Source: Streptacidiphilus rugosus AM-16 (GTDB lineage Bacteria > Actinomycetota > Actinomycetes > Streptomycetales > Streptomycetaceae). From it: a DNA stretch of 64,000 bases. The stretch's first letter is position 1; every line of letters begins with the position of its first letter. The notes below the pieces were generated by a model. That model made no database searches. It was not told where the DNA came from and saw nothing but the letters and a program-made list of their open reading frames with translations. Of the stretch, positions 1 through 64,000 are shown piece by piece. The position numbers and the translations under genes were made by a program. The DNA is taken from assembly GCF_000744655.1 (NCBI RefSeq), contig NZ_JQMJ01000004.1, positions 1,178,001-1,242,000 on the forward strand, in the 5' to 3' direction.

Positions 1-1143
1 AACATGATCCCCCGGCTGGCCCGTCCCCGGCAGCGGCCCACCGACATCCCGGTGCAGCTGGTGCTGCCGCAGAAGGACCTCTTCGTCACTCCGTCGATGG
101 CCGGGCAGGCGCCGCAGCCCTACGTCGACCGGCTCTGGCGCCGGCCGCTGCGGGCAGGGCACTGGGCTCCGCTGACGCACGAGACCGTGCTCGCCCGCTG
201 GATCGACGAGTTCGTCACGCATGTCGAGGGCGGCCCCGCCTCGCCGGGTCTGGAGCGCGCGCAGGTCGGCGACGCGGCGGAGCCGGGGGCGCGCAAGGGC
301 GCGGGAGCGGAGCCGCGCTCCCCGCACGCCGGACAGCTGGTCGTGGTGACCGGCGCGGGCAGCGGCATCGGGCGTGCGACCGCCCTCGCCTTCGCCGAGG
401 CCGGGGCCTCGGTGGTGGCGGCCGACCTCAACCCCGAGTCGGCCGCCCGTACCGCGCAGCTCGCCGGCCTGCTGGGCGCGCCGCGGACCGGCTCCTACGC
501 GGTCGACGTCTCCGACGTGACGGCGATGGAGGCCTTCGCCAAGTCGGTGCAGGCCGAGCACGGCGTCCCCGACGTCGTGGTCAACAACGCCGGCATCGGT
601 CTGGGCGGCGCGTTCCTCGACACCGCGGCCTCCGACTGGGACTCGGTGCTCGGCGTCAACCTGATGGGCGTGGTGCACGGCTGCCGCCTCTTCGGCGCGA
701 TGATGAAGGAGCGCGGAGAGGGCGGACACATCGTCAACATCGCCTCGGCCGCGGCGTTCCTGCCCTCGCGCACCCTGGCCGCCTACGCCACCAGCAAGGC
801 GGCGGTGCTGATGCTGAGCGAGTGCCTGCGCGCGGAACTGGCGGACGAGGGGATCGGCGTCAGCGCGGTCTGCCCCGGCTTCGTGAACACCGCGATCGCC
901 AGGTCCACCCGTTACGTCGGCGTCAGCGACGGCGAGCAGGACCGGCTGCGGCGCAACGCCGACCGGCTGTACCGGCTGCGCAACCTGCCGCCGGAGCGGA
1001 TCGCGGAGGCGGTGCTGCGCGCGGTGCGGGAGAACCGTCCGGTCGTGCCGGTGGCCGCCGAGGCGCGCATCGGCCAGGCGCTGAGCCGGTTCGCCCCGGG
1101 CGCGCTGCGCTTCGTCGCCCGCAGGGACCTCACCCCGCGCTGA
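1..1143 (+). CDS. EphD-like alpha/beta-hydrolase and short-chain dehydrogenase fusion, 5' end outside the window
   Basis: The reading frame is open at the first base, so only the last 380 codons are visible. Visible residues 15-75 look like the end of an alpha/beta-hydrolase fold, with the acid in LPQKDLF and a late His in RAGHW. After a linker, an SDR domain follows with the cofactor motif TGAGSGIG at about residue 116, NNAG, and the catalytic YATSK pair. This order matches the mycobacterial EphD type (epoxide hydrolase plus SDR), although the substrate cannot be read from sequence. The next gene starts 69 bp downstream on the same strand and encodes another two-domain oxidoreductase, so both may act in lipid or xenobiotic oxidation. 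The N-terminal hydrolase core lies outside the window. Confidence 0.85.
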   Translation, partial: NMIPRLARPRQRPTDIPVQLVLPQKDLFVTPSMAGQAPQPYVDRLWRRPLRAGHWAPLTHETVLARWIDEFVTHVEGGPASPGLERAQVGDAAEPGARKGAGAEPRSPHAGQLVVVTGAGSGIGRATALAFAEAGASVVAADLNPESAARTAQLAGLLGAPRTGSYAVDVSDVTAMEAFAKSVQAEHGVPDVVVNNAGIGLGGAFLDTAASDWDSVLGVNLMGVVHGCRLFGAMMKERGEGGHIVNIASAAAFLPSRTLAAYATSKAAVLMLSECLRAELADEGIGVSAVCPGFVNTAIARSTRYVGVSDGEQDRLRRNADRLYRLRNLPPERIAEAVLRAVRENRPVVPVAAEARIGQALSRFAPGALRFVARRDLTPR

Positions 1144-1212
1144 GCACCCGTCGTCCCTCCCCGCCTCCTCCCTTCCGCACCGCCGTTCTTGTCCGACAAG
1201 GAGCCGAGTACC

Positions 1213-3066
1213 GTGACCGACCTCGCCGTCAGCACCGAGCACGCGCCGCTGCAGGCGCGCCGAGTCACCTTCGACTGGGCCGGGACCCCGATGCACTGGG
1301 TCCCCGACGACCCGTTCTCCACGCACATGATCAACGTGCTGCACCTGCTGCTGCCGGCCGGTGAGCGCTGGTTCGTCGACGTCTACAAGCAGACGCTGCC
1401 GCTGGTCCGCGACGCCCGGCTGCGGGAGGACATGATCGGGTTCATCGGCCAGGAGGCGGTGCACTCGCAGGCGCACTCCACCGTGCTGGACCACCTGACG
1501 GCGCAAGGGCTCGACCCCTCCCCGTACACCGCCCAGATGGACTGGTTCTTCGAGCACCTGCTCGGCGACCACACCGCGCCTCCCGCCGCGACGGCCTGGT
1601 GGCTCAAGGAGCGCGTCGCGTTCATCGCCGCGATCGAGCACTTCACGGCCGTGCTCGGCAAGTGGGTGCTGGAGGCGAAGGGCTTCGAGCGCTACGGCGC
1701 GGACCCGGTGATGGTGGATCTGCTGCGCTGGCACGGGGCGGAGGAGGTCGAGCACCGCTCGGTCGCCTTCGACGTCTTCCAGCACGTGGACGGCCGCTAC
1801 GGGCGGCGGCTGCGGGCGATGACGACGGTGTTCCCGACGCTGTTCTGGCTGTGGGTCAGGGGCGTGAAGTTCTTCATCGCCAACGACCCCGAGCTGACGC
1901 CCGCGCAGCGCCGGGCGCTGGAGCCGAAGATCAAGGACTGGGTGCGGGCGGCCAAGGCCGACCTGGTGCCCGCGCCGAAGGACATCTTCACGGCGGTGCC
2001 GCGTTACATGCGCAGGCGCTACCACCCGACGCAGGAGGGCTCGACGGCCAAGGCGCTGGCCTATCTGGCGAGTTCACCCGCCGCGCGGGCCGCGGCCGAG
2101 GAGGCGGAGGCGGCGACGCGTCCGCTGCGGCTGGTCGTCGCGGACCGGAGCACGCCTGCCGAGGGCGTCGCGGAACTGCTGCTCACCTCGGCCGACGGCG
2201 GCGAGCTGCCGGCCTGGGAGCCGGGCGCGCACCTGGACCTGCTGCTGCCCTCGGGTCTGGTGCGGCAGTACTCGCTGTGCGGGGACCCGGCCGAGCGGGG
2301 CGCCTACCGGATCGGGGTGCGGCTGACCGAGGACAGCCGTGGCGGCTCCAAGGAGGTGCACGCGACCCTGACGGCGGGCGCCCCGGTGCAGGCGCACCGG
2401 CCGCGCAACCGCTTCCCGCTGGGCGCGGGGGCCGGGCCGCGGTACTTCGTCGCGGGCGGGATCGGCATCACGCCGATCCTGTCGATGGTGCGCGAGAGCG
2501 CTGCTCGCGGAAGTGACTGGCGAATGCTGTACGTCGGGCGCTCACGGACGAGCATGCCGTTCCTCGACGAGATCACCGCTCTCGCGGGCGAGGCCGACCC
2601 GTCGCGGGTCACCGTCGTCGAGACCGACACGGAGGGCCTTCCCGATCTCGCCGCCGCCCTGGAGTCGGCCCCGCACGGCGCGACGGTCCACGTCTGCGGC
2701 CCGCAGCCGTTGATGGACGCCGTCGTCGCCACGCTCGCCACGCTGCGCCCCGGCGTCGAGGCCCGCCTCGAACGCTTCCACCCGGCCGACGGCAGCGCCC
2801 ACGGCGACACCGTCGAGGTCGAACTCCGCCGCACCGGCGCCACCGTGACGGTCCCTGCGGACCGCAGCGTCCTCGGCGCCGTCCGCGACCGTCTCCCCGA
2901 CGTCGCCTACAGCTGCGAACAGGGCTTCTGCGGCACCTGCAAGGTCCGCGTCCTCGGCGGCACCCCGGACCACCGCGACGAGCTGCTGACCCTGGAGGAA
3001 CGCGCCGACTCCATGCTCATCTGCGTCTCCCGCAGCCAGGACGGCAAGCTCGTCCTGGACCTCTGA
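1213..3066 (+). CDS. metal-dependent hydrolase domain fused to a ferredoxin-type oxidoreductase
   Basis: This is a 617-residue two-part protein. The N-terminal 280 residues resemble the predicted metal-dependent hydrolase family PF10118, with histidine/acid clusters IGQEAVHSQAH and AEEVEHR suited to bind metal. The C-terminal 320 residues form a phthalate-dioxygenase-reductase type module: the flavin motif RQYSL, the NAD(P) motif GGIGITPI, and a plant-type 2Fe-2S ferredoxin with SCEQGFCGTC plus a distal Cys in LICVS. The reductase may feed electrons to the attached metal site, which is inference. GTG 1213 is preferred over an in-frame TTG at 1189 because AAGGAG at 1198-1203 lies 9 nt upstream of it. 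It follows the EphD-like gene and could share its transcript. Confidence 0.85.
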   Translation: MTDLAVSTEHAPLQARRVTFDWAGTPMHWVPDDPFSTHMINVLHLLLPAGERWFVDVYKQTLPLVRDARLREDMIGFIGQEAVHSQAHSTVLDHLTAQGLDPSPYTAQMDWFFEHLLGDHTAPPAATAWWLKERVAFIAAIEHFTAVLGKWVLEAKGFERYGADPVMVDLLRWHGAEEVEHRSVAFDVFQHVDGRYGRRLRAMTTVFPTLFWLWVRGVKFFIANDPELTPAQRRALEPKIKDWVRAAKADLVPAPKDIFTAVPRYMRRRYHPTQEGSTAKALAYLASSPAARAAAEEAEAATRPLRLVVADRSTPAEGVAELLLTSADGGELPAWEPGAHLDLLLPSGLVRQYSLCGDPAERGAYRIGVRLTEDSRGGSKEVHATLTAGAPVQAHRPRNRFPLGAGAGPRYFVAGGIGITPILSMVRESAARGSDWRMLYVGRSRTSMPFLDEITALAGEADPSRVTVVETDTEGLPDLAAALESAPHGATVHVCGPQPLMDAVVATLATLRPGVEARLERFHPADGSAHGDTVEVELRRTGATVTVPADRSVLGAVRDRLPDVAYSCEQGFCGTCKVRVLGGTPDHRDELLTLEERADSMLICVSRSQDGKLVLDL

Positions 3067-3144
3067 CCCGCGGCCCGGCCGGGCGCCCGGGTGGCCGACG
3101 CAATCGGATTGCCGTCGCCTCGTCGATGCGGCAGGGTCTGCCTC

Positions 3145-3666
3145 ATGCTTGAACTGCGCATCCTGGAGGCCGACGACTGGCCGATCTGGCGGGAACTCCG
3201 GCAGGCGGCCCTGGCCGAGGCGCCCTCCGCGTTCGGGTCGACGCTCGCGGAGTGGCAGGGGCCGGGTGACCGCGAGGTCCGTTGGCGGGCCCGGCTGGAG
3301 ATCCCCGGCGGCTTCAACGTCGTCGCGGTGGTCGACGGCCGTCCGGCGGGCATGGTCAGCGGCGTCCCGGACGAGGAGGCGGAGGACGCAGTCGAGCTGA
3401 TCTCCATGTGGGTCAGCCCGGCCGCCCGAGGCCAGGGCGTCGGGGACGCCCTGATGCAGGCGGTCGAGCACTGGGCCACCGGGCGGGGCGCCGCGCACAT
3501 CCGCCTGTCCGTGATGCCGGACAACCCCAGGGCCGCGGCGCTCTACGAACGCCACGGCTTCACCGACACGGGCGTCCCCGGCGACCCCCTGCCCGACGGC
3601 CGGGGGCACGAGCGCGTCCTGGCCAAGGACCTGCCGAGCCGTCAGCCCCGGACTCCGCGCGCGTGA
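3145..3666 (+). CDS. GNAT family N-acetyltransferase
   Basis: This 173-residue protein should transfer an acetyl group from acetyl-CoA to an unknown amine. The acetyl-CoA pyrophosphate loop reads ARGQGVGDAL at about residue 95, and the late motif NPRAAALYERHGF is typical of the fold, so the whole domain is present. The frame is open upstream to 3091, but ATG 3145 gives the usual GNAT N-terminus (LELRILEADD). No clear Shine-Dalgarno precedes it, so it may be leaderless. The neighbours (the ferredoxin-reductase fusion upstream, a small orphan gene downstream) give no clue to substrate. Confidence 0.8.
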   Translation: MLELRILEADDWPIWRELRQAALAEAPSAFGSTLAEWQGPGDREVRWRARLEIPGGFNVVAVVDGRPAGMVSGVPDEEAEDAVELISMWVSPAARGQGVGDALMQAVEHWATGRGAAHIRLSVMPDNPRAAALYERHGFTDTGVPGDPLPDGRGHERVLAKDLPSRQPRTPRA

Positions 3667-3718
3667 CCGCCGTGAACTCGCTGGTGCTTGCTGCCGCCGG
3701 CGGGGGAGCCTGACCCCC

Positions 3719-4039
3719 ATGCCCCGACGCCTGATGTTCGTGCAGCTGAAATCCGGCTACGACACCGACCGCGGACCCTCCTGGATCGGCTGGGTGGACT
3801 TCTCCAGGACCTGGAGCACGGCACGTTTTCGCGGGCGGACGCTGCGCCGCGCAGGCGGCATGCACGGCGCCAACTTCTACGACACGCAGACCGACGAGGA
3901 GTTCTGGGTCTCCGGACCGAAACGGGACCGCACCGACACCCGTTACGGCCCCTCGGCCCCTCACGTCGAGCCGGACGCCGCAGGGACGTACCGCGCGTTC
4001 CTCGGGGGCGCACCCCTGCCCGGCCGACGGAACGGCTGA
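3719..4039 (+). CDS. small conserved hypothetical protein
   Basis: This 106-residue cytoplasmic protein has no signal peptide or membrane segment. It contains an aromatic, charged core (SGYDTDRGPSWIGWVDFS and FYDTQTDEEFWVSGPKRD) of a kind I recognise from short orphan proteins common in streptomycetes, for which I know no function. A purine-rich GGGGGAG sits about 10 nt before ATG 3719, which supports the start. It lies 52 bp after the acetyltransferase on the same strand and ends 9 bp before the convergent MerR gene. No domain name is assigned. Confidence 0.65.
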   Translation: MPRRLMFVQLKSGYDTDRGPSWIGWVDFSRTWSTARFRGRTLRRAGGMHGANFYDTQTDEEFWVSGPKRDRTDTRYGPSAPHVEPDAAGTYRAFLGGAPLPGRRNG

Positions 4040-4048
4040 GTGCGCGGC

Positions 4049-4897
4049 TCACCAGAAGCGTGGCTGGCCGGGGACGGCCTCCAGGTCCGTCAGGACCAGT
4101 TCGCGGTCCTCGTCCTCGGCGATGTCCTCGGCGGCGGCCAGGGCCTGCTCGGTCCAGGCGCGGGCCTGGTCCTTGTCGCCGGCCACGGCGTGGGCGCGGG
4201 CCAGGGACTCGTAGGCGAAGGCCAGGTCGAAGTCCGCGATGCCGTGCGCCTGGCAGATCTCCAGTCCCCGTCGGGCGTGGTGCAGCGCGGGTTCGGCCCG
4301 TCCGAGGACGGAGTAGACCCGCGAGCACTGCCACTCGCCGCGGCTGAGGTTCACCGGGGCGCCGACCTCACCCCAGTGGTAGCGGGAGGCGTGCGCCATG
4401 TGCAGCATCCGGTCGTCGTCCTCGACGCTGCGGTCCTCCTTCTCCAGCAGTCGCCATACCCCGTTGAAGAGGTCGACGGCCGTTCGCCGCTCGTCGGCCT
4501 TCGGACCGCTCGGGTGCTGCTCGTCCTGGTCGGTCATCGCTGTGGTGACTCCGTCCTCGATGAGATGGTCGATGCGGTGCAGGTCGCCGCGGATCCGGTC
4601 CAGGCGTGCCTGGAGCCGGCGCCGGTGCTGGATCAGGACCTCCCTGACCGCGGCGTCGTCGCCCGGCCGGGCCAGGCACGCGCGCACCTGGTCGAGCGGC
4701 ACGTCGACGGAGCGCAGGAGCCGCACCAGCCGCGCGAGCTCGACCTGTTGTGCGCTGTAGAGGCGGTAGCCGGTGTCCGGGTCGACCGCGGCGGGCGCCA
4801 GCAGTCCGACTCGGTCGTAGTGCCGCAGCGCCTTCGCGGTCAGGCCGACACGACGTGCCAGCTGACCGACCGTGATCAGCTCAGGTCCGTCCGCCAT
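4049..4897 (-). CDS. MerR family transcriptional regulator with a long C-terminal helical domain
   Basis: This is a 282-residue regulator. Residues 7-75 form the MerR winged helix-turn-helix (TVGQLARRVGLTAKALRHYDRVGLL, quoted in part as VGQLARRVG and ALRHYDRVG; the GYRLYSAQQV wing follows). A dimerisation helix (residues 75-115) and a roughly 160-residue helical region with TPR-like character (ALHHARRGLEICQAHG, YESLARAHAVAGD) come next. No cysteine cluster for metal sensing is visible, so a ligand- or protein-sensing role is more likely. The start is ATG 4897. The next gene upstream on this strand, the DsbA-like protein, ends about 100 bp away, and co-transcription is possible. Confidence 0.8.
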   Translation of the reverse strand: MADGPELITVGQLARRVGLTAKALRHYDRVGLLAPAAVDPDTGYRLYSAQQVELARLVRLLRSVDVPLDQVRACLARPGDDAAVREVLIQHRRRLQARLDRIRGDLHRIDHLIEDGVTTAMTDQDEQHPSGPKADERRTAVDLFNGVWRLLEKEDRSVEDDDRMLHMAHASRYHWGEVGAPVNLSRGEWQCSRVYSVLGRAEPALHHARRGLEICQAHGIADFDLAFAYESLARAHAVAGDKDQARAWTEQALAAAEDIAEDEDRELVLTDLEAVPGQPRFW

Positions 4898-4995
4898 GCC
4901 CCGAACCTAGAACCTTCCCCCGGGGGAACCTCAAACGCAGCGCCGGGCGGGCGCGATTCCCGGAGCGCCCGGCCCGGGCGGACCCGCACCGTCGG

Positions 4996-5604
4996 CTACT
5001 CGAAGCGCAGCTTGCCCGTCCGCTCCCGCTTCAGCTCGAAGAAGTCCGGGTGTGCCGCGAGCGTCCGTACCGCGTCGAAGAGTCGGGCCGCTTCCGCGCC
5101 ACGCGGAATGCTGTTGAGGACCGGGCCGAAGAAGGCGGTGCCGTCGATGTGCATCGTGGGCGTGCCGACGTAGCCGCCGGCGGTCGGGTCCTTGCCGAGG
5201 TCGTGGCTGCGGCTGAGGGCGGCGTCGTAGCGGGTGGAGCGGGCGGCGTCGGCGAGGCTCGCCGGGAGGTCGAGTTCGGCCAGGGCCTCGACGGCGACCG
5301 CGTCGAAGTCCTGGTCGCCCTTGGCGTGGATGCGGGTGCCGAGCGCGGTGTAGAGGTCCCGCAGGACGTCCTCGGAGTGGTGTTCGGCGGCGGCGACGGC
5401 GATGCGGACCAGGCCGAGGGATCGGTCGACGAGATCGCGGTACCAGTCGGGCAGCTCGTTGCCCTCGTTGTGCCGGTGGAGGCTCATGACGTGGAAGCGG
5501 ACGTCGAGGTCGCGCAGCGGTTCCACCTCGAGGATCCAGCGTGAGGTGATCCAGGCGAAGGGGCAGGCGGGGTCGAAGTAGAAGTCGACGCGGGTCTGTG
5601 TCAT
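4996..5604 (-). CDS. DsbA-like thioredoxin-fold protein of the mycothiol-dependent nitroreductase type
   Basis: This 202-residue cytoplasmic protein has the thioredoxin-fold start [12 protein letters not shown] and the following TSRWI, which resemble the Rv2466c (mycothiol-dependent nitroreductase) group. The N-terminal Cys is present (residue 14), but the position that would hold the second Cys of a CxxC pair is Ala (C-P-F-A), so a monothiol mechanism is expected. A cis-Pro loop reads GTPTMHIDG at about residue 148. The gene is divergent from the MarR gene at 5759. An 11-bp-arm inverted repeat lies 20-43 bp upstream of its ATG, so MarR-controlled expression is plausible. Confidence 0.75.
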
Positions 5605-5623
5605 GCCTCCAAGCTAGTGGCCA

Positions 5624-5647
5624 AGTGGCCCTCCCAGGAGGGCCACT
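5624..5647. promoter_or_regulatory. perfect inverted repeat upstream of the DsbA-like gene
   Basis: Two 11-bp arms, AGTGGCCCTCC and its exact complement, are separated by CA. The first arm overlaps a short tandem of AGTGGCC (5615-5630), and another GGGCCACTT follows at about 5664. The site lies at -20 to -43 from the ATG at 5604 in the divergent intergenic region with a MarR gene, which suits an operator. Confidence 0.5.
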
Positions 5648-5712
5648 CCTTTCCCTTCTGCTTGGGCCACTTCGCGTCGGACCACCTCGGCGACCGGATG
5701 AGCATGCCGGAA

Positions 5713-5731
5713 CAACTGTTGCCTTGACAAC
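5713..5731 (+). promoter_or_regulatory. candidate -35 element with overlapping palindromes before the MarR gene
   Basis: TTGACA at 5724-5729 matches the -35 consensus and is embedded in CAAC-T-GTTG (5713-5721) and GTTG-N6-CAAC (5718-5731). Overlap of a promoter element with short palindromes suggests MarR autoregulation. No good -10 is visible at 17 nt. Confidence 0.4.
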
Positions 5732-5758
5732 ATACGAACCGACGCCCACACTCGAGGC

Positions 5759-6259
5759 ATGACGGATCAGGTAAGCGGTCTGCACGACCACCTCGGCTAC
5801 TGGCTTCGCCGGCTGTCCGACGAGGTCCACGGCCGCTTCGAGAAGCAGCTCGCCGAGCACGGCGTGACCGTCGCCCAGTGGGCGGTGCTGATCACCGTGT
5901 ACCGGGGCGACGCGACCACCACCCGCGAGGTGTCCCGCTACGTCGACATCGACGTCGGCGCGGTGTCGCGGCTGGTGGACCGGCTGATCGCCAAGGAGCT
6001 GATGTCCCGCGAGCCCGATCCCCGCTCCCGGCGGGTGCTTCGGCTGACCCTCACCGAGGAGGGGCGCCGGCTGGCGCCCCTGCTGGCCGAGATCGCCGAC
6101 CGCAACGACGCCCACTTCTTCGCCGCGCTCGCCCCCGACCGCCGTCGCCGACTGGAGGCGTGGATCCGCGATCTGGTCGGCGCCCCGCACCCGCCGCACG
6201 AGCAAGAGCCCCAGCACGAACAACAGCACCAGCAGCAGCACGAAGGGAACGAGCCGTGA
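5759..6259 (+). CDS. MarR family transcriptional regulator
   Basis: This 166-residue regulator has a complete MarR winged helix: recognition region TTREVSRYVDIDVGAVSRLVDRL (residues 55-77, quoted here in pieces: TTREVSRYV, GAVSRLVDRL) and the wing DPRSRRVLRLTLTEEG. The last 25 residues are a low-complexity His/Glu/Gln tail (EQEPQHEQQHQQQH) that could bind metal or be disordered. The stop overlaps the GTG start of the SRPBCC gene (GTGA), so the two are translationally coupled. It is divergent from the DsbA-like gene, with palindromes between them. The ligand is unknown. Confidence 0.85.
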   Translation: MTDQVSGLHDHLGYWLRRLSDEVHGRFEKQLAEHGVTVAQWAVLITVYRGDATTTREVSRYVDIDVGAVSRLVDRLIAKELMSREPDPRSRRVLRLTLTEEGRRLAPLLAEIADRNDAHFFAALAPDRRRRLEAWIRDLVGAPHPPHEQEPQHEQQHQQQHEGNEP

Positions 6260-6675
6260 GCAGCACGCCCGCCACCGCCCGCTCGGTCACCAAGACCGTC
6301 ACCATCGCCCGCCCCGTCGCCGAGGTCTACGCGTTCCTCGCCGATCCGGCCAACTGGCCCGCCTGGGCCGTCGTCAACGTCAAGGCCGTCGAGCCCACCG
6401 AGGACCCCGGCTGGTGGCTGATGACCACCCCGCGCGGGGCCGCGCGGCTGCGCATCCGGGGCGATGCGGCGCTCGGGCTGCTCGACCACGACTACGTCGA
6501 GGAGCAGGCCTCCTGGCAGGTGCCCGCGCGCGTCGTCGCCAACGGGGACGGCGCCGAGTTCATGATGACGTTCTTTCAGCCCCCGACGTTCGGCGACGCC
6601 TTCTTCGACGAGCAGATCGCGCTCGTGGACACCGAACTGGCCACCCTCAAGGGGATTCTCGAAGCCGGAGCGTGA
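6256..6675 (+). CDS. SRPBCC (START-like) family protein
   Basis: This 139-residue protein opens with the usual SRPBCC pattern (TKTVTIARPVAEVYAFLADPANWPAW, seen as KTVTIARP and VYAFLADPANW), then alternates strands and ends in a long C-terminal helix. Such proteins have a deep hydrophobic pocket that binds lipids or aromatic ligands or acts as a cyclase. The GTG start at 6256 overlaps the MarR stop codon, so the protein probably acts with, or under control of, that regulator. The same MarR/SRPBCC pairing recurs at 39.8-40.8 kb in reverse gene order. The ligand is not predictable. Confidence 0.8.
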   Translation: MSSTPATARSVTKTVTIARPVAEVYAFLADPANWPAWAVVNVKAVEPTEDPGWWLMTTPRGAARLRIRGDAALGLLDHDYVEEQASWQVPARVVANGDGAEFMMTFFQPPTFGDAFFDEQIALVDTELATLKGILEAGA

Positions 6676-6699
6676 GCACGACTCCCAGCGCCGCGACGG

Positions 6700-7821
6700 C
6701 TACAACGCCTCCCGCCGCTGCAGCCACAGGAACGCCGCCCAGCCGGGCAGCAACGGGAGCCAGAAGGTGCACAGCCGGTAGACCAGCACCACCGGCAGCC
6801 ATGTCGCGGTCGGCGTGCCGGTGGTGACCCGGAGCGCGTAGGCGAGAGCCGCGTCGACGGAGCCGATGCCGCCCGGGGTGGGGATCACCGAGCCCACCGT
6901 GGAGCCGATCAACTGGGCGACGGTGACCTGGGCGAAGCCGGGGTACTGGCCGAAGGCGCGGGTGCAGCACCAGAGACAGGCGGCGGCCATCAGGGTCACG
7001 GCCAGCTGGCCGACGATGCCGACGGTCAGCTTGCCCGGCTGGCGCAGCAGCTGCGCGAAGCGCGGACGGGCCTCGCGCAGTCGCGCGGCCAGCCAGTGGC
7101 GCAGGCTCGGCACGCCCAGGGCGACGGCGACCGCGACCGCCATCGCGGCGCCGACGGCGAGCAGGGTCGCGCCGGGCGGCAGCGAGGCGGCGTAGTTCGC
7201 GCCGATGTACGTCCCGAAACCGACGAGCAGCAGCAGGTGCAGGACCAGGCCGATGATCTGGCCGAGCGCGACGCTGGCGAGCGCCTGGGTCTGCGGAATG
7301 CCGGAGCGGGCCAGGAACCGGGTGTTGACCGCCGCGCTGCCGAGCCCGCCCGGCGTCGCGAGGTTGACGAAGAACCCGGACAGCTGCGCCAGCAGGGCCC
7401 GCCCGAGCGGCACCTTCTCCGGGACGAATCCGACGAGCGCGGCCGTCGAGCCGAGCGATCCGCCCGCGGCGGCGAGCACCGCCGGCACCAGCCACCAACC
7501 GTTCGCCCGCTCCAGCACCGGCAGCGGGTTCGCGTCGTGGCGGACGATCTGCAGCAGGACGACGTAGGCCACGACGGCGCAGAGCGCGAGCGTGATCAGC
7601 CGCCGCATTCGGAGCCTCCGACGCGGCGCGGACTCCTGCTCCGCCGACGGCGCGGGTTCGGACGCGGCTTCGGACACGGGTGCGGGCGAGGACTCCGGCA
7701 CGGATCCGGGCTCGGCGTCGGCCTCCGCGTCAGGGCGGTTCGAGGACATGACGCTGGATTCTCCGCTTCCGCGGGCCTTCGGCCGCAGCACCGGACGGAC
7801 CGGGGGCACGGGCCGTGACAT
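6700..7821 (-). CDS. UPF0104 family membrane protein (lysylphosphatidylglycerol synthase transmembrane-like)
   Basis: This 373-residue integral membrane protein has about eight hydrophobic segments from residue 75 onward, after an acidic, Ala/Glu/Ser-rich cytoplasmic N-terminus. The family signature IPTPGGIGSVDAAL (about residue 315) and the earlier NLATPGGLGSAAVN are both present. Members of this family (YbhN/AglD/MprF-flippase type) are linked to moving lipid-linked substrates across the membrane. ATG 7749 is an alternative start that would shorten the acidic leader by 24 residues. The gene is convergent with the SRPBCC gene (24 bp apart) and divergent from the acyltransferase at 7981. Confidence 0.8.
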   Translation of the reverse strand: MSRPVPPVRPVLRPKARGSGESSVMSSNRPDAEADAEPGSVPESSPAPVSEAASEPAPSAEQESAPRRRLRMRRLITLALCAVVAYVVLLQIVRHDANPLPVLERANGWWLVPAVLAAAGGSLGSTAALVGFVPEKVPLGRALLAQLSGFFVNLATPGGLGSAAVNTRFLARSGIPQTQALASVALGQIIGLVLHLLLLVGFGTYIGANYAASLPPGATLLAVGAAMAVAVAVALGVPSLRHWLAARLREARPRFAQLLRQPGKLTVGIVGQLAVTLMAAACLWCCTRAFGQYPGFAQVTVAQLIGSTVGSVIPTPGGIGSVDAALAYALRVTTGTPTATWLPVVLVYRLCTFWLPLLPGWAAFLWLQRREAL

Positions 7822-7980
7822 GCCCTTTCCGTTCCCGACGCGTCATCAGGCAAACATCAAACTTCTCGGTACGAACACCTGCACGCAACACTGGACGGGG
7901 AGACTGTCCCACAGACACACCGCCACGGAACGCCGCAGAACCGACACAGCAGGACCGACCACGCAAAGGGGATCGTACGG

Positions 7981-9320
7981 ATGACGACCAGGCTCAGCCC
8001 GTTGGACACGGCCTTCTGGAGCCTGGAAACGCCCGACGCGCCCTTGCATATCGGCGCCCTCGCCACCTTCGAACCCGAGCCTGGCGCCACCGTCGATCCC
8101 GCGGCGCTGCTCGCCCTGCTGGCCGCCCGCGCCGGGACGGTCCCGCAGCTGAGGCGGCGCGTCGCCACCTCGTGGAACCCGCTCGAAGGACCTCACTGGC
8201 AGGACCGGCCCGACTTCGACGCGTCCGCCCACCTCACCCACCACGTCCTCGACGGGCTCCCCGACGCCTCCCTGGAGGAGACCGTCGCGGCCCTCATGGC
8301 CCGGCCGGTCCCGCGCGACGCGCCGCCATGGGAGATCCACCTGCTCGACGCCGGCCGCGGTGGCTTCTCGCTGCTGCTGAAGGTGCACCACGCCGCCGTC
8401 GACGGACTGCGCGCGCTGGAGGTCGGCATGCGCCTGTTCGACCAGTTCGCCGACGTTCCGCCACGCAGCGCCGCGGCACCGTCGGGCCCGGGCGGATCGG
8501 CCGGATCGGCCGCCACGTGGTCGTCCGGGCCGCTGGGGCTGCTCCGCTCGATACCGGTCGAGGCCCGGCGCACCCTCCGAGCCGCGGAGCTCGCCGGGGA
8601 CGCGCTGCGCGCCTCGCTCGGCGGCCTGGAACGCACGCTGCTGCGGCCGTCCGAGCTGCGCCGCCCCGCCGCCGGACCGCCCGCGCTCGCCCTGCCGACC
8701 CTCGACCTGGACGAGATCCGCCTGATCCGCAAGGCCCACGGCGGGACCGTCAACGACGTCGTGCTGGCCCTGCTGGCCGGTGCGCTGCGCGCCTGGGGCG
8801 AGTCGGCCGACGTGCGGGTGCTGGTGCCGGTCAGCGACCGGGGCGGCCGACGTGCGGGCACGCCCGGCGGCGGCAACCGGCTGTCGGGCTACCTGGTGGA
8901 CCTGCCCGTCGCCGAGCCCGACCCCGTGAGCGCCTGCGGCTGGTCCGCCAGGCCATGGACGCCCACAAGCAGCGCGGTCCCCGACGCGGCGCGGGAGCGG
9001 TCGCCCTGCTGGCCGACCTGCTGCCCGCCGCCGGGCACCGGTTCACCGCGCCGCTGCTGCGGCCCTCCGCACCGCTGCTCTTCGACGCGCTGGTGACCAA
9101 CGTGCCACTGCCGGACTTCGGCTTCTCACTGGGCGGCCACCGGCTGGCCGGGCTGCATCCGCTGCCGCCGCTGGCGCAGGGGCAGGCGCTCGCGGTCGCG
9201 GTCAGCAGCTACCGCGGCCGGGTCCGTCTCGGCGTGCGCGGCCGCTTCGTCTCCCCCGCCCGCACGGCGGATCTGCGGGATGCACTGGACGCGTCCATGG
9301 CAGAACTGCTGGCGGTCTAA
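7981..9320 (+). pseudogene. wax ester synthase/diacylglycerol acyltransferase (WS/DGAT), frameshifted
   Basis: The first 315 codons encode a typical WS/DGAT N-terminus, including the active-site motif HHAAVDG and the NDVVLALLAGALR block, which would join acyl-CoA to an alcohol or diacylglycerol for storage lipid. At about 8925-8932 the frame is lost: homology continues one frame earlier (ERLRLVRQAMDAHKQ) to TAA 9318. Restoring one base (GAC CCC GTC GAG in place of GACCCCGTGAG) rejoins the halves into about 446 residues. As written, the first frame runs on in nonsense to 9096. This is a single-base deletion, either real or a sequencing error. AGGGGA lies 8 nt before ATG 7981. The TetR at 9331 probably regulates it. 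Confidence 0.8.
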
Positions 9321-9330
9321 GCTGCCTCCC

Positions 9331-10128
9331 ATGACCGCCGCCACCGGTTCGTCCGGCGCCGCCGCGCCGCGGCCGCGCCGCAGGCTCAGCGTCGAACAGC
9401 GGCGCGAGCAGCTGATCGCCGTCGCCCTCGAGTTCTTCGCGCACCACGCGCCGGAGGAGGTGTCCATCGACGACATCGCCGCCGCGGCCGGCGCCTCGCG
9501 ACCGCTGGTGTACCACTACTTCCCCGGCAAGCAGGGGCTGTACGAGGAGGCGATCCGCAGAGCGGGCCGGCAGATGGCGGCCCTGTTCGAGGAGCCGCAG
9601 CAGGGACCGCTCTCGGAGCGGCTGCACCGGGTGATGGGCCGCTATCTGGACTTCGTCGACGCGCACGGCCCCGGCTTCGCCGCGCTGCTGCGCAACGGCT
9701 CGGCCGCCTCCACCCCGGGCACGGGCGCCGTGATCGACCAGGTCCGGCAGGCCGCGGAGGTGGCCGTCCTCTCCCACCTCGACCTCGGCGAACCCAGCCC
9801 CAGGGTGCGGCTCGCGGTGCGGACCTGGATCGGCAACGCGGAGATCACCGCGCTGGCCTGGCTCCAGGACCAGCAGCGCGACAAGCGTCTGCACCGGGAC
9901 GCGCTGCAACTGAAGCTGGTGCAGGAGTTCGTCGTGCAGCTGCTGGTGGTGCGGGTCCACGAGCCCGAGCTGGGTCCGGCGATGCTGCGCTACCTCGCAC
10001 TGGAGCGGCCGGAGGGACCGGCCGGGCAGCTGCTCGGCGGACTGCTGGCCCTGCTGGGGGACGGCGAGCAGGGCGACAGCGCGCTGGCGGGCGAGGCGAT
10101 GCGGCTGGCCACCGGGCATCAGATATGA
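9331..10128 (+). CDS. TetR family transcriptional regulator
   Basis: This 265-residue regulator carries a TetR N-terminal helix-turn-helix (SIDDIAAAAGASRPLVYHYF, about residues 46-65), followed by a helical ligand-binding domain with aromatic and Arg-rich helices. The start ATG 9331 lies 10 nt after the stop of the WS/DGAT gene, so the two are probably one transcript and the regulator may control lipid storage. The frame is open upstream to 9280, but that region overlaps the acyltransferase and shows no homology. Its stop codon lies inside the putative metal-sensor operator of the next gene. Confidence 0.85.
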   Translation: MTAATGSSGAAAPRPRRRLSVEQRREQLIAVALEFFAHHAPEEVSIDDIAAAAGASRPLVYHYFPGKQGLYEEAIRRAGRQMAALFEEPQQGPLSERLHRVMGRYLDFVDAHGPGFAALLRNGSAASTPGTGAVIDQVRQAAEVAVLSHLDLGEPSPRVRLAVRTWIGNAEITALAWLQDQQRDKRLHRDALQLKLVQEFVVQLLVVRVHEPELGPAMLRYLALERPEGPAGQLLGGLLALLGDGEQGDSALAGEAMRLATGHQI

Positions 10129-10142
10129 AGGATTGTTCATTC
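10123..10142. promoter_or_regulatory. SmtB/ArsR-like operator upstream of the CDF exporter
   Basis: ATATGAA-N6-TTCATTC contains the perfect core ATGAA-GGATTG-TTCAT (10125-10140) and resembles SmtB/ArsR operators built on TGAA-N6-TTCA. A TATAGT -10-like box lies at 10150-10155. It sits 46 bp before the start of a zinc-type exporter. No ArsR gene is in the window, so the regulator would act in trans. Confidence 0.5.
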
Positions 10143-10187
10143 CTTCCGGTATAGTTCTTCTCGAGACCAGCCGACCGAGGAGCGACG

Positions 10188-11309
10188 GTGAGCCACGACA
10201 CCACACACGGCCACGACACCGCGCATCCCCACGCCGGACCGCACGACCGCGAGCACGACCAGGACGACGCCCACGCTCACGCCCACGACGACGGGCACAC
10301 CGCCCACGAGGGTCACGACCACCACCACGGCGGATCCGACAGCCACGCGGGCCACGGCGGCCATGCCGGCCACAGCCACGGCGTCTCCGCCGACGCCGAC
10401 CGTCGCTACCTGCTCGGCGCACTCGGGCTGATCGCTGCGTTCATGGTCGCCGAGGTGATCGTCGGCTTCCTCGCCCACTCCCTCGCGCTGATCTCCGACG
10501 CTGGCCACATGCTCACCGACGCCGCGTCGATCGCCCTCGCCCTGATCGCCATGCGCCTGGCCGCACGGCCGGCCAAGGGCTCGCTCACCTTCGGCCTCAA
10601 ACGCGCCGAGATCCTCTCGGCGCAGGCCAACGGCATCACCCTGCTCGCCCTCGCCGCGATCTTCCTCTACGAGGCGGTGCGGCGGCTGATCTCACCGCCG
10701 CCCGTCGAGGGCGGCGTGGTGCTGGTGACGGCACTGGTCGGCATCGTGATCAACGTGCTCGCGGCGTGGCTGATCTCCCGGGCCAACCGCACCAGCCTCA
10801 ACGTGGAGGGCGCGTACCAGCACATCCTCAACGACGCCTGGGCGTTCATCGCCACGGCGATCTCCGGCCTGGTGGTCATGCTCACCGGCTTCGACCGGGC
10901 CGACGCGATCGCGACGCTCGTCGTCGCGGGGCTGATGCTCAGGGCCGGCTACGGCCTGGTGCGCGAGTCCGGGCGGATCTTCCTGGAGGCCGCCCCCGCC
11001 GGACTGGACCCGGACGCGGTGGGCGCGAGGCTCGCCGCCCTCCCCGGCGTGGTCGAGCTGCACGACCTGCACATCTGGACCATCACCTCGGGCTACCCCG
11101 CCCTCTCCGCGCACGTCCTGGTCCGCGACGAGCTGGACTGCCACGCGGTCCGCCTGACGATGGAGCGCGAGCTGCGCGAGCGCTACGCCATCGACCACAC
11201 CACGCTCCAGGTCGACCACGCCTCGCCGGAGACCCTGCAGCTCGGCCGGGCCCGGGACGCCGGGCACTGCAGCGACCCGCACGGGAGCTCCCACCGCGCG
11301 GAAGGCTGA
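10188..11309 (+). CDS. cation diffusion facilitator (zinc-type) exporter with His-rich N-terminus
   Basis: This 373-residue membrane antiporter should export Zn2+ or a related ion in exchange for protons. Residues 1-65 are extremely rich in His and Asp (DAHAHAHDDGHTAHEGHDHH region), a likely metal-collecting leader. Six membrane segments follow, with the transport-site motif SDAGHMLTDA (HxxxD) in the second and HILNDAW (HxxxD) in the fifth. A cytoplasmic C-terminal domain (DLHIWTITSGYPALSAH) provides the regulatory metal fold. GAGGAG precedes GTG 10188. An SmtB/ArsR-like operator lies upstream. The next two genes encode exported proteins with metal-type features. Confidence 0.9.
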   Translation: MSHDTTHGHDTAHPHAGPHDREHDQDDAHAHAHDDGHTAHEGHDHHHGGSDSHAGHGGHAGHSHGVSADADRRYLLGALGLIAAFMVAEVIVGFLAHSLALISDAGHMLTDAASIALALIAMRLAARPAKGSLTFGLKRAEILSAQANGITLLALAAIFLYEAVRRLISPPPVEGGVVLVTALVGIVINVLAAWLISRANRTSLNVEGAYQHILNDAWAFIATAISGLVVMLTGFDRADAIATLVVAGLMLRAGYGLVRESGRIFLEAAPAGLDPDAVGARLAALPGVVELHDLHIWTITSGYPALSAHVLVRDELDCHAVRLTMERELRERYAIDHTTLQVDHASPETLQLGRARDAGHCSDPHGSSHRAEG

Positions 11310-11528
11310 CCACGCGCGAGGCCGACGGAGAGCAGCGCAGCGGCGCCGGTCGGTTTTGACCGGACGTTATCAAGCTGTGATCTGCTTATTTCGTACATAT
11401 CTGAACATTCCTCGGGTCTGCCCCTCCCCTCCAAGGGTGGTCTTACGGAACGCTTAGCCGACCGCGCACTAACGTGACGGCGCGGGGACGCATCGCGGCC
11501 CCCACCAGCCGAGCAGCAACGAGGACCG

Positions 11529-12272
11529 ATGACCCAGAACAAGCCGTCGCAGGCCGATCGCCGACGCATAGCCCAGGAGAAGATCGCCGCCCAGCGCGCG
11601 GCCGAGGCGCGGCGTCAGCGCAGGATGACCATCGCGATGACGGTCGGCGGCGTGGTCCTGATCGGCGGACTCGTCACCGCCGGCGTCTTCGTCATCGGCA
11701 AGGCGAACGGCGACAAGGTCAAGGCCGACGCCAGCGCGGCCGCGAGCGACCCGTCCATCGACAAGAGCGCCAGCCTGCTCGCCTCCACGGCCCACCAGGC
11801 GGACGGCGGCGACGTGGACGGCATCGTCAAGAGCAACTCGATGGAGCAGACGGTCTACCACATCCACTCGCACCTCCAGGTGTTCGTGGACGGCAAGCCG
11901 GCCACCATCCCCTACGGCATCGGCATCGTCCCGCCGTACGAGCTGCAGACCCAGCAGGACGGCACGCCGTTCGTCCAGGGCGGCAAGGAGTTCTACTTCC
12001 TGCACACCCACGACGAGAGCGGCGTCATCCACGTCGAGTCGCCGACCCAGAACACCTACACCCTCGGCAACCTCTTCGACCTGTGGAACCAGCCGCTGAA
12101 CAGCGGCCAGGTCGCCGGCCACAAGGGCTCGGTCACGGTCTTCGTCGACGGCAAGCCGTACACCGGCGACGTGCGGAGCATCGTCTTCAAGAACCTGGAG
12201 AAGATCCAGATCGACGTGGGCACGGCCACGCCGTACAAGGACTGGACCTGGCCGTCGGGCTACACGAGCTGA
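11529..12272 (+). CDS. single-pass membrane protein with His-rich extracellular domain, function unknown
   Basis: This 247-residue protein has a charged cytoplasmic head (residues 1-32), one transmembrane segment (about 33-57) and an extracellular domain. The exterior carries two His clusters, YHIHSHLQVFVDG and FLHTHDESGVIHVES, each followed by hydrophobic strands and, between them, the block YGIGIVPP; the later TLGNLFDLWNQPL looks conserved in type. I recognise the pattern from uncharacterised proteins of soil bacteria and archaea but know no assigned role. The His spacing suggests metal binding (inference). GAGG stands 7 nt before ATG 11529. It is 11 nt ahead of the PCu(A)C-like gene, so the two form an operon. 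Confidence 0.65.
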   Translation: MTQNKPSQADRRRIAQEKIAAQRAAEARRQRRMTIAMTVGGVVLIGGLVTAGVFVIGKANGDKVKADASAAASDPSIDKSASLLASTAHQADGGDVDGIVKSNSMEQTVYHIHSHLQVFVDGKPATIPYGIGIVPPYELQTQQDGTPFVQGGKEFYFLHTHDESGVIHVESPTQNTYTLGNLFDLWNQPLNSGQVAGHKGSVTVFVDGKPYTGDVRSIVFKNLEKIQIDVGTATPYKDWTWPSGYTS

Positions 12273-12283
12273 CGGACCCTGCC

Positions 12284-12913
12284 GTGACCCCCGAGGAGGA
12301 GCGGGCCGAGCTCGCCGAGCTGGAGGCCCTGGAGGCGGAGGCCGAGGCGCTGGAACGCGCCGCGGCCTCACGCGGCGGCCTCTCCCGCGCCCGCCGCGGC
12401 CTGCTGCTGCAGGGGCCGCTGGTGGCACTGCTCGCGCTCGCCCTCCTGCTGTGGGGCCGCGGCGGCGGCCCGGCCGCCGCCTCCGGCGCCGCATCCGCCG
12501 CGACGGCGCCGAAGCTGGCGATGTTCACCGCCTACCTCGACCGTCCCGCCGGCGCCTCGGGCCCGGTCGACGCCTACGTGACCATCCGCAACGGCGGCGG
12601 CTCCGACGACCGCCTGGTCAGCGTCAACACGCCCTGGGCGGCCTCCGTCGTCATCGTCGACGCCTCGGGCCACACCCTCCCCTGGGTGACCGTCCCCGCC
12701 GAGGGCTCCATCGCCCTGAAGCCGGGCGGCCTCCACCTCGAACTGCGGAACCTGCGCCGTGCGCCGAAGCCCCACGAGGTGATCCAGCTCGACCTGACCT
12801 TCGCCTCCACGGGCACCGTCCAGACCTGGTCCCCGCTCGGCCCGCCGGGAAGCATCACGGTCGAGGACGTCATGCACGCCATGAAGTGGATGGACCGGCT
12901 CCCGCCGGAGTAG
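12284..12913 (+). CDS. PCu(A)C-like exported protein with degenerate copper site
   Basis: This 209-residue membrane-anchored protein has an acidic coiled N-terminus (residues 1-25), a transmembrane segment (about 40-60) and an extracellular beta domain of DUF461/PCu(A)C type (AYVTIRNGGGSDDRLVSV, LKPGGLHLEL). Proteins of this family hand Cu(I) to cytochrome oxidase and use H-M-x10-M-x21-H-x-M ligands. Here only scattered His residues remain and the expected Met ligands are absent, so the copper role is doubtful. GTG 12284 starts 11 nt after the preceding stop, and both genes are probably transcribed together. Confidence 0.65.
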   Translation: MTPEEERAELAELEALEAEAEALERAAASRGGLSRARRGLLLQGPLVALLALALLLWGRGGGPAAASGAASAATAPKLAMFTAYLDRPAGASGPVDAYVTIRNGGGSDDRLVSVNTPWAASVVIVDASGHTLPWVTVPAEGSIALKPGGLHLELRNLRRAPKPHEVIQLDLTFASTGTVQTWSPLGPPGSITVEDVMHAMKWMDRLPPE

Positions 12914-13067
12914 ACCTGCGCCGCTCAGGGGTGGTACGGCACGGGACCCGCCGTGGGTGATCCCGGAAGGCAGGGAGCGCTCACCGTCAGGCTCCCGTTG
13001 TCGTCGAGCTCCACCGTGTATAGGCCGTGACGGGAAGGGACCGGCTTCCGCCGGAGTGAGCGCGCGG

Positions 13068-13265
13068 TCAGGGCCAGTCGTCGGGGCCGCCGTCGCGCCA
13101 GATCACGCCTTCGAGGTCGTAGACGTCGTGCTCGGCCAGGAGGGTGACGAGGTCCTCCTTGGTGACGGCGGTGCCGATCTCCTCCGCGTCGACCTCGACC
13201 GTCCGGCCGGTCGGGACCCCTGGCCCGGTCTCGATACCCCAGACGATCACGTGATGCTCGTTCAT
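13068..13265 (-). CDS. small orphan protein, last gene of a four-gene run
   Basis: This 65-residue acidic protein (NEHHVIVWGIETGPGVPTG start, LVTLLAEHDVYDLEGVIWRDGG end) has no recognised domain, signal peptide or membrane segment. Its ATG overlaps the preceding stop codon (ATGA at 13262-13265), so it is translationally coupled. The third-position G/C pattern and the coupled layout argue that it is real. Function unknown. Confidence 0.6.
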   Translation of the reverse strand: MNEHHVIVWGIETGPGVPTGRTVEVDAEEIGTAVTKEDLVTLLAEHDVYDLEGVIWRDGGPDDWP

Positions 13266-13486
13266 GTCGGTCCCTCGTCCAGTTCTTCGCCGAGCTCCTC
13301 GCCCGGTCCGTGGCTCATGAACCAGGCGACGGCGGCCGGGGCCGCCTCGGCCGCGGCCGCCTGCTCGGCCACCGTGGTCCGCGGCAGGTCGAAGCACTCC
13401 TGCGAGCAGCGGCCCCACGGCGTCCACGGCGTGACCTGGCCGCAGCCCTCGCACACCATGATCCCGACGCCGGGCGGCCCGCTCAC
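13262..13486 (-). CDS. small orphan protein with four cysteines
   Basis: This 74-residue protein begins with a compact Cys cluster (VCEGCGQVTPW, then GRCSQECFD) spaced like a small zinc-binding knuckle, followed by an Ala-rich helix and an acidic tail (GEELGEELDEG). The start overlaps the stop of the previous gene (ATGA) and its own stop overlaps the next start, so all three small genes are coupled. It may be an adaptor or DNA/protein-binding partner, which is inference only. Confidence 0.6.
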   Translation of the reverse strand: MSGPPGVGIMVCEGCGQVTPWTPWGRCSQECFDLPRTTVAEQAAAAEAAPAAVAWFMSHGPGEELGEELDEGPT

Positions 13487-13680
13487 GTCGCCTTCCCCGC
13501 CACCGCGGACCTGACCGGCGCGGTGTGGACCGCCGCCCGCAGGCCTTCCGCGGCGTGCCGCGCCTCGGCCTCGGTGCGCAGACCGCCCAGGGTGAGCAGC
13601 AGTTCGTCGGTGTCCTCACGCCGCAGTGCCAGCGTCCACTCGTCGGGGCCGGCCTTGGTCACGGTGAACGCCAGCTTCAT
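13483..13680 (-). CDS. small orphan protein, YegP-like in outline
   Basis: This 65-residue protein has a strand-rich first half (KLAFTVTKAGPDEWTLALR) and a helical second half (RTEAEARHAAEGLRAAV). The outline faintly recalls DUF1508/YegP domains, but similarity is too weak to name it. GAGG lies 6 nt before ATG 13680. It follows the LRR gene by 30 bp and overlaps the next small gene by ATGA. Confidence 0.6.
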   Translation of the reverse strand: MKLAFTVTKAGPDEWTLALRREDTDELLLTLGGLRTEAEARHAAEGLRAAVHTAPVRSAVAGKAT

Positions 13681-13710
13681 GGGGTACCTCGGTTCGCTCG
13701 CTGCTTACAG

Positions 13711-14427
13711 CTAACGCCAGACCATGCAGCCGCGCGCGGCGAGGCGGGCGAGCAGATCCGAATCGGGGTCGACCGGGTTCCAGCGCAGATCCAGGCGCTC
13801 CAGGGACGGCAGGTCGGCGATCCACCCGGGCAGCTCGGCGATCCGGTTGCTGCGCAGATCGAGGCGGCGCAGCAGGGGAAGCCCGGCGAGTGCGGGCGGC
13901 ACGTCGGTGAAGACGTTCTCGCGGAGGTCGAGCGCGCGCAGCGCGGTGAGGCCGGTGGCGGGCTCGGGGAGGCGGTCGAGGGCGTTGCCGCGCAGCGAGA
14001 GCTCCCTGAGCGCGCCCAGTGCGCCGATCGAGTCGGGCAGCTCCGTGAGTTCCGCCTGCTGGGCGCGCAGCTCCACCAGGGCGCCGAGGGAGCCGAGGGA
14101 TTCGGGCAGCCGCGCGAGAGGGTTCTCGCCCACGTTCAGGTAGCGCAGGCGGGTCAGCCCCCCGAGCGTCTCCGGCAGCCGGGTGAGGCGGTTGTCGTGG
14201 AGGTAGAGGCAGTCGCTCAGCGCCGTCAGCGCGCCGATCTCCTCGGGCAGCTCCGTGAGCTCGTTGTGGCCGAGGTCCAGGGTGCGCAGCGACCGGAGTT
14301 CCGCGATGCGCGGGGAGAGGGAGGTGAGGTGGTTGTCGGCCAGGATCAGCACCTCCAGATCGGCCCGGTCCCAGACCGCACCGGGCACCCGGCCCAGTCC
14401 CTGCTTCCAGAGATTCAGCGTCTCCAC
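13711..14427 (-). CDS. leucine-rich repeat protein
   Basis: This protein of about 238 residues is made almost entirely of some nine 23-residue leucine-rich repeats of bacterial type (for example LRTLDLGHNELTELPEEIGA and LRYLNVGENPLARLPESLG), forming a curved binding surface, probably for another protein. No signal peptide is seen, so it should be cytoplasmic. GTG 14427 (VETLNLWKQGL) is chosen because GAAGGG lies about 10 nt upstream and because it leaves room for the divergent sugar-operon promoter. ATG 14580 would add 51 residues lacking repeat character. Three coupled orphan genes follow on the same strand and may encode partners. Confidence 0.75.
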   Translation of the reverse strand: METLNLWKQGLGRVPGAVWDRADLEVLILADNHLTSLSPRIAELRSLRTLDLGHNELTELPEEIGALTALSDCLYLHDNRLTRLPETLGGLTRLRYLNVGENPLARLPESLGSLGALVELRAQQAELTELPDSIGALGALRELSLRGNALDRLPEPATGLTALRALDLRENVFTDVPPALAGLPLLRRLDLRSNRIAELPGWIADLPSLERLDLRWNPVDPDSDLLARLAARGCMVWR

Positions 14428-14457
14428 GGTCAGGCCGCCCTTCGCCCCGCGCTCTGC

Positions 14458-14465
14458 GAACGTTC
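14458..14465. promoter_or_regulatory. AACGTT-centred operator 1
   Basis: GAACGTTC is a perfect 8-bp palindrome with the central CG typical of LacI-family operators. It lies 74 bp (about seven helical turns) from a second AACGTT site at 14533-14538, flanking the sugar-operon promoter, and near the start of the LRR gene. Confidence 0.5.
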
Positions 14466-14487
14466 CCACCGATCCCTGCGCAATATC

Positions 14488-14516
14488 TTGACGCACCGTC
14501 AGACCAGGCTCAGAAT
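14488..14516 (+). promoter_or_regulatory. sigma-70-type promoter of the CUT2 sugar operon
   Basis: TTGACG (14488-14493), a 17-nt spacer and CAGAAT (14511-14516) make a good housekeeping promoter 46 bp ahead of the ATPase start codon. It lies between two AACGTT operators. Confidence 0.6.
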
Positions 14517-14529
14517 CCGTGAATCGGCT

Positions 14530-14541
14530 GTGAACGTTACC
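14530..14541. promoter_or_regulatory. AACGTT-centred operator 2
   Basis: GTGAACGTTACC has central AACGTT and near-symmetric flanks (GTG..ACC), immediately downstream of the predicted transcription start. It is a likely target of the LacI regulator encoded at the end of the operon. Confidence 0.55.
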
Positions 14542-14562
14542 AAGGATTCGGGGAGGCGCCCG

Positions 14563-15363
14563 TTGTCCGAGCCGCTTCATGACACCGATCCTCCGCCCGT
14601 GACCGTGCCGCTGCTCGAGGCCCGCCGCGTGACCAAGCGCTTCGGGCACGTCCAGGCCCTCGACGGAGCGGACTTCACCGCGCACGCGGGCGAGGTGGTC
14701 GCACTCGTCGGCGACAACGGCGCGGGGAAGAGCAGTCTGGTCAAGGCGCTCTCCGGAACGCTGCGCCCCGACGGCGGGCAGATCCTCGTCGACGGCGCCC
14801 CCGTGCAACTCGCCACCCCGCTCGACGCCAGGCGTCACGGGATCGAGACGGTCTACCAGGACCTCTCCCTCGCCCCCGACCTCGACGCGGCGGCCAATCT
14901 GCACCTGGGCCGCGAGCTCTACCGCGGCGGGCTGCTCGGCCTGTTGCACGTGCTGGACCGGGCGGCGATGCGGACCGCGGCGATCACCGCCTTCGCCGAG
15001 CTGGGGGTGGACCTGCCGGACGTGGCGGTGCCCGTCGCGGCGCTGTCCGGCGGGCAGCGCCAGTCGGTGGCCGTGGCCCGCGCGGTGGCGTTCGCGAACC
15101 GGATCATCTTCATGGACGAGCCCACCGCCGCCCTCGGCGTGGTCCAGCGCGGCCGGGTGCTCGACACCATCCGCCGGGTCCGCGACCGGGGCATCGCCGT
15201 GGTCCTGATCAGCCACAACATGCCCGAGGTGCTGTCGGTGGCGGACCGGGTGGAGGTGCTGCGGCTCGGCCGCAGGGTCGCCCGTTTCACCGCCGCGCGC
15301 ACCTCCGTCGAGGAGTTGGTGGGCGCCATGACCGGTGCGCTGGACGGCGGTGAGGCGCGATGA
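14563..15363 (+). CDS. sugar ABC transporter ATPase, single-domain CUT2 type
   Basis: This 266-residue protein hydrolyses ATP to drive sugar uptake. It shows Walker A GDNGAGKSS, Q-loop YQDLSL, signature LSGGQRQ, Walker B IIFMDEPTAAL and the H-loop LISHN. It has one nucleotide-binding domain, unlike RbsA-type fused ATPases of about 500 residues, so it should act as a homodimer. TTG 14563 is preferred because GGGGAGG lies 6 nt upstream; an in-frame GTG at 14530 falls inside the operator. The stop overlaps the permease ATG (ATGA). It belongs to a four-gene operon with permease, binding protein and LacI regulator. Confidence 0.85.
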   Translation: MSEPLHDTDPPPVTVPLLEARRVTKRFGHVQALDGADFTAHAGEVVALVGDNGAGKSSLVKALSGTLRPDGGQILVDGAPVQLATPLDARRHGIETVYQDLSLAPDLDAAANLHLGRELYRGGLLGLLHVLDRAAMRTAAITAFAELGVDLPDVAVPVAALSGGQRQSVAVARAVAFANRIIFMDEPTAALGVVQRGRVLDTIRRVRDRGIAVVLISHNMPEVLSVADRVEVLRLGRRVARFTAARTSVEELVGAMTGALDGGEAR

Positions 15364-16409
15364 CCGAGCTCCGCGCGAAGGACGTCCCGGTGCGCGGCCC
15401 CTCGGCCGCGCCGCTCGCGCTGCGCGTCCTGCGCCGGGTGGGCGCGGCGCAGGAGTCGTGGACCTTCGGGGTTCTGCTGCTGCTCGTCGCGTTCTTCACG
15501 ATCGCGGCGCCGCACACCTTCCTGACCGCCTTCGACCTGACCCAGATCGCCACCAACGCCGCCATCTACCTCGTCCTCGGCGTCGGCATGACCTTCGTGG
15601 TCATCGTCGCCGGCATCGACCTCTCCGTCGGCTCGGTGCTGGTGCTCGCGGCGGTGCTCTCCGGCGAGTACACCCTCCACCACGGCGGCGCGACCTCCGG
15701 CTGGGCGACGATCGCCGTCAGCTCCCTGATCGCGTTGGGCACCGGGCTGGTCTGGGGGGCGCTGCAGGGCTGGCTGGTGGCGAAGGCGAAGGTGCCGCCG
15801 CTCATCGTGACGCTCGGCGGCTTCGGCGCCGCGCTCGGCATCGCCCAGATCATCACCGGCGGTCAGGACCCGGCGGGCACGGTCTCGGGGAAGCTCCAGC
15901 ACGACATCGGCTTCGGCAAGCTGTTCGGTCAGATCCCCTGGCTGGTGGTCATCGCCTTCGTCACCACGCTGGTGTTCGGCCTGGTCCTGGCGTTCACCAG
16001 GTTCGGCCGCTACACCTACGCGATCGGCTCCAACCCCGAGGGTGCGCGCCGGGCCGGCGTCGCCGTGGACCGGCACCTGATCAAGGTCTACGCGCTGATC
16101 GGACTGCTCGCCGGGCTGGGCAGCATCATGTGGCTCGCCTACTTCGGGACCACCTCCATCGCCGGGCACGCAACCGACAACCTCAAGGTCATCACCGCGG
16201 TGGTGCTGGGCGGCGCGAGCCTCTTCGGCGGACGCGGCTCGGTGCTCGGCACGGTGATCGGGGTCTTCATCCCCGCCGTGCTCACCACCGGACTGATCAT
16301 CATCGGCGTCCAGCAGTACTGGCAGGACGTCGCCATCGGGGCCGTCCTGGTCCTCGCCGTCTACCTCGACCAGATCCGCAGGCGCTCGGTCCAGAGAGGA
16401 AACCCATGA
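15360..16409 (+). CDS. sugar ABC transporter permease (CUT2, RbsC-like)
   Basis: This 349-residue polytopic membrane protein has about ten hydrophobic helices. It includes the CUT2 permease hallmark GIDLSVGSVLVL and the ATPase-coupling loop near GSNPEGARRAGV, plus GGASLFGGRGSVLG. It would form the channel as a dimer on the single-domain ATPase. Its start overlaps the ATPase stop and its stop overlaps the binding-protein start, showing tight translational coupling. The sugar is not predictable, although pentose, fructose or inositol-type monosaccharides are usual for this class. Confidence 0.9.
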   Translation: MTELRAKDVPVRGPSAAPLALRVLRRVGAAQESWTFGVLLLLVAFFTIAAPHTFLTAFDLTQIATNAAIYLVLGVGMTFVVIVAGIDLSVGSVLVLAAVLSGEYTLHHGGATSGWATIAVSSLIALGTGLVWGALQGWLVAKAKVPPLIVTLGGFGAALGIAQIITGGQDPAGTVSGKLQHDIGFGKLFGQIPWLVVIAFVTTLVFGLVLAFTRFGRYTYAIGSNPEGARRAGVAVDRHLIKVYALIGLLAGLGSIMWLAYFGTTSIAGHATDNLKVITAVVLGGASLFGGRGSVLGTVIGVFIPAVLTTGLIIIGVQQYWQDVAIGAVLVLAVYLDQIRRRSVQRGNP

Positions 16410-17437
16410 TGCTTCCACGCGCCACGAACAGACGTCCCGTCACCACCGCCACCACCCTTGCCGCCCGCGCGATAGGGGGCTGCGCGGCGCTGGCCCTGCT
16501 GGCCGCAGCGGCCGGCTGCTCCAGCTCCGGCGGGAACGGCCCGTCGTCCGGCTCGGGCAAGAAGACCATCGAGCTCGTCACCGGCGTCAAGAGCGACCCC
16601 TTCTACATCACCATGTCCTGCGCCGCCCAGCAGGAGGCGACCAAGCTCGGGGTGAACCTGAAGGTCGACGGATCGGCCCAGTGGGACGTCGCCGTCCAGC
16701 GGCCCATCGTGGACTCGGTGGCCGCGACCCGCCCCGACGGCCTGCTCATCTCACCCGTCGACACCACCGCGCTCACCCCCTCGCTCCAGCAGATCCAGGG
16801 CGCGGGCACCAAGGTCGTGCTCGTCGACACCTCGGTGACCGACCCGAGCATCGGCGTCTCGCGGATCTCCTCCGACAACGAGGCGGGCGGACGCACGGCG
16901 GCGAAGGCGCTGGCGCAGTTGATGGGCGACAAGGGCTCGGCGATCGTCATCAGCGTCAAGCCCGGCGTCTCCACCACCGACGCGAGGATCAAGGGCTTCA
17001 CCGAGGAGATGCAGGCCAACCATCCGCACATCACGCTTCTCCCTGTCCTCTACGACAACGACCTGCCAGCCACCGCCGCGCAGCAGATCCAGTCCACCCT
17101 CGCCGCCCACCCCGACCTGGCCGGGGTCTTCGCGGGGAACACCAACACCGCCCAGGGCGTCTCCACCGGCCTGCAGGCGGCCGGCAAGCAGGGCAAGGTC
17201 CAGGTCGCCGCGTTCGACGCGGAACCCGACGAGATCACCGCGCTGCGCAACGGCACGCTGGACGTGCTGGTCGCCCAGGACCCGGGCGGGATCGGCACGC
17301 AGGGCGTGGACCAGGCGCTGGCCGCGATCCAGGGCAAGCCGGTGACCGCGTCGATCGGCACCACCATGGTCGCCATCACCAAGGCGAACATGGACGACCC
17401 GAGCGTCAGCAAGTACTTCTACAAGTCCGCCTGCTGA
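16406..17437 (+). CDS. sugar ABC transporter substrate-binding lipoprotein (CUT2)
   Basis: This 343-residue protein has a lipoprotein signal peptide (about 34 residues; lipobox AAGC followed by SSS) and a periplasmic-binding-protein fold of ribose-binding type (VTGVKSDPFYITMSCAAQQEA, seen as DPFYITM; later FAGNTNTAQG and AFDAEPDEI). It captures a monosaccharide outside the cell and delivers it to the permease. Two adjacent in-frame ATGs (16406 and 16409) are possible; AGAGG stands upstream. It overlaps the permease stop and is 25 bp ahead of the LacI gene. Confidence 0.9.
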   Translation: MMLPRATNRRPVTTATTLAARAIGGCAALALLAAAAGCSSSGGNGPSSGSGKKTIELVTGVKSDPFYITMSCAAQQEATKLGVNLKVDGSAQWDVAVQRPIVDSVAATRPDGLLISPVDTTALTPSLQQIQGAGTKVVLVDTSVTDPSIGVSRISSDNEAGGRTAAKALAQLMGDKGSAIVISVKPGVSTTDARIKGFTEEMQANHPHITLLPVLYDNDLPATAAQQIQSTLAAHPDLAGVFAGNTNTAQGVSTGLQAAGKQGKVQVAAFDAEPDEITALRNGTLDVLVAQDPGGIGTQGVDQALAAIQGKPVTASIGTTMVAITKANMDDPSVSKYFYKSAC

Positions 17438-17462
17438 GGCGCCCGAGCGATGGACGGCACGC

Positions 17463-18476
17463 GTGACGCGCCCGACTGACAAACGTCCCACCATGAAGGA
17501 CGTCGCCCGCGCCGCGGGGGTGAGCCCGATGACGGTCTCCCGCGTGGTGTCGGGCGAGCCGGGCGTCTCCGCGGAGCGGGTGGCGCTGGTCGAGCAGGCC
17601 GTGCGCCGGCTCGGCTACCGGCGCGACGACAACGCGCGGCGGCTGCGGAAGAAGGACGTGCGCAGCTCCATCATCGGGCTGGTGGTGGACGACCTGGCCA
17701 ACCCCTTCTACGCGCTGATGGCCCGTTCGGTCGAGGACGCCGCCCGCAGCCGTGGGTACCTGGTCCTGGTCGGCAGCACCAACGACGAGCCGCGGCGGGA
17801 GCGGGAGGTGATCGCGGCGTTCTGCGCCCGCCGGGTGGACGGCCTGGTCCTGGTGCCGACCAGCGGCGGACACGGCTTCCTGAAACGGGAGATGGCCGGC
17901 GGCACCAAGGTCGTGTGCGTGGACCGCCCCGCCCACGGCCTCGCGGTCGACACGGTCACCGTCGACAACCGGGCGGGCGCGCGGCGGGCCGTCGGCCACC
18001 TGCTGGACCTCGGCCACACCCGGATCGGCTACCTCGGCGACCGGCTTGACATCTGGACGCAGCGCGAGCGCCACTCCGGCTATCTCGATGCCCTCGCGGC
18101 GCGGGGCGTCACCGCCGCACCGGCCCTGGTCCGCCACGGCCTGCGCGGCCGCGCGGACGCGGCCGCGGCCGTCGCGGAACTGCGCGCCCTGGCCGCCCCG
18201 CCGACGGCCCTCTTCACCAGCAACGACCTCATCACCCTCGGCGCCCTGGACGGCCCGGGCCCACCCGAAGGCTGCGCGATCGTCGGCTTCGACGACGTCC
18301 CCCTCGCCGAACGCCTCGACCCGCCCCTCTCGGTGGTGAGCCAGGACCCAGCCGCCCTCGGCGGCACGGCCGCCGGCCTCCTCTTCTCCCGCATCGACGG
18401 CGACCACGCCGCCCCCCGCTCGGTCGTCCTCCTGACCCGCTTCATCCCTCGCGGCTCCGGCGTCCTGACGGGCTGA
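17463..18476 (+). CDS. LacI family transcriptional regulator
   Basis: This 337-residue repressor has an N-terminal LacI helix-turn-helix and hinge (MKDVARAAGVSPMTVSRVVS, residues 11-30; RRLRKKDVRSS hinge at about 60-70) and a sugar-binding core like that of periplasmic binding proteins (IIGLVVDDLANPFYALM; TSNDLITLGAL; IVGFDDVPLAE). GTG 17463 follows the binding-protein gene closely, so the regulator is co-transcribed with the transporter it probably controls. The two AACGTT palindromes around the operon promoter are the expected targets. The inducer is likely the transported sugar or its phosphate. Confidence 0.9.
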   Translation: MTRPTDKRPTMKDVARAAGVSPMTVSRVVSGEPGVSAERVALVEQAVRRLGYRRDDNARRLRKKDVRSSIIGLVVDDLANPFYALMARSVEDAARSRGYLVLVGSTNDEPRREREVIAAFCARRVDGLVLVPTSGGHGFLKREMAGGTKVVCVDRPAHGLAVDTVTVDNRAGARRAVGHLLDLGHTRIGYLGDRLDIWTQRERHSGYLDALAARGVTAAPALVRHGLRGRADAAAAVAELRALAAPPTALFTSNDLITLGALDGPGPPEGCAIVGFDDVPLAERLDPPLSVVSQDPAALGGTAAGLLFSRIDGDHAAPRSVVLLTRFIPRGSGVLTG

Positions 18477-18505
18477 CGGGCTGTGCCGAAGTCGCTCGGT
18501 GATGA

Positions 18506-18748
18506 TCACGGTCGCCACTCTTCGCGGTAGTCGGCGCGATGGGCGTACCCGGATGCGATCAGGAGGACGGCGGTGTGCAGCCCGTCGCGGAGGGCTGCCG
18601 AAACGCCGCTGTCCCGCCTCGTCGAAACCTGGTCATCGTGAGCGAAGTTGATGACCACGAGGTCCGTCTCATCGAAGCGCGAGTGACCGGCAACAGCGTC
18701 CTTGAGACTCCCCGCAAGATCCTCATGTGTACTCTGCGGCAATGACAC
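18506..18748 (-). CDS. possible small orphan protein
   Basis: An 80-codon frame (SLPQSTHEDLAGSLKDAV start; ETDLVVINFAHDDQ middle) reads like a soluble protein with a buried strand, but it has no recognised domain and no Shine-Dalgarno before GTG 18748. It overlaps the first codons of the divergent DinB-like gene by 7 bp. It may be a remnant or a spurious frame. Confidence 0.3.
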   Translation of the reverse strand: MSLPQSTHEDLAGSLKDAVAGHSRFDETDLVVINFAHDDQVSTRRDSGVSAALRDGLHTAVLLIASGYAHRADYREEWRP

Positions 18749-19305
18749 GAAGCGAGCGGCTCGCGGAGCAGTTGGACTGGCACTGGCGCAACAGCCTGCG
18801 GCCGCGGCTGGACGGTCTTGCCGACGAGGAGTACTTCTGGGAGCCGGTGCGGGGCTGCTGGAGCATCCATCCGCGTGGCACGTCGGCTGCACCGATGTCG
18901 GCAGGTTCGGGGGAATGGACGATGGACTACGCGTCCTCTGTCCCGGTGCCGGCGCCGGTGACCACGATTGCCTGGCGGCTGGCGCACATCACCGTGTCGT
19001 GCCTGGGCTATCGGGTCGGCTGGTACTTCGGCGGCCAGGACGTCGACTTCGAGACATTCCCCTACGCGGGGACCGCCGACGAGGCGCTCGAGCAGCTCGA
19101 CGAGACGTATGAGCGATGGAACGCGGGGGTCCGCGAGCTCTCGGACGCCGACCTGGAGAATCCACCCGTGGTGGGTCCCGAGCGGTTTCCCATGGAGAAC
19201 AGGATTCTGCACGTCAACAGGGAACTCATCCATCACGGCGCCGAGATCGCCCTGCTTCGCGACCTCTACCGCCGGCAGGACGGAGCCGTAGCGCGCCGGG
19301 TGTGA
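18742..19305 (+). CDS. DinB-superfamily protein
   Basis: This 187-residue helical protein fits the DinB/mycothiol-maleylpyruvate-isomerase four-helix bundle. The N-terminal helix LAEQLDWHWRNSL, the central LAHITVSCLGYRVGWYFGG and the late NRELIHHGAEIALLRDLY supply the three His positions that usually bind a metal (Zn or Ni). Members are thiol-dependent metalloenzymes or stress-induced proteins. ATG 18742 removes five residues from the longest frame; the TCATGTGTACT stretch just upstream may hold a promoter. It opens the accessory island. Confidence 0.75.
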   Translation: MTRSERLAEQLDWHWRNSLRPRLDGLADEEYFWEPVRGCWSIHPRGTSAAPMSAGSGEWTMDYASSVPVPAPVTTIAWRLAHITVSCLGYRVGWYFGGQDVDFETFPYAGTADEALEQLDETYERWNAGVRELSDADLENPPVVGPERFPMENRILHVNRELIHHGAEIALLRDLYRRQDGAVARRV

Positions 19306-19559
19306 CTCGTGCAGGACACCCGATCAGCGGGCGAGGGCGTCGGCCAGAGCGCGGAGTCGGAGCGGTGTTCGGCGCCTGGCCGGCTGATCCGAAGGGACGG
19401 ATTCCGGCCAGTCGTGGATCCATGCGCGGGGACGCACCACTGCTGATCTTGAAATCGCGCGCGGGACCTTCCCGGGCCCTGGGTCCGCTGACGTTGCCTC
19501 CTGAGCGACCCGGCCGGTCGCATATTCGGTCTGGCGACCAAACGCCGCTCGGTCGCCAT

Positions 19560-20015
19560 TCAGCGCGACGCCGTCCGCTGAAGGAGCTGCCGGGACGACT
19601 CGAAGCCCAGCCGTTCGTACACCGGCACTGCTGTCCGACCGGAGTGGACAGTCACGCGAGCGGCCCCGAGGCACGTCGCGTGCTCCGCAGCAGCCCCCAC
19701 CAGTGCCGAGCCGATACCCTGGCCTCGCTTCTCAGGCGTGACGAAGACGCTCTGGATGTCTGCGGAGAGCCGGCTCGACGCTCCCGGTCTCGGCACGCGG
19801 GGGACGAGCGCGACCCAGGCCATGCCCACGATCTCCGGTCGAAGGAGTCGAGCCACGAACGCCAGGTGCGAGTGCCGATTTGCAGCCCACCACTGCGCGA
19901 GCTCCACCGCGAATGCGTCAACGGACCGCTGGTCCGGCTCCTCCTTGTGCGTGTCCAGCCACAGAAGCTGAGCCAAGTCCGCGACGTCGTCCACGTTCGC
20001 CTGACTGATGATCAC
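19560..20015 (-). CDS. GNAT family N-acetyltransferase
   Basis: This 151-residue acetyltransferase carries the acetyl-CoA loop RGQGIGSALVGAA at about residue 97 and the C-terminal VPVYERLGF. It is complete in length for the fold, and its substrate is unknown. Its codon use is less GC-biased than that of flanking genes outside the island. The 254 bp between it and the DinB-like gene contain no frame I can support. It is divergent from the IS-disrupted gene that starts at 20115. Confidence 0.8.
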   Translation of the reverse strand: MIISQANVDDVADLAQLLWLDTHKEEPDQRSVDAFAVELAQWWAANRHSHLAFVARLLRPEIVGMAWVALVPRVPRPGASSRLSADIQSVFVTPEKRGQGIGSALVGAAAEHATCLGAARVTVHSGRTAVPVYERLGFESSRQLLQRTASR

Positions 20016-20145
20016 AACGTGAGTCTACCGACGGTGTGGAGCCGACAGCGGTCGGCAGCCCATTGCCCAGGTGGGTGCCTCCGCAGGCTCATCACATCCG
20101 TGCAAGATGGGACCGTGATCGGCTATTGGAATCCGCTCCCCTCGG

Positions 20146-20153
20146 CTCAGCAG
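20146..20153. repeat. target-site duplication, left copy
   Basis: CTCAGCAG directly abuts the left end of the IS256-family element. The same 8 bp occur at 21568-21575 next to the right end. Eight-base duplications are usual for this family. Confidence 0.85.
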
Positions 20154-20185
20154 GGTCGTGTCCCTTGATGTGGTGTAGCCGATCA
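20154..20185 (+). repeat. left terminal inverted repeat of the IS256-family element
   Basis: These 32 bp begin GGTCGTGTCCCTTGATG. The transposase stop codon lies at its inner edge. Relative to the right repeat it differs at the 2nd, 6th and 16th bases. Confidence 0.85.
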
Positions 20186-21421
20186 ACCAGCGGTCGTGTT
20201 CGTGGTGTTGGGTAGCGCGGGGGCGCTATCAGGGAGCTCGGGGTAGAGCTGCTCCATGCTGCCCTCTGGCAGGTAGCGGCGGGGGAAGGCGATCCACTCG
20301 TCGTGCAGTTCGAAGAGCACGGCGGTGACCAGCCGCAGTAGCGCGTCGTCGTTGGGGAAGACCTGGACGACGTCGGTGCGGCGTTTGACCTCGCGGTTGA
20401 TCCGTTCCAGCGGGTTGGTCGACTGAATCTTCTTCCAATGTCGTTCCGGGAAGGCAGCGAACGCGGTCAGGTCGTCCTTCGCGTCCAGCAGCATCTCCTT
20501 GACCTTCGGGAACTGCTTGCCGAGCATGTCGGCGACCGTGTCGAGCTGGGTGCGAACCGTCTCCGCGGTGGACTGGGCGAAGATGGTGCGGATCGTCGCG
20601 GCGACCATCTCGCCGGCTTCCTTGTTGATCACGGCGAAGGTGTTGCGCAGGAAGTGGACCCGGCAGCGCTGGTAGGCGGCGCCGAGCATGACCTTGCGGA
20701 TGGCCTTGACCAGCCCGAGGTGGTGGTCGCCGATGACGAGCCGGACGCCGGTCAGGCCGCGTTCGCGCAGGTGACGGAGGAACTCGGTCCAGAACAGTTC
20801 GGTCTCGCTGTCGCCGACCATCACGCCGAGGACTTCGCGGCCGCCGTCCTCGGTGATGCCCGTGGCGATGACCACGGCCCGGGACACGATCTGGTGTTCG
20901 ACTCTGGCCTTGCAGTAGGTCGCGTCCAGGTAGACGTAGGGGAAGCGGACGTGGTCCAGGGCCCGGGTGCGGAACGCGGTCAGCTGGCCGTCCAGGTCCT
21001 GGCAGATGCGGGAGACCTCGCTCTTGGAGATCCCGGTGTCGGCTCCGAGGGCCTTGACCAGGTCGTCGACCGAGCGGGTGGAGACGCCGTGGACGTAGGC
21101 CTCCATGATCACGGCGTAGAGGGCCTGGTCGATGCGGCGTCGCCGTTCCAGCAGCACAGGGAAGAAGCTCCCCGAGCGAAGCTTGGGGATCCCCAGCTCC
21201 AGGTCGCCGGCCTGGGTGCTGAGGGTCTTGTCGCGGTGGCCGTTGCGGAACGTGGTCCGGGTGTCGGTGTGCTCGTTCCACTCGGCGCCGATCCTCGCGG
21301 TGGCCTCGGCCTCGATCAGTTCCTGGAGCATCCGCTCGGCCACACCACGGACGAGTTCGAGACCGTCCGCCGAACGTAGTGACTCCAGCAGTCGCAGTAA
21401 GTCATGCTGGGACAGGGCCAC
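20183..21421 (-). CDS. IS256 (mutator-type) family transposase
   Basis: This 412-residue transposase carries the DDE triad in family context: Asp in YLDATYCKAR, Asp in LVIGDHHLGLVKAIRKV, and Glu in STNPLERINREVKRRT. The N-terminal part has the AEWNEHTDTRTTFRNGHR DNA-binding style. The frame is open to 21556, but GTG 21421 (ALSQHDLLRLL) has a perfect AGGAGG 6 nt upstream and fits the usual family length of about 400-420. It is complete, with no frameshift or internal stop, and is the only gene of the element. Confidence 0.93.
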   Translation of the reverse strand: MALSQHDLLRLLESLRSADGLELVRGVAERMLQELIEAEATARIGAEWNEHTDTRTTFRNGHRDKTLSTQAGDLELGIPKLRSGSFFPVLLERRRRIDQALYAVIMEAYVHGVSTRSVDDLVKALGADTGISKSEVSRICQDLDGQLTAFRTRALDHVRFPYVYLDATYCKARVEHQIVSRAVVIATGITEDGGREVLGVMVGDSETELFWTEFLRHLRERGLTGVRLVIGDHHLGLVKAIRKVMLGAAYQRCRVHFLRNTFAVINKEAGEMVAATIRTIFAQSTAETVRTQLDTVADMLGKQFPKVKEMLLDAKDDLTAFAAFPERHWKKIQSTNPLERINREVKRRTDVVQVFPNDDALLRLVTAVLFELHDEWIAFPRRYLPEGSMEQLYPELPDSAPALPNTTNTTAG

Positions 21422-21535
21422 CCTGCACCTCCTGAGTTGAACTGGCCGTTCACTTCGGAGAGTTGCATGGTGGCCCGCCCTGCGGGCAGGGAGCAGAGAC
21501 CACGCAGGGTCACGCCCCGGCGTACGCCTGAGCCG

Positions 21536-21567
21536 TGATCGGCTACACCACTTCAAGGGACGCGATC
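21536..21567 (-). repeat. right terminal inverted repeat of the IS256-family element
   Basis: This is the complement of the left repeat with three mismatches; it ends TTCAAGGGACGCGATC. Confidence 0.85.
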
Positions 21568-21575
21568 CTCAGCAG
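21568..21575. repeat. target-site duplication, right copy
   Basis: CTCAGCAG matches 20146-20153 exactly and is followed at once by ATG of the truncated resident gene. Confidence 0.85.
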
Positions 21576-22231
21576 ATGGTCGAGAGCCTCGGGGAGCACG
21601 CGGAGCAACTCTTCACGGGCGCATGGGAACGACGGAACTGGCGCAACGTGCCTGGTCCTTTCTATGCCGGCGACACGGACAGCATGGCCACCGGGCGTCT
21701 GGACGCTCCGCATCACATCGCCTACGACGATGATCTCGGTGGCGGTTTCGGCTCGGAGTTCATCTATCGCCAACCCGTGAACGAGCACGAGACCGCGGCC
21801 GTGATCCACGGCTGTCGGATGGAGTTGTGCCGAGGCTACAACTGGGACGGTGACGACCACTGGACCGTGGAGGCAGTCCGCGACTGGTGGCGGGACCGAG
21901 CCCGTGTCCGGGAATGGGCGGTCGCCATCGCCGCCGACTGGGGTGCGGACGCCCATCCCCACTGGGGCTTCAACGCCGACCCTCGCTACCTCGGCCACTA
22001 TCACGATGCAGCCCAGGGGCATCGTGACTTCATCGCGTACATGGACGACGGACTGGAGACGTACCTGCGCGGCTACCTCTTCTGGCTCGAACAGCGACGT
22101 GACTCGCGCGATGGCGAGGCCCTCCCCGGTCTCTAGGCGGGCACAGGTGGGATCGGAATTCACCCAGGGCCCGTGAGGACCGAGGTCGATCGGCTCCGGC
22201 CATGGTGCTGGTGGGACTCTAGGATGCGTCC

Positions 22232-22792
22232 GTGACCAGGTTCGACGACATCAAGGTGACGCTGTTCTCGGCTGAGCACTCGGATCTGGCTCAGTCGGCA
22301 CTGACCGATGAGGTCGTCCAGGAGGCCGAGGGCATCCTCGGGGTGAGACTGCCAGCCGCGCTGGTCGAGATCCTGCGGTGGCAGAACGGGGGCCCTGTGT
22401 CGTCCCACTGGGACGCCTTCCCGACGGCAGCGCCGAACTCCTGGAGCGAGAGTCACGTACCGTTCGAAGAGGTGATGGGCATCGGGCACCGCACCGACAG
22501 GCTGTCGCTGTTCGATACCCCGTACTTGATCGGCGAGTGGGGCCTGCCGTCCCCGATCGTTCTCCTCTGCGGTGACGGGCACTGCTGGATCGCCCTCGAC
22601 TACCGGGACTGCGGATGGGACGGGGAGCCGACGGTGACCTGGTTCGACACGGAATCGAACTCTGAACTCATCGTGGCGACGGACCTCAGGGCCTTCGTCG
22701 AAGGTCTGGCTCCGGCATCGAGATTCGACTCCGAGAGCCGACCGCCGACGGAAGATGCACATCCCCCACACGCGTCACAGGACCTCAGTTGA
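22232..22792 (+). CDS. SMI1/KNR4 (SUKH) family protein
   Basis: This 186-residue protein has the SUKH pattern: an early helix (VVQEAEGILGVRLPAALVEILRWQNGG, seen as EGILGVRLPAALVEILR), the LRWQNGGP turn and a late WIALDYRDCGWDGEPTV strand pair. SUKH proteins commonly act as immunity partners of secreted polymorphic toxins. No toxin gene is adjacent, so this is an orphan. TAGGAT lies just before GTG 22232, pointing to a leaderless mRNA. Neighbouring small orphans suggest an immunity-type cluster. Confidence 0.75.
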   Translation: MTRFDDIKVTLFSAEHSDLAQSALTDEVVQEAEGILGVRLPAALVEILRWQNGGPVSSHWDAFPTAAPNSWSESHVPFEEVMGIGHRTDRLSLFDTPYLIGEWGLPSPIVLLCGDGHCWIALDYRDCGWDGEPTVTWFDTESNSELIVATDLRAFVEGLAPASRFDSESRPPTEDAHPPHASQDLS

Positions 22793-22912
22793 CGTCAGCA
22801 CAGATCGACATGGGGGCCTCGGCCCCAGCGTGACTCCCGCATCCACTTCCCTCCTCGCCTCCAACATCCTGCCTTCGGGTCATGACCGGAGGTCTGGGTG
22901 GATGAGTGGGCC

Positions 22913-23347
22913 CTACCAGGCCGGGCGTGGGTCCTGGCGCTCGGTGGAGAAGCCAGGCGGAATCGTCGTCTCCGTCCGCCACAGCAGGCCCGGGTCAGGT
23001 GGATACGCCTCAGTTGTCGGCGCCGGAGGGTACAGACGGCGATGGCCGGGAAGCGGGACCTCGGTCAGCACGCCGCGCTGGATCATCCACAGCCCGAAGC
23101 AGTCGTCCTCCTCGTCATGGATGAATACCTGCACACTCGCCGGTTCCGGCCACTCCAGGGACTCCAGGTGTCGAAACAGGCCGGATCGCGGGCGTACATG
23201 GTTGAACTCGATCACCCACCCTTCGACGAAAGGATGTAGCCGCTCGAAACGACCTTTCCAGCCACGCGAGTCATCCGGCCGCGTCAGGGGTTCCATCACC
23301 TCGTCCGCGTACCGTGCCAGCACGATGACCTCAGCGATTCTGCTCAT
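22913..23347 (-). CDS. orphan protein, possible immunity type
   Basis: This 144-residue soluble protein (SRIAEVIVLARYADEVMEPL start; WVIEFNHVRPRSGLF; QVFIHDEEDDCFGLWMI) has alternating strands and helices, no signal peptide and no domain I can name. ATG 23347 is chosen over an upstream in-frame start at 23401, whose extension is Arg/Pro-rich without structure. It is convergent with the SUKH gene. The acidic, aromatic make-up and the location resemble immunity-type orphans; this is inference. Confidence 0.6.
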   Translation of the reverse strand: MSRIAEVIVLARYADEVMEPLTRPDDSRGWKGRFERLHPFVEGWVIEFNHVRPRSGLFRHLESLEWPEPASVQVFIHDEEDDCFGLWMIQRGVLTEVPLPGHRRLYPPAPTTEAYPPDPGLLWRTETTIPPGFSTERQDPRPAW

Positions 23348-23612
23348 GCGGAAGTATCTGCACGCTCCCTGGGCCGGCGGCAATCGGATTCCAAGGTGCA
23401 CGCGAGGTCACGGCATCCTTCTGCCGATCACGTGCTGAGGGCAAGAGGGGCGCCGACGAGGCAGCAGTGAAGCGCTCCACAGCCTGAAGCCGTAACCGCT
23501 CCCGCGTGCCTCTCTCGGCGTCGGTGCAAGCCCCGCGCGACAGCGTGTCCGTGTGCCCAGGCGATCGGAATCCGGGTGATTGCAGGGCGCGAGGATGGCT
23601 AGGGTCAGCGGG

Positions 23613-24122
23613 ATGAGTGATCTCCAGCCTGTCGTATGGCTTCTCACGGGCATGCCCGGCTCGGGTAAGACCACCTTCGCGAAGGCGTTGGCACAAGGCG
23701 CTGTCGTCCGTCTGTCAGTGGACGACGAGATGACGGCTCGGCATGGACGGATCGGCAAGGATCACGCCGAGCACGAACACCTCGCGCTTCAGGCTCCCGT
23801 GATTGAGGACGTTCAGCGACAGCTCGTCGAGCTCTTGAAGGAGGGCCGCTCTGTAGTGCTGGATCACGGCCTGGGCACCCGCGCGGTCAGGGACCACTAC
23901 AAGCAATTGGTCACGGAGCATGGCGCCAGGTGGCGGCTCGTCCACTTCCAGGCTGATCACGACGAGCTGTTGCGGCGACTGGCCAAGCGAAACAACGAGC
24001 AGGAGCACGGCGTAATTTCGCCAGAGGCCCTGGCCTGGATTGCCGAGCACTCTGAAGCCCCTGCGGGTGAGGGTGAAGAGCCCCCGTACTTCCCACCTCA
24101 GCCTGACATGGACCCTGGCTGA
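23613..24122 (+). CDS. P-loop kinase-like ATPase (zeta-toxin/nucleotide-kinase type fold)
   Basis: This 169-residue protein begins with a Walker A motif GMPGSGKTTFAKAL at residue 14 and continues with RLSVDDEM, VVLDHGLGTRAVRD, and the Arg-rich lid RRLAKRNNEQEH. The pattern fits small AAA/P-loop kinases of the chloramphenicol phosphotransferase or zeta type, which phosphorylate small molecules or RNA. The Pro-rich acidic C-terminus is short. ATG 23613 has TAGGGT at 23600-23605, suggesting a leaderless start. The 265 bp upstream hold no credible gene. The substrate is unknown. Confidence 0.7.
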   Translation: MSDLQPVVWLLTGMPGSGKTTFAKALAQGAVVRLSVDDEMTARHGRIGKDHAEHEHLALQAPVIEDVQRQLVELLKEGRSVVLDHGLGTRAVRDHYKQLVTEHGARWRLVHFQADHDELLRRLAKRNNEQEHGVISPEALAWIAEHSEAPAGEGEEPPYFPPQPDMDPG

Positions 24123-24274
24123 GGTGGCTGTCCCCGCACACGTCCAGGTCGTGGTCGACAGCCAGGCCAGATCAGGTGTCCCGCTCCAGCGCCAGGCCGG
24201 CGCCGGCAAGGCGACCGTCGATGAGGTGCGGCCGGTACTGGATCTTCTTCAGGCCGCGCTTGGGGCGGGCGATG

Positions 24275-24757
24275 TCAGTCTCCGGAAGCTCCGAAGAATC
24301 CGACGTGGGAGGTCGCGTCGTCCGTGTGCAGGAGTACGTAGAAGCCGGTCCAGCGCATCTCGTGTTCCCCGAGCAGGCTGGTGTCCTCGTCGCCCGGTCG
24401 CCAGGCCTGCATGAAGGTGTAGGAGCGAGCGAGTGCATCCTCGAACTGCCGAACGGTAGGGCGATCCGTACCGAAGTGGACCACGAGCCGCGCAGGGGCC
24501 AGAGGCCGGACGGTGAAGTAGTCATACGGGTTCGACTCCTGTGGCAACGCCGTTGACTCCACGACGCGACGAACGTCCAGAATCGAGTGGGTTCCCTCCT
24601 CCGCCATGAACTCCTCATCGGCGTACAGCTCCGCGACCGAGCTGTACTCCTCGCCATCGCCGTACTCCTGCGCGAAGACCTCCTGCTGCAGTGCCTCCAG
24701 GCTCGCGACAACGGTCCTGCGGTACGGCGCGACATAACTCCACCCACTGGCGCCCAT
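24275..24757 (-). CDS. conserved orphan protein of streptomycetes
   Basis: This 160-residue soluble protein (GASGWSYVAPYRRTVVASLEAL start, seen as GWSYVAPY; EEGTHSILDVRRV; MRWTGFYVLLHTDDATSHVGFFG) is of a type I recognise as widespread but uncharacterised in streptomycetes, often among toxin/immunity neighbourhoods. No catalytic motif is evident. ATG 24757 is well placed. The 24123-24274 interval before it shows no gene. Its function could be immunity or protein binding, which is inference. Confidence 0.65.
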   Translation of the reverse strand: MGASGWSYVAPYRRTVVASLEALQQEVFAQEYGDGEEYSSVAELYADEEFMAEEGTHSILDVRRVVESTALPQESNPYDYFTVRPLAPARLVVHFGTDRPTVRQFEDALARSYTFMQAWRPGDEDTSLLGEHEMRWTGFYVLLHTDDATSHVGFFGASGD

Positions 24758-24946
24758 CGGTTGAACTCCTCGCTCCGTCGCCGAATCGTGCTCAACCTAG
24801 CCCGGGGCGCTGACAGAGCAGAGGCAACGTCGGGAGGGCGGCTGCGCACCCCGCGATCCTCGGTCGCCGGCAACGCCCTCCGGCGGCGACCGTCCGGACT
24901 CGGGGTTCCGACCTGCGCGCCTACGCTCGGGTCGTCGGGGCACGCC

Positions 24947-25900
24947 TCATCCGGGCTCGCCGCTCCACGACACCGGCTGGGCGGCGGGGCTGCCGGCCGA
25001 GTCGGTCAGGTGCTTGCGGAGGAAGGCGAGTTCCGCGGCGACGGCCTGTTCGTGGGCCTCCAGGAAGGGGGCGTAGTGGCGGCCGGTCAGGTGGACGATC
25101 TCGGAGTGCGGGACGGTGGCGGCCGCGTCGAGGGCCGGGCCGGGGAGGGCGCTGCGGTCCTGGTCGCAGACGACCATGAGGAGGGGGCAGCGGACGCGGG
25201 CGGCCTCGCGGGCGGGGCGGTAGTTGCCGATCCGGAGGGCGACGCGGGCGGCGACGGTCCGGTCCCAGTCAGCGTAGCGGCCGTCGGGGTCGAGGGCCAG
25301 GTCGCCGTCCATGGCGTCGGGCGTGGTCAGCGAGGCGACGTCGCCACGCGCACCGGCCGTGGGGATGAGCAGCGGCGCGCGGCCGAGCAGGCCGCCGAGG
25401 GCGTCGGCGACGCCCAGCGCGAGGAGCCTCAGCAGCGCCGAGGGCGTCATCGCGCGCAACGCGTTCGGCGTCACGGCCCGTCCGTCCACCAGCGGTGACT
25501 GGGCGATGACCGCGCCCACCCGCGGGTCGTCGGCGGCGGCCCGCAGGACGTGGCCGCCGGAGAGCGAGAAGCCCCACAGGGCGATCCGCCCGGGGTCGAC
25601 GCCGGGCTGGCGCGCCGCGAAGGCGACGGCGGCGCGCCAGTCGGCGACCTGGTCGTCGAGCCGGACCACCTGGCGCGGCAGGCCGCCGCTCTCGCCGAAG
25701 CGCCGGTAGTCGAAGGCCAGCACCCCGAAGCCCGCGTCGGCGAAGCGGGCGCCGAAGCGGTCCGCGGCCGGTTCCTTGGTGACCGCGATGCCGCCCGCCA
25801 TGATCACGCACGCGCCGTTGACTCCCGGGCGGTACCAGGCCGCGCAGTCGGCGTCACCGCTGGCGAAGCGCACGTTCTGCCGCTGGGTGGAGACGGGCAT
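24947..25900 (-). CDS. alpha/beta-hydrolase family protein
   Basis: This 317-residue hydrolase has the nucleophile elbow GFSLSGGH (Ser, about residue 121), the acid in VCDQDRSALP and a late His in TGRHYAPF, forming a Ser-Asp-His triad. An oxyanion-type loop MAGGIAVTKEP and the DYRRFGESGG block resemble dienelactone-hydrolase/esterase-like proteins. ATG 25900 has GGAGG 5 nt upstream; the longer frame to 25942 adds 14 unlikely residues. It is divergent from the Lrp-type regulator at 26005, which may control it. The substrate is unknown. Confidence 0.8.
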   Translation of the reverse strand: MPVSTQRQNVRFASGDADCAAWYRPGVNGACVIMAGGIAVTKEPAADRFGARFADAGFGVLAFDYRRFGESGGLPRQVVRLDDQVADWRAAVAFAARQPGVDPGRIALWGFSLSGGHVLRAAADDPRVGAVIAQSPLVDGRAVTPNALRAMTPSALLRLLALGVADALGGLLGRAPLLIPTAGARGDVASLTTPDAMDGDLALDPDGRYADWDRTVAARVALRIGNYRPAREAARVRCPLLMVVCDQDRSALPGPALDAAATVPHSEIVHLTGRHYAPFLEAHEQAVAAELAFLRKHLTDSAGSPAAQPVSWSGEPG

Positions 25901-26004
25901 GGGAACCTCCGTGGTGGGTGTCCTGCGATCGACACCGTCCATCCTGCGAGCCCGGCTGCGGGCCCGGCCCGCGCGGACCGCCGCGGTGGTGGAAACTGGC
26001 TGTC

Positions 26005-27000
26005 ATGGCACGCGTAGCGGCGGATTCCGAACTCAGCCTCCCGGACCAGCGGTTGGTCGCCGCGCTGCAGTGGGACGGCCGGATCGGCGCGGAGCGGGCG
26101 GCCCGGGTGCTCGGCCTCAGCCCCGCCACGGTGCGCCGTCGGCTGCACGCCCTCACCGGCGACGGCACCGCGCGGGTGGTGCTCTCCCCCACCGCGCGCA
26201 CCGGGAACGGCGGCCCGGTCGGGGCGCTGTTCCTGCGCATCAGGGTGCTGCGGGGCAAACTCGACACCATCGTGGCGGCGCTGGCCGCCCGCGAGGACGT
26301 CCCCTTCATCGACATCACCACGGCGGGCGACGAGATCTTCGCCGTCGCCCGCACCGAGCCCGGTTCGCGCGATCCCCTGGTCTTCCGCCAGCTGCCCTCC
26401 ACCCAGGCGGTCACCTCGGTCGAGAGCTCGACGCTGCTCAACGTCTTCCGGCTGACCTCGGAGTGGCGGCACCAGGTGCTGACGGCCGAGGAGTGCGCGG
26501 AGCTGGGCGGTGGCGCGTCGGGCGCCCCCGAGCCGGCGGCGTCCCCCGGCGACCCCGCTCAGGACCCGCTGGACCGGTCGCTCCTCGCCGCGCTGGCCCC
26601 CGACGCCCGCCTCCCGGTGGCCGCCCTGGCGGCCCGTACCGGGCATCCCGAGACCACCGTCCGCCGCCGCCTCGCCCGGCTGGCCGAGCAGGGTCTGCTG
26701 ACCACCCAGGTCCTGGTGGACCACCGCCGCCTGGGACTGGCCATCGAGGCCAAGCTGCTGCTCCAGGTCACCCCCGACCACCTGGCCGCCGCCGGCCAGG
26801 CCCTGGCCGACCACCCTTCCGTGCACGGCGCCTTCGCCACCTCGGGCCCCTCGAACCTGCACGCGGCTGCCTACTTCCGCGACCTGGCCGCCCTCTACGG
26901 CTTCCTCTCCCGGGATCTGACCGGTCTGGGCATCACCCATCTGGAGACCGCCGTCGTCAGCCGCGCCGCCAAGCGGGCCGCCGCCCTGATCCCGGGCTGA
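26005..27000 (+). CDS. Lrp/AsnC family regulator with two helix-turn-helix domains
   Basis: This 331-residue protein holds two Lrp-type winged helices in tandem: residues 12-60 (DQRLVAALQWDGRIGAERAAR, seen as RLVAALQWDGRI; LSPATVRRRLHAL) and 190-240 (DRSLLAALAPDARLPVAALAA; HPETTVRRRLARLAEQGLL). Each is followed by an RAM-like sensor stretch, so this is a fused double regulator about twice the size of Lrp. ATG 26005 lies next to a short leader and may be leaderless. It is divergent from the alpha/beta hydrolase and upstream of the FAD monooxygenase; either could be its target. Confidence 0.8.
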   Translation: MARVAADSELSLPDQRLVAALQWDGRIGAERAARVLGLSPATVRRRLHALTGDGTARVVLSPTARTGNGGPVGALFLRIRVLRGKLDTIVAALAAREDVPFIDITTAGDEIFAVARTEPGSRDPLVFRQLPSTQAVTSVESSTLLNVFRLTSEWRHQVLTAEECAELGGGASGAPEPAASPGDPAQDPLDRSLLAALAPDARLPVAALAARTGHPETTVRRRLARLAEQGLLTTQVLVDHRRLGLAIEAKLLLQVTPDHLAAAGQALADHPSVHGAFATSGPSNLHAAAYFRDLAALYGFLSRDLTGLGITHLETAVVSRAAKRAAALIPG

Positions 27001-27141
27001 GCCAGGGAAGGCGAAGGCGCGTCGCGTGTGACAGACCGGCGCGACGACCACTAACGTCTGACTCGCCCTGACGAGGTGGCGGAAACCCCTCGGCCAGGCC
27101 CATCGGCAGCGCTCGCTGCCCCAGTTGGGGGGACCCAGGTC

Positions 27142-28671
27142 ATGACCAACCCTGTCCTCGTCGTCGGCGCCGGTCCGGTCGGCCTCGCTGTCGCGGGCGA
27201 ACTGGCCCGCCGGGACGTTCCGGTGCGCATCGTCGACACGCTCGCAGCGCCCACCACCGAGTCGCGCGCGATCGTCGTCCACGCCCGCAGCCTCGAGATG
27301 CTCGAACGGGTCGGCGTGCTCGACGAGATCGTGGCCTCCGGCGTCAAGGCCACGGGCATCGAGATGCACGCCTCGGGGCGCACCATCGCCCGTGTCGAGC
27401 TCGACATCGTCGACAGCGCGTACCCCTTCTCGGTGCTCACCGCGCAGACCGAGACCGAGCGCATCCTGGCCGAGAACCTGGCCCGGCACGGGGTCGAGGT
27501 GGAGCGCGGCGTCTCGCTGGTCGCCCTGGAGCAGAGCGCCGACGGGGTCCGGGCGACCCTGCGGGACGCGCGCGGCGGCGAGGAGAGCGTCGACGCCTCC
27601 TGGCTGGTCGGCGCCGACGGGGCGCACAGCCAGGTGCGACGGGAGGTCGGCTCCGCACTGGAGGGCTCGTTCCACGGGGAGCGCTTCCTCATGGGCGACG
27701 TGCACGCCGAGCACGACTTCGATCCGCGCTCGATGTACACCTTCTTCTCCGCGCACGACGGCCCGTTGATGGTCTTTCCGATGAAGGGCGACCGGATGCG
27801 GCTGATCGCCCAGATCCCCACCGCCTCCACGGACGAGGCGAGCCAGGAGTGGCTGCAGCGCATCGCCAACGAGCGCGCCGCCGGACGGCTGCGGATCCAC
27901 GACTCGCTCTGGCTGACCTGCTTCGAGATCCACCACGCGCAGGTGCCGCAGTACCGCTGCGGGCGGGTCTTCCTGGCCGGCGACGCGGCGCACGTGCACA
28001 GCCCGGCCGGCGGGCAGGGCATGAACACCGGCCTCCAGGACGCGTTCAACCTCGGCTGGAAGCTCGCCGCGGCGTACCGCGGCGAGGCGTCCGAGACGCT
28101 GCTGGACAGCTACCACGCCGAACGGCATCCGGTCGCCGCGCACGTCATCGAGTTCAGCACCAGGCTCACCCACCTGAGCACCCTGGCGAACCCGGTGGCC
28201 CAGACGCTGCGCAATGCCGCGCTGCACGTGGCCACCGGTCTCGGCCCGGCGCGCCAGGCCCTGGCCGACGCGACGGAGGAGACGACGCTGTCGTACCACG
28301 GCAGCCCGGCGGTTCTGGGGGCGGCGGCGGACGCGAAGGTCCGCAGCGGCGACCACCTGCTCGACGTGCCCGGCACGGAGCTGCGGGCGGCGCTCTCCGC
28401 GGAGACGGGCCACGTGCTGGTGACCGTCGGCGCGCTCCCGGCGCTGACCGGCCTGCCCGGCGTCCGCCAGGTCCTGCTCGCGGACACCGACGCCCCGGTC
28501 ACCGGCTTCGACGCGGTGGTCGCGGACCCCGACGGGCACGCCGCGACCCGCTTCGGACTGCCCTCCGGCCGCCTCCTGGTCCGCCCGGACGGCTACGTCG
28601 GCGCGATCGCCGGCGGCACGGACGACGAGCCGATCCTGGCCTACGCGAAACTGACGGGCGCGGCCGGCTAA
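27142..28671 (+). CDS. FAD-dependent aromatic monooxygenase (PHBH-like)
   Basis: This 509-residue flavoprotein hydroxylates aromatic or polyketide substrates using NAD(P)H and O2. Its FAD motif GAGPVGLAVA is at residue 9, the DG motif GADGAHSQVR at about 158, and the GD motif FLAGDAAHVHSPAGGQGMNT (about 278) is complete. The C-terminal 120 residues (VRSGDHLLDV; ATRFGLPSGRLLVRPDGYV) form the thioredoxin-like extra domain of the RdmE/PgaE/MHPCO type. A GGGGGGACCC stretch lies before ATG 27142. The Lrp protein precedes it by 141 bp. The second IS element sits 38 bp after its stop. Confidence 0.87.
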   Translation: MTNPVLVVGAGPVGLAVAGELARRDVPVRIVDTLAAPTTESRAIVVHARSLEMLERVGVLDEIVASGVKATGIEMHASGRTIARVELDIVDSAYPFSVLTAQTETERILAENLARHGVEVERGVSLVALEQSADGVRATLRDARGGEESVDASWLVGADGAHSQVRREVGSALEGSFHGERFLMGDVHAEHDFDPRSMYTFFSAHDGPLMVFPMKGDRMRLIAQIPTASTDEASQEWLQRIANERAAGRLRIHDSLWLTCFEIHHAQVPQYRCGRVFLAGDAAHVHSPAGGQGMNTGLQDAFNLGWKLAAAYRGEASETLLDSYHAERHPVAAHVIEFSTRLTHLSTLANPVAQTLRNAALHVATGLGPARQALADATEETTLSYHGSPAVLGAAADAKVRSGDHLLDVPGTELRAALSAETGHVLVTVGALPALTGLPGVRQVLLADTDAPVTGFDAVVADPDGHAATRFGLPSGRLLVRPDGYVGAIAGGTDDEPILAYAKLTGAAG

Positions 28672-28709
28672 CGAGCGTCGACGCCACGGGTGTTCCGGCA
28701 CGGAACCTC

Positions 28710-30301
28710 AGCTTGAAATTTAACCTCGCAGGTCACCCGACCTGCTGGTTTGCGGTTCTTCCCGGGACAACGAGGGCGACCGTTCTCCACGCTTCGAGAT
28801 GTCGAGTCATGAAGCACGAGAGAACGGCCGCCGCATATGAGTCTGCCCCTCGTTCCGTCCGCTGGTGACGCGTTGGGCCTGTTGTCCCGCTTTCGAGTTG
28901 AGTTCTACGACTGCTTGTACGCCCGTGCGGACTCGCTCTTCGAGCTCACCGACGCAGTGCTGTGCGTGGACAGTCCGGTGAAGACCCTGGTCGAGCTCAG
29001 CCTGGCGGTCGAGCACCGGCGCGGGCACGGCGCGTTGTACGCCGCGCTGGACCGGGGCTGGCTGGAGCCGACACGGCTGCGCCGCACCCTCGCGAACCTG
29101 CCGCTGCCGAGGGCGGCCGACGGGCGGATCGTGCTGGCTGTGGACGTGTCCAACTGGCTGCGGCCCGACGCCCCCACCAGCAGCGATCGGCTGTTCTGCC
29201 ACTGCTACGGCCGGGGCGGCCGGGCCAGTGACCAGTTCGTGCCGGGCTGGCCCTACTCCTTCGTCGCAGCGGTGGAGCGCGGGCGGACCTCCTGGGTCGC
29301 CCTGCTGGACGCAGTGCGCCTGGGGCCTGCCGACGACGCCACCGCCGTCACTGCCACCCAACTACGCGACGTTGTCGAGCGGTTGATTGCCGCTGGCCAC
29401 TGGAAGGAGACCGAAGGGGACATCTTGATCGTCATGGACGCCGGCTACGACGGCGCACGCCTGGCCCACGTGCTGGCGGATCTGCCGGTGGAGATCGTGG
29501 TGCGGCTGCGCTCGGACCGCGTCATGCTTCGCGATCCGGGCCCGCCCCGCTCCACCGCCCGCGGCGGGCGTCCGCGCCGCCACGGCGGCGTGCTCACCTT
29601 CGCCCGCCCCGAGACCTGGCACACTCCCGATGCCACCAGCCGGACCGAGACCACCCGCTACGGCAAGGCCGAGGCGCTGGCGTGGGATCACATGCACCCC
29701 CGGCTGCAGCGTCGCGGACCATGGTTGGAGTACACCGACGCCGAACTCCCCGTGCTGCACGGCACGTTGATCCGACTGCAGGTCGAGCGCCTGCCCGGTG
29801 AACGAGAGGCCAAGCCGCTGTGGCTGTGGTCCTCGGCAGCCGCCCTGACCAGCGCGGAGATGGATGTGCGGTGGCAGGCGTTCTTGCGCAGATTCGATCT
29901 TGAACACACCTTCCGCTTCCTGAAACAGACCTTGGGCTGGACCGCACCCAAGATCCGACACCCCGACGGCGCAGACCTGTGGACCTGGCTGGTCATCGTC
30001 GCCTACACCCAGCTCCGCCTGGCCCGCCCCCTCGCAGCCGACCTACGACGCCCCTGGGAGCGGCCGGCGCCGCCGAACAGGCTCACGCCAGCCCGGGTCC
30101 GACGCGGGTTCCGCCACATCCACGCGAAGACCGTCTCTCCGGCGGGTGTGCCGCAACCGACACGCCCCGGCCCGGGGCGCCCGCCGGGCTCAAAGAACCG
30201 CAGGCCAGCACCCCGCTACGACGTCGGGAAGACCGTAAAACGCGAACTCACGCTCGAGGCTCATCTCGCGAAACAAACGGCCGCCGGTTAAAGATCAAGC
30301 T
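28710..30301. mobile_element. IS element with a DDE transposase (IS4-like), about 1.6 kb
   Basis: Terminal inverted repeats AGCTTGA-NN-TTTAACC (28710-28725) and its complement (30286-30301) bracket one transposase gene, whose stop codon TAA lies inside the right repeat. Two or three more bases may belong to each end. No target duplication is evident. The element lies between the monooxygenase and the LysR gene and disrupts neither. Confidence 0.75.
28837..30291 (+). CDS. DDE transposase (IS4-superfamily type)
   Basis: This 484-residue transposase has plausible catalytic acids in LAVDVSNWLRP, IVMDAGYDGARL and FDLEHTFRFLKQTLGW; the last is typical of IS4-type enzymes (E-x-x-F-R-F-x-K). A basic C-terminus (PGPGRPPGSKNRR) may contact DNA. 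The reading frame is complete and unbroken. ATG 28837 is the first good start; a different-frame ATG occurs at 28810. It shows no similarity to the IS256 transposase at 20183, so the two elements are unrelated. Confidence 0.85.
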   Translation: MSLPLVPSAGDALGLLSRFRVEFYDCLYARADSLFELTDAVLCVDSPVKTLVELSLAVEHRRGHGALYAALDRGWLEPTRLRRTLANLPLPRAADGRIVLAVDVSNWLRPDAPTSSDRLFCHCYGRGGRASDQFVPGWPYSFVAAVERGRTSWVALLDAVRLGPADDATAVTATQLRDVVERLIAAGHWKETEGDILIVMDAGYDGARLAHVLADLPVEIVVRLRSDRVMLRDPGPPRSTARGGRPRRHGGVLTFARPETWHTPDATSRTETTRYGKAEALAWDHMHPRLQRRGPWLEYTDAELPVLHGTLIRLQVERLPGEREAKPLWLWSSAAALTSAEMDVRWQAFLRRFDLEHTFRFLKQTLGWTAPKIRHPDGADLWTWLVIVAYTQLRLARPLAADLRRPWERPAPPNRLTPARVRRGFRHIHAKTVSPAGVPQPTRPGPGRPPGSKNRRPAPRYDVGKTVKRELTLEAHLAKQTAAG

Positions 30302-30327
30302 CAGCCCGCGCCGGAACTCTCATGTGA

Positions 30328-31179
30328 TCAGTGGCGGTAGGCGGCGGTCGCGATCTCGACGAAGGAGCGGATGAGCGGGTTGGTGTCCCCCTCGTTCCAG
30401 ACCGCGACCACCCGGCTCGGCGGCATGTCCGTCAGCGGCACCACGGCCAGCTCCCCGGGCAGGTCGTGCCCGAGCGGGGCCAGGCCGACCGTGCCGTTCC
30501 ACAGCACGGCCTGCAGGCACTCCTGAACGGCGCGGACCACGGGGCCCTCGCGTGGACGACCTCCGTTCCAGTACGACTGCCAGACGGGGTCGGTGCCCTG
30601 GGGGAACTGGAACCAGCGGCGGTCACCCAGATCGGCCAGCCGCAGCGCGTCACGGCGGGCCAGCGGATCGTCGGCGCGCAGGACCACGCCGACCGGATCG
30701 GTCCGCAGCGCACGCACCGTCAGGGCGGTCTCGTCGAACGGCGCTCGGGTCAGTGCCACGTCGACCAGCCCGGCGCGCAGCCCGCAGGTGGGATCGGTCA
30801 GATCGGTGTCACGGACCCGGATGTCGATGCCGGGGTGGCGTCGGCGGTAGGCGGCGGCCAGCCTGGCCGCTCCGGGGTCGGTGCCGTCGCCCAGGATGCC
30901 GATGGTGATCGTCGCGGCGCCGGCCGCGGCGCTGACGCGTGTCCGGACCCGGTCGGCGTGGGCGAGCAAGGCCCGCGCCTCAGCGAGCAGCACCGTGCCC
31001 ACCGCGGTCAGCGCGACGCCCGAAGGCGAACGGGTGAACAGCTGGGCCCCGACCTCCGTCTCCAACTGTCTGATCGCACGGCTGAGCGGCGGTTGACTCA
31101 TGTGCAGTCGGGCGGCGGCCCGGCCGAAGTGGAGTTCCTCGGCGACGGCCACGAAGTAACGCAAGGTCCGTAGCTCCAC
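30328..31179 (-). CDS. LysR family transcriptional regulator
   Basis: This 283-residue regulator starts with the LysR helix-turn-helix (ELRTLRYFVAVAEELHFGRAA, seen as LRYFVAVAEELHF; QPPLSRAIRQLE; LFTRSPSGVALT) and continues with the two-lobed effector domain (DVALTRAPFDETALT; ADDPLARRDALRL). GTG 31179 is set 8 nt after a TATCGT -10-like box, suggesting a leaderless transcript. A perfect 7-bp-arm palindrome with T-N11-A geometry lies between it and the divergent DoxX gene, the expected target. It is downstream of the IS4-type element, which is 27 bp from its stop codon. Confidence 0.88.
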   Translation of the reverse strand: MELRTLRYFVAVAEELHFGRAAARLHMSQPPLSRAIRQLETEVGAQLFTRSPSGVALTAVGTVLLAEARALLAHADRVRTRVSAAAGAATITIGILGDGTDPGAARLAAAYRRRHPGIDIRVRDTDLTDPTCGLRAGLVDVALTRAPFDETALTVRALRTDPVGVVLRADDPLARRDALRLADLGDRRWFQFPQGTDPVWQSYWNGGRPREGPVVRAVQECLQAVLWNGTVGLAPLGHDLPGELAVVPLTDMPPSRVVAVWNEGDTNPLIRSFVEIATAAYRH

Positions 31180-31186
31180 GCTGCCA

Positions 31187-31205
31187 CGATACCCATGAGG
31201 TATCG
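31187..31205. promoter_or_regulatory. LysR operator between the LysR and DoxX genes
   Basis: CGATACC-CATGA-GGTATCG has exact 7-bp arms and contains the LysR box T-N11-A. It overlaps the predicted -10 of the regulator, so binding may repress the regulator and act on the divergent DoxX gene. Confidence 0.65.
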
Positions 31206-31260
31206 GAGTCGCGGGATGGGTCTTGGACACCGGCAGGGCTCCGGCGGTGCACTCGTGGGC

Positions 31261-31626
31261 ATGACCGGAGCCATGAACACCGCCTACTGGATCACCGCGG
31301 GTCTGCTCGCGCTCTTCTACCTCTACGCGGGCACGCTGAAGCTGATTCGCAGCCGCGAACAACTCCGCCCGATGATGGCCTGGGTCGACCGCATGCCTCT
31401 GCCCGCCGTCAGAGCGCTGGGAGCGGTCGAAGTACTCGGCGCGGCAGGCCTGATCCTGCCGCCGCTGACCGGCATCGCCCCCGCGCTGGCGACGGCCGCG
31501 GCCGTCGGCTTCGTCCTGCTGCAGGCGGGCGCGATCGCCGTCCACCTGACCGGCGGGGACCGCCGGGTCGCACTCAACGCCCTGCTCGTCGCCCTCGCTG
31601 CCGTGACCGTCCGGCTCAGCGTTTGA
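31261..31626 (+). CDS. DoxX family membrane protein
   Basis: This protein of about 121 residues has four hydrophobic helices (residues 7-25, 50-70, 75-95, 100-120) and the family start TAYWITAGLLALFYLYAGTLKL, seen as ITAGLLALFYLYAG. DoxX-like proteins sit in the membrane with quinone-related or redox-stress roles. Start choice is uncertain: ATG 31273 (MNTAYW) is equally plausible. It is divergent from the LysR regulator and overlaps the 3' end of the convergent methyltransferase gene by 11 bp. Confidence 0.75.
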   Translation: MTGAMNTAYWITAGLLALFYLYAGTLKLIRSREQLRPMMAWVDRMPLPAVRALGAVEVLGAAGLILPPLTGIAPALATAAAVGFVLLQAGAIAVHLTGGDRRVALNALLVALAAVTVRLSV

Positions 31627-32422
31627 GCGCCACTCCGCCGTACATCCCGATCCGGTCGTCACCGGGAAGGACGTGCTCGTCCGGCCGCCACCGCGAGAGC
31701 AGCACCAGGCCGGGGTCGACCGGCTCCAGGCCGTGGAAGAACGCGGCGATCTCCTTGCCGCTGCGCACGGCGGTCCTCACCGACGACCGGTCGTAGGCCC
31801 TCGCCGTCGCGCGCATTCCCTCCGGGTCCAGGTCGGAGGTCACCTGTGAGAGCACCAGCACGCTGCCCGGAGCGACGGCGTCCATCAGGGTGCGCACGGC
31901 GCCGTACGGGTCGTCCTCGTCGGTGACGAAGTGCATCACGGCGACCAGCAGCACGGCGACGGGCCGGTCCAGATCCAGGCGGCCGCGTACCTCCGGATGC
32001 GCGAGGATCTCCGCCGGACGGCGGACGTCCCCGGCGACGATCCTCGCGCCCGACGGCGCGGGGTCCTCGCCGTGGGCGCGGGCGAGCGCCAGGACCGTCG
32101 GGTCGTTGTCGACGCCGACGATCCGCGCGTCCGGCCGCACCGCGAGCGCGGTCTCCGCCGTGCTGCCCGGCGCGGGGAGGCCGATGCCGACATCCAGGAA
32201 CTGATCCAGGCCGTTCTCGGCCAGGTACCGGACCGCGCGGGTCAGAAAGGCGCGGTTGACACGGGCGAAGTCCCTGACCGGCATCGTCTCCAGGGCCTTC
32301 TCCGCGGCCGCGCGATCGGCCGGGAAGTGGTCCGTGCCGCCGAGCAGATAGGAGTAGATCCGCGCCGGCGTGGCCACGGTCGGGTCGATCATGTCGCCGC
32401 CCGACGGCTCCGAGTCCGGCAT
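31616..32422 (-). CDS. SAM-dependent methyltransferase, DUF574 type
   Basis: This 268-residue enzyme has the actinomycete DUF574 (PF04672) pattern: RIYSYLLGGTDHFPADRAAAE, seen as YSYLLGGTDHFPADR, at residue 20, then the SAM motif DVGIGLP, the acidic VGVDNDP and RIVAGDVRR. These proteins are abundant in streptomycetes with mostly unknown methyl acceptors. ATG 32422 is chosen because GGAGG lies 5 nt upstream; GTG 32434 would add four residues. It runs convergently with the DoxX gene, sharing 11 bp. The MFS gene upstream on the same strand ends 94 bp before it. Confidence 0.85.
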   Translation of the reverse strand: MPDSEPSGGDMIDPTVATPARIYSYLLGGTDHFPADRAAAEKALETMPVRDFARVNRAFLTRAVRYLAENGLDQFLDVGIGLPAPGSTAETALAVRPDARIVGVDNDPTVLALARAHGEDPAPSGARIVAGDVRRPAEILAHPEVRGRLDLDRPVAVLLVAVMHFVTDEDDPYGAVRTLMDAVAPGSVLVLSQVTSDLDPEGMRATARAYDRSSVRTAVRSGKEIAAFFHGLEPVDPGLVLLSRWRPDEHVLPGDDRIGMYGGVALKR

Positions 32423-32515
32423 GTCGCCCTCCACCCCGTCATCCTTCCTCCGACGACCCGAGCGTAGCGCGGGTCGTCGACGACGCCGTCCCGGCCCCCG
32501 GGATCCCCGCCTACG

Positions 32516-33985
32516 TCAACCAACTGTGGAGACAGGGGCGTTGGCAGCGGCATCGACCGCCGGTGCGGGCGGGCCCGCCTTCTTGAGTGGGACCTCGACG
32601 ACGAGGAGGGCGGCGAGGAAGGCGAGCGCGCAGAGGGCGGCGGCGGCCAGGAAGATGTGGCCCGTGCCGGTCGTGACCGCCTGGAGGTGGGCGGCCTCGG
32701 GACCGCCGCTCGGTGCGTGCTGGACGGCGCGGGTGAACAGGGAGCCGAAGACGGCGACGCCGAGGGAACCCCCGAGCGTGCGGAAGAGGTTGACGGAGCT
32801 CATCGCGGCGCCCATGTCGCGCAGGGTCACGCTGTTCTGCGCGATGGTCCCGGACATCTGCAGGGTGAAGCCCAGGCCGATGCCGACCAGGACCATGTAC
32901 AGACCGGTGAGCAACTGCGAGGTGCCGGTGCCCATGGTCGCGAGCAACCCGAGCCCGGCCGTGAGGAACAGCGTGCCGAGGATCGGGAAGATCCTGTACC
33001 GGCCGGTGGCCGACATGACCTTGCCCGCGACGGTCGAGACGATCACGACGGGGACCATCATGGGCAGCATCAGCAGCCCCGAGTTCGTGGCGGACGCGCC
33101 TTGCACGGTCTGCTGGAACAACGGCAGGTACAGGCCCGCGCCGAACATCACCACCCCGGCGACCAGGATCAGCGCCATCGCGAGCGGGACGTTGCGGTGG
33201 TTCGTGAACACGCTCAGCGGCAGCAGCGGCTCGCGGACCCGCCGCTGGACGGCCACGAAGGCCGTCAGGCCGCCCGCGGCCGCCGCGCCGAGCGCGAGGA
33301 TCTGCCAGGAGCCCCAGGCGTAGGTGGTCCCCGCCCAGGTGGCGGCCAGCACGATCGCGGTGACGGACACGGTCAGCAGGCCGATGCCCGCCCAGTCGAT
33401 CTTCGCGTGGATGCGTCGGGCGGGCAGGCGCAGCGTCAGCGCCAGCCAGAGCAGTGCCACCAGGCCGAGCGGCAGGTTGACGTAGAAGGCCCAGCGCCAG
33501 TCGAGGTGGCCGGTGACGAACCCGCCCAGCAGCGGGCCGCCGATCGTGCCGATCGCCATCACCGACGCGGTCATGCCCTGGTACCGGCCCCGCTCACGCG
33601 GCGGCACGAGCGCACCGATCAGCGCGAAGGCGCCGGCGCCGATCCCGCCGGCCCCGACGCCCTGCACGGCACGGAAGGCGATCAGCTCGGTCATCGACTG
33701 CGCGGCCCCGCACAGCGCGGATCCGACCACGAAGACGGCGATCGACGCCAGGTACGTCGGCTTGCGCCCGAACAGGTCGCCGAGCTTTCCCCAGACCGGG
33801 GTCGTGACGGCGGTGACCAGGGTGTACGCGGTGACGACCCAGGAGATGTGCCCCAGGCCGCCGAGGTCGCCGACGATCGTCGGCATCGCGGTGCTGACGA
33901 CCATGTTGTCGAGCATGGACAGGAGCATCGCGAGCATCACGCCGAGCAGAACCCAGCGCATGTTGACGTTCTTGGAGGTGGACAT
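32516..33985 (-). CDS. MFS multidrug efflux transporter (DHA2/EmrB-QacA type)
   Basis: This 489-residue protein has fourteen membrane helices. Motif A reads GKLGDLFGRKP after helix 2, and motif C-like GTIGGPLLGG occurs in helix 5, together with the helix-1 acid MLDNMVVSTAMPTI. It exports drugs or antibiotics using the proton gradient. ATG 33985 is chosen over an upstream TTG-type extension. The divergent TetR gene starts 82 bp away, and the space between them has two CAACGGTTCAA repeats, so TetR-controlled, drug-induced expression is expected. Confidence 0.9.
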   Translation of the reverse strand: MSTSKNVNMRWVLLGVMLAMLLSMLDNMVVSTAMPTIVGDLGGLGHISWVVTAYTLVTAVTTPVWGKLGDLFGRKPTYLASIAVFVVGSALCGAAQSMTELIAFRAVQGVGAGGIGAGAFALIGALVPPRERGRYQGMTASVMAIGTIGGPLLGGFVTGHLDWRWAFYVNLPLGLVALLWLALTLRLPARRIHAKIDWAGIGLLTVSVTAIVLAATWAGTTYAWGSWQILALGAAAAGGLTAFVAVQRRVREPLLPLSVFTNHRNVPLAMALILVAGVVMFGAGLYLPLFQQTVQGASATNSGLLMLPMMVPVVIVSTVAGKVMSATGRYRIFPILGTLFLTAGLGLLATMGTGTSQLLTGLYMVLVGIGLGFTLQMSGTIAQNSVTLRDMGAAMSSVNLFRTLGGSLGVAVFGSLFTRAVQHAPSGGPEAAHLQAVTTGTGHIFLAAAALCALAFLAALLVVEVPLKKAGPPAPAVDAAANAPVSTVG

Positions 33986-34000
33986 GCCGCCAGAAAAACA

Positions 34001-34049
34001 CAACGGTTCAATAAGTGCAACGGTTCAACTTTTATAGCTGAGCAACCGT
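34001..34049. promoter_or_regulatory. TetR operator region between the MFS and TetR genes
   Basis: Direct repeats CAACGGTTCAA (34001-34011 and 34018-34028, 17 bp apart) are followed by the inverted half-site CAACCGT (34043-34049). TATAAA on the minus strand (about 34032-34037) is a candidate -10 for the transporter, and TAGAGT at 34056-34061 serves the regulator. Confidence 0.6.
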
Positions 34050-34067
34050 ACGCGGTAGAGTGTGGGC

Positions 34068-34685
34068 ATGAGCGTCACCGACCCCGACCCCGACACCGCG
34101 ACGCCGGTCGCGCCGCTCGGACGCCGCGAGCGCAAGAAGGCCGCCACCCGCCAGGCCATCGCGGACGCCGCGCTGCGGCTGTTCCTCAAACGCGGCTACG
34201 ACGACGTGGGCATCCGGGAGATCGCGGAGGCCGCGGACGTCTCCACCACGACGCTGTTCAAGCACTTCCCGGTCAAGGAGGCCCTCGTCTTCGACGAGGA
34301 CGCCGACCAGGAGGCGCTCCTGCTCGCGGCGGTACGCGAACGCCCCGAGGGCCAGTCCATCCCGGCCGCGCTGCGGGAGCACGCGTTGCGGTACCGCGCG
34401 GCCGCCGTGAACGGCGACCCCCGGTTCACGGCCTTCTTCGAGCTGATCAACAGCACCCCGGCCCTGCGGGACTACGTCCAGGCCATGTGGCTACGCCACG
34501 CCTCGGCGCTGGCTGCGGTGATCGCGGAGGAGAGCGGCCTGCCGCCGGACGACCCCGCGTGCGCCGCCCTGGCCCACTTCGCCCTCGAAGCCCCACGCGC
34601 CGCCCGCGGCGCCGAGGACGCGGCCCGGGCCGTCACCCGCGCCTTCGACCTGCTCGAACAGGGTTGGGTCGCCCTCGGCGGATGA
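34068..34685 (+). CDS. TetR family transcriptional regulator
   Basis: This 205-residue repressor has an N-terminal helix-turn-helix (VGIREIAEAADVSTTTLFKH, about residues 44-63) and a helical ligand pocket. ATG 34068 is preferred; TAGAGT lies 6 nt before it, suggesting a short or absent leader. The divergent DHA2 transporter is the likely target, with the repeat-rich 82-bp region between them as operator. The ligand is probably a toxic compound exported by that pump. Confidence 0.88.
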   Translation: MSVTDPDPDTATPVAPLGRRERKKAATRQAIADAALRLFLKRGYDDVGIREIAEAADVSTTTLFKHFPVKEALVFDEDADQEALLLAAVRERPEGQSIPAALREHALRYRAAAVNGDPRFTAFFELINSTPALRDYVQAMWLRHASALAAVIAEESGLPPDDPACAALAHFALEAPRAARGAEDAARAVTRAFDLLEQGWVALGG

Positions 34686-34708
34686 GCAGCCCAAAAGCCA
34701 GGGGCCAG

Positions 34709-34869
34709 TTGCACTCTCCTCCGGGCGCGAGGCTCTGCTTGATTCCCTGCGCGCGCGAGAAGCCACCCATGAGCGGCGGCTCCTCAACGCGCAGGGCCAT
34801 CCGCACAGGCTGGTTTCTCGCGCACGCAGTTGATCAAGCAGAACCTCGCGCCCCTGAGGTAAGGGCAAC
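34709..34869. repeat. dispersed long imperfect inverted repeat, copy 1
   Basis: Arms of about 45 nt (34723-34767 and 34809-34853) pair across a loop that contains TCCTCAACGCGCAGGGCCAT (34781-34800). The same 29-nt loop core, with one mismatch, recurs at 59288-59316 inside another inverted repeat with similar arms (GCGCGAGG..CTGC). It lies between the TetR gene and a convergent SpoIIE gene and could act as a transcription barrier. Confidence 0.7.
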
Positions 34870-34893
34870 GCGCCCCTGTGCCAGGCAGACGCG

Positions 34894-37122
34894 CTACGCG
34901 CTCGGGAGGGCCTGTTCGGCCCAGATGGTCTTGCCGGAGGGGCCGTGGCGGGTGCCCCAGCGGGTGGAGCACTGGGCGACGAGCATCAGGCCGCGGCCGC
35001 CCTCCTCGAAGCTGCGGGCGCGGCGCAGGTGGGGGGCGGTGCCGCTGGCGTCGGAGACCTCGCAGGTGAGCGCCGAGTCGCGGATCAGCCGCAGGCGCAT
35101 CGGGGTGCGGCCGTAGCGGATCGCGTTGGTGACCAGTTCGCTGACCACCAGTTCGGTGACGAAGACCAGCTCGTCCAGTCCCCATACGGTCAGCTGGCGG
35201 GAAGCCAGCCTGCGGGCCTCCGAGACGAAGGCCGGATCGGGCGGGACCTCCCAGTCGGCGACCTGGTCCGCACCCAGGGCGCGGGTCCGCGCCAGCAGCA
35301 GGGCGACGTCGTCCTCGGGCCGCTGTGTGGTCAGCGCGGCGAGCATCTGGTCGCAGGCGTCGTGGAGGCTGGGCCCGGCTCCGGCGAGCGAGCGGCGCAG
35401 GGCCTCCAGACCCTGGTCGATGTCCCGGTAACGCGACTCGACCAGGCCGTCCGTATAGAGCGCGAGCAGGCTGCCGACCGGCAGTTCCACCTCGACGGTC
35501 TCGAAGGCCAGGCCGCCGAGCCCCAGCGGTGGGCCGGCCGGCACGTCGAGGAACTCCACCTCGCCGTCGGGCGTCCGCAGCGCGGGGACCGGGTGTCCGG
35601 CGCGGGCGAGTGCGCAGATGCGGGAGATCGGGTCGTAGACCGCGTACAGGCAGGTGGCCCCGATGTCGCCCGCGCCGTCGGCCCCGCCGGCCTCCCCCGG
35701 CTCCTCCCGCTCCCCCGCCGCCGCGTTCGCCTCGGCGGCCGCGTGCGCCTCCGCGTTCAGGCTGATGACCAGGTCGTCCAGGTGCGAGAGCAGCTCGTCG
35801 GGGGGCAGGTCCACGTCGGCGAGGGTCCGCACGGCGGTGCGCAGGCGGCCCATCGTGACGCTCGCGTGCAGTCCGTGGCCGGTGACGTCGCCGACCACGA
35901 GCGCGATCCTGGTCCCGGAGAGCGGGATCACGTCGAACCAGTCCCCGCCGATGCCCGCCTGCGCACTCGCGGGCAGGTAGCGGGTGGCGACCTCGGCGGC
36001 GGCCTGGCTGGGGGCGCGCTGCTGGAGCAGGCTGTGCTGGAGGGTGAGCGCGGTGGTCCGCTCGCGCGTGTAGCGGCGGGCGTTGTCGAGACAGGAGGCG
36101 GCGCGGGCGACGATCTCCTCCGCCGTCTCCAGCTCGTCCGGGCTGAACGGCTCGGCTGCCGCCGAGAGGCGGCTGAAGACGGCGACGCCCAGCGTCGTCT
36201 CCCGGGAGACGATCGGGACGGCCAGCAGCGAGACGAGTTCGTGGTCGCGGGCCCAGACCGCCCGCGCCTCGTCCTGCGCGAACCACTCGACCAGCTCCCG
36301 GTCCTCGGCCCGGTAGACGGCCGAGCGCCCGTTCGCCAGGCACAGCGCGGGCGGCGAACCGGCCGGGTAGGTGCCGCGCTCGCCCACCTGGACGACACCC
36401 ATCCGGTCCGCGTCGGCTCGTCCGGCGCGTGACCCCGGCGCGCCGTTGGCCCCGGTCCAGGCCTGGGCCGCCCGCCGCAGCAGGACCGCGCCGGTCAGCG
36501 GCCCCGCCGCGGGTTCGTCGCCGTGGAAGACGCCGTCCAACAGGTCCACGCTGGCGAAGTCGGCGAAGCCGGGGACGATCACCTCGGCGAGGTCCTGCGC
36601 GGTACGGCCGACGTCCAGGGACGCACCGATCCGCTCGGCGGCGGCGTTGAGCAGCGCGAGGCGCTGGCGCGCCGCGAACTGCTCGGTGAAGTCGACCGCG
36701 GTGACCGCGACCGCGTCCAGGCGGCCGTCGGCGTCGAAGACCGGGGAGTAGGAGACGGCCCAGGCCTGTGCCTCGGGCAGGCCCGGGGCCCGGACGTAGG
36801 TCTCCAGGGTCTGCGGCACGCCGGTCGCGGCGACCTCCTGGATCAGCCGCGCCGATTCCTCGAACACCGATTCGTCGACGTGGTCGAGCGGTCCGCTGCC
36901 CGCGTCGCGCAGCTCGGTCGGCAGTCTGCCGCGCAGCTCCGCCTCCGAGAGACCGCCGAGGCGCACCATCGTCTCGTTGACCTGCAGCAACCTCCCGGTC
37001 TTCGCGTCGCAGAGCATCCACGGCACCGGGGACTGCTGGAACGCGCGCTCGGTCAGCGAAGTCAGCGCGTTCGGCCGGTCCGGTTCGGCGTCGCGGGGCT
37101 GCTCGGGGCTGGCTGCGGACAT
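34894..37122 (-). CDS. PAS/GAF/SpoIIE phosphatase/HATPase multidomain regulator
   Basis: This 742-residue cytoplasmic protein has, in order, a PAS domain (about 25-150; WMLCDAKTGRLLQVNE), a GAF domain (160-340; LVSLLAVPIVSRETTLGVAVF), a SpoIIE/PP2C-like phosphatase (375-600; GIGGDWFDVIPL, VVGDVTGHGLHASVTMGRLR, LALYTDGLVESR) and an HATPase-type anti-sigma kinase domain (615-742; VSELVTNAIRYGRTPMRLRL). Acids for Mn2+ are present. Such proteins tune stress sigma factors through anti-anti-sigma phosphorylation. ATG 37122 is used; a longer frame starts at 37158. A second protein of this type is at 55448. Low-complexity linkers are acidic. Confidence 0.9.
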   Translation of the reverse strand: MSAASPEQPRDAEPDRPNALTSLTERAFQQSPVPWMLCDAKTGRLLQVNETMVRLGGLSEAELRGRLPTELRDAGSGPLDHVDESVFEESARLIQEVAATGVPQTLETYVRAPGLPEAQAWAVSYSPVFDADGRLDAVAVTAVDFTEQFAARQRLALLNAAAERIGASLDVGRTAQDLAEVIVPGFADFASVDLLDGVFHGDEPAAGPLTGAVLLRRAAQAWTGANGAPGSRAGRADADRMGVVQVGERGTYPAGSPPALCLANGRSAVYRAEDRELVEWFAQDEARAVWARDHELVSLLAVPIVSRETTLGVAVFSRLSAAAEPFSPDELETAEEIVARAASCLDNARRYTRERTTALTLQHSLLQQRAPSQAAAEVATRYLPASAQAGIGGDWFDVIPLSGTRIALVVGDVTGHGLHASVTMGRLRTAVRTLADVDLPPDELLSHLDDLVISLNAEAHAAAEANAAAGEREEPGEAGGADGAGDIGATCLYAVYDPISRICALARAGHPVPALRTPDGEVEFLDVPAGPPLGLGGLAFETVEVELPVGSLLALYTDGLVESRYRDIDQGLEALRRSLAGAGPSLHDACDQMLAALTTQRPEDDVALLLARTRALGADQVADWEVPPDPAFVSEARRLASRQLTVWGLDELVFVTELVVSELVTNAIRYGRTPMRLRLIRDSALTCEVSDASGTAPHLRRARSFEEGGRGLMLVAQCSTRWGTRHGPSGKTIWAEQALPSA

Positions 37123-37315
37123 GATCCGATCATCACGCGCGGCCGAGCGCCGCGCCACCGAGCGGGCGCCGGGCTCACCCGTGCCGGGTGTTCTGCTCCC
37201 TCGTTCAGCGGTGCCGGGATGCAGTGGCGGGCGATCCGCCGCTGGATGGAGGGGAAGGCGCCATCTGATGACCGTTCAGCTGACCGGTCAGCACGAGTGA
37301 GAGCGAGGTCCCCGC

Positions 37316-38530
37316 GTGGTCAGGATTCCGGTGGGCAGGCGGGCGGGTGGGAAGACCCAGGGCGGCAGGACGGCGGGCGGAAAGGGGAGGAACGACGAGG
37401 GGACGAACGACAGGGCGGCGGCGCAGGGCGACGCCGGGACGGACGGCAACGCGACGCAGCGGGCGGCGACCGGTGGGCTGGTGGCGGTCGGCGGGCGGCT
37501 CACGGCACGGCGGCTGCCGGGCACCGGCGTGGTGACCGACCGGCTGATCGCCCTCGACCTGGGCACCTCCAGGGTCCGCGCCTGGCGTCCGCGCCAGGGC
37601 GTGGTCTTCGACGAGCCGTCAGTCGTCGCCTACGACCTCAACCGCGGGATCGCCTTCGCCTTCGGCGAGCCCGCCCAGCAGATGACCGGTCGCACCCCTC
37701 CGGGCATGGGCACCGTGGCGCCCCTCGACGGCGGAGCCGTCACGGACTTCGAGGCCGCCAGGGTGCTGGCCCGGCACGTGATCGACACCGCCCGGCCCGG
37801 CCGGTTCGCGCTGCGGCCGACGGTGGCGACCGCGGTGCCGGTCGAGAGCCGCGGCATCCACCTGAAGGCGCTGCAGCAGGCACTGCTCCAGGCCGGGGCG
37901 AACAAGGCGATCACCGTGCCGACGCCGCTGGCCGCAGCGGTGGGCGCGGGGGTGCCGATCGAGCGGGAGACCGGCACCATGGTCGTCGACCTGGGCGGCG
38001 GAACCAGCGACATGGCGGTCTTCGCCTTCGGCCGGATCGTCAGCGCCACCTCACTGACGGTGGCGGGCGTCGCCCTGGACCGGGCGCTCACCACCTGGGC
38101 GCGCCGCCGGCACCGCGTCGACCTCGGCCCTGCCGCCGCCGAGCAGGTCAAGATCGCCGCGGGCGAGGGCCGCAGCGTGGAGGTCAAGGCCCGCCGCACC
38201 GAGTACGGGACGCCGATCCTGGCCCGCTTCGAGCCGGATGACGTGCACCGGGCGATGGCCCCCGTGGTGGACGTCATCGTGCAGGGCATGGGCAATCTGC
38301 TCACCCGCTGCCCCACCGAGCTGAGCGCGGACATCACCGAGCACGGCATCGTCCTGACCGGCGGCGGGGCCAGGGACGCGTGGCTCGGCGCGACCCTGGA
38401 GGAACGTCTGGCGCTGCCGGTCCACCACGTCCCCGAACCGGAGACCTGCACCGCGCGCGGACTGGGCGTCCTCGCGGCGTCCGCACGCGGCGCGACCCAC
38501 GTGGACGCGCACGCCTCGGCCGGGAGCTGA
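37316..38530 (+). CDS. MreB-like actin-fold protein
   Basis: This 404-residue protein has a basic, low-complexity N-terminal tail (residues 1-60) and an actin-type ATPase core: phosphate-1 loop LIALDLGTSRVRAW, phosphate-2 loop VVDLGGGTSDMAV and the adenosine loop GIVLTGGGARD. It is a divergent paralogue of MreB/Mbl, which form filaments guiding wall synthesis. The subdomain that builds the filament edge looks short. GTG 37316 follows GAGG by 9 nt. There is no mreC or mreD nearby, so it is a stand-alone paralogue, as also seen in streptomycetes. Confidence 0.8.
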   Translation: MVRIPVGRRAGGKTQGGRTAGGKGRNDEGTNDRAAAQGDAGTDGNATQRAATGGLVAVGGRLTARRLPGTGVVTDRLIALDLGTSRVRAWRPRQGVVFDEPSVVAYDLNRGIAFAFGEPAQQMTGRTPPGMGTVAPLDGGAVTDFEAARVLARHVIDTARPGRFALRPTVATAVPVESRGIHLKALQQALLQAGANKAITVPTPLAAAVGAGVPIERETGTMVVDLGGGTSDMAVFAFGRIVSATSLTVAGVALDRALTTWARRRHRVDLGPAAAEQVKIAAGEGRSVEVKARRTEYGTPILARFEPDDVHRAMAPVVDVIVQGMGNLLTRCPTELSADITEHGIVLTGGGARDAWLGATLEERLALPVHHVPEPETCTARGLGVLAASARGATHVDAHASAGS

Positions 38531-38640
38531 CGGTCCGGAGGTTCGCAGGGGTCAGGACGGCGGCGCACCGTGGATCTTGCTGTGCGCCGCCTGTGGGAGA
38601 CTGATCCGTCTCCCCCTGACCGAGAGCGAGTGACTGAACC

Positions 38641-39617
38641 GTGGGCGCGAACTGGCGGCCGATACCCGATGACGTGCGCGGAAGCGCACGCCGGCTGACC
38701 GAGGAGCTCCGCGCCGTCAAGGACCGCAGCGGACTCTCGCTCACGCAGATCGGCACGGCCACGCACTACAGCAAGGCCTCCTGGGAGCGGTGGTTCAACG
38801 GCAAGCGGCTGATCACCGAGCACGCCCTGGAGTCCCTGGCGGTCTCGGTCGACGAGAGCGCCCGCCTGCTCGGACCGCTGCTGGAGCAGGCCCTGCTGGA
38901 GGCCGAGCAGACGGCGGACCCGACGACGCCCGGTCAGCGCCCGGCCGTGGTCCGCGCCGTGAGCACATCCCGCATCAGCACGCCCCACGTGACCACGGTC
39001 CCCGAGACCACGCCGCCCGAGACCACGGCCCGGGCGGCGGTACCGGCCCCGCCGCGCCCCCCGTCGCCGCACGGCTGCGCGGGGCATGGCGACGGCACGG
39101 CCGCGGCGTGCTGATCGCCCTGACCTCCGCGGCCGTCGGCGCAGCGGTCGGCGCCTACCTCGCGGCGCCACAGGGCGAGCCGACGACGCGGGCCCAGGCC
39201 TCCCCGCCGATCCGGCACGCGTCGGCGCCCGGCACGTCGACCGCCTCACCGCCGCCGTGCGACGGCGTCGGCTGCGCAGGCAAGGACCCGCAGTCGACCG
39301 GCTGCGTGACCGACTCGAAGAGCCTGACCACCCAGAACGTCGGAAAGATCGTCATCTACCTGCACTACAGCGCGCGCTGCCACGCCGCCTGGGGCGGCCT
39401 GACCGACGCCGAGCCCGGTGACTACGCCACCATCACCACCAGCACGGGCGACACGCAGACCGCCAAGGTCCACTGGGGCTACGACAACTACTCGATGATG
39501 GTCGACGCGAGCGATCCGGCCGTGGGCCTCCAGGTCTGCGGCTACCCGCCGAAGGGTCACGGCTGCACGAACACGCTGACCCCGCCGCCTGCGCCGACCT
39601 GGAGTCCGCACGCCTGA
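38641..39617 (+). pseudogene. XRE-type helix-turn-helix/DUF2690 membrane protein, frameshifted
   Basis: The first 140 codons encode an HTH domain (LSLTQIGTATHYSKASWERWFNG, seen as SLTQIGTATHYSKASWERW) and a Thr/Pro linker. The downstream part, in the frame one base earlier, carries a membrane segment (VLIALTSAAVGAAVGAYLAA) and the DUF2690 domain (DPQSTGCVTDSKSL, YLHYSARCHAAWG, VQVCGYPPKGHGC-like end). The switch lies at 39060-39063, in a run of six C. One base is missing there, or the ribosome slips backward at C CCC CCG. Read as one gene it gives about 325 residues: a cytoplasmic DNA-binding head joined to an exported Cys-rich domain. Confidence 0.75.
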
Positions 39618-39640
39618 GACACACCTGAGAGTTCTGGCGG

Positions 39641-39666
39641 CCGGGCAGTACCCCCGTGCTGCCCGG
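39641..39666 (+). terminator. hairpin terminator after the HTH/DUF2690 gene
   Basis: CCGGGCAG and CTGCCCGG form an 8-bp perfect stem around TACCCCCGTG. It begins 23 bp after the stop codon; no T-run follows, as is common in streptomycetes. Confidence 0.55.
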
Positions 39667-39831
39667 ACGCCGTCCGCCGACAACTCTGCCCGACGGATCC
39701 GACCGGCTTGTCCCGCGGCGGCGTCCCACGGCCGCGAACTTCCTGTCTCACCGCCCTGACCTGCGGTTTGAGACGGAAAAGAGGAAACGCGCCGCAGCCC
39801 GGCGGGACGTCCCAGGCGCCCGGACCACGGC

Positions 39832-40326
39832 TCAACGGCGCGCGAGCTCGCGCAGCGCCCCGGTGAAGGCCGGGGCCCGCTCCGCCAGCACGCCGAAGAA
39901 CTCCGCGTCGCAGGCCTCGACCGCGACCACGGCCCGGTTCGCCAGCTCCCGCCCCTCGGCGGTGACGGCCAGCGCGCGCGCCCGGCGGTCGTCGGGATGG
40001 GCGTGCCGCTCGACCAGCCCCTGCCCCTCCAGGGTGCGCAGCACCTGGGAGGTCATCATCGGATCGGTCGCGGCCTGGTCGGCCAGCGCCTTCTGCGTGA
40101 CCGGGCCGTCGGCGCCCAGCCAGGTGAGCGCCGCCAGCAGCACGAACTGCACGTGGGTGAGGCCGTACGGCTTGAGCGCCGCGCGCTGGGCGGCCTGCCA
40201 GCGGTTGGTGACCTGCCAGAGCAGCAACCCCGGACTGTCCTCGGCCTCGGCGAACTGCGTGTCCAGTCCCCCGCCCCCGGCCGGACCGCCGCCCCCAGGA
40301 CCGCCGCCCGACGCGCCGCCGCTCAC
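39832..40326 (-). CDS. MarR family transcriptional regulator
   Basis: This 164-residue regulator has a complete MarR winged helix (TQKALADQAATDPMMTSQVLRTLEGQGLV, seen as TDPMMTSQVLRTLEGQGLV; HPDDRRARALAVT wing) after a Gly-rich N-terminal tail of about 20 residues. GTG 40326 overlaps the stop of the SRPBCC gene (GTGA), so the pair is translationally coupled, the same pairing as at 5.8-6.7 kb but in the opposite gene order. Its operator is probably in the AT-richer stretch upstream of the SRPBCC gene. Confidence 0.83.
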   Translation of the reverse strand: MSGGASGGGPGGGGPAGGGGLDTQFAEAEDSPGLLLWQVTNRWQAAQRAALKPYGLTHVQFVLLAALTWLGADGPVTQKALADQAATDPMMTSQVLRTLEGQGLVERHAHPDDRRARALAVTAEGRELANRAVVAVEACDAEFFGVLAERAPAFTGALRELARR

Positions 40327-40757
40327 CGGGCCGCCGCCGTGGCCTGCTCCGCGGCGCGGGCCAGCGCGTCGAGGTCCCGCTGGAGGGACTGCGCGATGCA
40401 CTTGCCCAGGATCACGTTCCACAGCCGCGCGAGCGGACCGCCCAGGGTGACCGTGACCGCGACCTCGCTGCCGCCGTCGGTGCGGGCCTCCACCTCGTGG
40501 TGGAAGGTCAGCCGTGCCCCCATGAGCAGCGAGACGTCGGTGAAGACGCGGTCGCTCAGCGCGCTGATGACGAACTTGGTCTTCGGGCCGCCCTTGGGCT
40601 TGAGCACGCCGGTCCCGCCGACCGCGAAGGGGCCGTCGAGCCTGACCCACTCGGTGTCGGCGTTCCACTCGGGCCAGGTGGCCATGTCCGCCCAGCGGGC
40701 GAAGAAGGCGGCGGGAGCGGCGGACGAGACGGTCGTGGCACTGCCGAGAGTCATCAT
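40323..40757 (-). CDS. SRPBCC family protein
   Basis: This protein of about 144 residues has the SRPBCC strand-helix order: MTLGSATTVSSAAPAAFFARW, seen as AAFFARWADMATWPEWN, then beta strands GVLKPKGG and TFHHEVEA, and a C-terminal helix IAQSLQRDLDALARAAE. It likely binds a hydrophobic ligand. Two adjacent ATGs (40757, 40754) are possible; TACTAA lies 5-8 nt upstream (leaderless pattern). TTAGT direct repeats 13 bp apart at 40762-40779 may be MarR half-sites. It is the first gene of a two-gene unit. Confidence 0.75.
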   Translation of the reverse strand: MMTLGSATTVSSAAPAAFFARWADMATWPEWNADTEWVRLDGPFAVGGTGVLKPKGGPKTKFVISALSDRVFTDVSLLMGARLTFHHEVEARTDGGSEVAVTVTLGGPLARLWNVILGKCIAQSLQRDLDALARAAEQATAAAR

Positions 40758-40901
40758 GCATTTAGTATGCGCGCTTAGTTCTTTCCTGTCCACCCCCCCT
40801 TGCGCCGTCGGCCCCGGCGCGTGCGACGGCGAGCAGGCCCGCATGGGGACCGCGTCGTGGCGGGGGCGGCGGCGTCGGACGGCCGGGAGACGCGAACGGC
40901 A

Positions 40902-40926
40902 CCGCGGACGGGGGAACCGTCCGCGG
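40902..40926 (-). terminator. hairpin terminator of the secreted protein gene
   Basis: CCGCGGACGG and CCGTCCGCGG pair exactly around GGGAA, 24 bp after the stop codon of the gene at 40950. G-U or extra pairs extend the stem (GCA..TGC-like). Confidence 0.65.
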
Positions 40927-40949
40927 CGCCGGAGCGAGCCCGAAGAGCG

Positions 40950-41906
40950 TCAGCCCTTCGTCACGCAGGCGTTGGCCGCGTTGGACCAGAGGCCCTGGAG
41001 ATCGAAGGTGCCGGTGCTGAGCGGCACGTAGGCGTCCATGTTCTCGCACTCGTCGCCGATCTCGCCGCCGCGCCCGTTCCAGCCGATGCTGGGCCAGAAG
41101 TCGGTGACCGTCTCGGCGTACTCGTGCGTCTCGGTGGACTCGATGCCGGAGAGCATCCGCCCGTCCGTGAGGGTGGTGCAGGCGCCCGCGCCCAGGTCGG
41201 GGATGTAGGGCAGGTTGGTGTAGGCGAGGGTGCCCGAGGCCGACGAGGTCTTGTCGTGCCAGGCGCAGAAGCCGGAGTTGGGGAAGCCGTCCGGGTGGGT
41301 GCCGGTCGCGGAGACCACCACGTACTGCGCGTTGAGGTTCGGCGTCTGCGTGGTGTTGCCGAAGTGCACCGCGGCGGAGGCGGCCTCGGAGGCGACCTGG
41401 GCGGCGGTCGCGTTCGTGGGCGCGGCGGAGGCGTTGTCGAACCAGACGCCCGCGAGCGGGGTGGCGGCGGGGTGGGTCACGTGCGTCCCGCTGCTGCCGC
41501 AGGTCGTCGTGCCGTTCGCGACGCCTTCGCAGTACTGGGTCATGATGGTGCCCCAGGTGTCCTGGGCGCCGTAGAGGCCCTTGAACATGTTCTGCAGGTC
41601 GGGCGCCACGCCCGCCGGGTCGCTCGCCCACTGCGAGCCCCAGAAGACGAGGTAGACGTGCGGCGTCGGGGAGACGACGCCCTGGGCCGCGCTGGACCGG
41701 ACGCTCAGGGTGTTCCTGCTCTTCGCCAGCGGCGCCGAGCGGGAGCCGTGGCCGATCGGCTTCACACCGTGGTGCGCCGCGGCGGCGGCCGCGGGGGCCG
41801 CGGTCTGCGCCTGGGCCCCGGTCGTGAGGGTGGCTGCCGCGAGGGCGGCGAGGGCGAGCGCGGCGAGGGTCCGCGCCGTTCCGGTTCCGGGCGTGCGTAT
41901 GTGCAC
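40950..41906 (-). CDS. secreted protein of EXORDIUM/PHI-1-like type
   Basis: This 318-residue exported protein has a signal peptide (residues 1-33, likely cut after AQA) and an Ala/Thr-rich mature start. The late motif TETHEYAETVTDFW, with GEIGDECEN 20 residues further, matches the pattern HExxE...EIGDxC known from plant EXORDIUM/phosphate-induced-1 proteins and bacterial homologues; the His/Glu pair could bind metal. Several Cys residues suggest disulfides. GTG 41906 is chosen because AAGGGG lies 6 nt upstream; the longer frame (41942) is rejected. Its function in bacteria is not established. Confidence 0.7.
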   Translation of the reverse strand: MHIRTPGTGTARTLAALALAALAAATLTTGAQAQTAAPAAAAAAHHGVKPIGHGSRSAPLAKSRNTLSVRSSAAQGVVSPTPHVYLVFWGSQWASDPAGVAPDLQNMFKGLYGAQDTWGTIMTQYCEGVANGTTTCGSSGTHVTHPAATPLAGVWFDNASAAPTNATAAQVASEAASAAVHFGNTTQTPNLNAQYVVVSATGTHPDGFPNSGFCAWHDKTSSASGTLAYTNLPYIPDLGAGACTTLTDGRMLSGIESTETHEYAETVTDFWPSIGWNGRGGEIGDECENMDAYVPLSTGTFDLQGLWSNAANACVTKG

Positions 41907-42072
41907 TGTGATCCCCTTGGGGGTCGCGTGGTGTTCGGCCACGGCGTGGCCACCCGGGAACCTAGTGCCGCTTCGCGTGTAATGTCCATGGCGCGGACGC
42001 CCAGAAACCGTAAATACTCCCGGCGATGAGCGCGTCTCAGAAACATTCTCCGGTCGAAACCCCGATCGACCG

Positions 42073-43392
42073 TCAGAATCGCACCGGCTGCACCGTGCCG
42101 GAGAGCCGCGCCTCCTCGGCCGCCAGCACGGCGAGATGACTGAGCAGCGACTCGCGCGGCCCCGAGCGCACCAGCGAGGGGTCGTTCGCCGCCACGGCCG
42201 CCACGAAGGCGTCCATCAGTCCGGCGTCGCCGCCGCCGTGGCCGCTCTCCGCCGTCATCTCCCCCGCGCCGGCCTGTGGCAGCAGCGTCTCGGTCCGACC
42301 GCTCAGGAAGTCGTGGATCTCCAGCTTCCTTCCGTCGCCCCGCAGTTCGCCGCGGGTGCCGAAGACCGTGGTGCGCCGGTCGCCGATCTCGCTGTGCCCG
42401 GTCATGGTGAAGGTGGCGGTCGCCCCCGACGCGAACTCCATCGCCACCACCTGATGGTCCACCACGTCGTTGTCGCAGGCGTACACGCAGCGCCCGTAGG
42501 GGCCCTCGCGCAGCGCCGCGTCCAGCGCCTCCGGCGTGGGCTCGTCCACCACGACCGACAGCGGCCAGCCGTGGCGTCCCTGCGCCAGTCGTTCTCCGTA
42601 CAGGCGCGGCGCGCTGTACGCGCACCGCGGTTCCACCGCGCAGTCCAGGCAGCGGTCCGCCGCGCCCTCGGGGCGGTTGGCGGCGGTGAAGTGGGTGAGC
42701 CGACCGAAGCTGGCGACCCGGGCCGGCGGCCGGCCGACGACGTACTGGAGCCAGTCCAGGTCGTGGCAGGACTTCGCCATCAGCATCGAGGTCGCCTCGT
42801 CCGCGCGCCGCCAGTTGCCCCGGACGAAGGAGTGGGCCTGGTGCCAGTGGCCCACCGGTTCGAGATGCTGCACGCTGACGATCTCACCCAGCCGGCCGCT
42901 GTCCACCACCTGCTTCAGCGCCCGGGTGTAGGGGGTGTAGCGCAGCACGTGGCCCACCGCCAGGACGACGCCGGCCGCCTCGACCGCCGCGACGATCGCC
43001 CGGCAGCCCTCCTCGTCCAGGGCCATCGGCTTCTCCAGCAGGATGTGGTAGCCCTGCGCGGCGAACTCCAGCACCGGCTCCACATGCATCCGGTCCAGGG
43101 TGCAGACCAGCACGGCGTCGGCGGTCCGGCCCCGGTCCCCGCGCCCGCGCGCGGCCAGGTCGCGCCAGTCGGCGAAGACCTCGGCCTCGGCGAGCGCGTG
43201 CTCACGCGCGAACGCCCGTCGGCGCACCTCGCGCGGTTCCGCCACCGCCACCACCCTGGCGCGGTCCGGATGCGCCGCGGCCCAGGCGGCGTAGCCGCTG
43301 CCGCGACTGCCCGCGCCGACGACGGCGAGTGTGACGGGCGGGGCTGCAGTGACGGATGGGGCGGGCGGGGCCGGAAAGGGAGAGGCGTCCAT
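42073..43392 (-). CDS. Gfo/Idh/MocA family sugar oxidoreductase
   Basis: This 439-residue dehydrogenase has the N-terminal Rossmann motif GAGSRGSGYA (residue 26), the cofactor-binding acid AVAEPRE and the catalytic-type LLEKPMALD (EKP), followed by an alpha/beta catalytic domain with SCHDLDWLQYVVGRPP and CLDCAVEPRC, a Cys-rich insertion that might bind metal. It oxidises or epimerises a sugar or inositol-type substrate with NAD(P). ATG 43392 is the likely start. It is divergent from xylFGH, suggesting action in the same sugar pathway. Confidence 0.85.
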   Translation of the reverse strand: MDASPFPAPPAPSVTAAPPVTLAVVGAGSRGSGYAAWAAAHPDRARVVAVAEPREVRRRAFAREHALAEAEVFADWRDLAARGRGDRGRTADAVLVCTLDRMHVEPVLEFAAQGYHILLEKPMALDEEGCRAIVAAVEAAGVVLAVGHVLRYTPYTRALKQVVDSGRLGEIVSVQHLEPVGHWHQAHSFVRGNWRRADEATSMLMAKSCHDLDWLQYVVGRPPARVASFGRLTHFTAANRPEGAADRCLDCAVEPRCAYSAPRLYGERLAQGRHGWPLSVVVDEPTPEALDAALREGPYGRCVYACDNDVVDHQVVAMEFASGATATFTMTGHSEIGDRRTTVFGTRGELRGDGRKLEIHDFLSGRTETLLPQAGAGEMTAESGHGGGDAGLMDAFVAAVAANDPSLVRSGPRESLLSHLAVLAAEEARLSGTVQPVRF

Positions 43393-43481
43393 GTCCCGCG
43401 ATCCTGCCACGGGCGCCACCACCGCATTGGGCCGTTCGAGTTAACGCGGTGAGCGGCACGGGAGTGTCTGAGCTGCGAAGG

Positions 43482-43497
43482 AAAGTCCGAGGACTTT
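43482..43497. promoter_or_regulatory. palindromic operator upstream of xylF
   Basis: AAAGTCC-GA-GGACTTT is an exact 16-bp palindrome, 107 bp before the xylF start codon, in the divergent space with the Gfo/Idh/MocA gene. A ROK- or LacI-type regulator might bind it; none is encoded nearby. Confidence 0.6.
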
Positions 43498-43604
43498 AAT
43501 CGGAGCGCCGTCGTGGGGGGTGAGGCGGCCAGGAGTCGCGCAGGCGGTCCCTGCAGCTGTTCCGTTCAGCCGCCTCAGCGGCGTGTCGTGGAAGGCCCCA
43601 CATC

Positions 43605-44722
43605 GTGATCAAGCACCCCCTCAAGCGCGTCGCCACCGCAACCGCCGTCGTTTCGCTGGTTCTCGTGGCGGCGGCCTGCGGCAAGGCAGGGAGTTCGAAC
43701 TCGTCCTCGACCTCGTCGCCCACCGCCGGCGGTACCGGCGCGGCGGCCAGCGGTTCGATCGGCCTGCTCCTGCCGGAGAACACCACCACCCGCTACGAGC
43801 AGTTCGACAAGCCGCTGTTCGAGGCGAAGGTCAAGGAGCTCGCTCCCAACGTCGAGGTCAAGTACGCCAACGCGGGCGGCAGCCCGCAGACCCAGGCGCA
43901 GCAGGCCACCACCATGATCAACTCGGGCATCAAGGTCCTCGTCGTCGACGCCCAGGACTCGGCCCAGATCAAGTCCTCGGTGGACGCCGCCCGGGCCAAG
44001 GGCATCAAGGTCGTCGCCTACGACCGCCTGGCCCAGGGCCCGATCGACGCCTACGTCTCCTTCGACAACGTCAAGGTCGGCCAGCTCCAGGGCCAGGGCC
44101 TGCTGTCCACCATGGGCTCCAAGGCCGTCCCGACCGCCAAGATCGTGGAGATCGACGGCGACTCGGCCGACCCGAACGCCGCCGACTTCAAGAACGGCTT
44201 CCAGGGCGCGGTCAAGGGCAAGCTCGACATCGCCTACGACGCCTCCGGGCTGTGGAAGCCCGACGTCGCGGCGCAGAAGGCGACCGCGGCGATCAACCAG
44301 CTCGGCGCGGCCAACATCGCCGGCTTCTACTCCGCGAACGACGGCATGGCCGCCGGTGTCGCGACCTCGATGAAGAACGCGGGGCTCAGCTCCCTCCCGC
44401 TCACCGGACAGGACGCCCAGCTCGACGCGATCCAGCGGATCGTGGCCGGCACGCAGTCGTTCACCATCTACAAGGCCTACAAGCCCGAGGCGGACGCCGC
44501 CGCCGAGCTGGCCGTCGGCCTGCTGAACGGCCAGATCCCCTCCAACATCGTCAACGCCCACAAGACCAGCGGCTCGGGCAACGTCGTGCCGTCCGACCTG
44601 CTGACCCCGGTGCTGGTCAACAAGGCCAACATCAAGACCACGGTCATCGCCGACGGCCTGTACACCGTCGCGCAGATCTGCACGCCCGAGTTCGCCGCCG
44701 CCTGCAAGTCCGCCGGGCTCTC

Positions 44723-44726
<4 letters not shown>
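43605..44726 (+). CDS. xylF: xylose-type ABC transporter substrate-binding lipoprotein
   Basis: This 373-residue lipoprotein has a signal peptide ending in the lipobox VAAAC (Cys about residue 25), a Ser/Thr/Gly linker and a CUT2 periplasmic-binding fold (GLLLPENTTTRYEQFDKPLF, DAQDSAQIKSSVDAARAKGI, FYSANDGMAAGVATSM). It matches XylF-like pentose-binding proteins in length and order with XylG and XylH. GTG 43605 follows GGAAGG by 9 nt. The stop overlaps the xylG start. The xylose specificity is inferred from family likeness only. Confidence 0.82.
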
Positions 44727-45555
<829 letters not shown>

Positions 45556-45559
<4 letters not shown>

Positions 45560-46842
45560 CCAATCCTCTCGTACCCTCCCCGGGCTCCGACCCGACGCCA
45601 CCGGCCGCGGTCCCGCCGCCGGTGGACCCGCGCCTGCTGGTCCGGCAGGAGGGCTGGCGCGGCTACGTCCACGAGTTCAAGCGCAAGGTGCGCGGCGGTG
45701 AGCTCGGCTCGCTGCCGGTCGTCATCGGCCTCGTGATCATCTGGCTGATCTTCAGCCTCAAGGACAGCGCCTACTTCAAGGCCTCGAACGCCGAGTTCAT
45801 CGCCTACTACATGGTCGGGCTCGGCCTGCTCTCGGTCGGCCTGGTCTTCGTGCTGCTGCTCGGCGAGATCGACCTGTCGGTCGGCTCGGTCAGCGGCCTG
45901 GCCGCGGCCATCTACGCGGTGCTGTCGGTCACCCACCACTGGAACGCCTGGGTCGCGGTGGTGGCCACCCTGGCGGCCGGCGCGGCGATCGGCGCGCTGC
46001 AGGGCACGATCTTCGCCAAGATCGGCGTGCCCGCCTTCGTGGTCACCCTGGCCGGCTTCCTGGCCTGGCAGGGCGTCATGCTCTGGCTGCTCGGCTCGAC
46101 CGGCACGATCAACCTCGAGGACAAGGGCCTCAACCACTACCTGTCCGGCAACTCGTACTTCCTGGACGGGCGCGTCATCGGCGGCTACCTGCTGGCCGGG
46201 ATCGCGGTGGTGCTGATGTTCGTCGGCCAGTTCACGCAGCAGCGGCGCAGGAAGGCGGCGGGCGTCCCCTACCGGCCGATGGGCGAGGTGCTGTTCCGGA
46301 CCGGAGCGCTGGCCGTCGGGGCCTTCCTGGTCGCCTGGGTGCTGAACCAGGCGAGCGGCGTGCCGAACAACCTGGTGCTCTTCCTGATCGTGCTGGTCGT
46401 CTGCGACTTCGTGCTGCGCCGCACCACCTACGGTCGCAAGATCTTCGCGGTCGGCGGGAACATCGAGGCCAGCCGCAGGGCCGGTATCAGCGTGGCGATG
46501 GTGCGGATCACGGTCTACGGGATCTCCGGCTTCTTCGCGGCGCTGGGCGGTCTGGCCATCGCGGCCACCACCAACGCCGCCGGGCAGGCGGGCGCGGACC
46601 CGAACAACCTGATGATGGCCATCGCCGCGGCCGTCATCGGCGGCACCAGCCTCTTCGGCGGCCGCGGCCGGGTGTGGTCGGCGCTGCTGGGCATCCTGGT
46701 GATCGAGTCGATCAACTCCGGCCTGTTCATGCTGGGCCTGACGCTGGACATCCAGTACATGATCACCGGCGCGGTGCTGCTCGCCGCCGTCATCGTGGAC
46801 TCCCTCTCCCGCCGCACCCAGAAGTCCTCCGGACGGGCGTAG
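45556..46842 (+). CDS. xylH: xylose-type ABC transporter permease
   Basis: This 428-residue permease has about twelve hydrophobic helices and a cytoplasmic N-terminal extension (residues 1-55). It shows the CUT2 motif GEIDLSVGSVSGLAAA and the late GGTSLFGGRGRVWSALLGI, plus the EASRRAGI coupling loop. ATG 45556 overlaps the xylG stop. The extra length relative to the permease at 15360 is typical for XylH-type proteins (about 390-430 residues). A very strong hairpin terminator follows the stop codon by 28 bp. Confidence 0.88.
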
Positions 46843-46870
46843 CGGACCGGCCGGGATCCCGGGGCGGACC

Positions 46871-46912
46871 TGTGACCGCCACCGTCGTCGCCCGACGACG
46901 GTGGCGGTCACA
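46871..46912 (+). terminator. 20-bp-stem hairpin terminator after xylH
   Basis: Exact 20-bp arms (46871-46890 and 46893-46912) flank a 2-nt loop. It starts 28 bp after the xylH stop and carries no T-run, fitting streptomycete-style termination. It sits just before the kinase start and may also limit read-through into it. Confidence 0.8.
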
Positions 46913-46946
46913 TGATTTCCACAAGGAACCCGTCCAGCATCCCGCT

Positions 46947-48305
46947 GTGGAAATCCTGCAGACCCCCGCGCTCGGCGACCGCTACCTCCTCTGCGAGCTG
47001 CTCGGAAGCGGCGGCATGGCCGAGGTCCACCGCGCCCGCGACCTGCGGCTGGACCGCACCGTCGCGGTGAAGATCCTCCGCCCCGAGCTCGCCGCCGACC
47101 CGGTCTACCGGGTCCGCTTCGGACGCGAGGCCCGCGCCGCCGCCTCGCTCAACCACCCGTGCGTGGTCGCCGTCTTCGACTCGGGCGAGGGCGCGGGGCG
47201 GACCATGGACCTGCCGTACCTGGTCATGGAGTACCTCCCCGGCCGCACGCTCTCCAGGGTGCTGGCGGACGAGGGGCCCCTTCCCGCGGCGCGGTCGCTG
47301 CGCATCACCGCGGACCTGCTCGACGCCCTCGACCACGCCCACCGCCACGGGATGGTGCACCGCGACGTGAAGCCGGCGAACGTCATGGTCGCGGACGACG
47401 GCGCGGTCAAGCTGATGGACTTCGGCATCGCCCGCAGCGCGGACCCCTCCGCCCAGCAGACGCTCACGGCGGTGGGCATGGTCGTGGGCACCGCCGACTA
47501 CCTCTCCCCCGAGCAGGCCAGGGGCGAGCCCGTGGACGCCCGCAGCGACCTGTACGCGGTCGGCTGCCTGCTGCACGAACTGCTCACCGGTGAGCCGCCG
47601 CTGACGGCGGACACCGCCCTCGACACCATCTGGCGCCGGCTCCGCGAGGACGCGCCGGTGCCGTCCCTGCTGGCTCCCGCGCTCTCCCCCGCCGTGGACG
47701 TCCTGGTCTCCCGGGCTCTCGCCCGCGACCCCGGGCAGCGTTTCCCCGACGCGGCGACGATGCGCGACGCGGTGGTGGCCGTGCTGGACGCCGAGCAGTC
47801 GGCGGCCTCGGCGCACACGGCGCACACGCAACGGCCTGAGGTGGCCGGGCGCGGCGCGCAGACCCTGGTCACGCCGCTGCCCGAGCCCGCGACCCCCTCG
47901 GAGGAGGACGAGGGGCGGGCCGCCCGTCGCGGCGGGCGGCGGACGGGGCGGAAGGCGGTGCTGGCGACCGTCGGCGTCGTGGTGGTGGCCTCGCTCGGCG
48001 CGTGGATCGGCTTCGGCGGCGCGCACGCGGGCGCGGGCGGAGCGTCCGGTGCGGCGGGGGCGCACGGTGCCACGACCTCGCTGCGGACGCCCGACCTCAC
48101 GCAGCTGAGCCTCAGCCGCGCGCGGCATCTGCTGCAGGGCATGGGCCTGCGCGTGGGGCACGTCGGCGCGGGGAGCTGTTCCGGCACCGCCGCCGCGCCG
48201 CACACCGTCTGCGCGCAGCAGCCGGCCGCCGGCACGACGGTCTCCCGGGGCACCGCGGTCGACCTGTCCGTCTCCCGCGCGCCCGGGGTTGCCCCCGGGG
48301 CGTGA
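46947..48305 (+). CDS. PASTA-type Ser/Thr protein kinase
   Basis: This 452-residue membrane kinase has a Hanks-type kinase domain: G-loop GSGGMAEVHRARD (residues 20-32), ATP Lys in VAVKIL (42), catalytic loop HRDVKPANVM (138-147), DFG at about 158-160 and the SPEQARG segment. A juxtamembrane linker with Ala/Glu-rich stretches leads to one transmembrane helix (about 335-355) and a single PASTA-like extracellular domain (375-445; LSLSRARHLLQGMGLRVG), which may sense wall fragments. GTG 46947 is the only near start that keeps the fold. It follows the xylFGH terminator closely. Confidence 0.88.
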   Translation: MEILQTPALGDRYLLCELLGSGGMAEVHRARDLRLDRTVAVKILRPELAADPVYRVRFGREARAAASLNHPCVVAVFDSGEGAGRTMDLPYLVMEYLPGRTLSRVLADEGPLPAARSLRITADLLDALDHAHRHGMVHRDVKPANVMVADDGAVKLMDFGIARSADPSAQQTLTAVGMVVGTADYLSPEQARGEPVDARSDLYAVGCLLHELLTGEPPLTADTALDTIWRRLREDAPVPSLLAPALSPAVDVLVSRALARDPGQRFPDAATMRDAVVAVLDAEQSAASAHTAHTQRPEVAGRGAQTLVTPLPEPATPSEEDEGRAARRGGRRTGRKAVLATVGVVVVASLGAWIGFGGAHAGAGGASGAAGAHGATTSLRTPDLTQLSLSRARHLLQGMGLRVGHVGAGSCSGTAAAPHTVCAQQPAAGTTVSRGTAVDLSVSRAPGVAPGA

Positions 48306-48323
48306 GCGTCCTAGCGTCGAGAC

Positions 48324-48671
48324 GTGATCAACGGCGCACATGTGGTGATCTACAGCAGCGACGCGGAGGCCGACCGTGCCTTCCTGGCGGACGTCCTCGG
48401 TCTGCCGAGCGTCGACGCCGGCCACGGCTGGCTGATCTTCCGGGCCCCGCCCGCCGAGATCGCCGTCCATCCGACCGAGACGGTGCACTCGCACGAGCTG
48501 ATGCTCATGTGCGACGACCTCACCGCGACCGTCGCCGAACTCGAGGCCAAGGGCGTCGAGTTCACCCGTCCGGTCCAACAGCTGGCCTGGGGCCTGCTGA
48601 CCGGGCTCCGCCTGCCGGGAGGGGGTGACCTGGCCCTCTACGAGCCACGTCACCCCGTTGCCCACGGCTGA
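48324..48671 (+). CDS. VOC (glyoxalase/dioxygenase) superfamily protein
   Basis: This 115-residue protein consists of one VOC-type beta-alpha-beta-beta-beta unit pair (HVVIYSSDAEADRAFLADVLGLPSV; HSHELMLMCDDLTATVAELEAKGVEF). His/Glu positions suitable for a metal (an early His and late Glu in DLALYEPR) are present. Members act as glyoxalases, dioxygenases or drug-binding proteins; no substrate can be named. GTG 48324 is 9 nt after TAGCGT, suggesting a leaderless message. The kinase stop lies 18 bp upstream. Confidence 0.8.
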   Translation: MINGAHVVIYSSDAEADRAFLADVLGLPSVDAGHGWLIFRAPPAEIAVHPTETVHSHELMLMCDDLTATVAELEAKGVEFTRPVQQLAWGLLTGLRLPGGGDLALYEPRHPVAHG

Positions 48672-48694
48672 ACGGCGGCCTGCTGCGGCCGGAG

Positions 48695-49603
48695 CTACAG
48701 CCGGACGACCTCGTGCATCCCGAGGAACGCGTGCGGGATGCCCGACCGGTCGTCAGGGATGAAGCAGAGCAGCGCGTAGCGCCCCGACTTCGGGTGGAAG
48801 CTCAGCACCTGCTCGCGGCCGGGTGACATGGCGGCCAGACCCCGGCTGGCCGACTCCGCGAAGGGGTTGAAGCCGGGGTTCTTCCCCGCCGCGACCGCGG
48901 CGAAGAACGCGGTCAGCTTGGCGTTGGTGACGCCCGGGTTCACCCGCTGGAACATGGCCTCGTGGATCTCGTCGGCCTTGTTGCGCACCAGGATGGGGGC
49001 GTCGAGGTCCAGGTTCGACGGTCCCTCGAACCGCGGGCCCTTCCTGGTCTCCACCTGGTCGATCTCGGCCCGGTGCCAGGGCGTCGTACCGCGGAAGGCG
49101 CAGTTCACCTCAAGCCGGTGGAAGGTGGGCGCGGGAGCGTTCGGCACGAAGAACTGGCTGAAGTCGAAGAAGTAGTAGGTGCCCCTGGTCAGCGGGATGG
49201 TCGCGTCGACCACCGTGCTCGGCTCGACGGCGGCGCCGCCCACGACCGTCGCGTCCCGCTCCACCGCCCGGATACCGGCCGCGGCCTCGGACGGGTTGTT
49301 GCTGACCGCCTTGCGGATGTCGGCGACAATCCGCGCGATCGTCACGCCCTTGTGCAGCTGAAGGCCCTGCAGCTCGTGGCCGTTCGCGTCCTTGGTGCTG
49401 ACCGAGAAGGTGACGAAACCCGCCCTGACCTCCTCGGGGAGGCGGAATCCCGCGTTGGTCATCTTCACGTGGACGGTCGTCCCCTGAGGGGCGGCCGAGG
49501 CGGTCGCCGCTCCGGTGACCGCCGGGCCGACGAGGGCCACCGCCGCGGTGGTGACCGCGGCGGCGAGCCTCTTCGACGCCCGGGTGGAGTTCGCTCTGCG
49601 CAT
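48695..49603 (-). CDS. secreted cupredoxin-like protein
   Basis: This 302-residue exported protein has a signal peptide (residues 1-37, likely cut after ASA). The mature protein begins with a beta-rich segment (TTVHVKMTNAGFRLPEEVRAGFVTFSVS) and ends with LLCFIPDDRSGIPHAFLGMHEVV, whose Cys-x(n)-His-x4-Met spacing matches a type-1 copper site, with the fourth ligand perhaps in NGHELQGLQLHKG. The middle, about 110 residues, is not recognised. ATG 49603 has GAGG 7 nt upstream. It is divergent from the candidate permuted tRNA-like RNA. Confidence 0.6.
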   Translation of the reverse strand: MRRANSTRASKRLAAAVTTAAVALVGPAVTGAATASAAPQGTTVHVKMTNAGFRLPEEVRAGFVTFSVSTKDANGHELQGLQLHKGVTIARIVADIRKAVSNNPSEAAAGIRAVERDATVVGGAAVEPSTVVDATIPLTRGTYYFFDFSQFFVPNAPAPTFHRLEVNCAFRGTTPWHRAEIDQVETRKGPRFEGPSNLDLDAPILVRNKADEIHEAMFQRVNPGVTNAKLTAFFAAVAAGKNPGFNPFAESASRGLAAMSPGREQVLSFHPKSGRYALLCFIPDDRSGIPHAFLGMHEVVRL

Positions 49604-49770
49604 GCATGGTCCTCTCCCACGAGGAGCCGGCCGCTGCCCTGAGTGCGCGGCGGCCCCGGATCCATCCATGCTCGGACCCGCGACCGCGAGGGCCGTTCGC
49701 CGCGACAGGTGTTCACGACAATTCGCCCGATCGGCAGCGCTCCCCGAGTGGCGGTCCCCGCCCATCCACG

Positions 49771-49776
49771 TAGGCT
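49771..49776 (+). promoter_or_regulatory. candidate -10 element of the permuted tRNA-like RNA
   Basis: TAGGCT ends 6 nt before the closing stem at 49783, so transcription would start at the stem. The -35 region (GTGGCG at 49748-49753) is weak. Confidence 0.45.
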
Positions 49777-49782
49777 GGATGT

Positions 49783-49902
49783 CGAGCGGGTAGATGGAGC
49801 GTGCAAGTCCTCCCAGCTCCACTTCATGGGGCTGTAGCTCAAAGCAGAGCGACCCGCTCGCCTGAGCACCCGTACTGAGCGCGGTTGAGTAGAACCGCTC
49901 TC
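49783..49902 (+). ncRNA. candidate circularly permuted tRNA-Ala-like RNA
   Basis: The 310-bp gap between the divergent genes holds a foldable RNA. A 9-bp stem (CGAGCGGGT, 49783-49791, with 49852-49860) encloses, in order, a 4-nt variable region AGAT, a T-arm (GGAG/CTCC with loop TGCAAGT and one bulged C), CAGCTCC, discriminator A 49821, a 6-nt spacer, GGGGCTG, TA and a D-arm GCTC-AAAGCA-GAGC. CAGCTCC pairs with GGGGCTG in seven bp including G3:U70. Thus the 3' half precedes the 5' half and the transcript ends lie at the anticodon arm. The D-loop is short and lacks GG, and T55 is G. A 49877-49902 hairpin may end the RNA. Confidence 0.45.
49877..49902 (+). terminator. hairpin after the permuted tRNA-like RNA
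   Basis: GCGGTT and AACCGC pair around GAGTAG, with GAG/CTC continuing the stem after one mismatch (nine bp in all). It lies 12 bp before GTG 49914 and could end the RNA or act as a leader hairpin. Confidence 0.35.
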
Positions 49903-49913
49903 CCCGAGCCCTC

Positions 49914-50657
49914 GTGCCGTCCGTGATCATCGACGGCATGGGGGCTTTCTTCGGTCTGTTGGCGGTCGCTGCGGTGGTGCTCGGGGTGCTGCTGCATCTC
50001 TTCGCGCACACCCCGCTCTCGGAACTGCTGGGTCTGGGCGCGGGGGCGCTCTGCCTGCTGTGGCTGGTCGTGCTGCTCACCGTGCCCTGGAACCTGTACT
50101 TCCAGGCGAAGACGGTGCGGCAGGAGATCCTCGACGGGCGCGCCGCGGGCGTGGACGTCCCGGCCGGACGGGAGCAGGACGCCGAGGCGATCGCCCGGCG
50201 TCTGCTGCGGCTGGCGATCGGCGCGCACCTGGTCTCCGCCGCCGTGATCGCGGTGATCACCGCGGTGTCCGGCCGCGAACTCGGCTACTGGTTCTCCGCG
50301 TTCTACCTGCTGAGCACCGTCTTCCGGCCCGCCGACGCCTATCTGCGGCATCTCCGCGCGCGGCTCGGCCTGATGCGCACCGAGGCGGCCTTCCCCCGCG
50401 ACGACGTGGTCACCCTCAAGGCGCGCCTCGACGCCGCCGAGACCGCGACGGCCAAGCTCTCCGAGGAGTCCCGCCGCCTGACCCAGGAGCTCGACCGTCT
50501 TGCGGTCGTGGTCCGCGAACGCGACGACCAGCTCGAACAGCGGATCCACGCCATGGGCCGCCGCTTCGAGGACGCGCTCGGCAGTCTCACCGACAACCAG
50601 GAGGTCATCAGCGGAATCCGCGCCTTCCTGCGCCTGATGCGGGAGGAGCGGGCCTGA
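49914..50657 (+). CDS. membrane protein with C-terminal coiled coil, function unknown
   Basis: This protein of about 247 residues has two hydrophobic helices near the start (residues 9-30 and 36-58), two more at about 105-145 (LVSAAVIAVITAVSG; YWFSAFYLLSTVF), then a soluble heptad-rich stretch (155-230; LKARLDAAETATAKLSEESRRL) likely to form a coiled coil. No catalytic motif is visible. ATG 49938 is an alternative start that would give 239 residues. It lies directly downstream of the candidate structured RNA and could be affected by it. Function unknown. Confidence 0.65.
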   Translation: MPSVIIDGMGAFFGLLAVAAVVLGVLLHLFAHTPLSELLGLGAGALCLLWLVVLLTVPWNLYFQAKTVRQEILDGRAAGVDVPAGREQDAEAIARRLLRLAIGAHLVSAAVIAVITAVSGRELGYWFSAFYLLSTVFRPADAYLRHLRARLGLMRTEAAFPRDDVVTLKARLDAAETATAKLSEESRRLTQELDRLAVVVRERDDQLEQRIHAMGRRFEDALGSLTDNQEVISGIRAFLRLMREERA

Positions 50658-50823
50658 GTCCGGCGGTCGGGGTGATCGGCGCGCACCGGCGCCGGACGGG
50701 GCGGGCCGGGCGGCGATCGTCACCCTTCTGCGGTCTCGTCAACGGACCTCGCTGCTGCTTGAGTTGGTCGGGACGGGCCGACCACGCCCGTCCCAGCGGC
50801 CTGCTCCCGAGAGGTGAGACACC

Positions 50824-51429
50824 ATGCCGATCGACCCCGCCACCACCGCCCTGGTCCTGATCGAGTTCCAGAACGAGTTCACCTCCGAGGGCGGCGTCCT
50901 GCACAACGCCGTCCGGCCCGTCATGGAGGCGACCGGGATGCTGGACAACGCCCGACGACTGGTCGCGGAGGCGCGGGCGGCGGGAGTCAGCATCGTGCAC
51001 GCGCCGATCTCGTTCGCACCCGGCTACCACGAGATCACCCGGCACCCCTACGGCATCCTCAAGGGCGTGGTGGACGGCAACGCCTTCGTGAAGGGAAGCT
51101 GGGGCGCGGACATCTCCGACGCGATGGCGCCGCAGGAGGGCGACATCGTCGTCGAGGGCAAGCGCGGCCTGGACACCTTCGCCAGCACCAACCTCGACTT
51201 CATCCTGCGCAGCAAGGGCATCACCACGATCGTGCTGGCCGGTTTCCTCACCAACTGCTGCGTGGAGTCCACGATGCGCACCGGCTACGAGCACGGCTAC
51301 CGGGTGATCACACTGACCGACTGCACCGCCGCGGTGTCGAAGGAACAGCACGAGAACGCCATCGCCTACGACTTCCCCATGTTCTCCACCCCGATGACCT
51401 CGAACGAACTCGCCGAACAGCTCCCCTGA
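50824..51429 (+). CDS. isochorismatase-fold cysteine hydrolase
   Basis: This 201-residue enzyme is of the isochorismatase/nicotinamidase superfamily. The Lys in VEGKRGLDTF (about residue 105) and the nucleophile in FLTNCCVEST (145) fit the Asp-Lys-Cys triad. The usual Asp in the LVIDMQND motif is replaced by Glu (ALVLIEFQNEF). Substrate classes include amides and isochorismate; none can be chosen here. GAGAGG is upstream of ATG 50824, 8 nt away. It follows the coiled-coil membrane protein on the same strand. Confidence 0.8.
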   Translation: MPIDPATTALVLIEFQNEFTSEGGVLHNAVRPVMEATGMLDNARRLVAEARAAGVSIVHAPISFAPGYHEITRHPYGILKGVVDGNAFVKGSWGADISDAMAPQEGDIVVEGKRGLDTFASTNLDFILRSKGITTIVLAGFLTNCCVESTMRTGYEHGYRVITLTDCTAAVSKEQHENAIAYDFPMFSTPMTSNELAEQLP

Positions 51430-51468
51430 ACCCTTGACCGCCGACTTCGGCGTCCCTACGGTGCGCCC

Positions 51469-51801
51469 ATGTTTCGTCGCAACTGGAAGCGCGTCACCGG
51501 AACGCTCATCGACTCCCGCATCGTCGGTCTGAACAACGCCAACGCAGCGTCGCACCGGCGCGAGGCCGTGGTCGAGTTCACCGGCGGCGACGGCCGGAAG
51601 GTCAGAGTCAAGATCAAGGCCGCGTCGGGCGTCTCGCTGCCCGCCAACGGGAGGCCGGTACCGCTGCTCGTCAAGCCGGACGACACCGAGGCGGTCTTCG
51701 ACAGGCACGACCCCAGCATCGACGTCAACGCCCTCTACAAGGCGGGCAGACGAGCCGAGAGGCAACGGCTCGACGAGGCGTTGCGCAGGCCGGAGAACTG
51801 A
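51469..51801 (+). CDS. small conserved hypothetical protein
   Basis: This 110-residue basic protein begins FRRNWKRVTGTLIDSRIVG and is beta-rich (EAVVEFTGGDGRKVRVKIK) with a helical, charged end (YKAGRRAERQRLDEALR). The first part resembles the extracellular half of small actinomycete proteins seen with a signal anchor, but no membrane segment is visible. It starts 39 bp after the isochorismatase gene on the same strand. No domain is named. Confidence 0.6.
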   Translation: MFRRNWKRVTGTLIDSRIVGLNNANAASHRREAVVEFTGGDGRKVRVKIKAASGVSLPANGRPVPLLVKPDDTEAVFDRHDPSIDVNALYKAGRRAERQRLDEALRRPEN

Positions 51802-51877
51802 AGCCACGGTGCGCCGTGCCTCCTGGCAGCTCCGCGGCGGGTGCGCCGACGGGCCGGCCAGGAGGCTGCGACGCCTC

Positions 51878-52582
51878 CTACGCCCGTGCCGCTGCCGCCC
51901 TCGCCGCGTGCGGCGACTGCGGCGGCGGGACCTGCGCCTCGACGTGGGCGGACCCGGTGCGCCGGTCGATCGCGCCGTCGGGCAATCCGGCCTGCTTCGC
52001 CGCGTCGACCGCCCCGGGGCTGTGGAGGGTGAGCTCGAAGTCGCGGTGCGCCTTGGCGTCCGGGGCCAGCGGCAGCCGGATCCGCCCGTCCGCGACCATC
52101 CGCCGCACCGCGGAGCGGCTGAGGCCGAGGCCGAGCATGAGGAGCCGTTCCACCCGGACCGGGGCGGGCAGCTCGAATCCGACCCGCACCACGAGCGGTG
52201 ACGGGTCGTCCAGTGCGTAGAGCGGCATCCGGGTCTCCAACTCCCAGGTGCCGGTCCAGTCGAGGCGGTAGCCGTTCCTGGTGGCGAGCGACGCGCTCAT
52301 CGTCAGCTCGCGCACCACGGCCGGGTCGTTGTTCTCGAAAGCGACCAGCCGGGCCGGATCGAGCGAGGAGACGTGGACGCGCTCGTGGACGGGCACCTTC
52401 GAGGTCCGGTCACAGGTCGCGCAGCTCAGCAGCAGCCAGACGTCGAGGAGCTTGCCGCTCGCGTTGACGCGGATCCTGCCCGAGGGACGGTGCCGCGTGC
52501 CGGGGCAGTCCGGGCACGGGCGGACGACGGTGGGCAGGGCGGACTGACGCACGGCCCAGCGGGCCTTGCGGTCGGTATGCAT
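51878..52582 (-). CDS. DUF1062 family protein with zinc ribbon and S4-like domain
   Basis: This 234-residue protein has a CxxC...CxxC zinc-ribbon start (PCPDCPGTRHRPSGRI...LLSCATCDRT), a middle with ESLDPARLVAFENNDPAVV-type helices and a C-terminal S4-like segment VRVERLLMLGLGLSRSAVRRMV, which binds structured RNA in other proteins. This order is known from DUF1062 proteins of streptomycetes and suggests RNA- or ribosome-associated activity (inference). ATG 52582 is preferred; the extra 31 residues of the longer frame are Pro/Arg-rich. The next interval, 52583-53187, holds a decayed methylase. Confidence 0.78.
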   Translation of the reverse strand: MHTDRKARWAVRQSALPTVVRPCPDCPGTRHRPSGRIRVNASGKLLDVWLLLSCATCDRTSKVPVHERVHVSSLDPARLVAFENNDPAVVRELTMSASLATRNGYRLDWTGTWELETRMPLYALDDPSPLVVRVGFELPAPVRVERLLMLGLGLSRSAVRRMVADGRIRLPLAPDAKAHRDFELTLHSPGAVDAAKQAGLPDGAIDRRTGSAHVEAQVPPPQSPHAARAAAARA

Positions 52583-52839
52583 GTATGGGTTGCTTTCAGG
52601 GCTCGGCAGGAGCGCTCGCAGGCCGGGGCCCGGGCTCCTGGTACATGAACGGGTGCACACGCGGGCGCGGGTCATCGCCTCCGGGCCGAGTGGTCAGGCC
52701 AGGGGTCGATCGCGCGACGGTTGTTGCTTGCTACGTGGCAGCCGTTACAGGTACATGCAGGCGAGCATGATCGAGTGTCATGTCGCCCGGCAACTCATTT
52801 TCTTTCCGACCCGGCCCTGCGCCCTCGGCGACGACGCGC

Positions 52840-53150
52840 GCGGGCATCTGCCGCGAGGCCTGGTCGTCGACGTGGTCGTGGCAACGGCGGCGATCCGCGT
52901 CGCGGCCGTCGACCGCCTGCCCTCCGACCCGTTCCCCGAGCTCCGCGCCGACGCGGTGCTCTGCCATCCGCCGTTCGACGAGCGGGACTGGGGCTACGAC
53001 GAGCTCTCCTACGACGCGCGCGGGGAGTACGGCCTGCCGCCGCGGGTCCAGTCCGAGCCGCCGCAGATCGCCGCCGCCGGGGCCCCGTGGCGGCCGGGCG
53101 CGCGTGCTGCTGAGCCAACGCGCCGACCGCGCGGCGGTGAACTCGCCGGA
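52840..53150 (+). pseudogene. decayed N6-adenine DNA methyltransferase fragment
   Basis: A short frame reads DAVLCHPPFDERDWGYDELSYDAR and EYGLPPRVQSEPPQ, matching the conserved core around the NPPF-type catalytic motif (here HPPF) of class I N6-adenine methylases of the HsdM/N-6 type. The following ARVLLSQRAD lies in a different frame, and the target-recognition and SAM-binding parts are missing. The fragment is preceded by AT-richer sequence with many stops. It looks like a remnant of a restriction/modification or phage-defence gene. No start or restriction partner is visible. Confidence 0.65.
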
Positions 53151-53187
53151 GGGACCGGCCCGGGCGACGGGGGTCGGCGGCGCGCGG

Positions 53188-54381
53188 TCAGCGGCCGGCC
53201 GCGGTGGCGAGGACCACGTCGACCAGCCGCTCGGCGGCGTCCGAGCGGCCCTGGGCGCGGGCCCGCTTGGCCATGTCGAGGCGGCGGGCGTCGTCGGCGA
53301 CGAGCTCGCCGACCGCGTCGCGCAGGTCCTGCGCCGACACCTCGCCCAGCAGTGCGACCGCCGCGCCCGCGTCGGCGAGGTGTCGGGCGTTGTAGGCCTG
53401 CTCGTCTCCCGCGGAGGTGCCGAGCGGCACCAGCACCGAGGCCTTGCCCAGCGCGGTCAGCTCGGCGATCGTGCCGGCCCCGCTGCGGGAGACCACCACG
53501 TCGGCCAGCGCCAGCACGTCCGGCAGTTCGACGCCGACGTAGCCGGTCGACCGGTAGCGGGCGGCCAGCTCGGCGGGCAGCGTCGCGGTGGCCTCGTCCA
53601 GCTCGGCGACGTTGTCGGGGCCGCACTGGTGCACCACGTTGGCGCGTTCCAGGAGCCACGGAAGGATGCCGCAGACCAGCCGGTTGATCTGCTGCGAGCC
53701 CTGCGCGCCGCCGGTCACGTAGACGGTCGGCAGCCGCCGGTCGAAGCCGTGCAGCGCCAGTGCCTCGACGGCCTTGTCCGCGCGCCCGACCATGACCTCC
53801 GGGCGGACCGGATTGCCCGTCACCACCGCGGCGCGGCGGGCCGATTCCGGCAGCAGCGCGAGCGTCGACTCGGAGGACACGGCGAATCTGGTGGCGAGGC
53901 GGGCGAGGGTGCGGTTGGCCAGGCCGAGCCGCACGGTCTGCTCGTGCACGACCAGCGGCCGGTGGCACAGGCGCGCCGCGAAGCCGACCGGGAGGGCGAC
54001 GTAGCCGCCGGTGGCCAGCACCACGTCGGGCGCGAACTCGGTGAGCAGCGACCGGGCCTGGGCCACGCCCAGCGGTACCTTGACCAGGTCCGTGAGGTTG
54101 GCGAGCGAGGCCAGGCCCAGCGGTGTGCCGGAGCGCCGCAGCTTGCCGGTGACGACGGTGCGGAAAGTGATCCCCTCGCCTTCGGCGACGCGCTCCTCCA
54201 GGCTGCCTGCGGCCCCGACCCACAGGACCTCGATGGACCTGCCGCTGGCGGCCTCGGCCGCCCTGAGGGTCCGGATCGTGGTGAGCGCCGGGTACGTGTG
54301 GCCTCCGGTCCCACCGCCGGTGACGATCAGCCGGAAGGGCCTGCCCCGGCCGAGGGTACGACGCATGGGGTCGAAGCTCAC
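53188..54381 (-). CDS. MurG-like glycosyltransferase
   Basis: This 397-residue glycosyltransferase family 28 protein has the N-terminal motif GGGTGGHTYPA, ATGGYVALP, an acceptor-domain loop NPVRPEV, GGAQGSQQIN and the donor site SRSGAGTIAEL, all typical of MurG, which adds GlcNAc to lipid I. It lies outside a dcw cluster (no mur or fts genes nearby), so it is probably a paralogue used for another wall or natural-product step. GTG 54381 is chosen because AGGA lies 6 nt upstream; a TTG at 54387 is rejected. It is 135 bp from the next gene on this strand. Confidence 0.85.
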   Translation of the reverse strand: MSFDPMRRTLGRGRPFRLIVTGGGTGGHTYPALTTIRTLRAAEAASGRSIEVLWVGAAGSLEERVAEGEGITFRTVVTGKLRRSGTPLGLASLANLTDLVKVPLGVAQARSLLTEFAPDVVLATGGYVALPVGFAARLCHRPLVVHEQTVRLGLANRTLARLATRFAVSSESTLALLPESARRAAVVTGNPVRPEVMVGRADKAVEALALHGFDRRLPTVYVTGGAQGSQQINRLVCGILPWLLERANVVHQCGPDNVAELDEATATLPAELAARYRSTGYVGVELPDVLALADVVVSRSGAGTIAELTALGKASVLVPLGTSAGDEQAYNARHLADAGAAVALLGEVSAQDLRDAVGELVADDARRLDMAKRARAQGRSDAAERLVDVVLATAAGR

Positions 54382-54516
54382 GTGCAATCCTCACTCTGGC
54401 CTTCGCGTTCTACGCCACGCTAACCGTGAAGGGCGTCCGCGACGGCGCGCCACGACAGCATGCGGATGCAGAAGTTCCGAAAGTCGTGAGGGTGGAGCAG
54501 GTGACGAAGTGCCTGC

Positions 54517-54684
54517 TCAGGCCCCGCGCTGCCCGAGGAAGAAGAGCAGCATCGCAAAGCCCGCGAAGACATGCAGACCGATGACGTAGATGAAGACCCG
54601 GATGTTGACCCGGCGTTCGGTCCGGGAACTGCCGTCCTCGACGGGCAGGAAGGGACGGGCCGGGTGCTGGACGTGGTCAGCCAA
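54517..54684 (-). CDS. DUF6126 family small membrane protein
   Basis: This 55-residue protein starts with a hydrophilic stretch (ADHVQHPARPFLPVEDGSS) and ends with a single membrane helix (IRVFIYVIGLHVFAGFAMLLFFLG). It resembles the DUF6126 type found beside cupin-containing XRE regulators in streptomycetes. TTG 54684 has GGAG 7 nt upstream. It overlaps the end of the XRE gene by 8 bp, so the two are translationally coupled. It might be a membrane partner that transmits signals to the regulator (inference). Confidence 0.7.
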   Translation of the reverse strand: MADHVQHPARPFLPVEDGSSRTERRVNIRVFIYVIGLHVFAGFAMLLFFLGQRGA

Positions 54685-55297
54685 GGCACAACTCCGAAGT
54701 AGGGCTCTGCAGCAGCGTGTGCAGGAAGAGCAGGTCGACGCCGGTCGCCGATTCGGCGGCCAGGCGGTGCGGGCGCATGGAGTCGAAGTGGGCGGAGTCG
54801 CCCGGTTCCAGCAGGTGGCGCTCACGGTCGAGCGTCAGCGTGAGACGGCCGGAGAGGACGTAGAGCCACTCCTCGCCGGGATGGACCCGGACGACCGCGT
54901 CCTGGAGGAGCTGCGGCACGTGCACCCGCAGGGCCTGCATGGCGCGTCCGGGCGCACCGGCCGGGCGGTAGGTCCAGCCGCCGGCGGCGCTGGGCTCGGC
55001 GGCCGCACCGCGGACCACCGTCGTCGCGGTCGCGGGGGCCTCCCCCAGCAGAACGTCGAGCGGGACGGCGTAAGCTCGGGAGAGACCGAGCAACACCGGG
55101 AGCGACGGCTGGCGTTTGGCGGTCTCCAGACGTGACAGGTGAGCGGGCGAGAGCCCGATCCGGGCAGCAGCGGCCTCCAGGGTCAGTCCACTGCGCAGCC
55201 TGCGCTCGCGCAGGCGCGCTCCGAGTCCGGGCAGGTCCTCGGCCGTGAGGCCCGGGCCTTCCTGACTGCTCGCACCACCGGGTGCCTTCGCGTCCAT
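54677..55297 (-). CDS. XRE family regulator with C-terminal cupin domain
   Basis: This 206-residue regulator has an N-terminal XRE helix-turn-helix (SGLTLEAAAARIGLSPAHLSRLE, seen as LTLEAAAARIGLSPAHLSRLE, about residues 36-56) and a C-terminal cupin barrel (VVRVHPGEEWLYVLSGRLTL; EPGDSAHFDSMRPHRLA) that may bind a small ligand. Its His residues (VHPGEEW; HFDSMRPH) could hold a metal. ATG 55297 removes 12 unlikely residues from the longer frame. The three GGCAAG half-sites upstream form its likely operator. The coupled DUF6126 gene follows. Confidence 0.88.
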   Translation of the reverse strand: MDAKAPGGASSQEGPGLTAEDLPGLGARLRERRLRSGLTLEAAAARIGLSPAHLSRLETAKRQPSLPVLLGLSRAYAVPLDVLLGEAPATATTVVRGAAAEPSAAGGWTYRPAGAPGRAMQALRVHVPQLLQDAVVRVHPGEEWLYVLSGRLTLTLDRERHLLEPGDSAHFDSMRPHRLAAESATGVDLLFLHTLLQSPTSELCLG

Positions 55298-55328
55298 GGA
55301 TCCAGTGCACACCCCCCCCGGCCTGCCA

Positions 55329-55356
55329 GGCAAGTTTCTTGCCTCTGAGGCAAGAA
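55329..55356. promoter_or_regulatory. triple half-site operator of the cupin-XRE regulator
   Basis: GGCAAG-TTT-CTTGCC (55329-55343) overlaps a perfect 21-bp palindrome with arms TTCTTGCCTC around a central T (55336-55356). Three half-sites thus sit 32-59 bp before the regulator start and 62 bp before the divergent SpoIIE uORF, so the regulator may control both sides. Confidence 0.7.
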
Positions 55357-55417
55357 CGCGCTCCCGGGTGCGTTTTCGCCGCGCCCCGGACGGCTACTCG
55401 GTCGTAGGATCGGGCGC

Positions 55418-55447
55418 ATGAGTCCGACGCCGAAGGGGCCTGCCTGA
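55418..55447 (+). CDS. nine-codon upstream ORF coupled to the SpoIIE gene
   Basis: ATG AGT CCG ACG CCG AAG (MSPTPKGPA) ends with TGA directly joined to the ATG of the phosphatase gene (TGAATG). TAGGAT at 55405-55410 lies 7 nt before its ATG, so the uORF would be the leaderless start of the transcript and could couple translation. Confidence 0.5.
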   Translation: MSPTPKGPA

Positions 55448-57904
55448 ATGGTCAGCGAACCGGCAGGGGATCCGGGCGCGCTCGGCGCGGCCTCCGTTCT
55501 CGACGCCGCCGGCATCGGCGTGTGGCGCTGGAACCGCGCTGCGGCACTCCTGGAAGCCGATGCCAGGACCTGCCTGCTGCTGGGCCTGCCCGGCGAGGGC
55601 CGCCCGCTGGCGGCGGCGGAGGTGCGCGCCCGGCTGCACGGCGAGGACTACGTCCGGCTCAGCGAGATCGCGCAGCTGGTCTCCGCCGAGGGCCGCCCCG
55701 ACGACGTCAGGGTCCGCGTACTGACGGCCGACGGCCGCCTGCTGCGGTTGCTGCACGTGCAGATATCGCCGGGCCCGGCCGGCAGCCCCTATCCGCTCCA
55801 GGGCACCGCGCTGGACGGGCACTGCACCGCCTGCACCATGGACTCGGCGGAGTTCGCCCGCTCGTTCGTCGTCCCCGACCCCTGCCGCGACACCCGCAAG
55901 GACGGCACGCCCGTCTCCGGCGTGCTCGCCGCGCCCCTTCCCCTCGACGTCCACCCGCCGGCCCCGGCGATCGCCCGGGCCGTGACGGCGGCCGCCGCGA
56001 GCAGGCGGTCCACGGCGGCCGCGGACCCCGACGCCGAGCGCGAGCAGATCCGCAGGCTCAACAGCATGCCGGGGCCCGACCCGGCAGGTCGGCCGCTGAC
56101 TCCGGCGGATCTGCGCCGCTCCCGCGAGGCCTTCCTTCTCGACGCAGGGCGTGCGCTCGCCGAGGCGGGCACCACGAGCGAGGTGCTGCGCGTCGCGGCG
56201 ACGCTCGCCATGCCCGGCTTCTCCCCCGACGGCCAGGCCGTCTTCGGGGTGCGCGGCACCCTGCTCACCGTCGTCGGCCAGCACGGCCACACCACGGAGC
56301 AGAGCACCCCCTTCCAGATGCCGCTGGACACCGACTACCCCGCCGCGCAGGTGGTGCGCACCGGCCGGCCCATCTACCTGTCCTCCCCCGAGGAGTACCA
56401 GCGCCGCTTTCCTGCGACCTGGCCGCTGGCCCAGGGCTTCGACCGCCGGTCCTGGGCGTTCCTGCCGCTGGTGACCGCCGGTCGGACCACCGGCGCCTGG
56501 CTGGCCGCCTTCGGGACGCAGGTCGAGTTCACCCCCGACGAGCGGGCCGTGCTGGCGACCGTCGCCCGGATGCTGTCCCAGGCGCTGGAACGCGCGCACA
56601 CCAACGAGGCCGAACGCGCCCTCTCCCGCGGCCTGCGCCGCAGCATGGGCGACTCCGCCCGGGAGATGGACGGGCTGACCGTCGCCGCGCGCTACGTGCC
56701 GACCGGCGGCGGACTGCTGGTCGGCGGCGACTGGTACGACGTGATCGACCTGCCCGGTGGGCGGTTCGCCCTGGTGGTAGGCGACGTGCAGGGGCACGAC
56801 GTGCACGCGGCCGGCGTCATGTCGCGGCTGCGCACCGCCGTGCACGCCTACGCCGTCGAGGGGCACCGGCCCGACGCCGTGCTGGCGCGCGCCTCGCGCT
56901 TCCTGGCGAGCGTGGACGAGGACCGGTTCGCCACCTGCGTCTACATCGAGGCGGACCCCGCCCGCGGTCGGCTCGCGATCGCCCGCGCCGGGCACCCGCA
57001 CCCGGTGCTGCGGATGCGGGACGGCACCACGGTGATCCGGCACGTCGACGGCGGCCTGCCGCTCGGCCTCATGCCGGACGGCGAGGACTACCCGGTCACC
57101 GAGGTCGAGTTGCAGGTCGGCGAGGTCATGCTGGTCTGCACGGACGGGCTGATCGAGACCGGCGGGCACGACATGTTCAGCGGCTGGGTCCGGGTCCGCG
57201 ACGTCATGCAGCCCGGCCCGGCGGACGATCTGGAGAGCATCGCCGACGCGCTGATCCGGGCCGTGCACGGCCCCGCCTCGCACCGCGGCCCCGGGCACCT
57301 GGCCGAGCGACGCGAGGACGACATCGCCCTGCTGCTGCTCCGCCGCGACCAGCGCGCGGGCGCGCCCACACCGGTCGGCCGGCGCCTGGTCCTGACGATC
57401 GGCCAGGGACAGCCGGAACGGATCGCCACCGCCCGCCGCGAACTGCGGGCCATCCTCCAGGACTGGGACGGCCCCGAGGGCGCGGACGCCGCCGTGCTCC
57501 TGGTCTCCGAACTGCTGGCCAACGTGCTGCTGCACACCGACCAGGAGGCCGCGCTGCTGGTCGAGCTCTCCGGCCAGGCCGGTGAACGCCGACTGCGCAT
57601 CGAGGTCTCCGACGGCAGTGACGAACTCCCGCACCGGCGCTCGCCCGGCGAGATGGCCTCCTCCGGCCGCGGACTGGTCCTGCTGGACCTGCTGGCGGAC
57701 CGCTGGGGCGTCCGCCCGCGCGGCGAGGGCAAGTTCGTCTGGTTCGAGATGAGCGAGAAGAACGACGGCGCCGGGCAGGGCAACGCGGCGGACGCCGCTG
57801 TGGCCGACTTCGACTTCGCCGCCGCGTTCGGCCTGGAGGAGGCCGAGCTGCCGGACGACGGCGCGGGCGAGCGCGGCGAGGGCGAGGGCGGCGAGGGCGA
57901 CTGA
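55448..57904 (+). CDS. PAS/GAF/SpoIIE phosphatase/HATPase multidomain regulator
   Basis: This 818-residue signalling protein has a PAS-like start (residues 15-115), a Cys-containing linker, a GAF domain (about 225-385; RSWAFLPLVTAGRTTGAWLAAFG), a SpoIIE phosphatase (400-630; VGGDWYDVIDLPGGRFALVVGDVQGHD; ELQVGEVMLVCTDGLIETGG) and an HATPase-type domain (640-770; AAVLLVSELLANVLLHTDQ). The C-terminal 40 residues are acidic and Gly-rich. It shares its architecture with the protein at 34894 but is larger. A coupled 9-codon uORF precedes it. Targets are likely anti-anti-sigma factors. Confidence 0.9.
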   Translation: MVSEPAGDPGALGAASVLDAAGIGVWRWNRAAALLEADARTCLLLGLPGEGRPLAAAEVRARLHGEDYVRLSEIAQLVSAEGRPDDVRVRVLTADGRLLRLLHVQISPGPAGSPYPLQGTALDGHCTACTMDSAEFARSFVVPDPCRDTRKDGTPVSGVLAAPLPLDVHPPAPAIARAVTAAAASRRSTAAADPDAEREQIRRLNSMPGPDPAGRPLTPADLRRSREAFLLDAGRALAEAGTTSEVLRVAATLAMPGFSPDGQAVFGVRGTLLTVVGQHGHTTEQSTPFQMPLDTDYPAAQVVRTGRPIYLSSPEEYQRRFPATWPLAQGFDRRSWAFLPLVTAGRTTGAWLAAFGTQVEFTPDERAVLATVARMLSQALERAHTNEAERALSRGLRRSMGDSAREMDGLTVAARYVPTGGGLLVGGDWYDVIDLPGGRFALVVGDVQGHDVHAAGVMSRLRTAVHAYAVEGHRPDAVLARASRFLASVDEDRFATCVYIEADPARGRLAIARAGHPHPVLRMRDGTTVIRHVDGGLPLGLMPDGEDYPVTEVELQVGEVMLVCTDGLIETGGHDMFSGWVRVRDVMQPGPADDLESIADALIRAVHGPASHRGPGHLAERREDDIALLLLRRDQRAGAPTPVGRRLVLTIGQGQPERIATARRELRAILQDWDGPEGADAAVLLVSELLANVLLHTDQEAALLVELSGQAGERRLRIEVSDGSDELPHRRSPGEMASSGRGLVLLDLLADRWGVRPRGEGKFVWFEMSEKNDGAGQGNAADAAVADFDFAAAFGLEEAELPDDGAGERGEGEGGEGD

Positions 57905-57907
57905 CCG

Positions 57908-58342
57908 TCAGGCTCCGGAGGCGAGCTCGTAGTCGAACCAGATCCGGTGCGTACCGTCGGCGTCGATCGCCATCCCGCCGGTGCCGGTGATCCCGGCCAG
58001 CTCGCCCGTACCGCTGGCCGGGACCAGGGCGAAGAACTGCGCCTCACGGCTCCCGCCGGTGGTGGTGGCCGAGTGCACGAAGTTGAACGCGCCCTTGTGG
58101 CCGCCCAGCGTGCCCTCGAAGGACTCCATCGCGAGGTAGGTGCCGACGCCGGCGGCCATGTCGTAGGCGGCCGTGAACACGGTGGTGGACCGCCCGGCCA
58201 CCTCGCCCTGGTACTGCTTTTCCATCGTGGAGACGCCGACCGGCAGAGCCGTCTCGACCGGGACGGGCGCCGTCTCGGCCGAGGCCGTGGACACGGTGGC
58301 GGGAACAAAACTGACGACGGAGAACGTCCCTGATGCGCGCAT
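57908..58342 (-). CDS. DUF3224 family protein
   Basis: This 144-residue soluble protein (MRASGTFSVVSFVPATVS start; KQYQGEVAGRSTTVFTAAYD; HKGAFNFVHSATTTGG) matches the small beta-barrel DUF3224 family in length and pattern. Members are of unknown function, perhaps ligand-binding. ATG 58342 is well placed. It ends 3 bp from the convergent phosphatase gene and is divergent from the Mut7-C gene. No operator is obvious in the short spacer. Confidence 0.75.
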   Translation of the reverse strand: MRASGTFSVVSFVPATVSTASAETAPVPVETALPVGVSTMEKQYQGEVAGRSTTVFTAAYDMAAGVGTYLAMESFEGTLGGHKGAFNFVHSATTTGGSREAQFFALVPASGTGELAGITGTGGMAIDADGTHRIWFDYELASGA

Positions 58343-58424
58343 GCGGTCAGGCTAGCCCCGGGGTCCGACAACGGCCGGGGAAACGCACTGGCCCCGCGCG
58401 CCACGCCGATGCGATGCTGGCCGG

Positions 58425-59171
58425 GTGGACGGACCAGAGATCATCGTCAGATTCGCCCCCGAGCTGCACGTGTTCGTGTCGGCCGCCCGGCGCGCCGCCG
58501 AGGGTGCGCGGGTGCGCACCGACGGGTCGTCGACGCTCGGCCACCTCGTGGAGTCGCTGGGCGTCCCGCTCACCGAGGTCGGCCGCCTGGTCGGCGACGA
58601 CGCGGGCGAGCTCGCCCCCTCGTACGTGCCCGCCGCCGGGGACAGCATCGGGGTGGAGGCCGTGGTCCGGCCCCAGGCGCTGCCGGGTCCGGCCCGCTTC
58701 CTGCTCGACGTGCACCTCGGCACGCTGGCCAGGCGCCTGCGGCTGCTCGGCGTCGACGCCGCCTACGAGAGCACCGACATCGGCGACGCCGCGTTGGCGG
58801 CGCAGTCCGCGCGCGAGGAGCGGGTGATGCTCTCGCGCGACCGCGGACTGCTGCACCGGCGCGAGCTGTGGGCCGGAGCGTACGTCTACAGCCACCGCCC
58901 CGAGGAGCAGCTCGACGACGTGCTCGGACGCTTCGCGCCGCCGCTCGCGCCGTGGACCCGCTGCGTCAACTGCAACGGCGAACTGCGTCCCGCCTCGCTC
59001 GACGAGGTGCGCGACCAGCTGCGCGCCGGGACGGAGCGCTCCTACGACACCTTCTCGCTGTGCACCGGCTGCGGCCGGGCGTACTGGCGCGGCGCGCACC
59101 AGGACGCCCTCAACGACATCGTCGCGGACGTGCTGCGGCGCTACGACATGACGGGATCCCAGCGGGGCTGA
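58425..59171 (+). CDS. Mut7-C RNase domain protein with ubiquitin-like N-terminus
   Basis: This 248-residue protein has an N-terminal ubiquitin-like/ThiS-type domain (residues 5-85; IIVRFAPELHVFVS) and a Mut7-C-type PIN-like nuclease domain (about 90-245; FLLDVHLGTLARRLRLLGVDA; VMLSRDRGLLHRREL). The conserved acids (LLDV, SRDRGLL) and zinc-type Cys pairs (CVNCNGEL; CTGCGRAYW) are present. Proteins of this order occur in many actinobacteria and may process RNA. GTG 58425 follows a GATGCT -10-like box. It is upstream of a dispersed inverted repeat. Confidence 0.78.
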   Translation: MDGPEIIVRFAPELHVFVSAARRAAEGARVRTDGSSTLGHLVESLGVPLTEVGRLVGDDAGELAPSYVPAAGDSIGVEAVVRPQALPGPARFLLDVHLGTLARRLRLLGVDAAYESTDIGDAALAAQSAREERVMLSRDRGLLHRRELWAGAYVYSHRPEEQLDDVLGRFAPPLAPWTRCVNCNGELRPASLDEVRDQLRAGTERSYDTFSLCTGCGRAYWRGAHQDALNDIVADVLRRYDMTGSQRG

Positions 59172-59204
59172 GTTCCGGACGACGCGCACTTGAGCAAAGG
59201 GCAC

Positions 59205-59359
59205 GTTGCACTGTCCAGGGGCGCGGGGAACTGCGCGACAATCCCCCAGCCTTCGGCCGGGAGGTACCCCCTCCCGCGTGCGGATGGTCCTCAACGCGCA
59301 GGGCCGTCCGCACAGGGTGGTTGCTCGCGCAGTTCCTCGCGCCCCTCGGGGTGGTGCAA
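59205..59359. repeat. dispersed long imperfect inverted repeat, copy 2
   Basis: Arms AGGGGCGCGGGGAACTGCGC (59217-59236) and its near-complement (to 59346) flank a loop with TCCTCAACGCGCAGGGCCGT (59288-59307), which differs by one base from copy 1. The stretch GCCTTCGGCCGGGAGGTACC (59249-59268) is shared with 62801-62820. It sits in a 269-bp intergenic region with no gene. Confidence 0.7.
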
Positions 59360-59440
59360 CTGCCCTCCGCGCGCAGGCTCGGGCCTCGAACGGCGGAAGC
59401 GGGCGCGCGAGCGTCCGGGCGCGGGTGTTCGCTGGGGGGC

Positions 59441-59764
59441 ATGACCATCGCCACCGACAAACTCAGCGACCCCGTCGTCCGCCACGCCGTCGCCGCGATC
59501 AACGCCCACGACCGGGACGCCTTCGTCGGGCTCCTCGCCGCCGACGCGACGATGTCCGACGACGGCTCCGACCGGGACCTGCACGACTGGATCGACCGCG
59601 AGATCTTCGGATCCGGCGGCCGGATGGACGTCCAGAAGGAGTCCGACGGCGGGCGCAAGCTGCTCGCCCAGTTCCGCAACGACACCTGGGGCGAGATGAG
59701 CACCGTCTGGCGCTTCGAGGTCGTGGACGGGCGGATCCGGCGGTTCGAGACCGGTCAGGCCTGA
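59441..59764 (+). CDS. NTF2-like (SnoaL-type) family protein
   Basis: This 107-residue protein has the NTF2-like cone fold order (VRHAVAAINAHDRDAFVGLLAADATMSDDG; GGRKLLAQFRN; TVWRFEVVDGRIRRFETG), as in SnoaL-type polyketide cyclases and small ligand-binding proteins. ATG 59441 follows GGGGGG by a short spacer. Its 3' end overlaps the convergent UspA gene by 10 bp. No ligand can be named, and a stress role is possible given the neighbour. Confidence 0.75.
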   Translation: MTIATDKLSDPVVRHAVAAINAHDRDAFVGLLAADATMSDDGSDRDLHDWIDREIFGSGGRMDVQKESDGGRKLLAQFRNDTWGEMSTVWRFEVVDGRIRRFETGQA

Positions 59765-60216
59765 GCCTCGGGCTCCCGCACGATCAGCACCGAGCAGTGC
59801 GCGTACTGCGCGAGATGCTGGCTCACCGAGCCGAGCATGATGCCCTTGAAGCCGCCGTAGCCGCGGCTGCCGACGACCAGGAGCGCCGCGTCCTCCGCCG
59901 CGTCCAGCAGGACCTGGGTCGCGGAGCCCTGGAGGACCCGCTGGCGGACCCGCGGCTGCGGGCCGGGGCCGGTGACCTCCTCGACGGCCTCGGCGAGCCT
60001 GCGCACGGCCTGCTGCTCGAAGGTGAGACCCTCCGTGCCCGGCGTGGGCTCGGGCACGGAGAAGATGCTCGGCCACTCCCAGGCCATCACCGCGTGCACG
60101 ACGCCGTCGGTCAGTTCGGCCTGCCGGATCGCCGCGCGCAGCGCCTCGCGCGCGTGGGTCGAGCCGTCGACCCCGACCACGATGACGTCGGGTGCCTTCT
60201 CGGCGCTCTGGCTCAT
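59755..60216 (-). CDS. universal stress protein (UspA family)
   Basis: This 153-residue protein has a UspA fold (VIVVGVDGSTHAREALRAAI; GSRGYGGFKGIMLGSVSQHLAQYAHCSVLIVR). The ATP-type motif G-2x-G-9x-G(S/T) is present as GSRGYGGFKGIMLGS, so it may bind ATP. It would act under dormancy or stress. ATG 60216 is chosen because GGAGGAAG stands before it; the frame to 60294 is rejected. It overlaps the NTF2-like gene end by 10 bp, and the lipoprotein gene lies 93 bp upstream on this strand. Confidence 0.85.
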   Translation of the reverse strand: MSQSAEKAPDVIVVGVDGSTHAREALRAAIRQAELTDGVVHAVMAWEWPSIFSVPEPTPGTEGLTFEQQAVRRLAEAVEEVTGPGPQPRVRQRVLQGSATQVLLDAAEDAALLVVGSRGYGGFKGIMLGSVSQHLAQYAHCSVLIVREPEAQA

Positions 60217-60309
60217 GCGCTTCCTCCCTGGTGATGTCCCGAATGTCGCGAGAGCCACGCTCTCACCGGCGGGCGCGACGGGCGGACGCGCCACGCCAGA
60301 GGCGGCTGC

Positions 60310-60642
60310 TCAGCGCCGCCGGCTCTCGCCGTACTGCCGCCACTGCTCGCCGGTCTCCCGCCCGCGCCGCTCGGCCTCGCGGCCGATGTCCTTGCCGCGC
60401 TCGGCCGCGTCGCGGTCCTGCGGAGGCGTCGAGCCGGGCGTCTGCGGCGTGCCCGGGGTCGGCGGCGGGATCGGCGTCGGAATGGCGGGCGCGGTCGTGG
60501 CCGGCGGGTCGACGACCTCCGCCTCCGAGCGCTCGGCCGCGCCGCACGCGGCCAGGGGAAGCGCGGCCGCGGCCAGCAGGGCCGGACCGAGGGTACGGCG
60601 ACGACGCAGGACACGCGGCATGCCGGGATCAGGTGTTCGCAT
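60310..60642 (-). CDS. small lipoprotein with Pro-rich linker
   Basis: This 110-residue protein has a lipoprotein-type signal peptide (RRRRTLGPALLAAAALPLAAC; lipobox LAAC), followed by a Pro/Thr linker and a charged helical end (AAERGKDIGREAERRGRETG). ATG 60621 is an alternative start. No domain is recognised; a surface-anchored spacer or interaction tail is possible. It is divergent from the flavin monooxygenase gene. Confidence 0.65.
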   Translation of the reverse strand: MRTPDPGMPRVLRRRRTLGPALLAAAALPLAACGAAERSEAEVVDPPATTAPAIPTPIPPPTPGTPQTPGSTPPQDRDAAERGKDIGREAERRGRETGEQWRQYGESRRR

Positions 60643-60754
60643 ACAAGCAGCATGCGCGACCCGCGGCCGGTCCGATCACGGCGAAGGCCACTCGTTCCCG
60701 GGACCAAGGTCAGCGGTTCGGGAAGCACCGGCCGCCCCGGGATGTTTCATCACC

Positions 60755-61870
60755 GTGATTGTTGGCGATGCAACTTCTTCGTTCGGGCCCGGCGAGGTCG
60801 ACGCGGTGGTCGTCGGCGCGGGCCAGGCAGGCCTGTCGACCGCCTACCACCTGCGACGGCGCGGCCTGCGCCCGCTCGAGGACTTCGTCGTGCTCGACGC
60901 CGACGCCGCACCGGGCGGGGCGTGGCAGCACCGGCCGCCGACGCTCACCATGGCGATGGTCCACGGCTTCCACGCACTGCCCGACGCGCCGCTGCCGCCG
61001 TTCGCGGCCGGGCAGCAGGCCAGGGACGTCCTGCCGGGCTACTTCGCCGCCTACGAGCAAGACAACGACCTTCCGGTGCTCCGCCCGGTCCGGGTCGGCT
61101 CCGTCCGCAGCGTGGACCCCGCCGATCCCGGGAGCCGGCTGCTGGTCGAGACCGACCGAGGCACCTGGTCGACCCGGACGCTGGTCAACGCGACCGGCAC
61201 CTGGACCCGCCCGTTCGTCCCCCGTTACCCCGGTGCGGAGCTGTTCCGTGGCCGCATGCTGCACAGTTCCGCCTATCGCGGGCCGGAGGAGTTCCGCGGC
61301 GGCCGGGTGCTCGTCGTCGGGGGCGGGGCGTCGGCGATCCAGATCCTCGCGGACACCGCCGCCGTGGCCGAAACGCTCTGGGTGACCCGGCGGCCGCCCG
61401 TCTTCCGCGAGGAGTCCTTCGCGCCCGAGCTCGGGCGCGCCGCCGTCGCCCTGGTGGAGCAGCGGGTGCGGGCAGGGCTGCCGCCGATGAGCGTCGTCTC
61501 GGTGACCGGCCTGCCGCCGTCCCCCGCCCTGCTCCGCGCCCGTGAGCTCGGCGCGCTGACCCGGCTGCCCATGTTCGAACGGATCACCGAGCACGGCGTG
61601 GTCTGGCCCGACGGGCACGAGGAGCAGGTCGACGCGATCGTCTAGGCCACCGGCTTCCGCGCCGCGATCGGGCACCTGGCGCCGCTCGGTCTGCGCGGGA
61701 CGGGGGGCGGCATCCGCATGGACGGGACGCAGGTCGCGTCGGACCCCCGGATCCACCTGGTCGGCTACGGCCCCTCCGCCAGCACGATCGGCGCGAACCG
61801 GGCCGGGCGCGCGGCGGCGGTCGCGGTCGACCGCCGCCTGCACGGGGCCAGGGTCCTCAGCCGCGCGTGA
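60755..61870 (+). pseudogene. flavin-containing monooxygenase interrupted by an amber codon
   Basis: The first 296 codons encode a complete N-terminal and central part: FAD motif GAGQAGLSTAY, the LVNATGTWTRPFVPRYPG block and the NADP motif VVGGGASAIQI. At 61643-61645, TAG replaces the Trp usually found in DAIVWATGFR; the sequence then continues in frame without further stops (ATGFRAAIGHL...VGYGPSASTIGAN) to TGA 61868. Restored by TAG to TGG, the protein would have 371 residues and would oxidise N- or S-containing or ketone substrates. GTG 60755 is the start. This is either a recent point mutation or a sequence error. Confidence 0.85.
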
Positions 61871-61906
61871 GGCGCCCGGCCCGGTCCCGGGCCGACACGG
61901 CGAGGA

Positions 61907-62665
61907 TCAGGGGAGCCTGACCGCACGGAAGCAGTCCGTGACGTAGGGCATCTCGATCCGCTCCCTTCCGGCCAGCGCGGGGTGCGTCGCCAGGAGCTTC
62001 CGGACCTCGGCGAAGAGCGCTTCGCGCTCCGCGTCGGGCAGCAGGATCACGTAGCTGCGCGAGGCGACCAGGTCGACGACCTGGTCGCCGGTCATCACGT
62101 TCGTCCACGGCACGCTGAACCGCTCCACCGGTCCGAACAGTTCGGGGTGCTCCTCGATCCCGCCGACGCCGACGCCGCTGGTCGCCTCCGCTCCGCTGGG
62201 CGCGAGCAGTCGGCCGAGCGCCGCGACCCAGTCCTCCCGCTCGTCGCGCACGTTCCAGATCAGGCCGAGCGTGCCGCCGGGGCGCAGCACCCTCGCGGCC
62301 TCCGGAACCGCCGTGACCGGGTCGACCCAGTGCCAGGCCTGTGCGGCGAGCAGCGCGTCCGCGGCGCCGTCGCCGACCGGGATCGCTTCGGCGGACCCCG
62401 CGAGCACCCGCGCCCCCGGCACGGCCGCGGCCAGTTCCTCGCGCATACCGTCGGCGGGCTCGACCGCGGTGACCTCCAGGCCGCGCGCGAGCAGCAGCCG
62501 CGTCAGCTTGCCGGTGCCGGCGCCTAGATCGAGGACCCGCTGCGGCTCGCGCGAGCCGCCCGCGAGGAGCCAGTCCAGCGCCGCGCCGGGGTAGCCGGGC
62601 CGGCCACGCTCGTAGACGGCGGCCGCCGCACCGAAGGAGGAGGCCTGAGCTGCGCGGTCGTGCAT
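61907..62665 (-). CDS. class I SAM-dependent methyltransferase
   Basis: This 252-residue enzyme has the SAM motif VLDLGAGTGKLT (residue 44), an acidic VEPADGM and AQAWHWVDPVTAVPEAARVLRPGG, seen as AQAWHWVD, typical of small-molecule methyltransferases (UbiE/BioC-like). The C-terminal domain (RSYVILLPDAEREALFAEV) is helical. The substrate is unknown. ATG 62665 is used. It is convergent with the amber-interrupted monooxygenase and separated by 37 bp. Confidence 0.85.
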   Translation of the reverse strand: MHDRAAQASSFGAAAAVYERGRPGYPGAALDWLLAGGSREPQRVLDLGAGTGKLTRLLLARGLEVTAVEPADGMREELAAAVPGARVLAGSAEAIPVGDGAADALLAAQAWHWVDPVTAVPEAARVLRPGGTLGLIWNVRDEREDWVAALGRLLAPSGAEATSGVGVGGIEEHPELFGPVERFSVPWTNVMTGDQVVDLVASRSYVILLPDAEREALFAEVRKLLATHPALAGRERIEMPYVTDCFRAVRLP

Positions 62666-62800
62666 GCTGCTCCGTTCCTGCCGGGCCCTGCCGCCCGGCG
62701 GTCGCGTCCGACGTACACGTCCGGTCGACGCGTCGGCGACACCCTAGCGCCTGTCTTCAAGCCCCCGCCGGGCCCGGCCCGCCTGAATCGGCCTCCGCCG

Positions 62801-62830
62801 GCCTCCGGCCGGGAGGTGCCCCTCCCTGCG
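62801..62830. repeat. short partial copy of the dispersed repeat
   Basis: GCCTCCGGCCGGGAGGTGCC and the following CCTCCC resemble 59249-59278 of the inverted repeat near 59 kb. The 271-bp intergenic region here has no gene. Only one arm is recognisable. Confidence 0.45.
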
Positions 62831-62936
62831 TTGTCGGGTCGTCCACGGGCGGTCCCGTACGAGGACGCCCCTCCACCGTGCATCCGGCTGCGCCGGCCGA
62901 CCCGGGCTGATGTGACGCGGACGGGAACGCTCGGCG

Positions 62937-63866
62937 TCACTCCGACCGGGAGGCGGTCGGAGCCGGCTCAGGGGCGGCCGGGGGCGACACGTCCTCGCCG
63001 CCGCCCTCCTGCGGGGCCATCTGCAGCCGGGAGAGTCCGATCGCGCCGAGCGCGACCAGGGCGACGCCGGCGATCTCGGGGACCAGCCACCATCCCGCCC
63101 GCACGGTCTCGTTGTAGAGCGTCACCCCGAGCGAGAGGCTGATCAGCGCGTCGCCGAGGGTCAGCGCCGGCTGCGAGGCCACCAGCGGCCCGGCCTGCAT
63201 CGCGTTCTCCAGCACGAAGAGCGCGCAGACGCCGACGGCGGCGAAGCCGTAGGTCTGCCAGGCGCCGAAGAAGGCCGCCACGCCCTCGTGGTCCAGCGTG
63301 TCGGTGGCCGACTTCATCAGCGCGGCCGTCAGCGCGTAACCGATCGCGGCGGCGAGGCCGAGGCAGACGGCCCTGGCGCGGCCGACCGGGCGCCGCAGCG
63401 CCGAAGCGCAGAGCAGCACCATCGCGCCGCCGCAACTGGTCAGCGCGAGCAGCCAGAGGCCGACCGCGGGCTGCAGCGACCCGCCGCCGGGCGCGGCCGC
63501 CGCCAGCGCGGTGCCGAGCCCGACGACCAGGCAGGCCACCCAGATCCAGGCCAGGGCGGGCATCCGGCGCCGGAAGACCAGGCCCGAGATCATCAGCGCG
63601 GCGGGAAGCTCCAGGACGAAGATCGGCTGCACCACCGCCAGCGGGCCGGTCACCAGGGCCAGGGCCTGGAAGACGGCGGCGAAGACGACGCCGAGAATGC
63701 CGAAGAGCCAGACCGGGGTGCGCAGCAGGTCCCACATCAGGCCCAGCCGGAAGCCGACCGACTGCGGGACGATCAGGGCGGCCCGTCGCTGCAACACGGT
63801 TCCCAGCGCGTTGCTCACCGCCGCGCAGACGGCGAACACCACCGACAGCACCGCGGTCACACCCAC
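62937..63866 (-). CDS. DMT superfamily transporter
   Basis: This 309-residue membrane protein has nine or ten hydrophobic helices (VLSVVFAVCAAVSNALGTVLQ at the start; LENAMQAGPLVASQPALTLGD late) and a short disordered tail. The layout resembles drug/metabolite transporters, including the NIPA-like magnesium group. GTG 63866 is the start chosen. No substrate or regulator is evident, and a tandem ACCCACGTCGC repeat lies upstream. Confidence 0.75.
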   Translation of the reverse strand: MGVTAVLSVVFAVCAAVSNALGTVLQRRAALIVPQSVGFRLGLMWDLLRTPVWLFGILGVVFAAVFQALALVTGPLAVVQPIFVLELPAALMISGLVFRRRMPALAWIWVACLVVGLGTALAAAAPGGGSLQPAVGLWLLALTSCGGAMVLLCASALRRPVGRARAVCLGLAAAIGYALTAALMKSATDTLDHEGVAAFFGAWQTYGFAAVGVCALFVLENAMQAGPLVASQPALTLGDALISLSLGVTLYNETVRAGWWLVPEIAGVALVALGAIGLSRLQMAPQEGGGEDVSPPAAPEPAPTASRSE

Positions 63867-64000
63867 GTCGCACCCACGTCCGAGCCCCCTCGTCGGCCAT
63901 CGGCCCGTGCCACGGGCCCTGTCGGCATGCTACCCAGCCGAGGCCCCGAGGTCCCGGCGGAGCCCGGCGGGCCGGGGGCGTCCGTCTTCGCCGGCCCGGT
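63867..64000. other. window end, no gene seen
   Basis: The 134 bases before the transporter gene hold an ACCCACGTC direct repeat (63861-63879) and GC-rich sequence with no reading frame I can support. Confidence 0.5.

Follow-up and report, generated by a model that had tools for sequence, protein, structure and literature searches.

A compact, permuted tRNA-like RNA with an alanine-type acceptor in Streptacidiphilus and Streptomyces

Introduction

A short stretch of the Streptacidiphilus rugosus AM-16 genome, in which the parts of a tRNA stand in an unusual order, raises the question of whether it encodes an RNA and, if so, of what kind. The original prediction read it as a circularly permuted, alanine-type tRNA-like RNA. 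We have compared this locus with related genomes and with known permuted RNAs; the window mentioned below is the whole stretch of 64,000 nt that was analysed, and all positions refer to it. The compact RNA, as we call it here, is a real, rare and conserved RNA element, and the nearest known structure is the tRNA mimic of YrlA, a bacterial Y RNA.

The element in the window

The features of the locus are as follows.

49771..49776, + strand: TAGGCT, a -10-like hexamer separated from the closing stem by 6 nt; the window copy has no recognisable -35
49783..49791, + strand: closing stem, 5' strand CGAGCGGGT, from the fold; probable transcript start, judging from the position of the -10-like hexamer
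49796..49813, + strand: T-arm (GGAG, bulged C, G53, loop TGCAAGT, C61, CTCC), from the fold; 2 of 5 pairs change on both sides
49814..49820, + strand: acceptor 3' strand CAGCTCC (66-72, U70 included), pairing with 49828-49834
49821..49827, + strand: acceptor loop, consisting of discriminator A73, C74 and then a variable spacer; A73 and C74 invariant in 12/12
49828..49834, + strand: acceptor 5' strand GGGGCTG (1-7); pair 6:67 changes on both sides, from U-A to C-G
49835..49851, + strand: TA (8-9), D-arm GCTC/GAGC with loop AAAGCA, and G26; D-stem invariant in 12/12
49852..49860, + strand: closing stem, 3' strand ACCCGCTCG, from the fold and covariation
49877..49902, + strand: hairpin 3' of the RNA, from the fold; probably the upstream region of the next gene and not part of the RNA
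49938..50657, + strand: next gene, for a protein without Pfam match; ATG at 49938 suggested as the start, common to the orthologs by eye

From 5' to 3' the parts run T-arm, acceptor hairpin and D-arm, all within the closing stem, and the layout read originally (this order, CAGCTCC, A73, a 6-nt spacer, GGGGCTG, TA, the D-arm, G26 and the G3:U70 pair) is present throughout in the window sequence and fold. The 78-nt module (49783-49860) has a predicted folding energy of -37.5 kcal/mol (z = -3.7), equalled in 2 of 200 shuffles, and three homologs folded alongside it gave z-scores of -2.6 to -3.5. Several details of the prediction have become more precise. A closing stem of 9 bp does exist in the window (49783-49791 with 49852-49860), but its outermost ninth pair is not conserved and the family stem has 8 pairs; the T-arm is present, but its stem is to be drawn as 4 bp, a bulged C and G53:C61. 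The G at T55 is confined to the three Streptacidiphilus copies, the other nine sequences having U55, and of the description of a short D-loop without GG the first half stands (6 nt in 9/12), but GG is found inside the D-loop in 8/12 by eye. The hairpin said to follow the module folds at 49877-49902, but it aligns by eye with a TGAGTA-containing element lying before the orthologous next gene at sites without the RNA, and therefore it probably lies outside the RNA.

ARAGORN assigns no tRNA and no tmRNA in the window, and Rfam gives no family above the gathering threshold there. When 281 bases were scanned with Rfam under relaxed settings, the top-ranking family was YrlA, matched along its full length though with a score of 14.8 bits (E = 2), and this first place is a lead, not a test. 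A motif built from the aligned copies has a single match in the window, which is this RNA, and none in 100 shuffles.

Homologs, covariation and transcription signals

A DNA search of the genus has found the element in 3 of 14 genomes, namely the window's, S. jiangxiensis (G009, 93%) and S. pinicola (G002, 92%), and another search in 3 of 21; the stretch matched in S. jiangxiensis nearly coincides with the extent of the RNA (window 49772-49859). The first covariance model, built from those three sequences and run over 394 Streptomycetaceae genomes, gave a match at E of 0.001 or lower in 62 genomes, ten of them at 55-109 bits; among the other matches listed, the scores were at most 47 bits and those read belonged to another kind of module. 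Thirty loci from this search were read, 10 being kept as members and 20 assigned to type B, described below. A scan of GTDB 220 contigs (84,980 species) with a motif that fixes part of the acceptor returned 8 records, all from Streptomyces or Streptacidiphilus, two of which lay outside the ten, in S. eurocidicus and ISL-11. The alignment consists of 12 sequences, all different, from the ten covariance-model carriers and these two additions; besides the three Streptacidiphilus, carriers include Streptomyces netropsis (G157), S. albireticuli (G257), S. fildesensis (G076) and Streptomyces sp. PH10-H1 (G147), and the independent lineages known to carry the RNA are few (four genera in the taxonomy used). 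Phage or plasmid origin was rejected on finding no match to the motif in viral contigs and none to the 91-base stretch in plasmids and phages.

Among 288 paired cells of the 12 sequences, 98.6% are standard pairs and 4 are unpaired, and changes on both sides are seen in 7 of 24 pairs: four of the 8 modelled pairs of the closing stem, two in the T-stem and one in the acceptor. The covariation score of 0.216, as against at most 0.044 with the partners slid, was reached by none of 500 shuffles and is similar on ten sequences; the closing-stem pair beside the linker fails in 3/12 and its neighbour in 1/12. The alignment of relatives for compensatory changes, proposed in the original prediction, has found the arms conserved and the changes mostly compensated, in agreement with a conserved, permuted, alanine-type tRNA-like RNA. 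C56 is kept in 12/12 and a G can be placed by eye at D-loop position 19 in 12/12, so that the G19:C56 elbow contact is possible throughout. Conservation of the RNA exceeds that of its upstream flank in two groups (92.2% vs 57.3% and 97.4% vs 79.7%).

In 10 of the 12 genes a TANNNT hexamer is separated from the stem by exactly 6 nt (background, 2 of 3881 positions), and a TTGC box lies 16 nt further upstream in 9/12 by eye, or 8/12 in the script table, where one sequence (L133) is printed in another frame. Because the register is the same, transcription probably starts at the stem, as was anticipated from the -10-like hexamer of the window. The window copy has TAGGCT in this register, S. jiangxiensis and S. 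pinicola lack TANNNT, and a recognisable -35 is missing in all three Streptacidiphilus copies, the window's included; standard promoter and terminator scans gave nothing in the three regions tried. Strong folds, with dG values from -32 to -44 over 70 nt, are predicted 3' of the RNA in G178 and in the S. fildesensis group, and these would fit a stand-alone transcript.

Comparison with Y RNAs and other permuted RNAs

The tRNA-like module of YrlA, as described in passages of PMC8394870, imitates the D, T and acceptor arms, and the basal stem holds Ro60. YrlA (Rfam RF02553) resembles the compact RNA in having the T-arm, acceptor hairpin and D-arm in that order inside a closing stem; unlike YrlA, the compact RNA lacks the basal motifs of the Ro60-side stem and carries an alanine-type acceptor with A73. 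The gathering score of RF02553 (69) is not discriminating here, because the canonical Y RNAs beside Ro60 miss it too, those scanned having 24-49 bits and the compact RNA 14.8 bits. As the canonical set we have taken 26 YrlA matches (E up to 1) near Ro60 genes: three in the own genome, all within about 3 kb of its Ro60 (TROVE) gene, 3.3 Mb from the window, and one of them weak (E = 0.9), and 23 more in twenty loci around TROVE matches of relatives. With basal motifs that were written after viewing these canonical sequences, GTGCG(C/A)AG is found in 23 of the 26, a TACTTC-like box in 26, a GATCTC-like motif in 20 and all three in 18; the respective counts in the 12 compact RNAs are 0, 0, 1 and 0, the single case being G178 with the 3' motif alone. 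We have not filed the compact RNA as a Y RNA because it fails this motif test; judging from sequence, it resembles a Y RNA that has kept its tRNA-like half and lacks the Ro60 half, and it may well work like the former.

We have rejected RF02553 as a homolog finder, since it matches at E up to 10 in 12 of 14 control genomes as well as in 40 of 41 relatives' genomes and since, in the 27 of 30 loci scanned with ARAGORN, 12 matches straddle tandem tRNA-Ala or tRNA-Asn genes (e.g., L026 and L013). The junction of tandem tRNA genes mimics the module, so such matches were not used as evidence; having the same arm order, it is a pitfall for YrlA annotation and a hint of how such modules could arise.

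In each of three genomes checked (own, G263 and G026), permuted tRNA-like modules of another kind, type B, follow a DUF7873 gene (PF25283) on its downstream side. The own genome has two in tandem (L035:11756-11839 and 11907-11980; C4 near 4564755), about 2.5 kb from Ro60, and others lie at L078 and L079; modules with the same flanks also exist elsewhere in the family and in further families of the class. The type B control set comprises 29 modules with shared flanks, the DUF7873 neighbour having been checked in those three genomes, and a further control set, the others, comprises 14 modules from a wider search, in which 27 of 28 new loci were read (L101 is at a contig end). Burroughs and Aravind reportedly described in 2016 a 'novel tRNA-like molecule' in RNA-repair contexts, a tRNA-like RNA as the compact RNA is; the type B RNAs beside DUF7873 are possibly this molecule. 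In the own genome, the Y RNA matches close to Ro60 also have an RNA ligase gene (RLIG1, PF17720; L035:5794-6654) between them, which suggests an RNA-repair island. At L102:1501-1579 (G589, of a different family) there is another compact module, whose closing stem is short. By eye it is accompanied by a strong terminator-like hairpin, and its acceptor, unparsed by the script, is by eye not alanine-type. A T-box-like leader (43.9 bits, below gathering) has been found at L037:4737-4977 (- strand), at the start of a reading frame that we take to encode an aspartyl/asparaginyl-tRNA synthetase.

Two further kinds of permuted RNA have to be compared. According to passages of PMC3985003, tmRNA without exception has G-U at pair 3, and the genes of two-piece tmRNA are permuted. 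The compact RNA shares with these the permuted acceptor half and G3:U70, and the two-piece tmRNA criterion of G3:U70 with A73 applies to 12/12; however, its conserved 78 nt hold no tag reading frame or pseudoknots, and it has an ordinary 4-bp D-stem where two-piece tmRNA has none. In circularly permuted tRNA genes of algae and archaea, as passages of PMC3978253 describe them, a short intervening sequence joins the acceptor strands, as it does here; unlike them, the compact RNA is bacterial, has no anticodon arm, and ends in a plain 8-9 bp stem. A permuted tRNA gene was ruled out because this stem is open-ended and there is no anticodon loop; the strands are ordered as in the tRNA-mimic module of YrlA, an RNA that the original prediction does not name. 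Among the matches listed for Y RNAs, permuted tRNAs, tRNA-like RNAs and RNA repair, no title or abstract beginning describes the compact RNA.

Alanine-type acceptor

The acceptor has proved to be alanine-type as predicted: G3:U70 and A73 are kept together in 12/12 compact RNAs and in none of the 63 other permuted modules that could be parsed (0/22 canonical, 0/28 type B and 0/13 others; 4 of 26, 1 of 29 and 1 of 14, respectively, were unparsed). G3:U70 alone is present in 1/22, 3/28 and 3/13 of these sets, and A73 alone in 2/22, 0/28 and 8/13. Alanine-type acceptors made up the training data of the covariance models R1 and R2. With R3, a model blind to the acceptor, matches at E up to 1e-4 were obtained in 8 of 394 genomes, each of them a member already known; R3 missed two known members (PH10-H1 and G094), and very different arms would escape it. 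The acceptor is invariant at every position from G1 to C5, and its conservation is thus not peculiar to pair 3. A recent copy of the host tRNA-Ala was considered as well. In seven of the ten carrier genomes, positions 6-7 of the acceptor 5' strand are unlike those of the tRNA-Ala genes detected by a search pattern that may miss isoacceptors, and there is thus no fresh copy in those seven; the three Streptacidiphilus have the same 5' strand as tRNA-Ala(GGC), though position 66 differs in the window's genome.

Genomic context

The RNA faces the end of an acyl-CoA ligase gene in S. pinicola (convergent), and in PH10-H1 it lies between a lysyl-PG synthase/LysRS gene (convergent end) and a polysaccharide deacetylase gene; G094 also has the deacetylase, and S. 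fildesensis has reading frames of like size and order. An esterase-like gene (Pfam) follows the RNA in S. netropsis and G394, and the downstream start is the same in S. eurocidicus, S. albireticuli and ISL-11. In the five S. netropsis-like genomes, the stretch that follows the RNA and reaches into the next gene is 89.9% conserved vs 92.2% for the RNA, and with this near equality the RNA may have a leader role there. Orthologs of the window's next gene exist in S. pinicola and G008 with both flanks kept by eye and the RNA absent, S. pinicola having its copy elsewhere in the genome; G006 and G011 have the next gene as well, with no RNA and with a different gene upstream. These differing sites and RNA-less orthologous loci indicate that the RNA gene is not tied to one place.

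Alternative explanations

That the RNA is a cis-acting leader, a tRNA-like regulatory element of the downstream gene, would suit the + strand gene that comes next in the window and the common downstream start in the S. netropsis group, but we regard it as very improbable; the downstream contexts differ by group, including convergent gene ends in S. jiangxiensis (Ro60), S. pinicola and PH10-H1, and the window's next gene has RNA-less orthologs. We have consequently rejected cis-regulation as the common role of the family, and the regulatory reading of the original prediction is disfavoured in this cis form by the differing neighbours and the two orthologous sites without RNA. It is equally improbable that in the window's species the RNA has no function and is a relic, as was also offered originally, or a fold that arose by chance: the weak promoters of the three Streptacidiphilus copies, their D-loops without GG and their G55 would agree with this, but a pair of the closing stem shows a compensatory change from G-C to A-U when the window is compared with S. 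jiangxiensis, and despite the different loci the arms are nearly identical otherwise.

It is quite unlikely that the compact RNA is a Y RNA after all, which binds Ro60 (TROVE) via its closing stem and works in the Ro60 complex. In S. jiangxiensis 75 nt lie between its end and the 3' end of Ro60 (opposite strand), with a canonical YrlA preceding that gene on its other side, and TROVE is found in 9/10 carrier genomes vs 222/394 of the family sample (one-sided Fisher p = 0.027, kinship ignored); on the other hand, the set of basal-stem motifs is absent in 12/12, S. pinicola carries the RNA without any TROVE match, and a TROVE match adjoins the RNA in 1/10 carriers, the other nine having none beside it. 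Unlikely, too, though slightly less so, is a two-piece chargeable RNA, a separation into two pieces by RNase P and RNase Z having been raised in the original prediction. In this reading RNase P and tRNase Z (or an exonuclease) would cut the acceptor loop, the CCA enzyme would complete the 3' end and AlaRS would charge it, as in a permuted two-piece tmRNA without the mRNA part. The invariance of G3:U70, A73 and C74 while pair 6:67 covaries, the lack of a fresh tRNA-Ala copy in seven genomes, the acceptor loop that varies in length and sequence, and the tmRNA precedent in passages of PMC3985003 argue for it. However, this loop has 6-9 nt in the family, inside the range of 21 canonical Y RNAs (2-9 nt), CCA follows A73 in just 3/12, the invariant top of the acceptor may reflect tRNA-Ala descent (the 5' strand is equal in the three Streptacidiphilus, though position 66 differs in the window's genome), and there is neither anticodon nor tag. 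We are similarly doubtful, and rather think it unlikely, that a permuted RNA cut in the acceptor loop to two base-paired pieces, CCA-completed and alanine-charged, would yield an alanyl-RNA without anticodon or tag that serves as an alanine donor or a ribosome/EF-Tu partner outside known tRNA and tmRNA.

Proposed role and significance

The explanation that we prefer, tentatively and at somewhat less than even chances, is a tRNA mimic that stands alone, acts in trans and has an alanine-type acceptor; its strands follow the order of the tRNA-mimic module of YrlA, but the Ro60-binding basal stem is missing. Comparison across genomes establishes, at the level of predicted structure and sequence, a conserved secondary structure, the absence of the basal motifs, the identity of the acceptor and the independence of the gene from any one neighbour. 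The locus would be a small non-coding RNA gene whose transcript, judging from the -10 position, begins at the closing stem; the RNA would fold as a tRNA-like L and act in trans, and the intact mimic may occupy an enzyme that recognises the acceptor and T-arm half of tRNA. YrlA serves PNPase and Ro60, and by analogy the compact RNA might have a role as decoy, tether or specificity factor.

The compact RNA separates the tRNA-mimic half of a Y RNA from the Ro60 tether and so permits a direct test of the mimic alone. If its alanine signature is used, the compact RNA would be chargeable while belonging to neither the tRNAs nor the tmRNAs.
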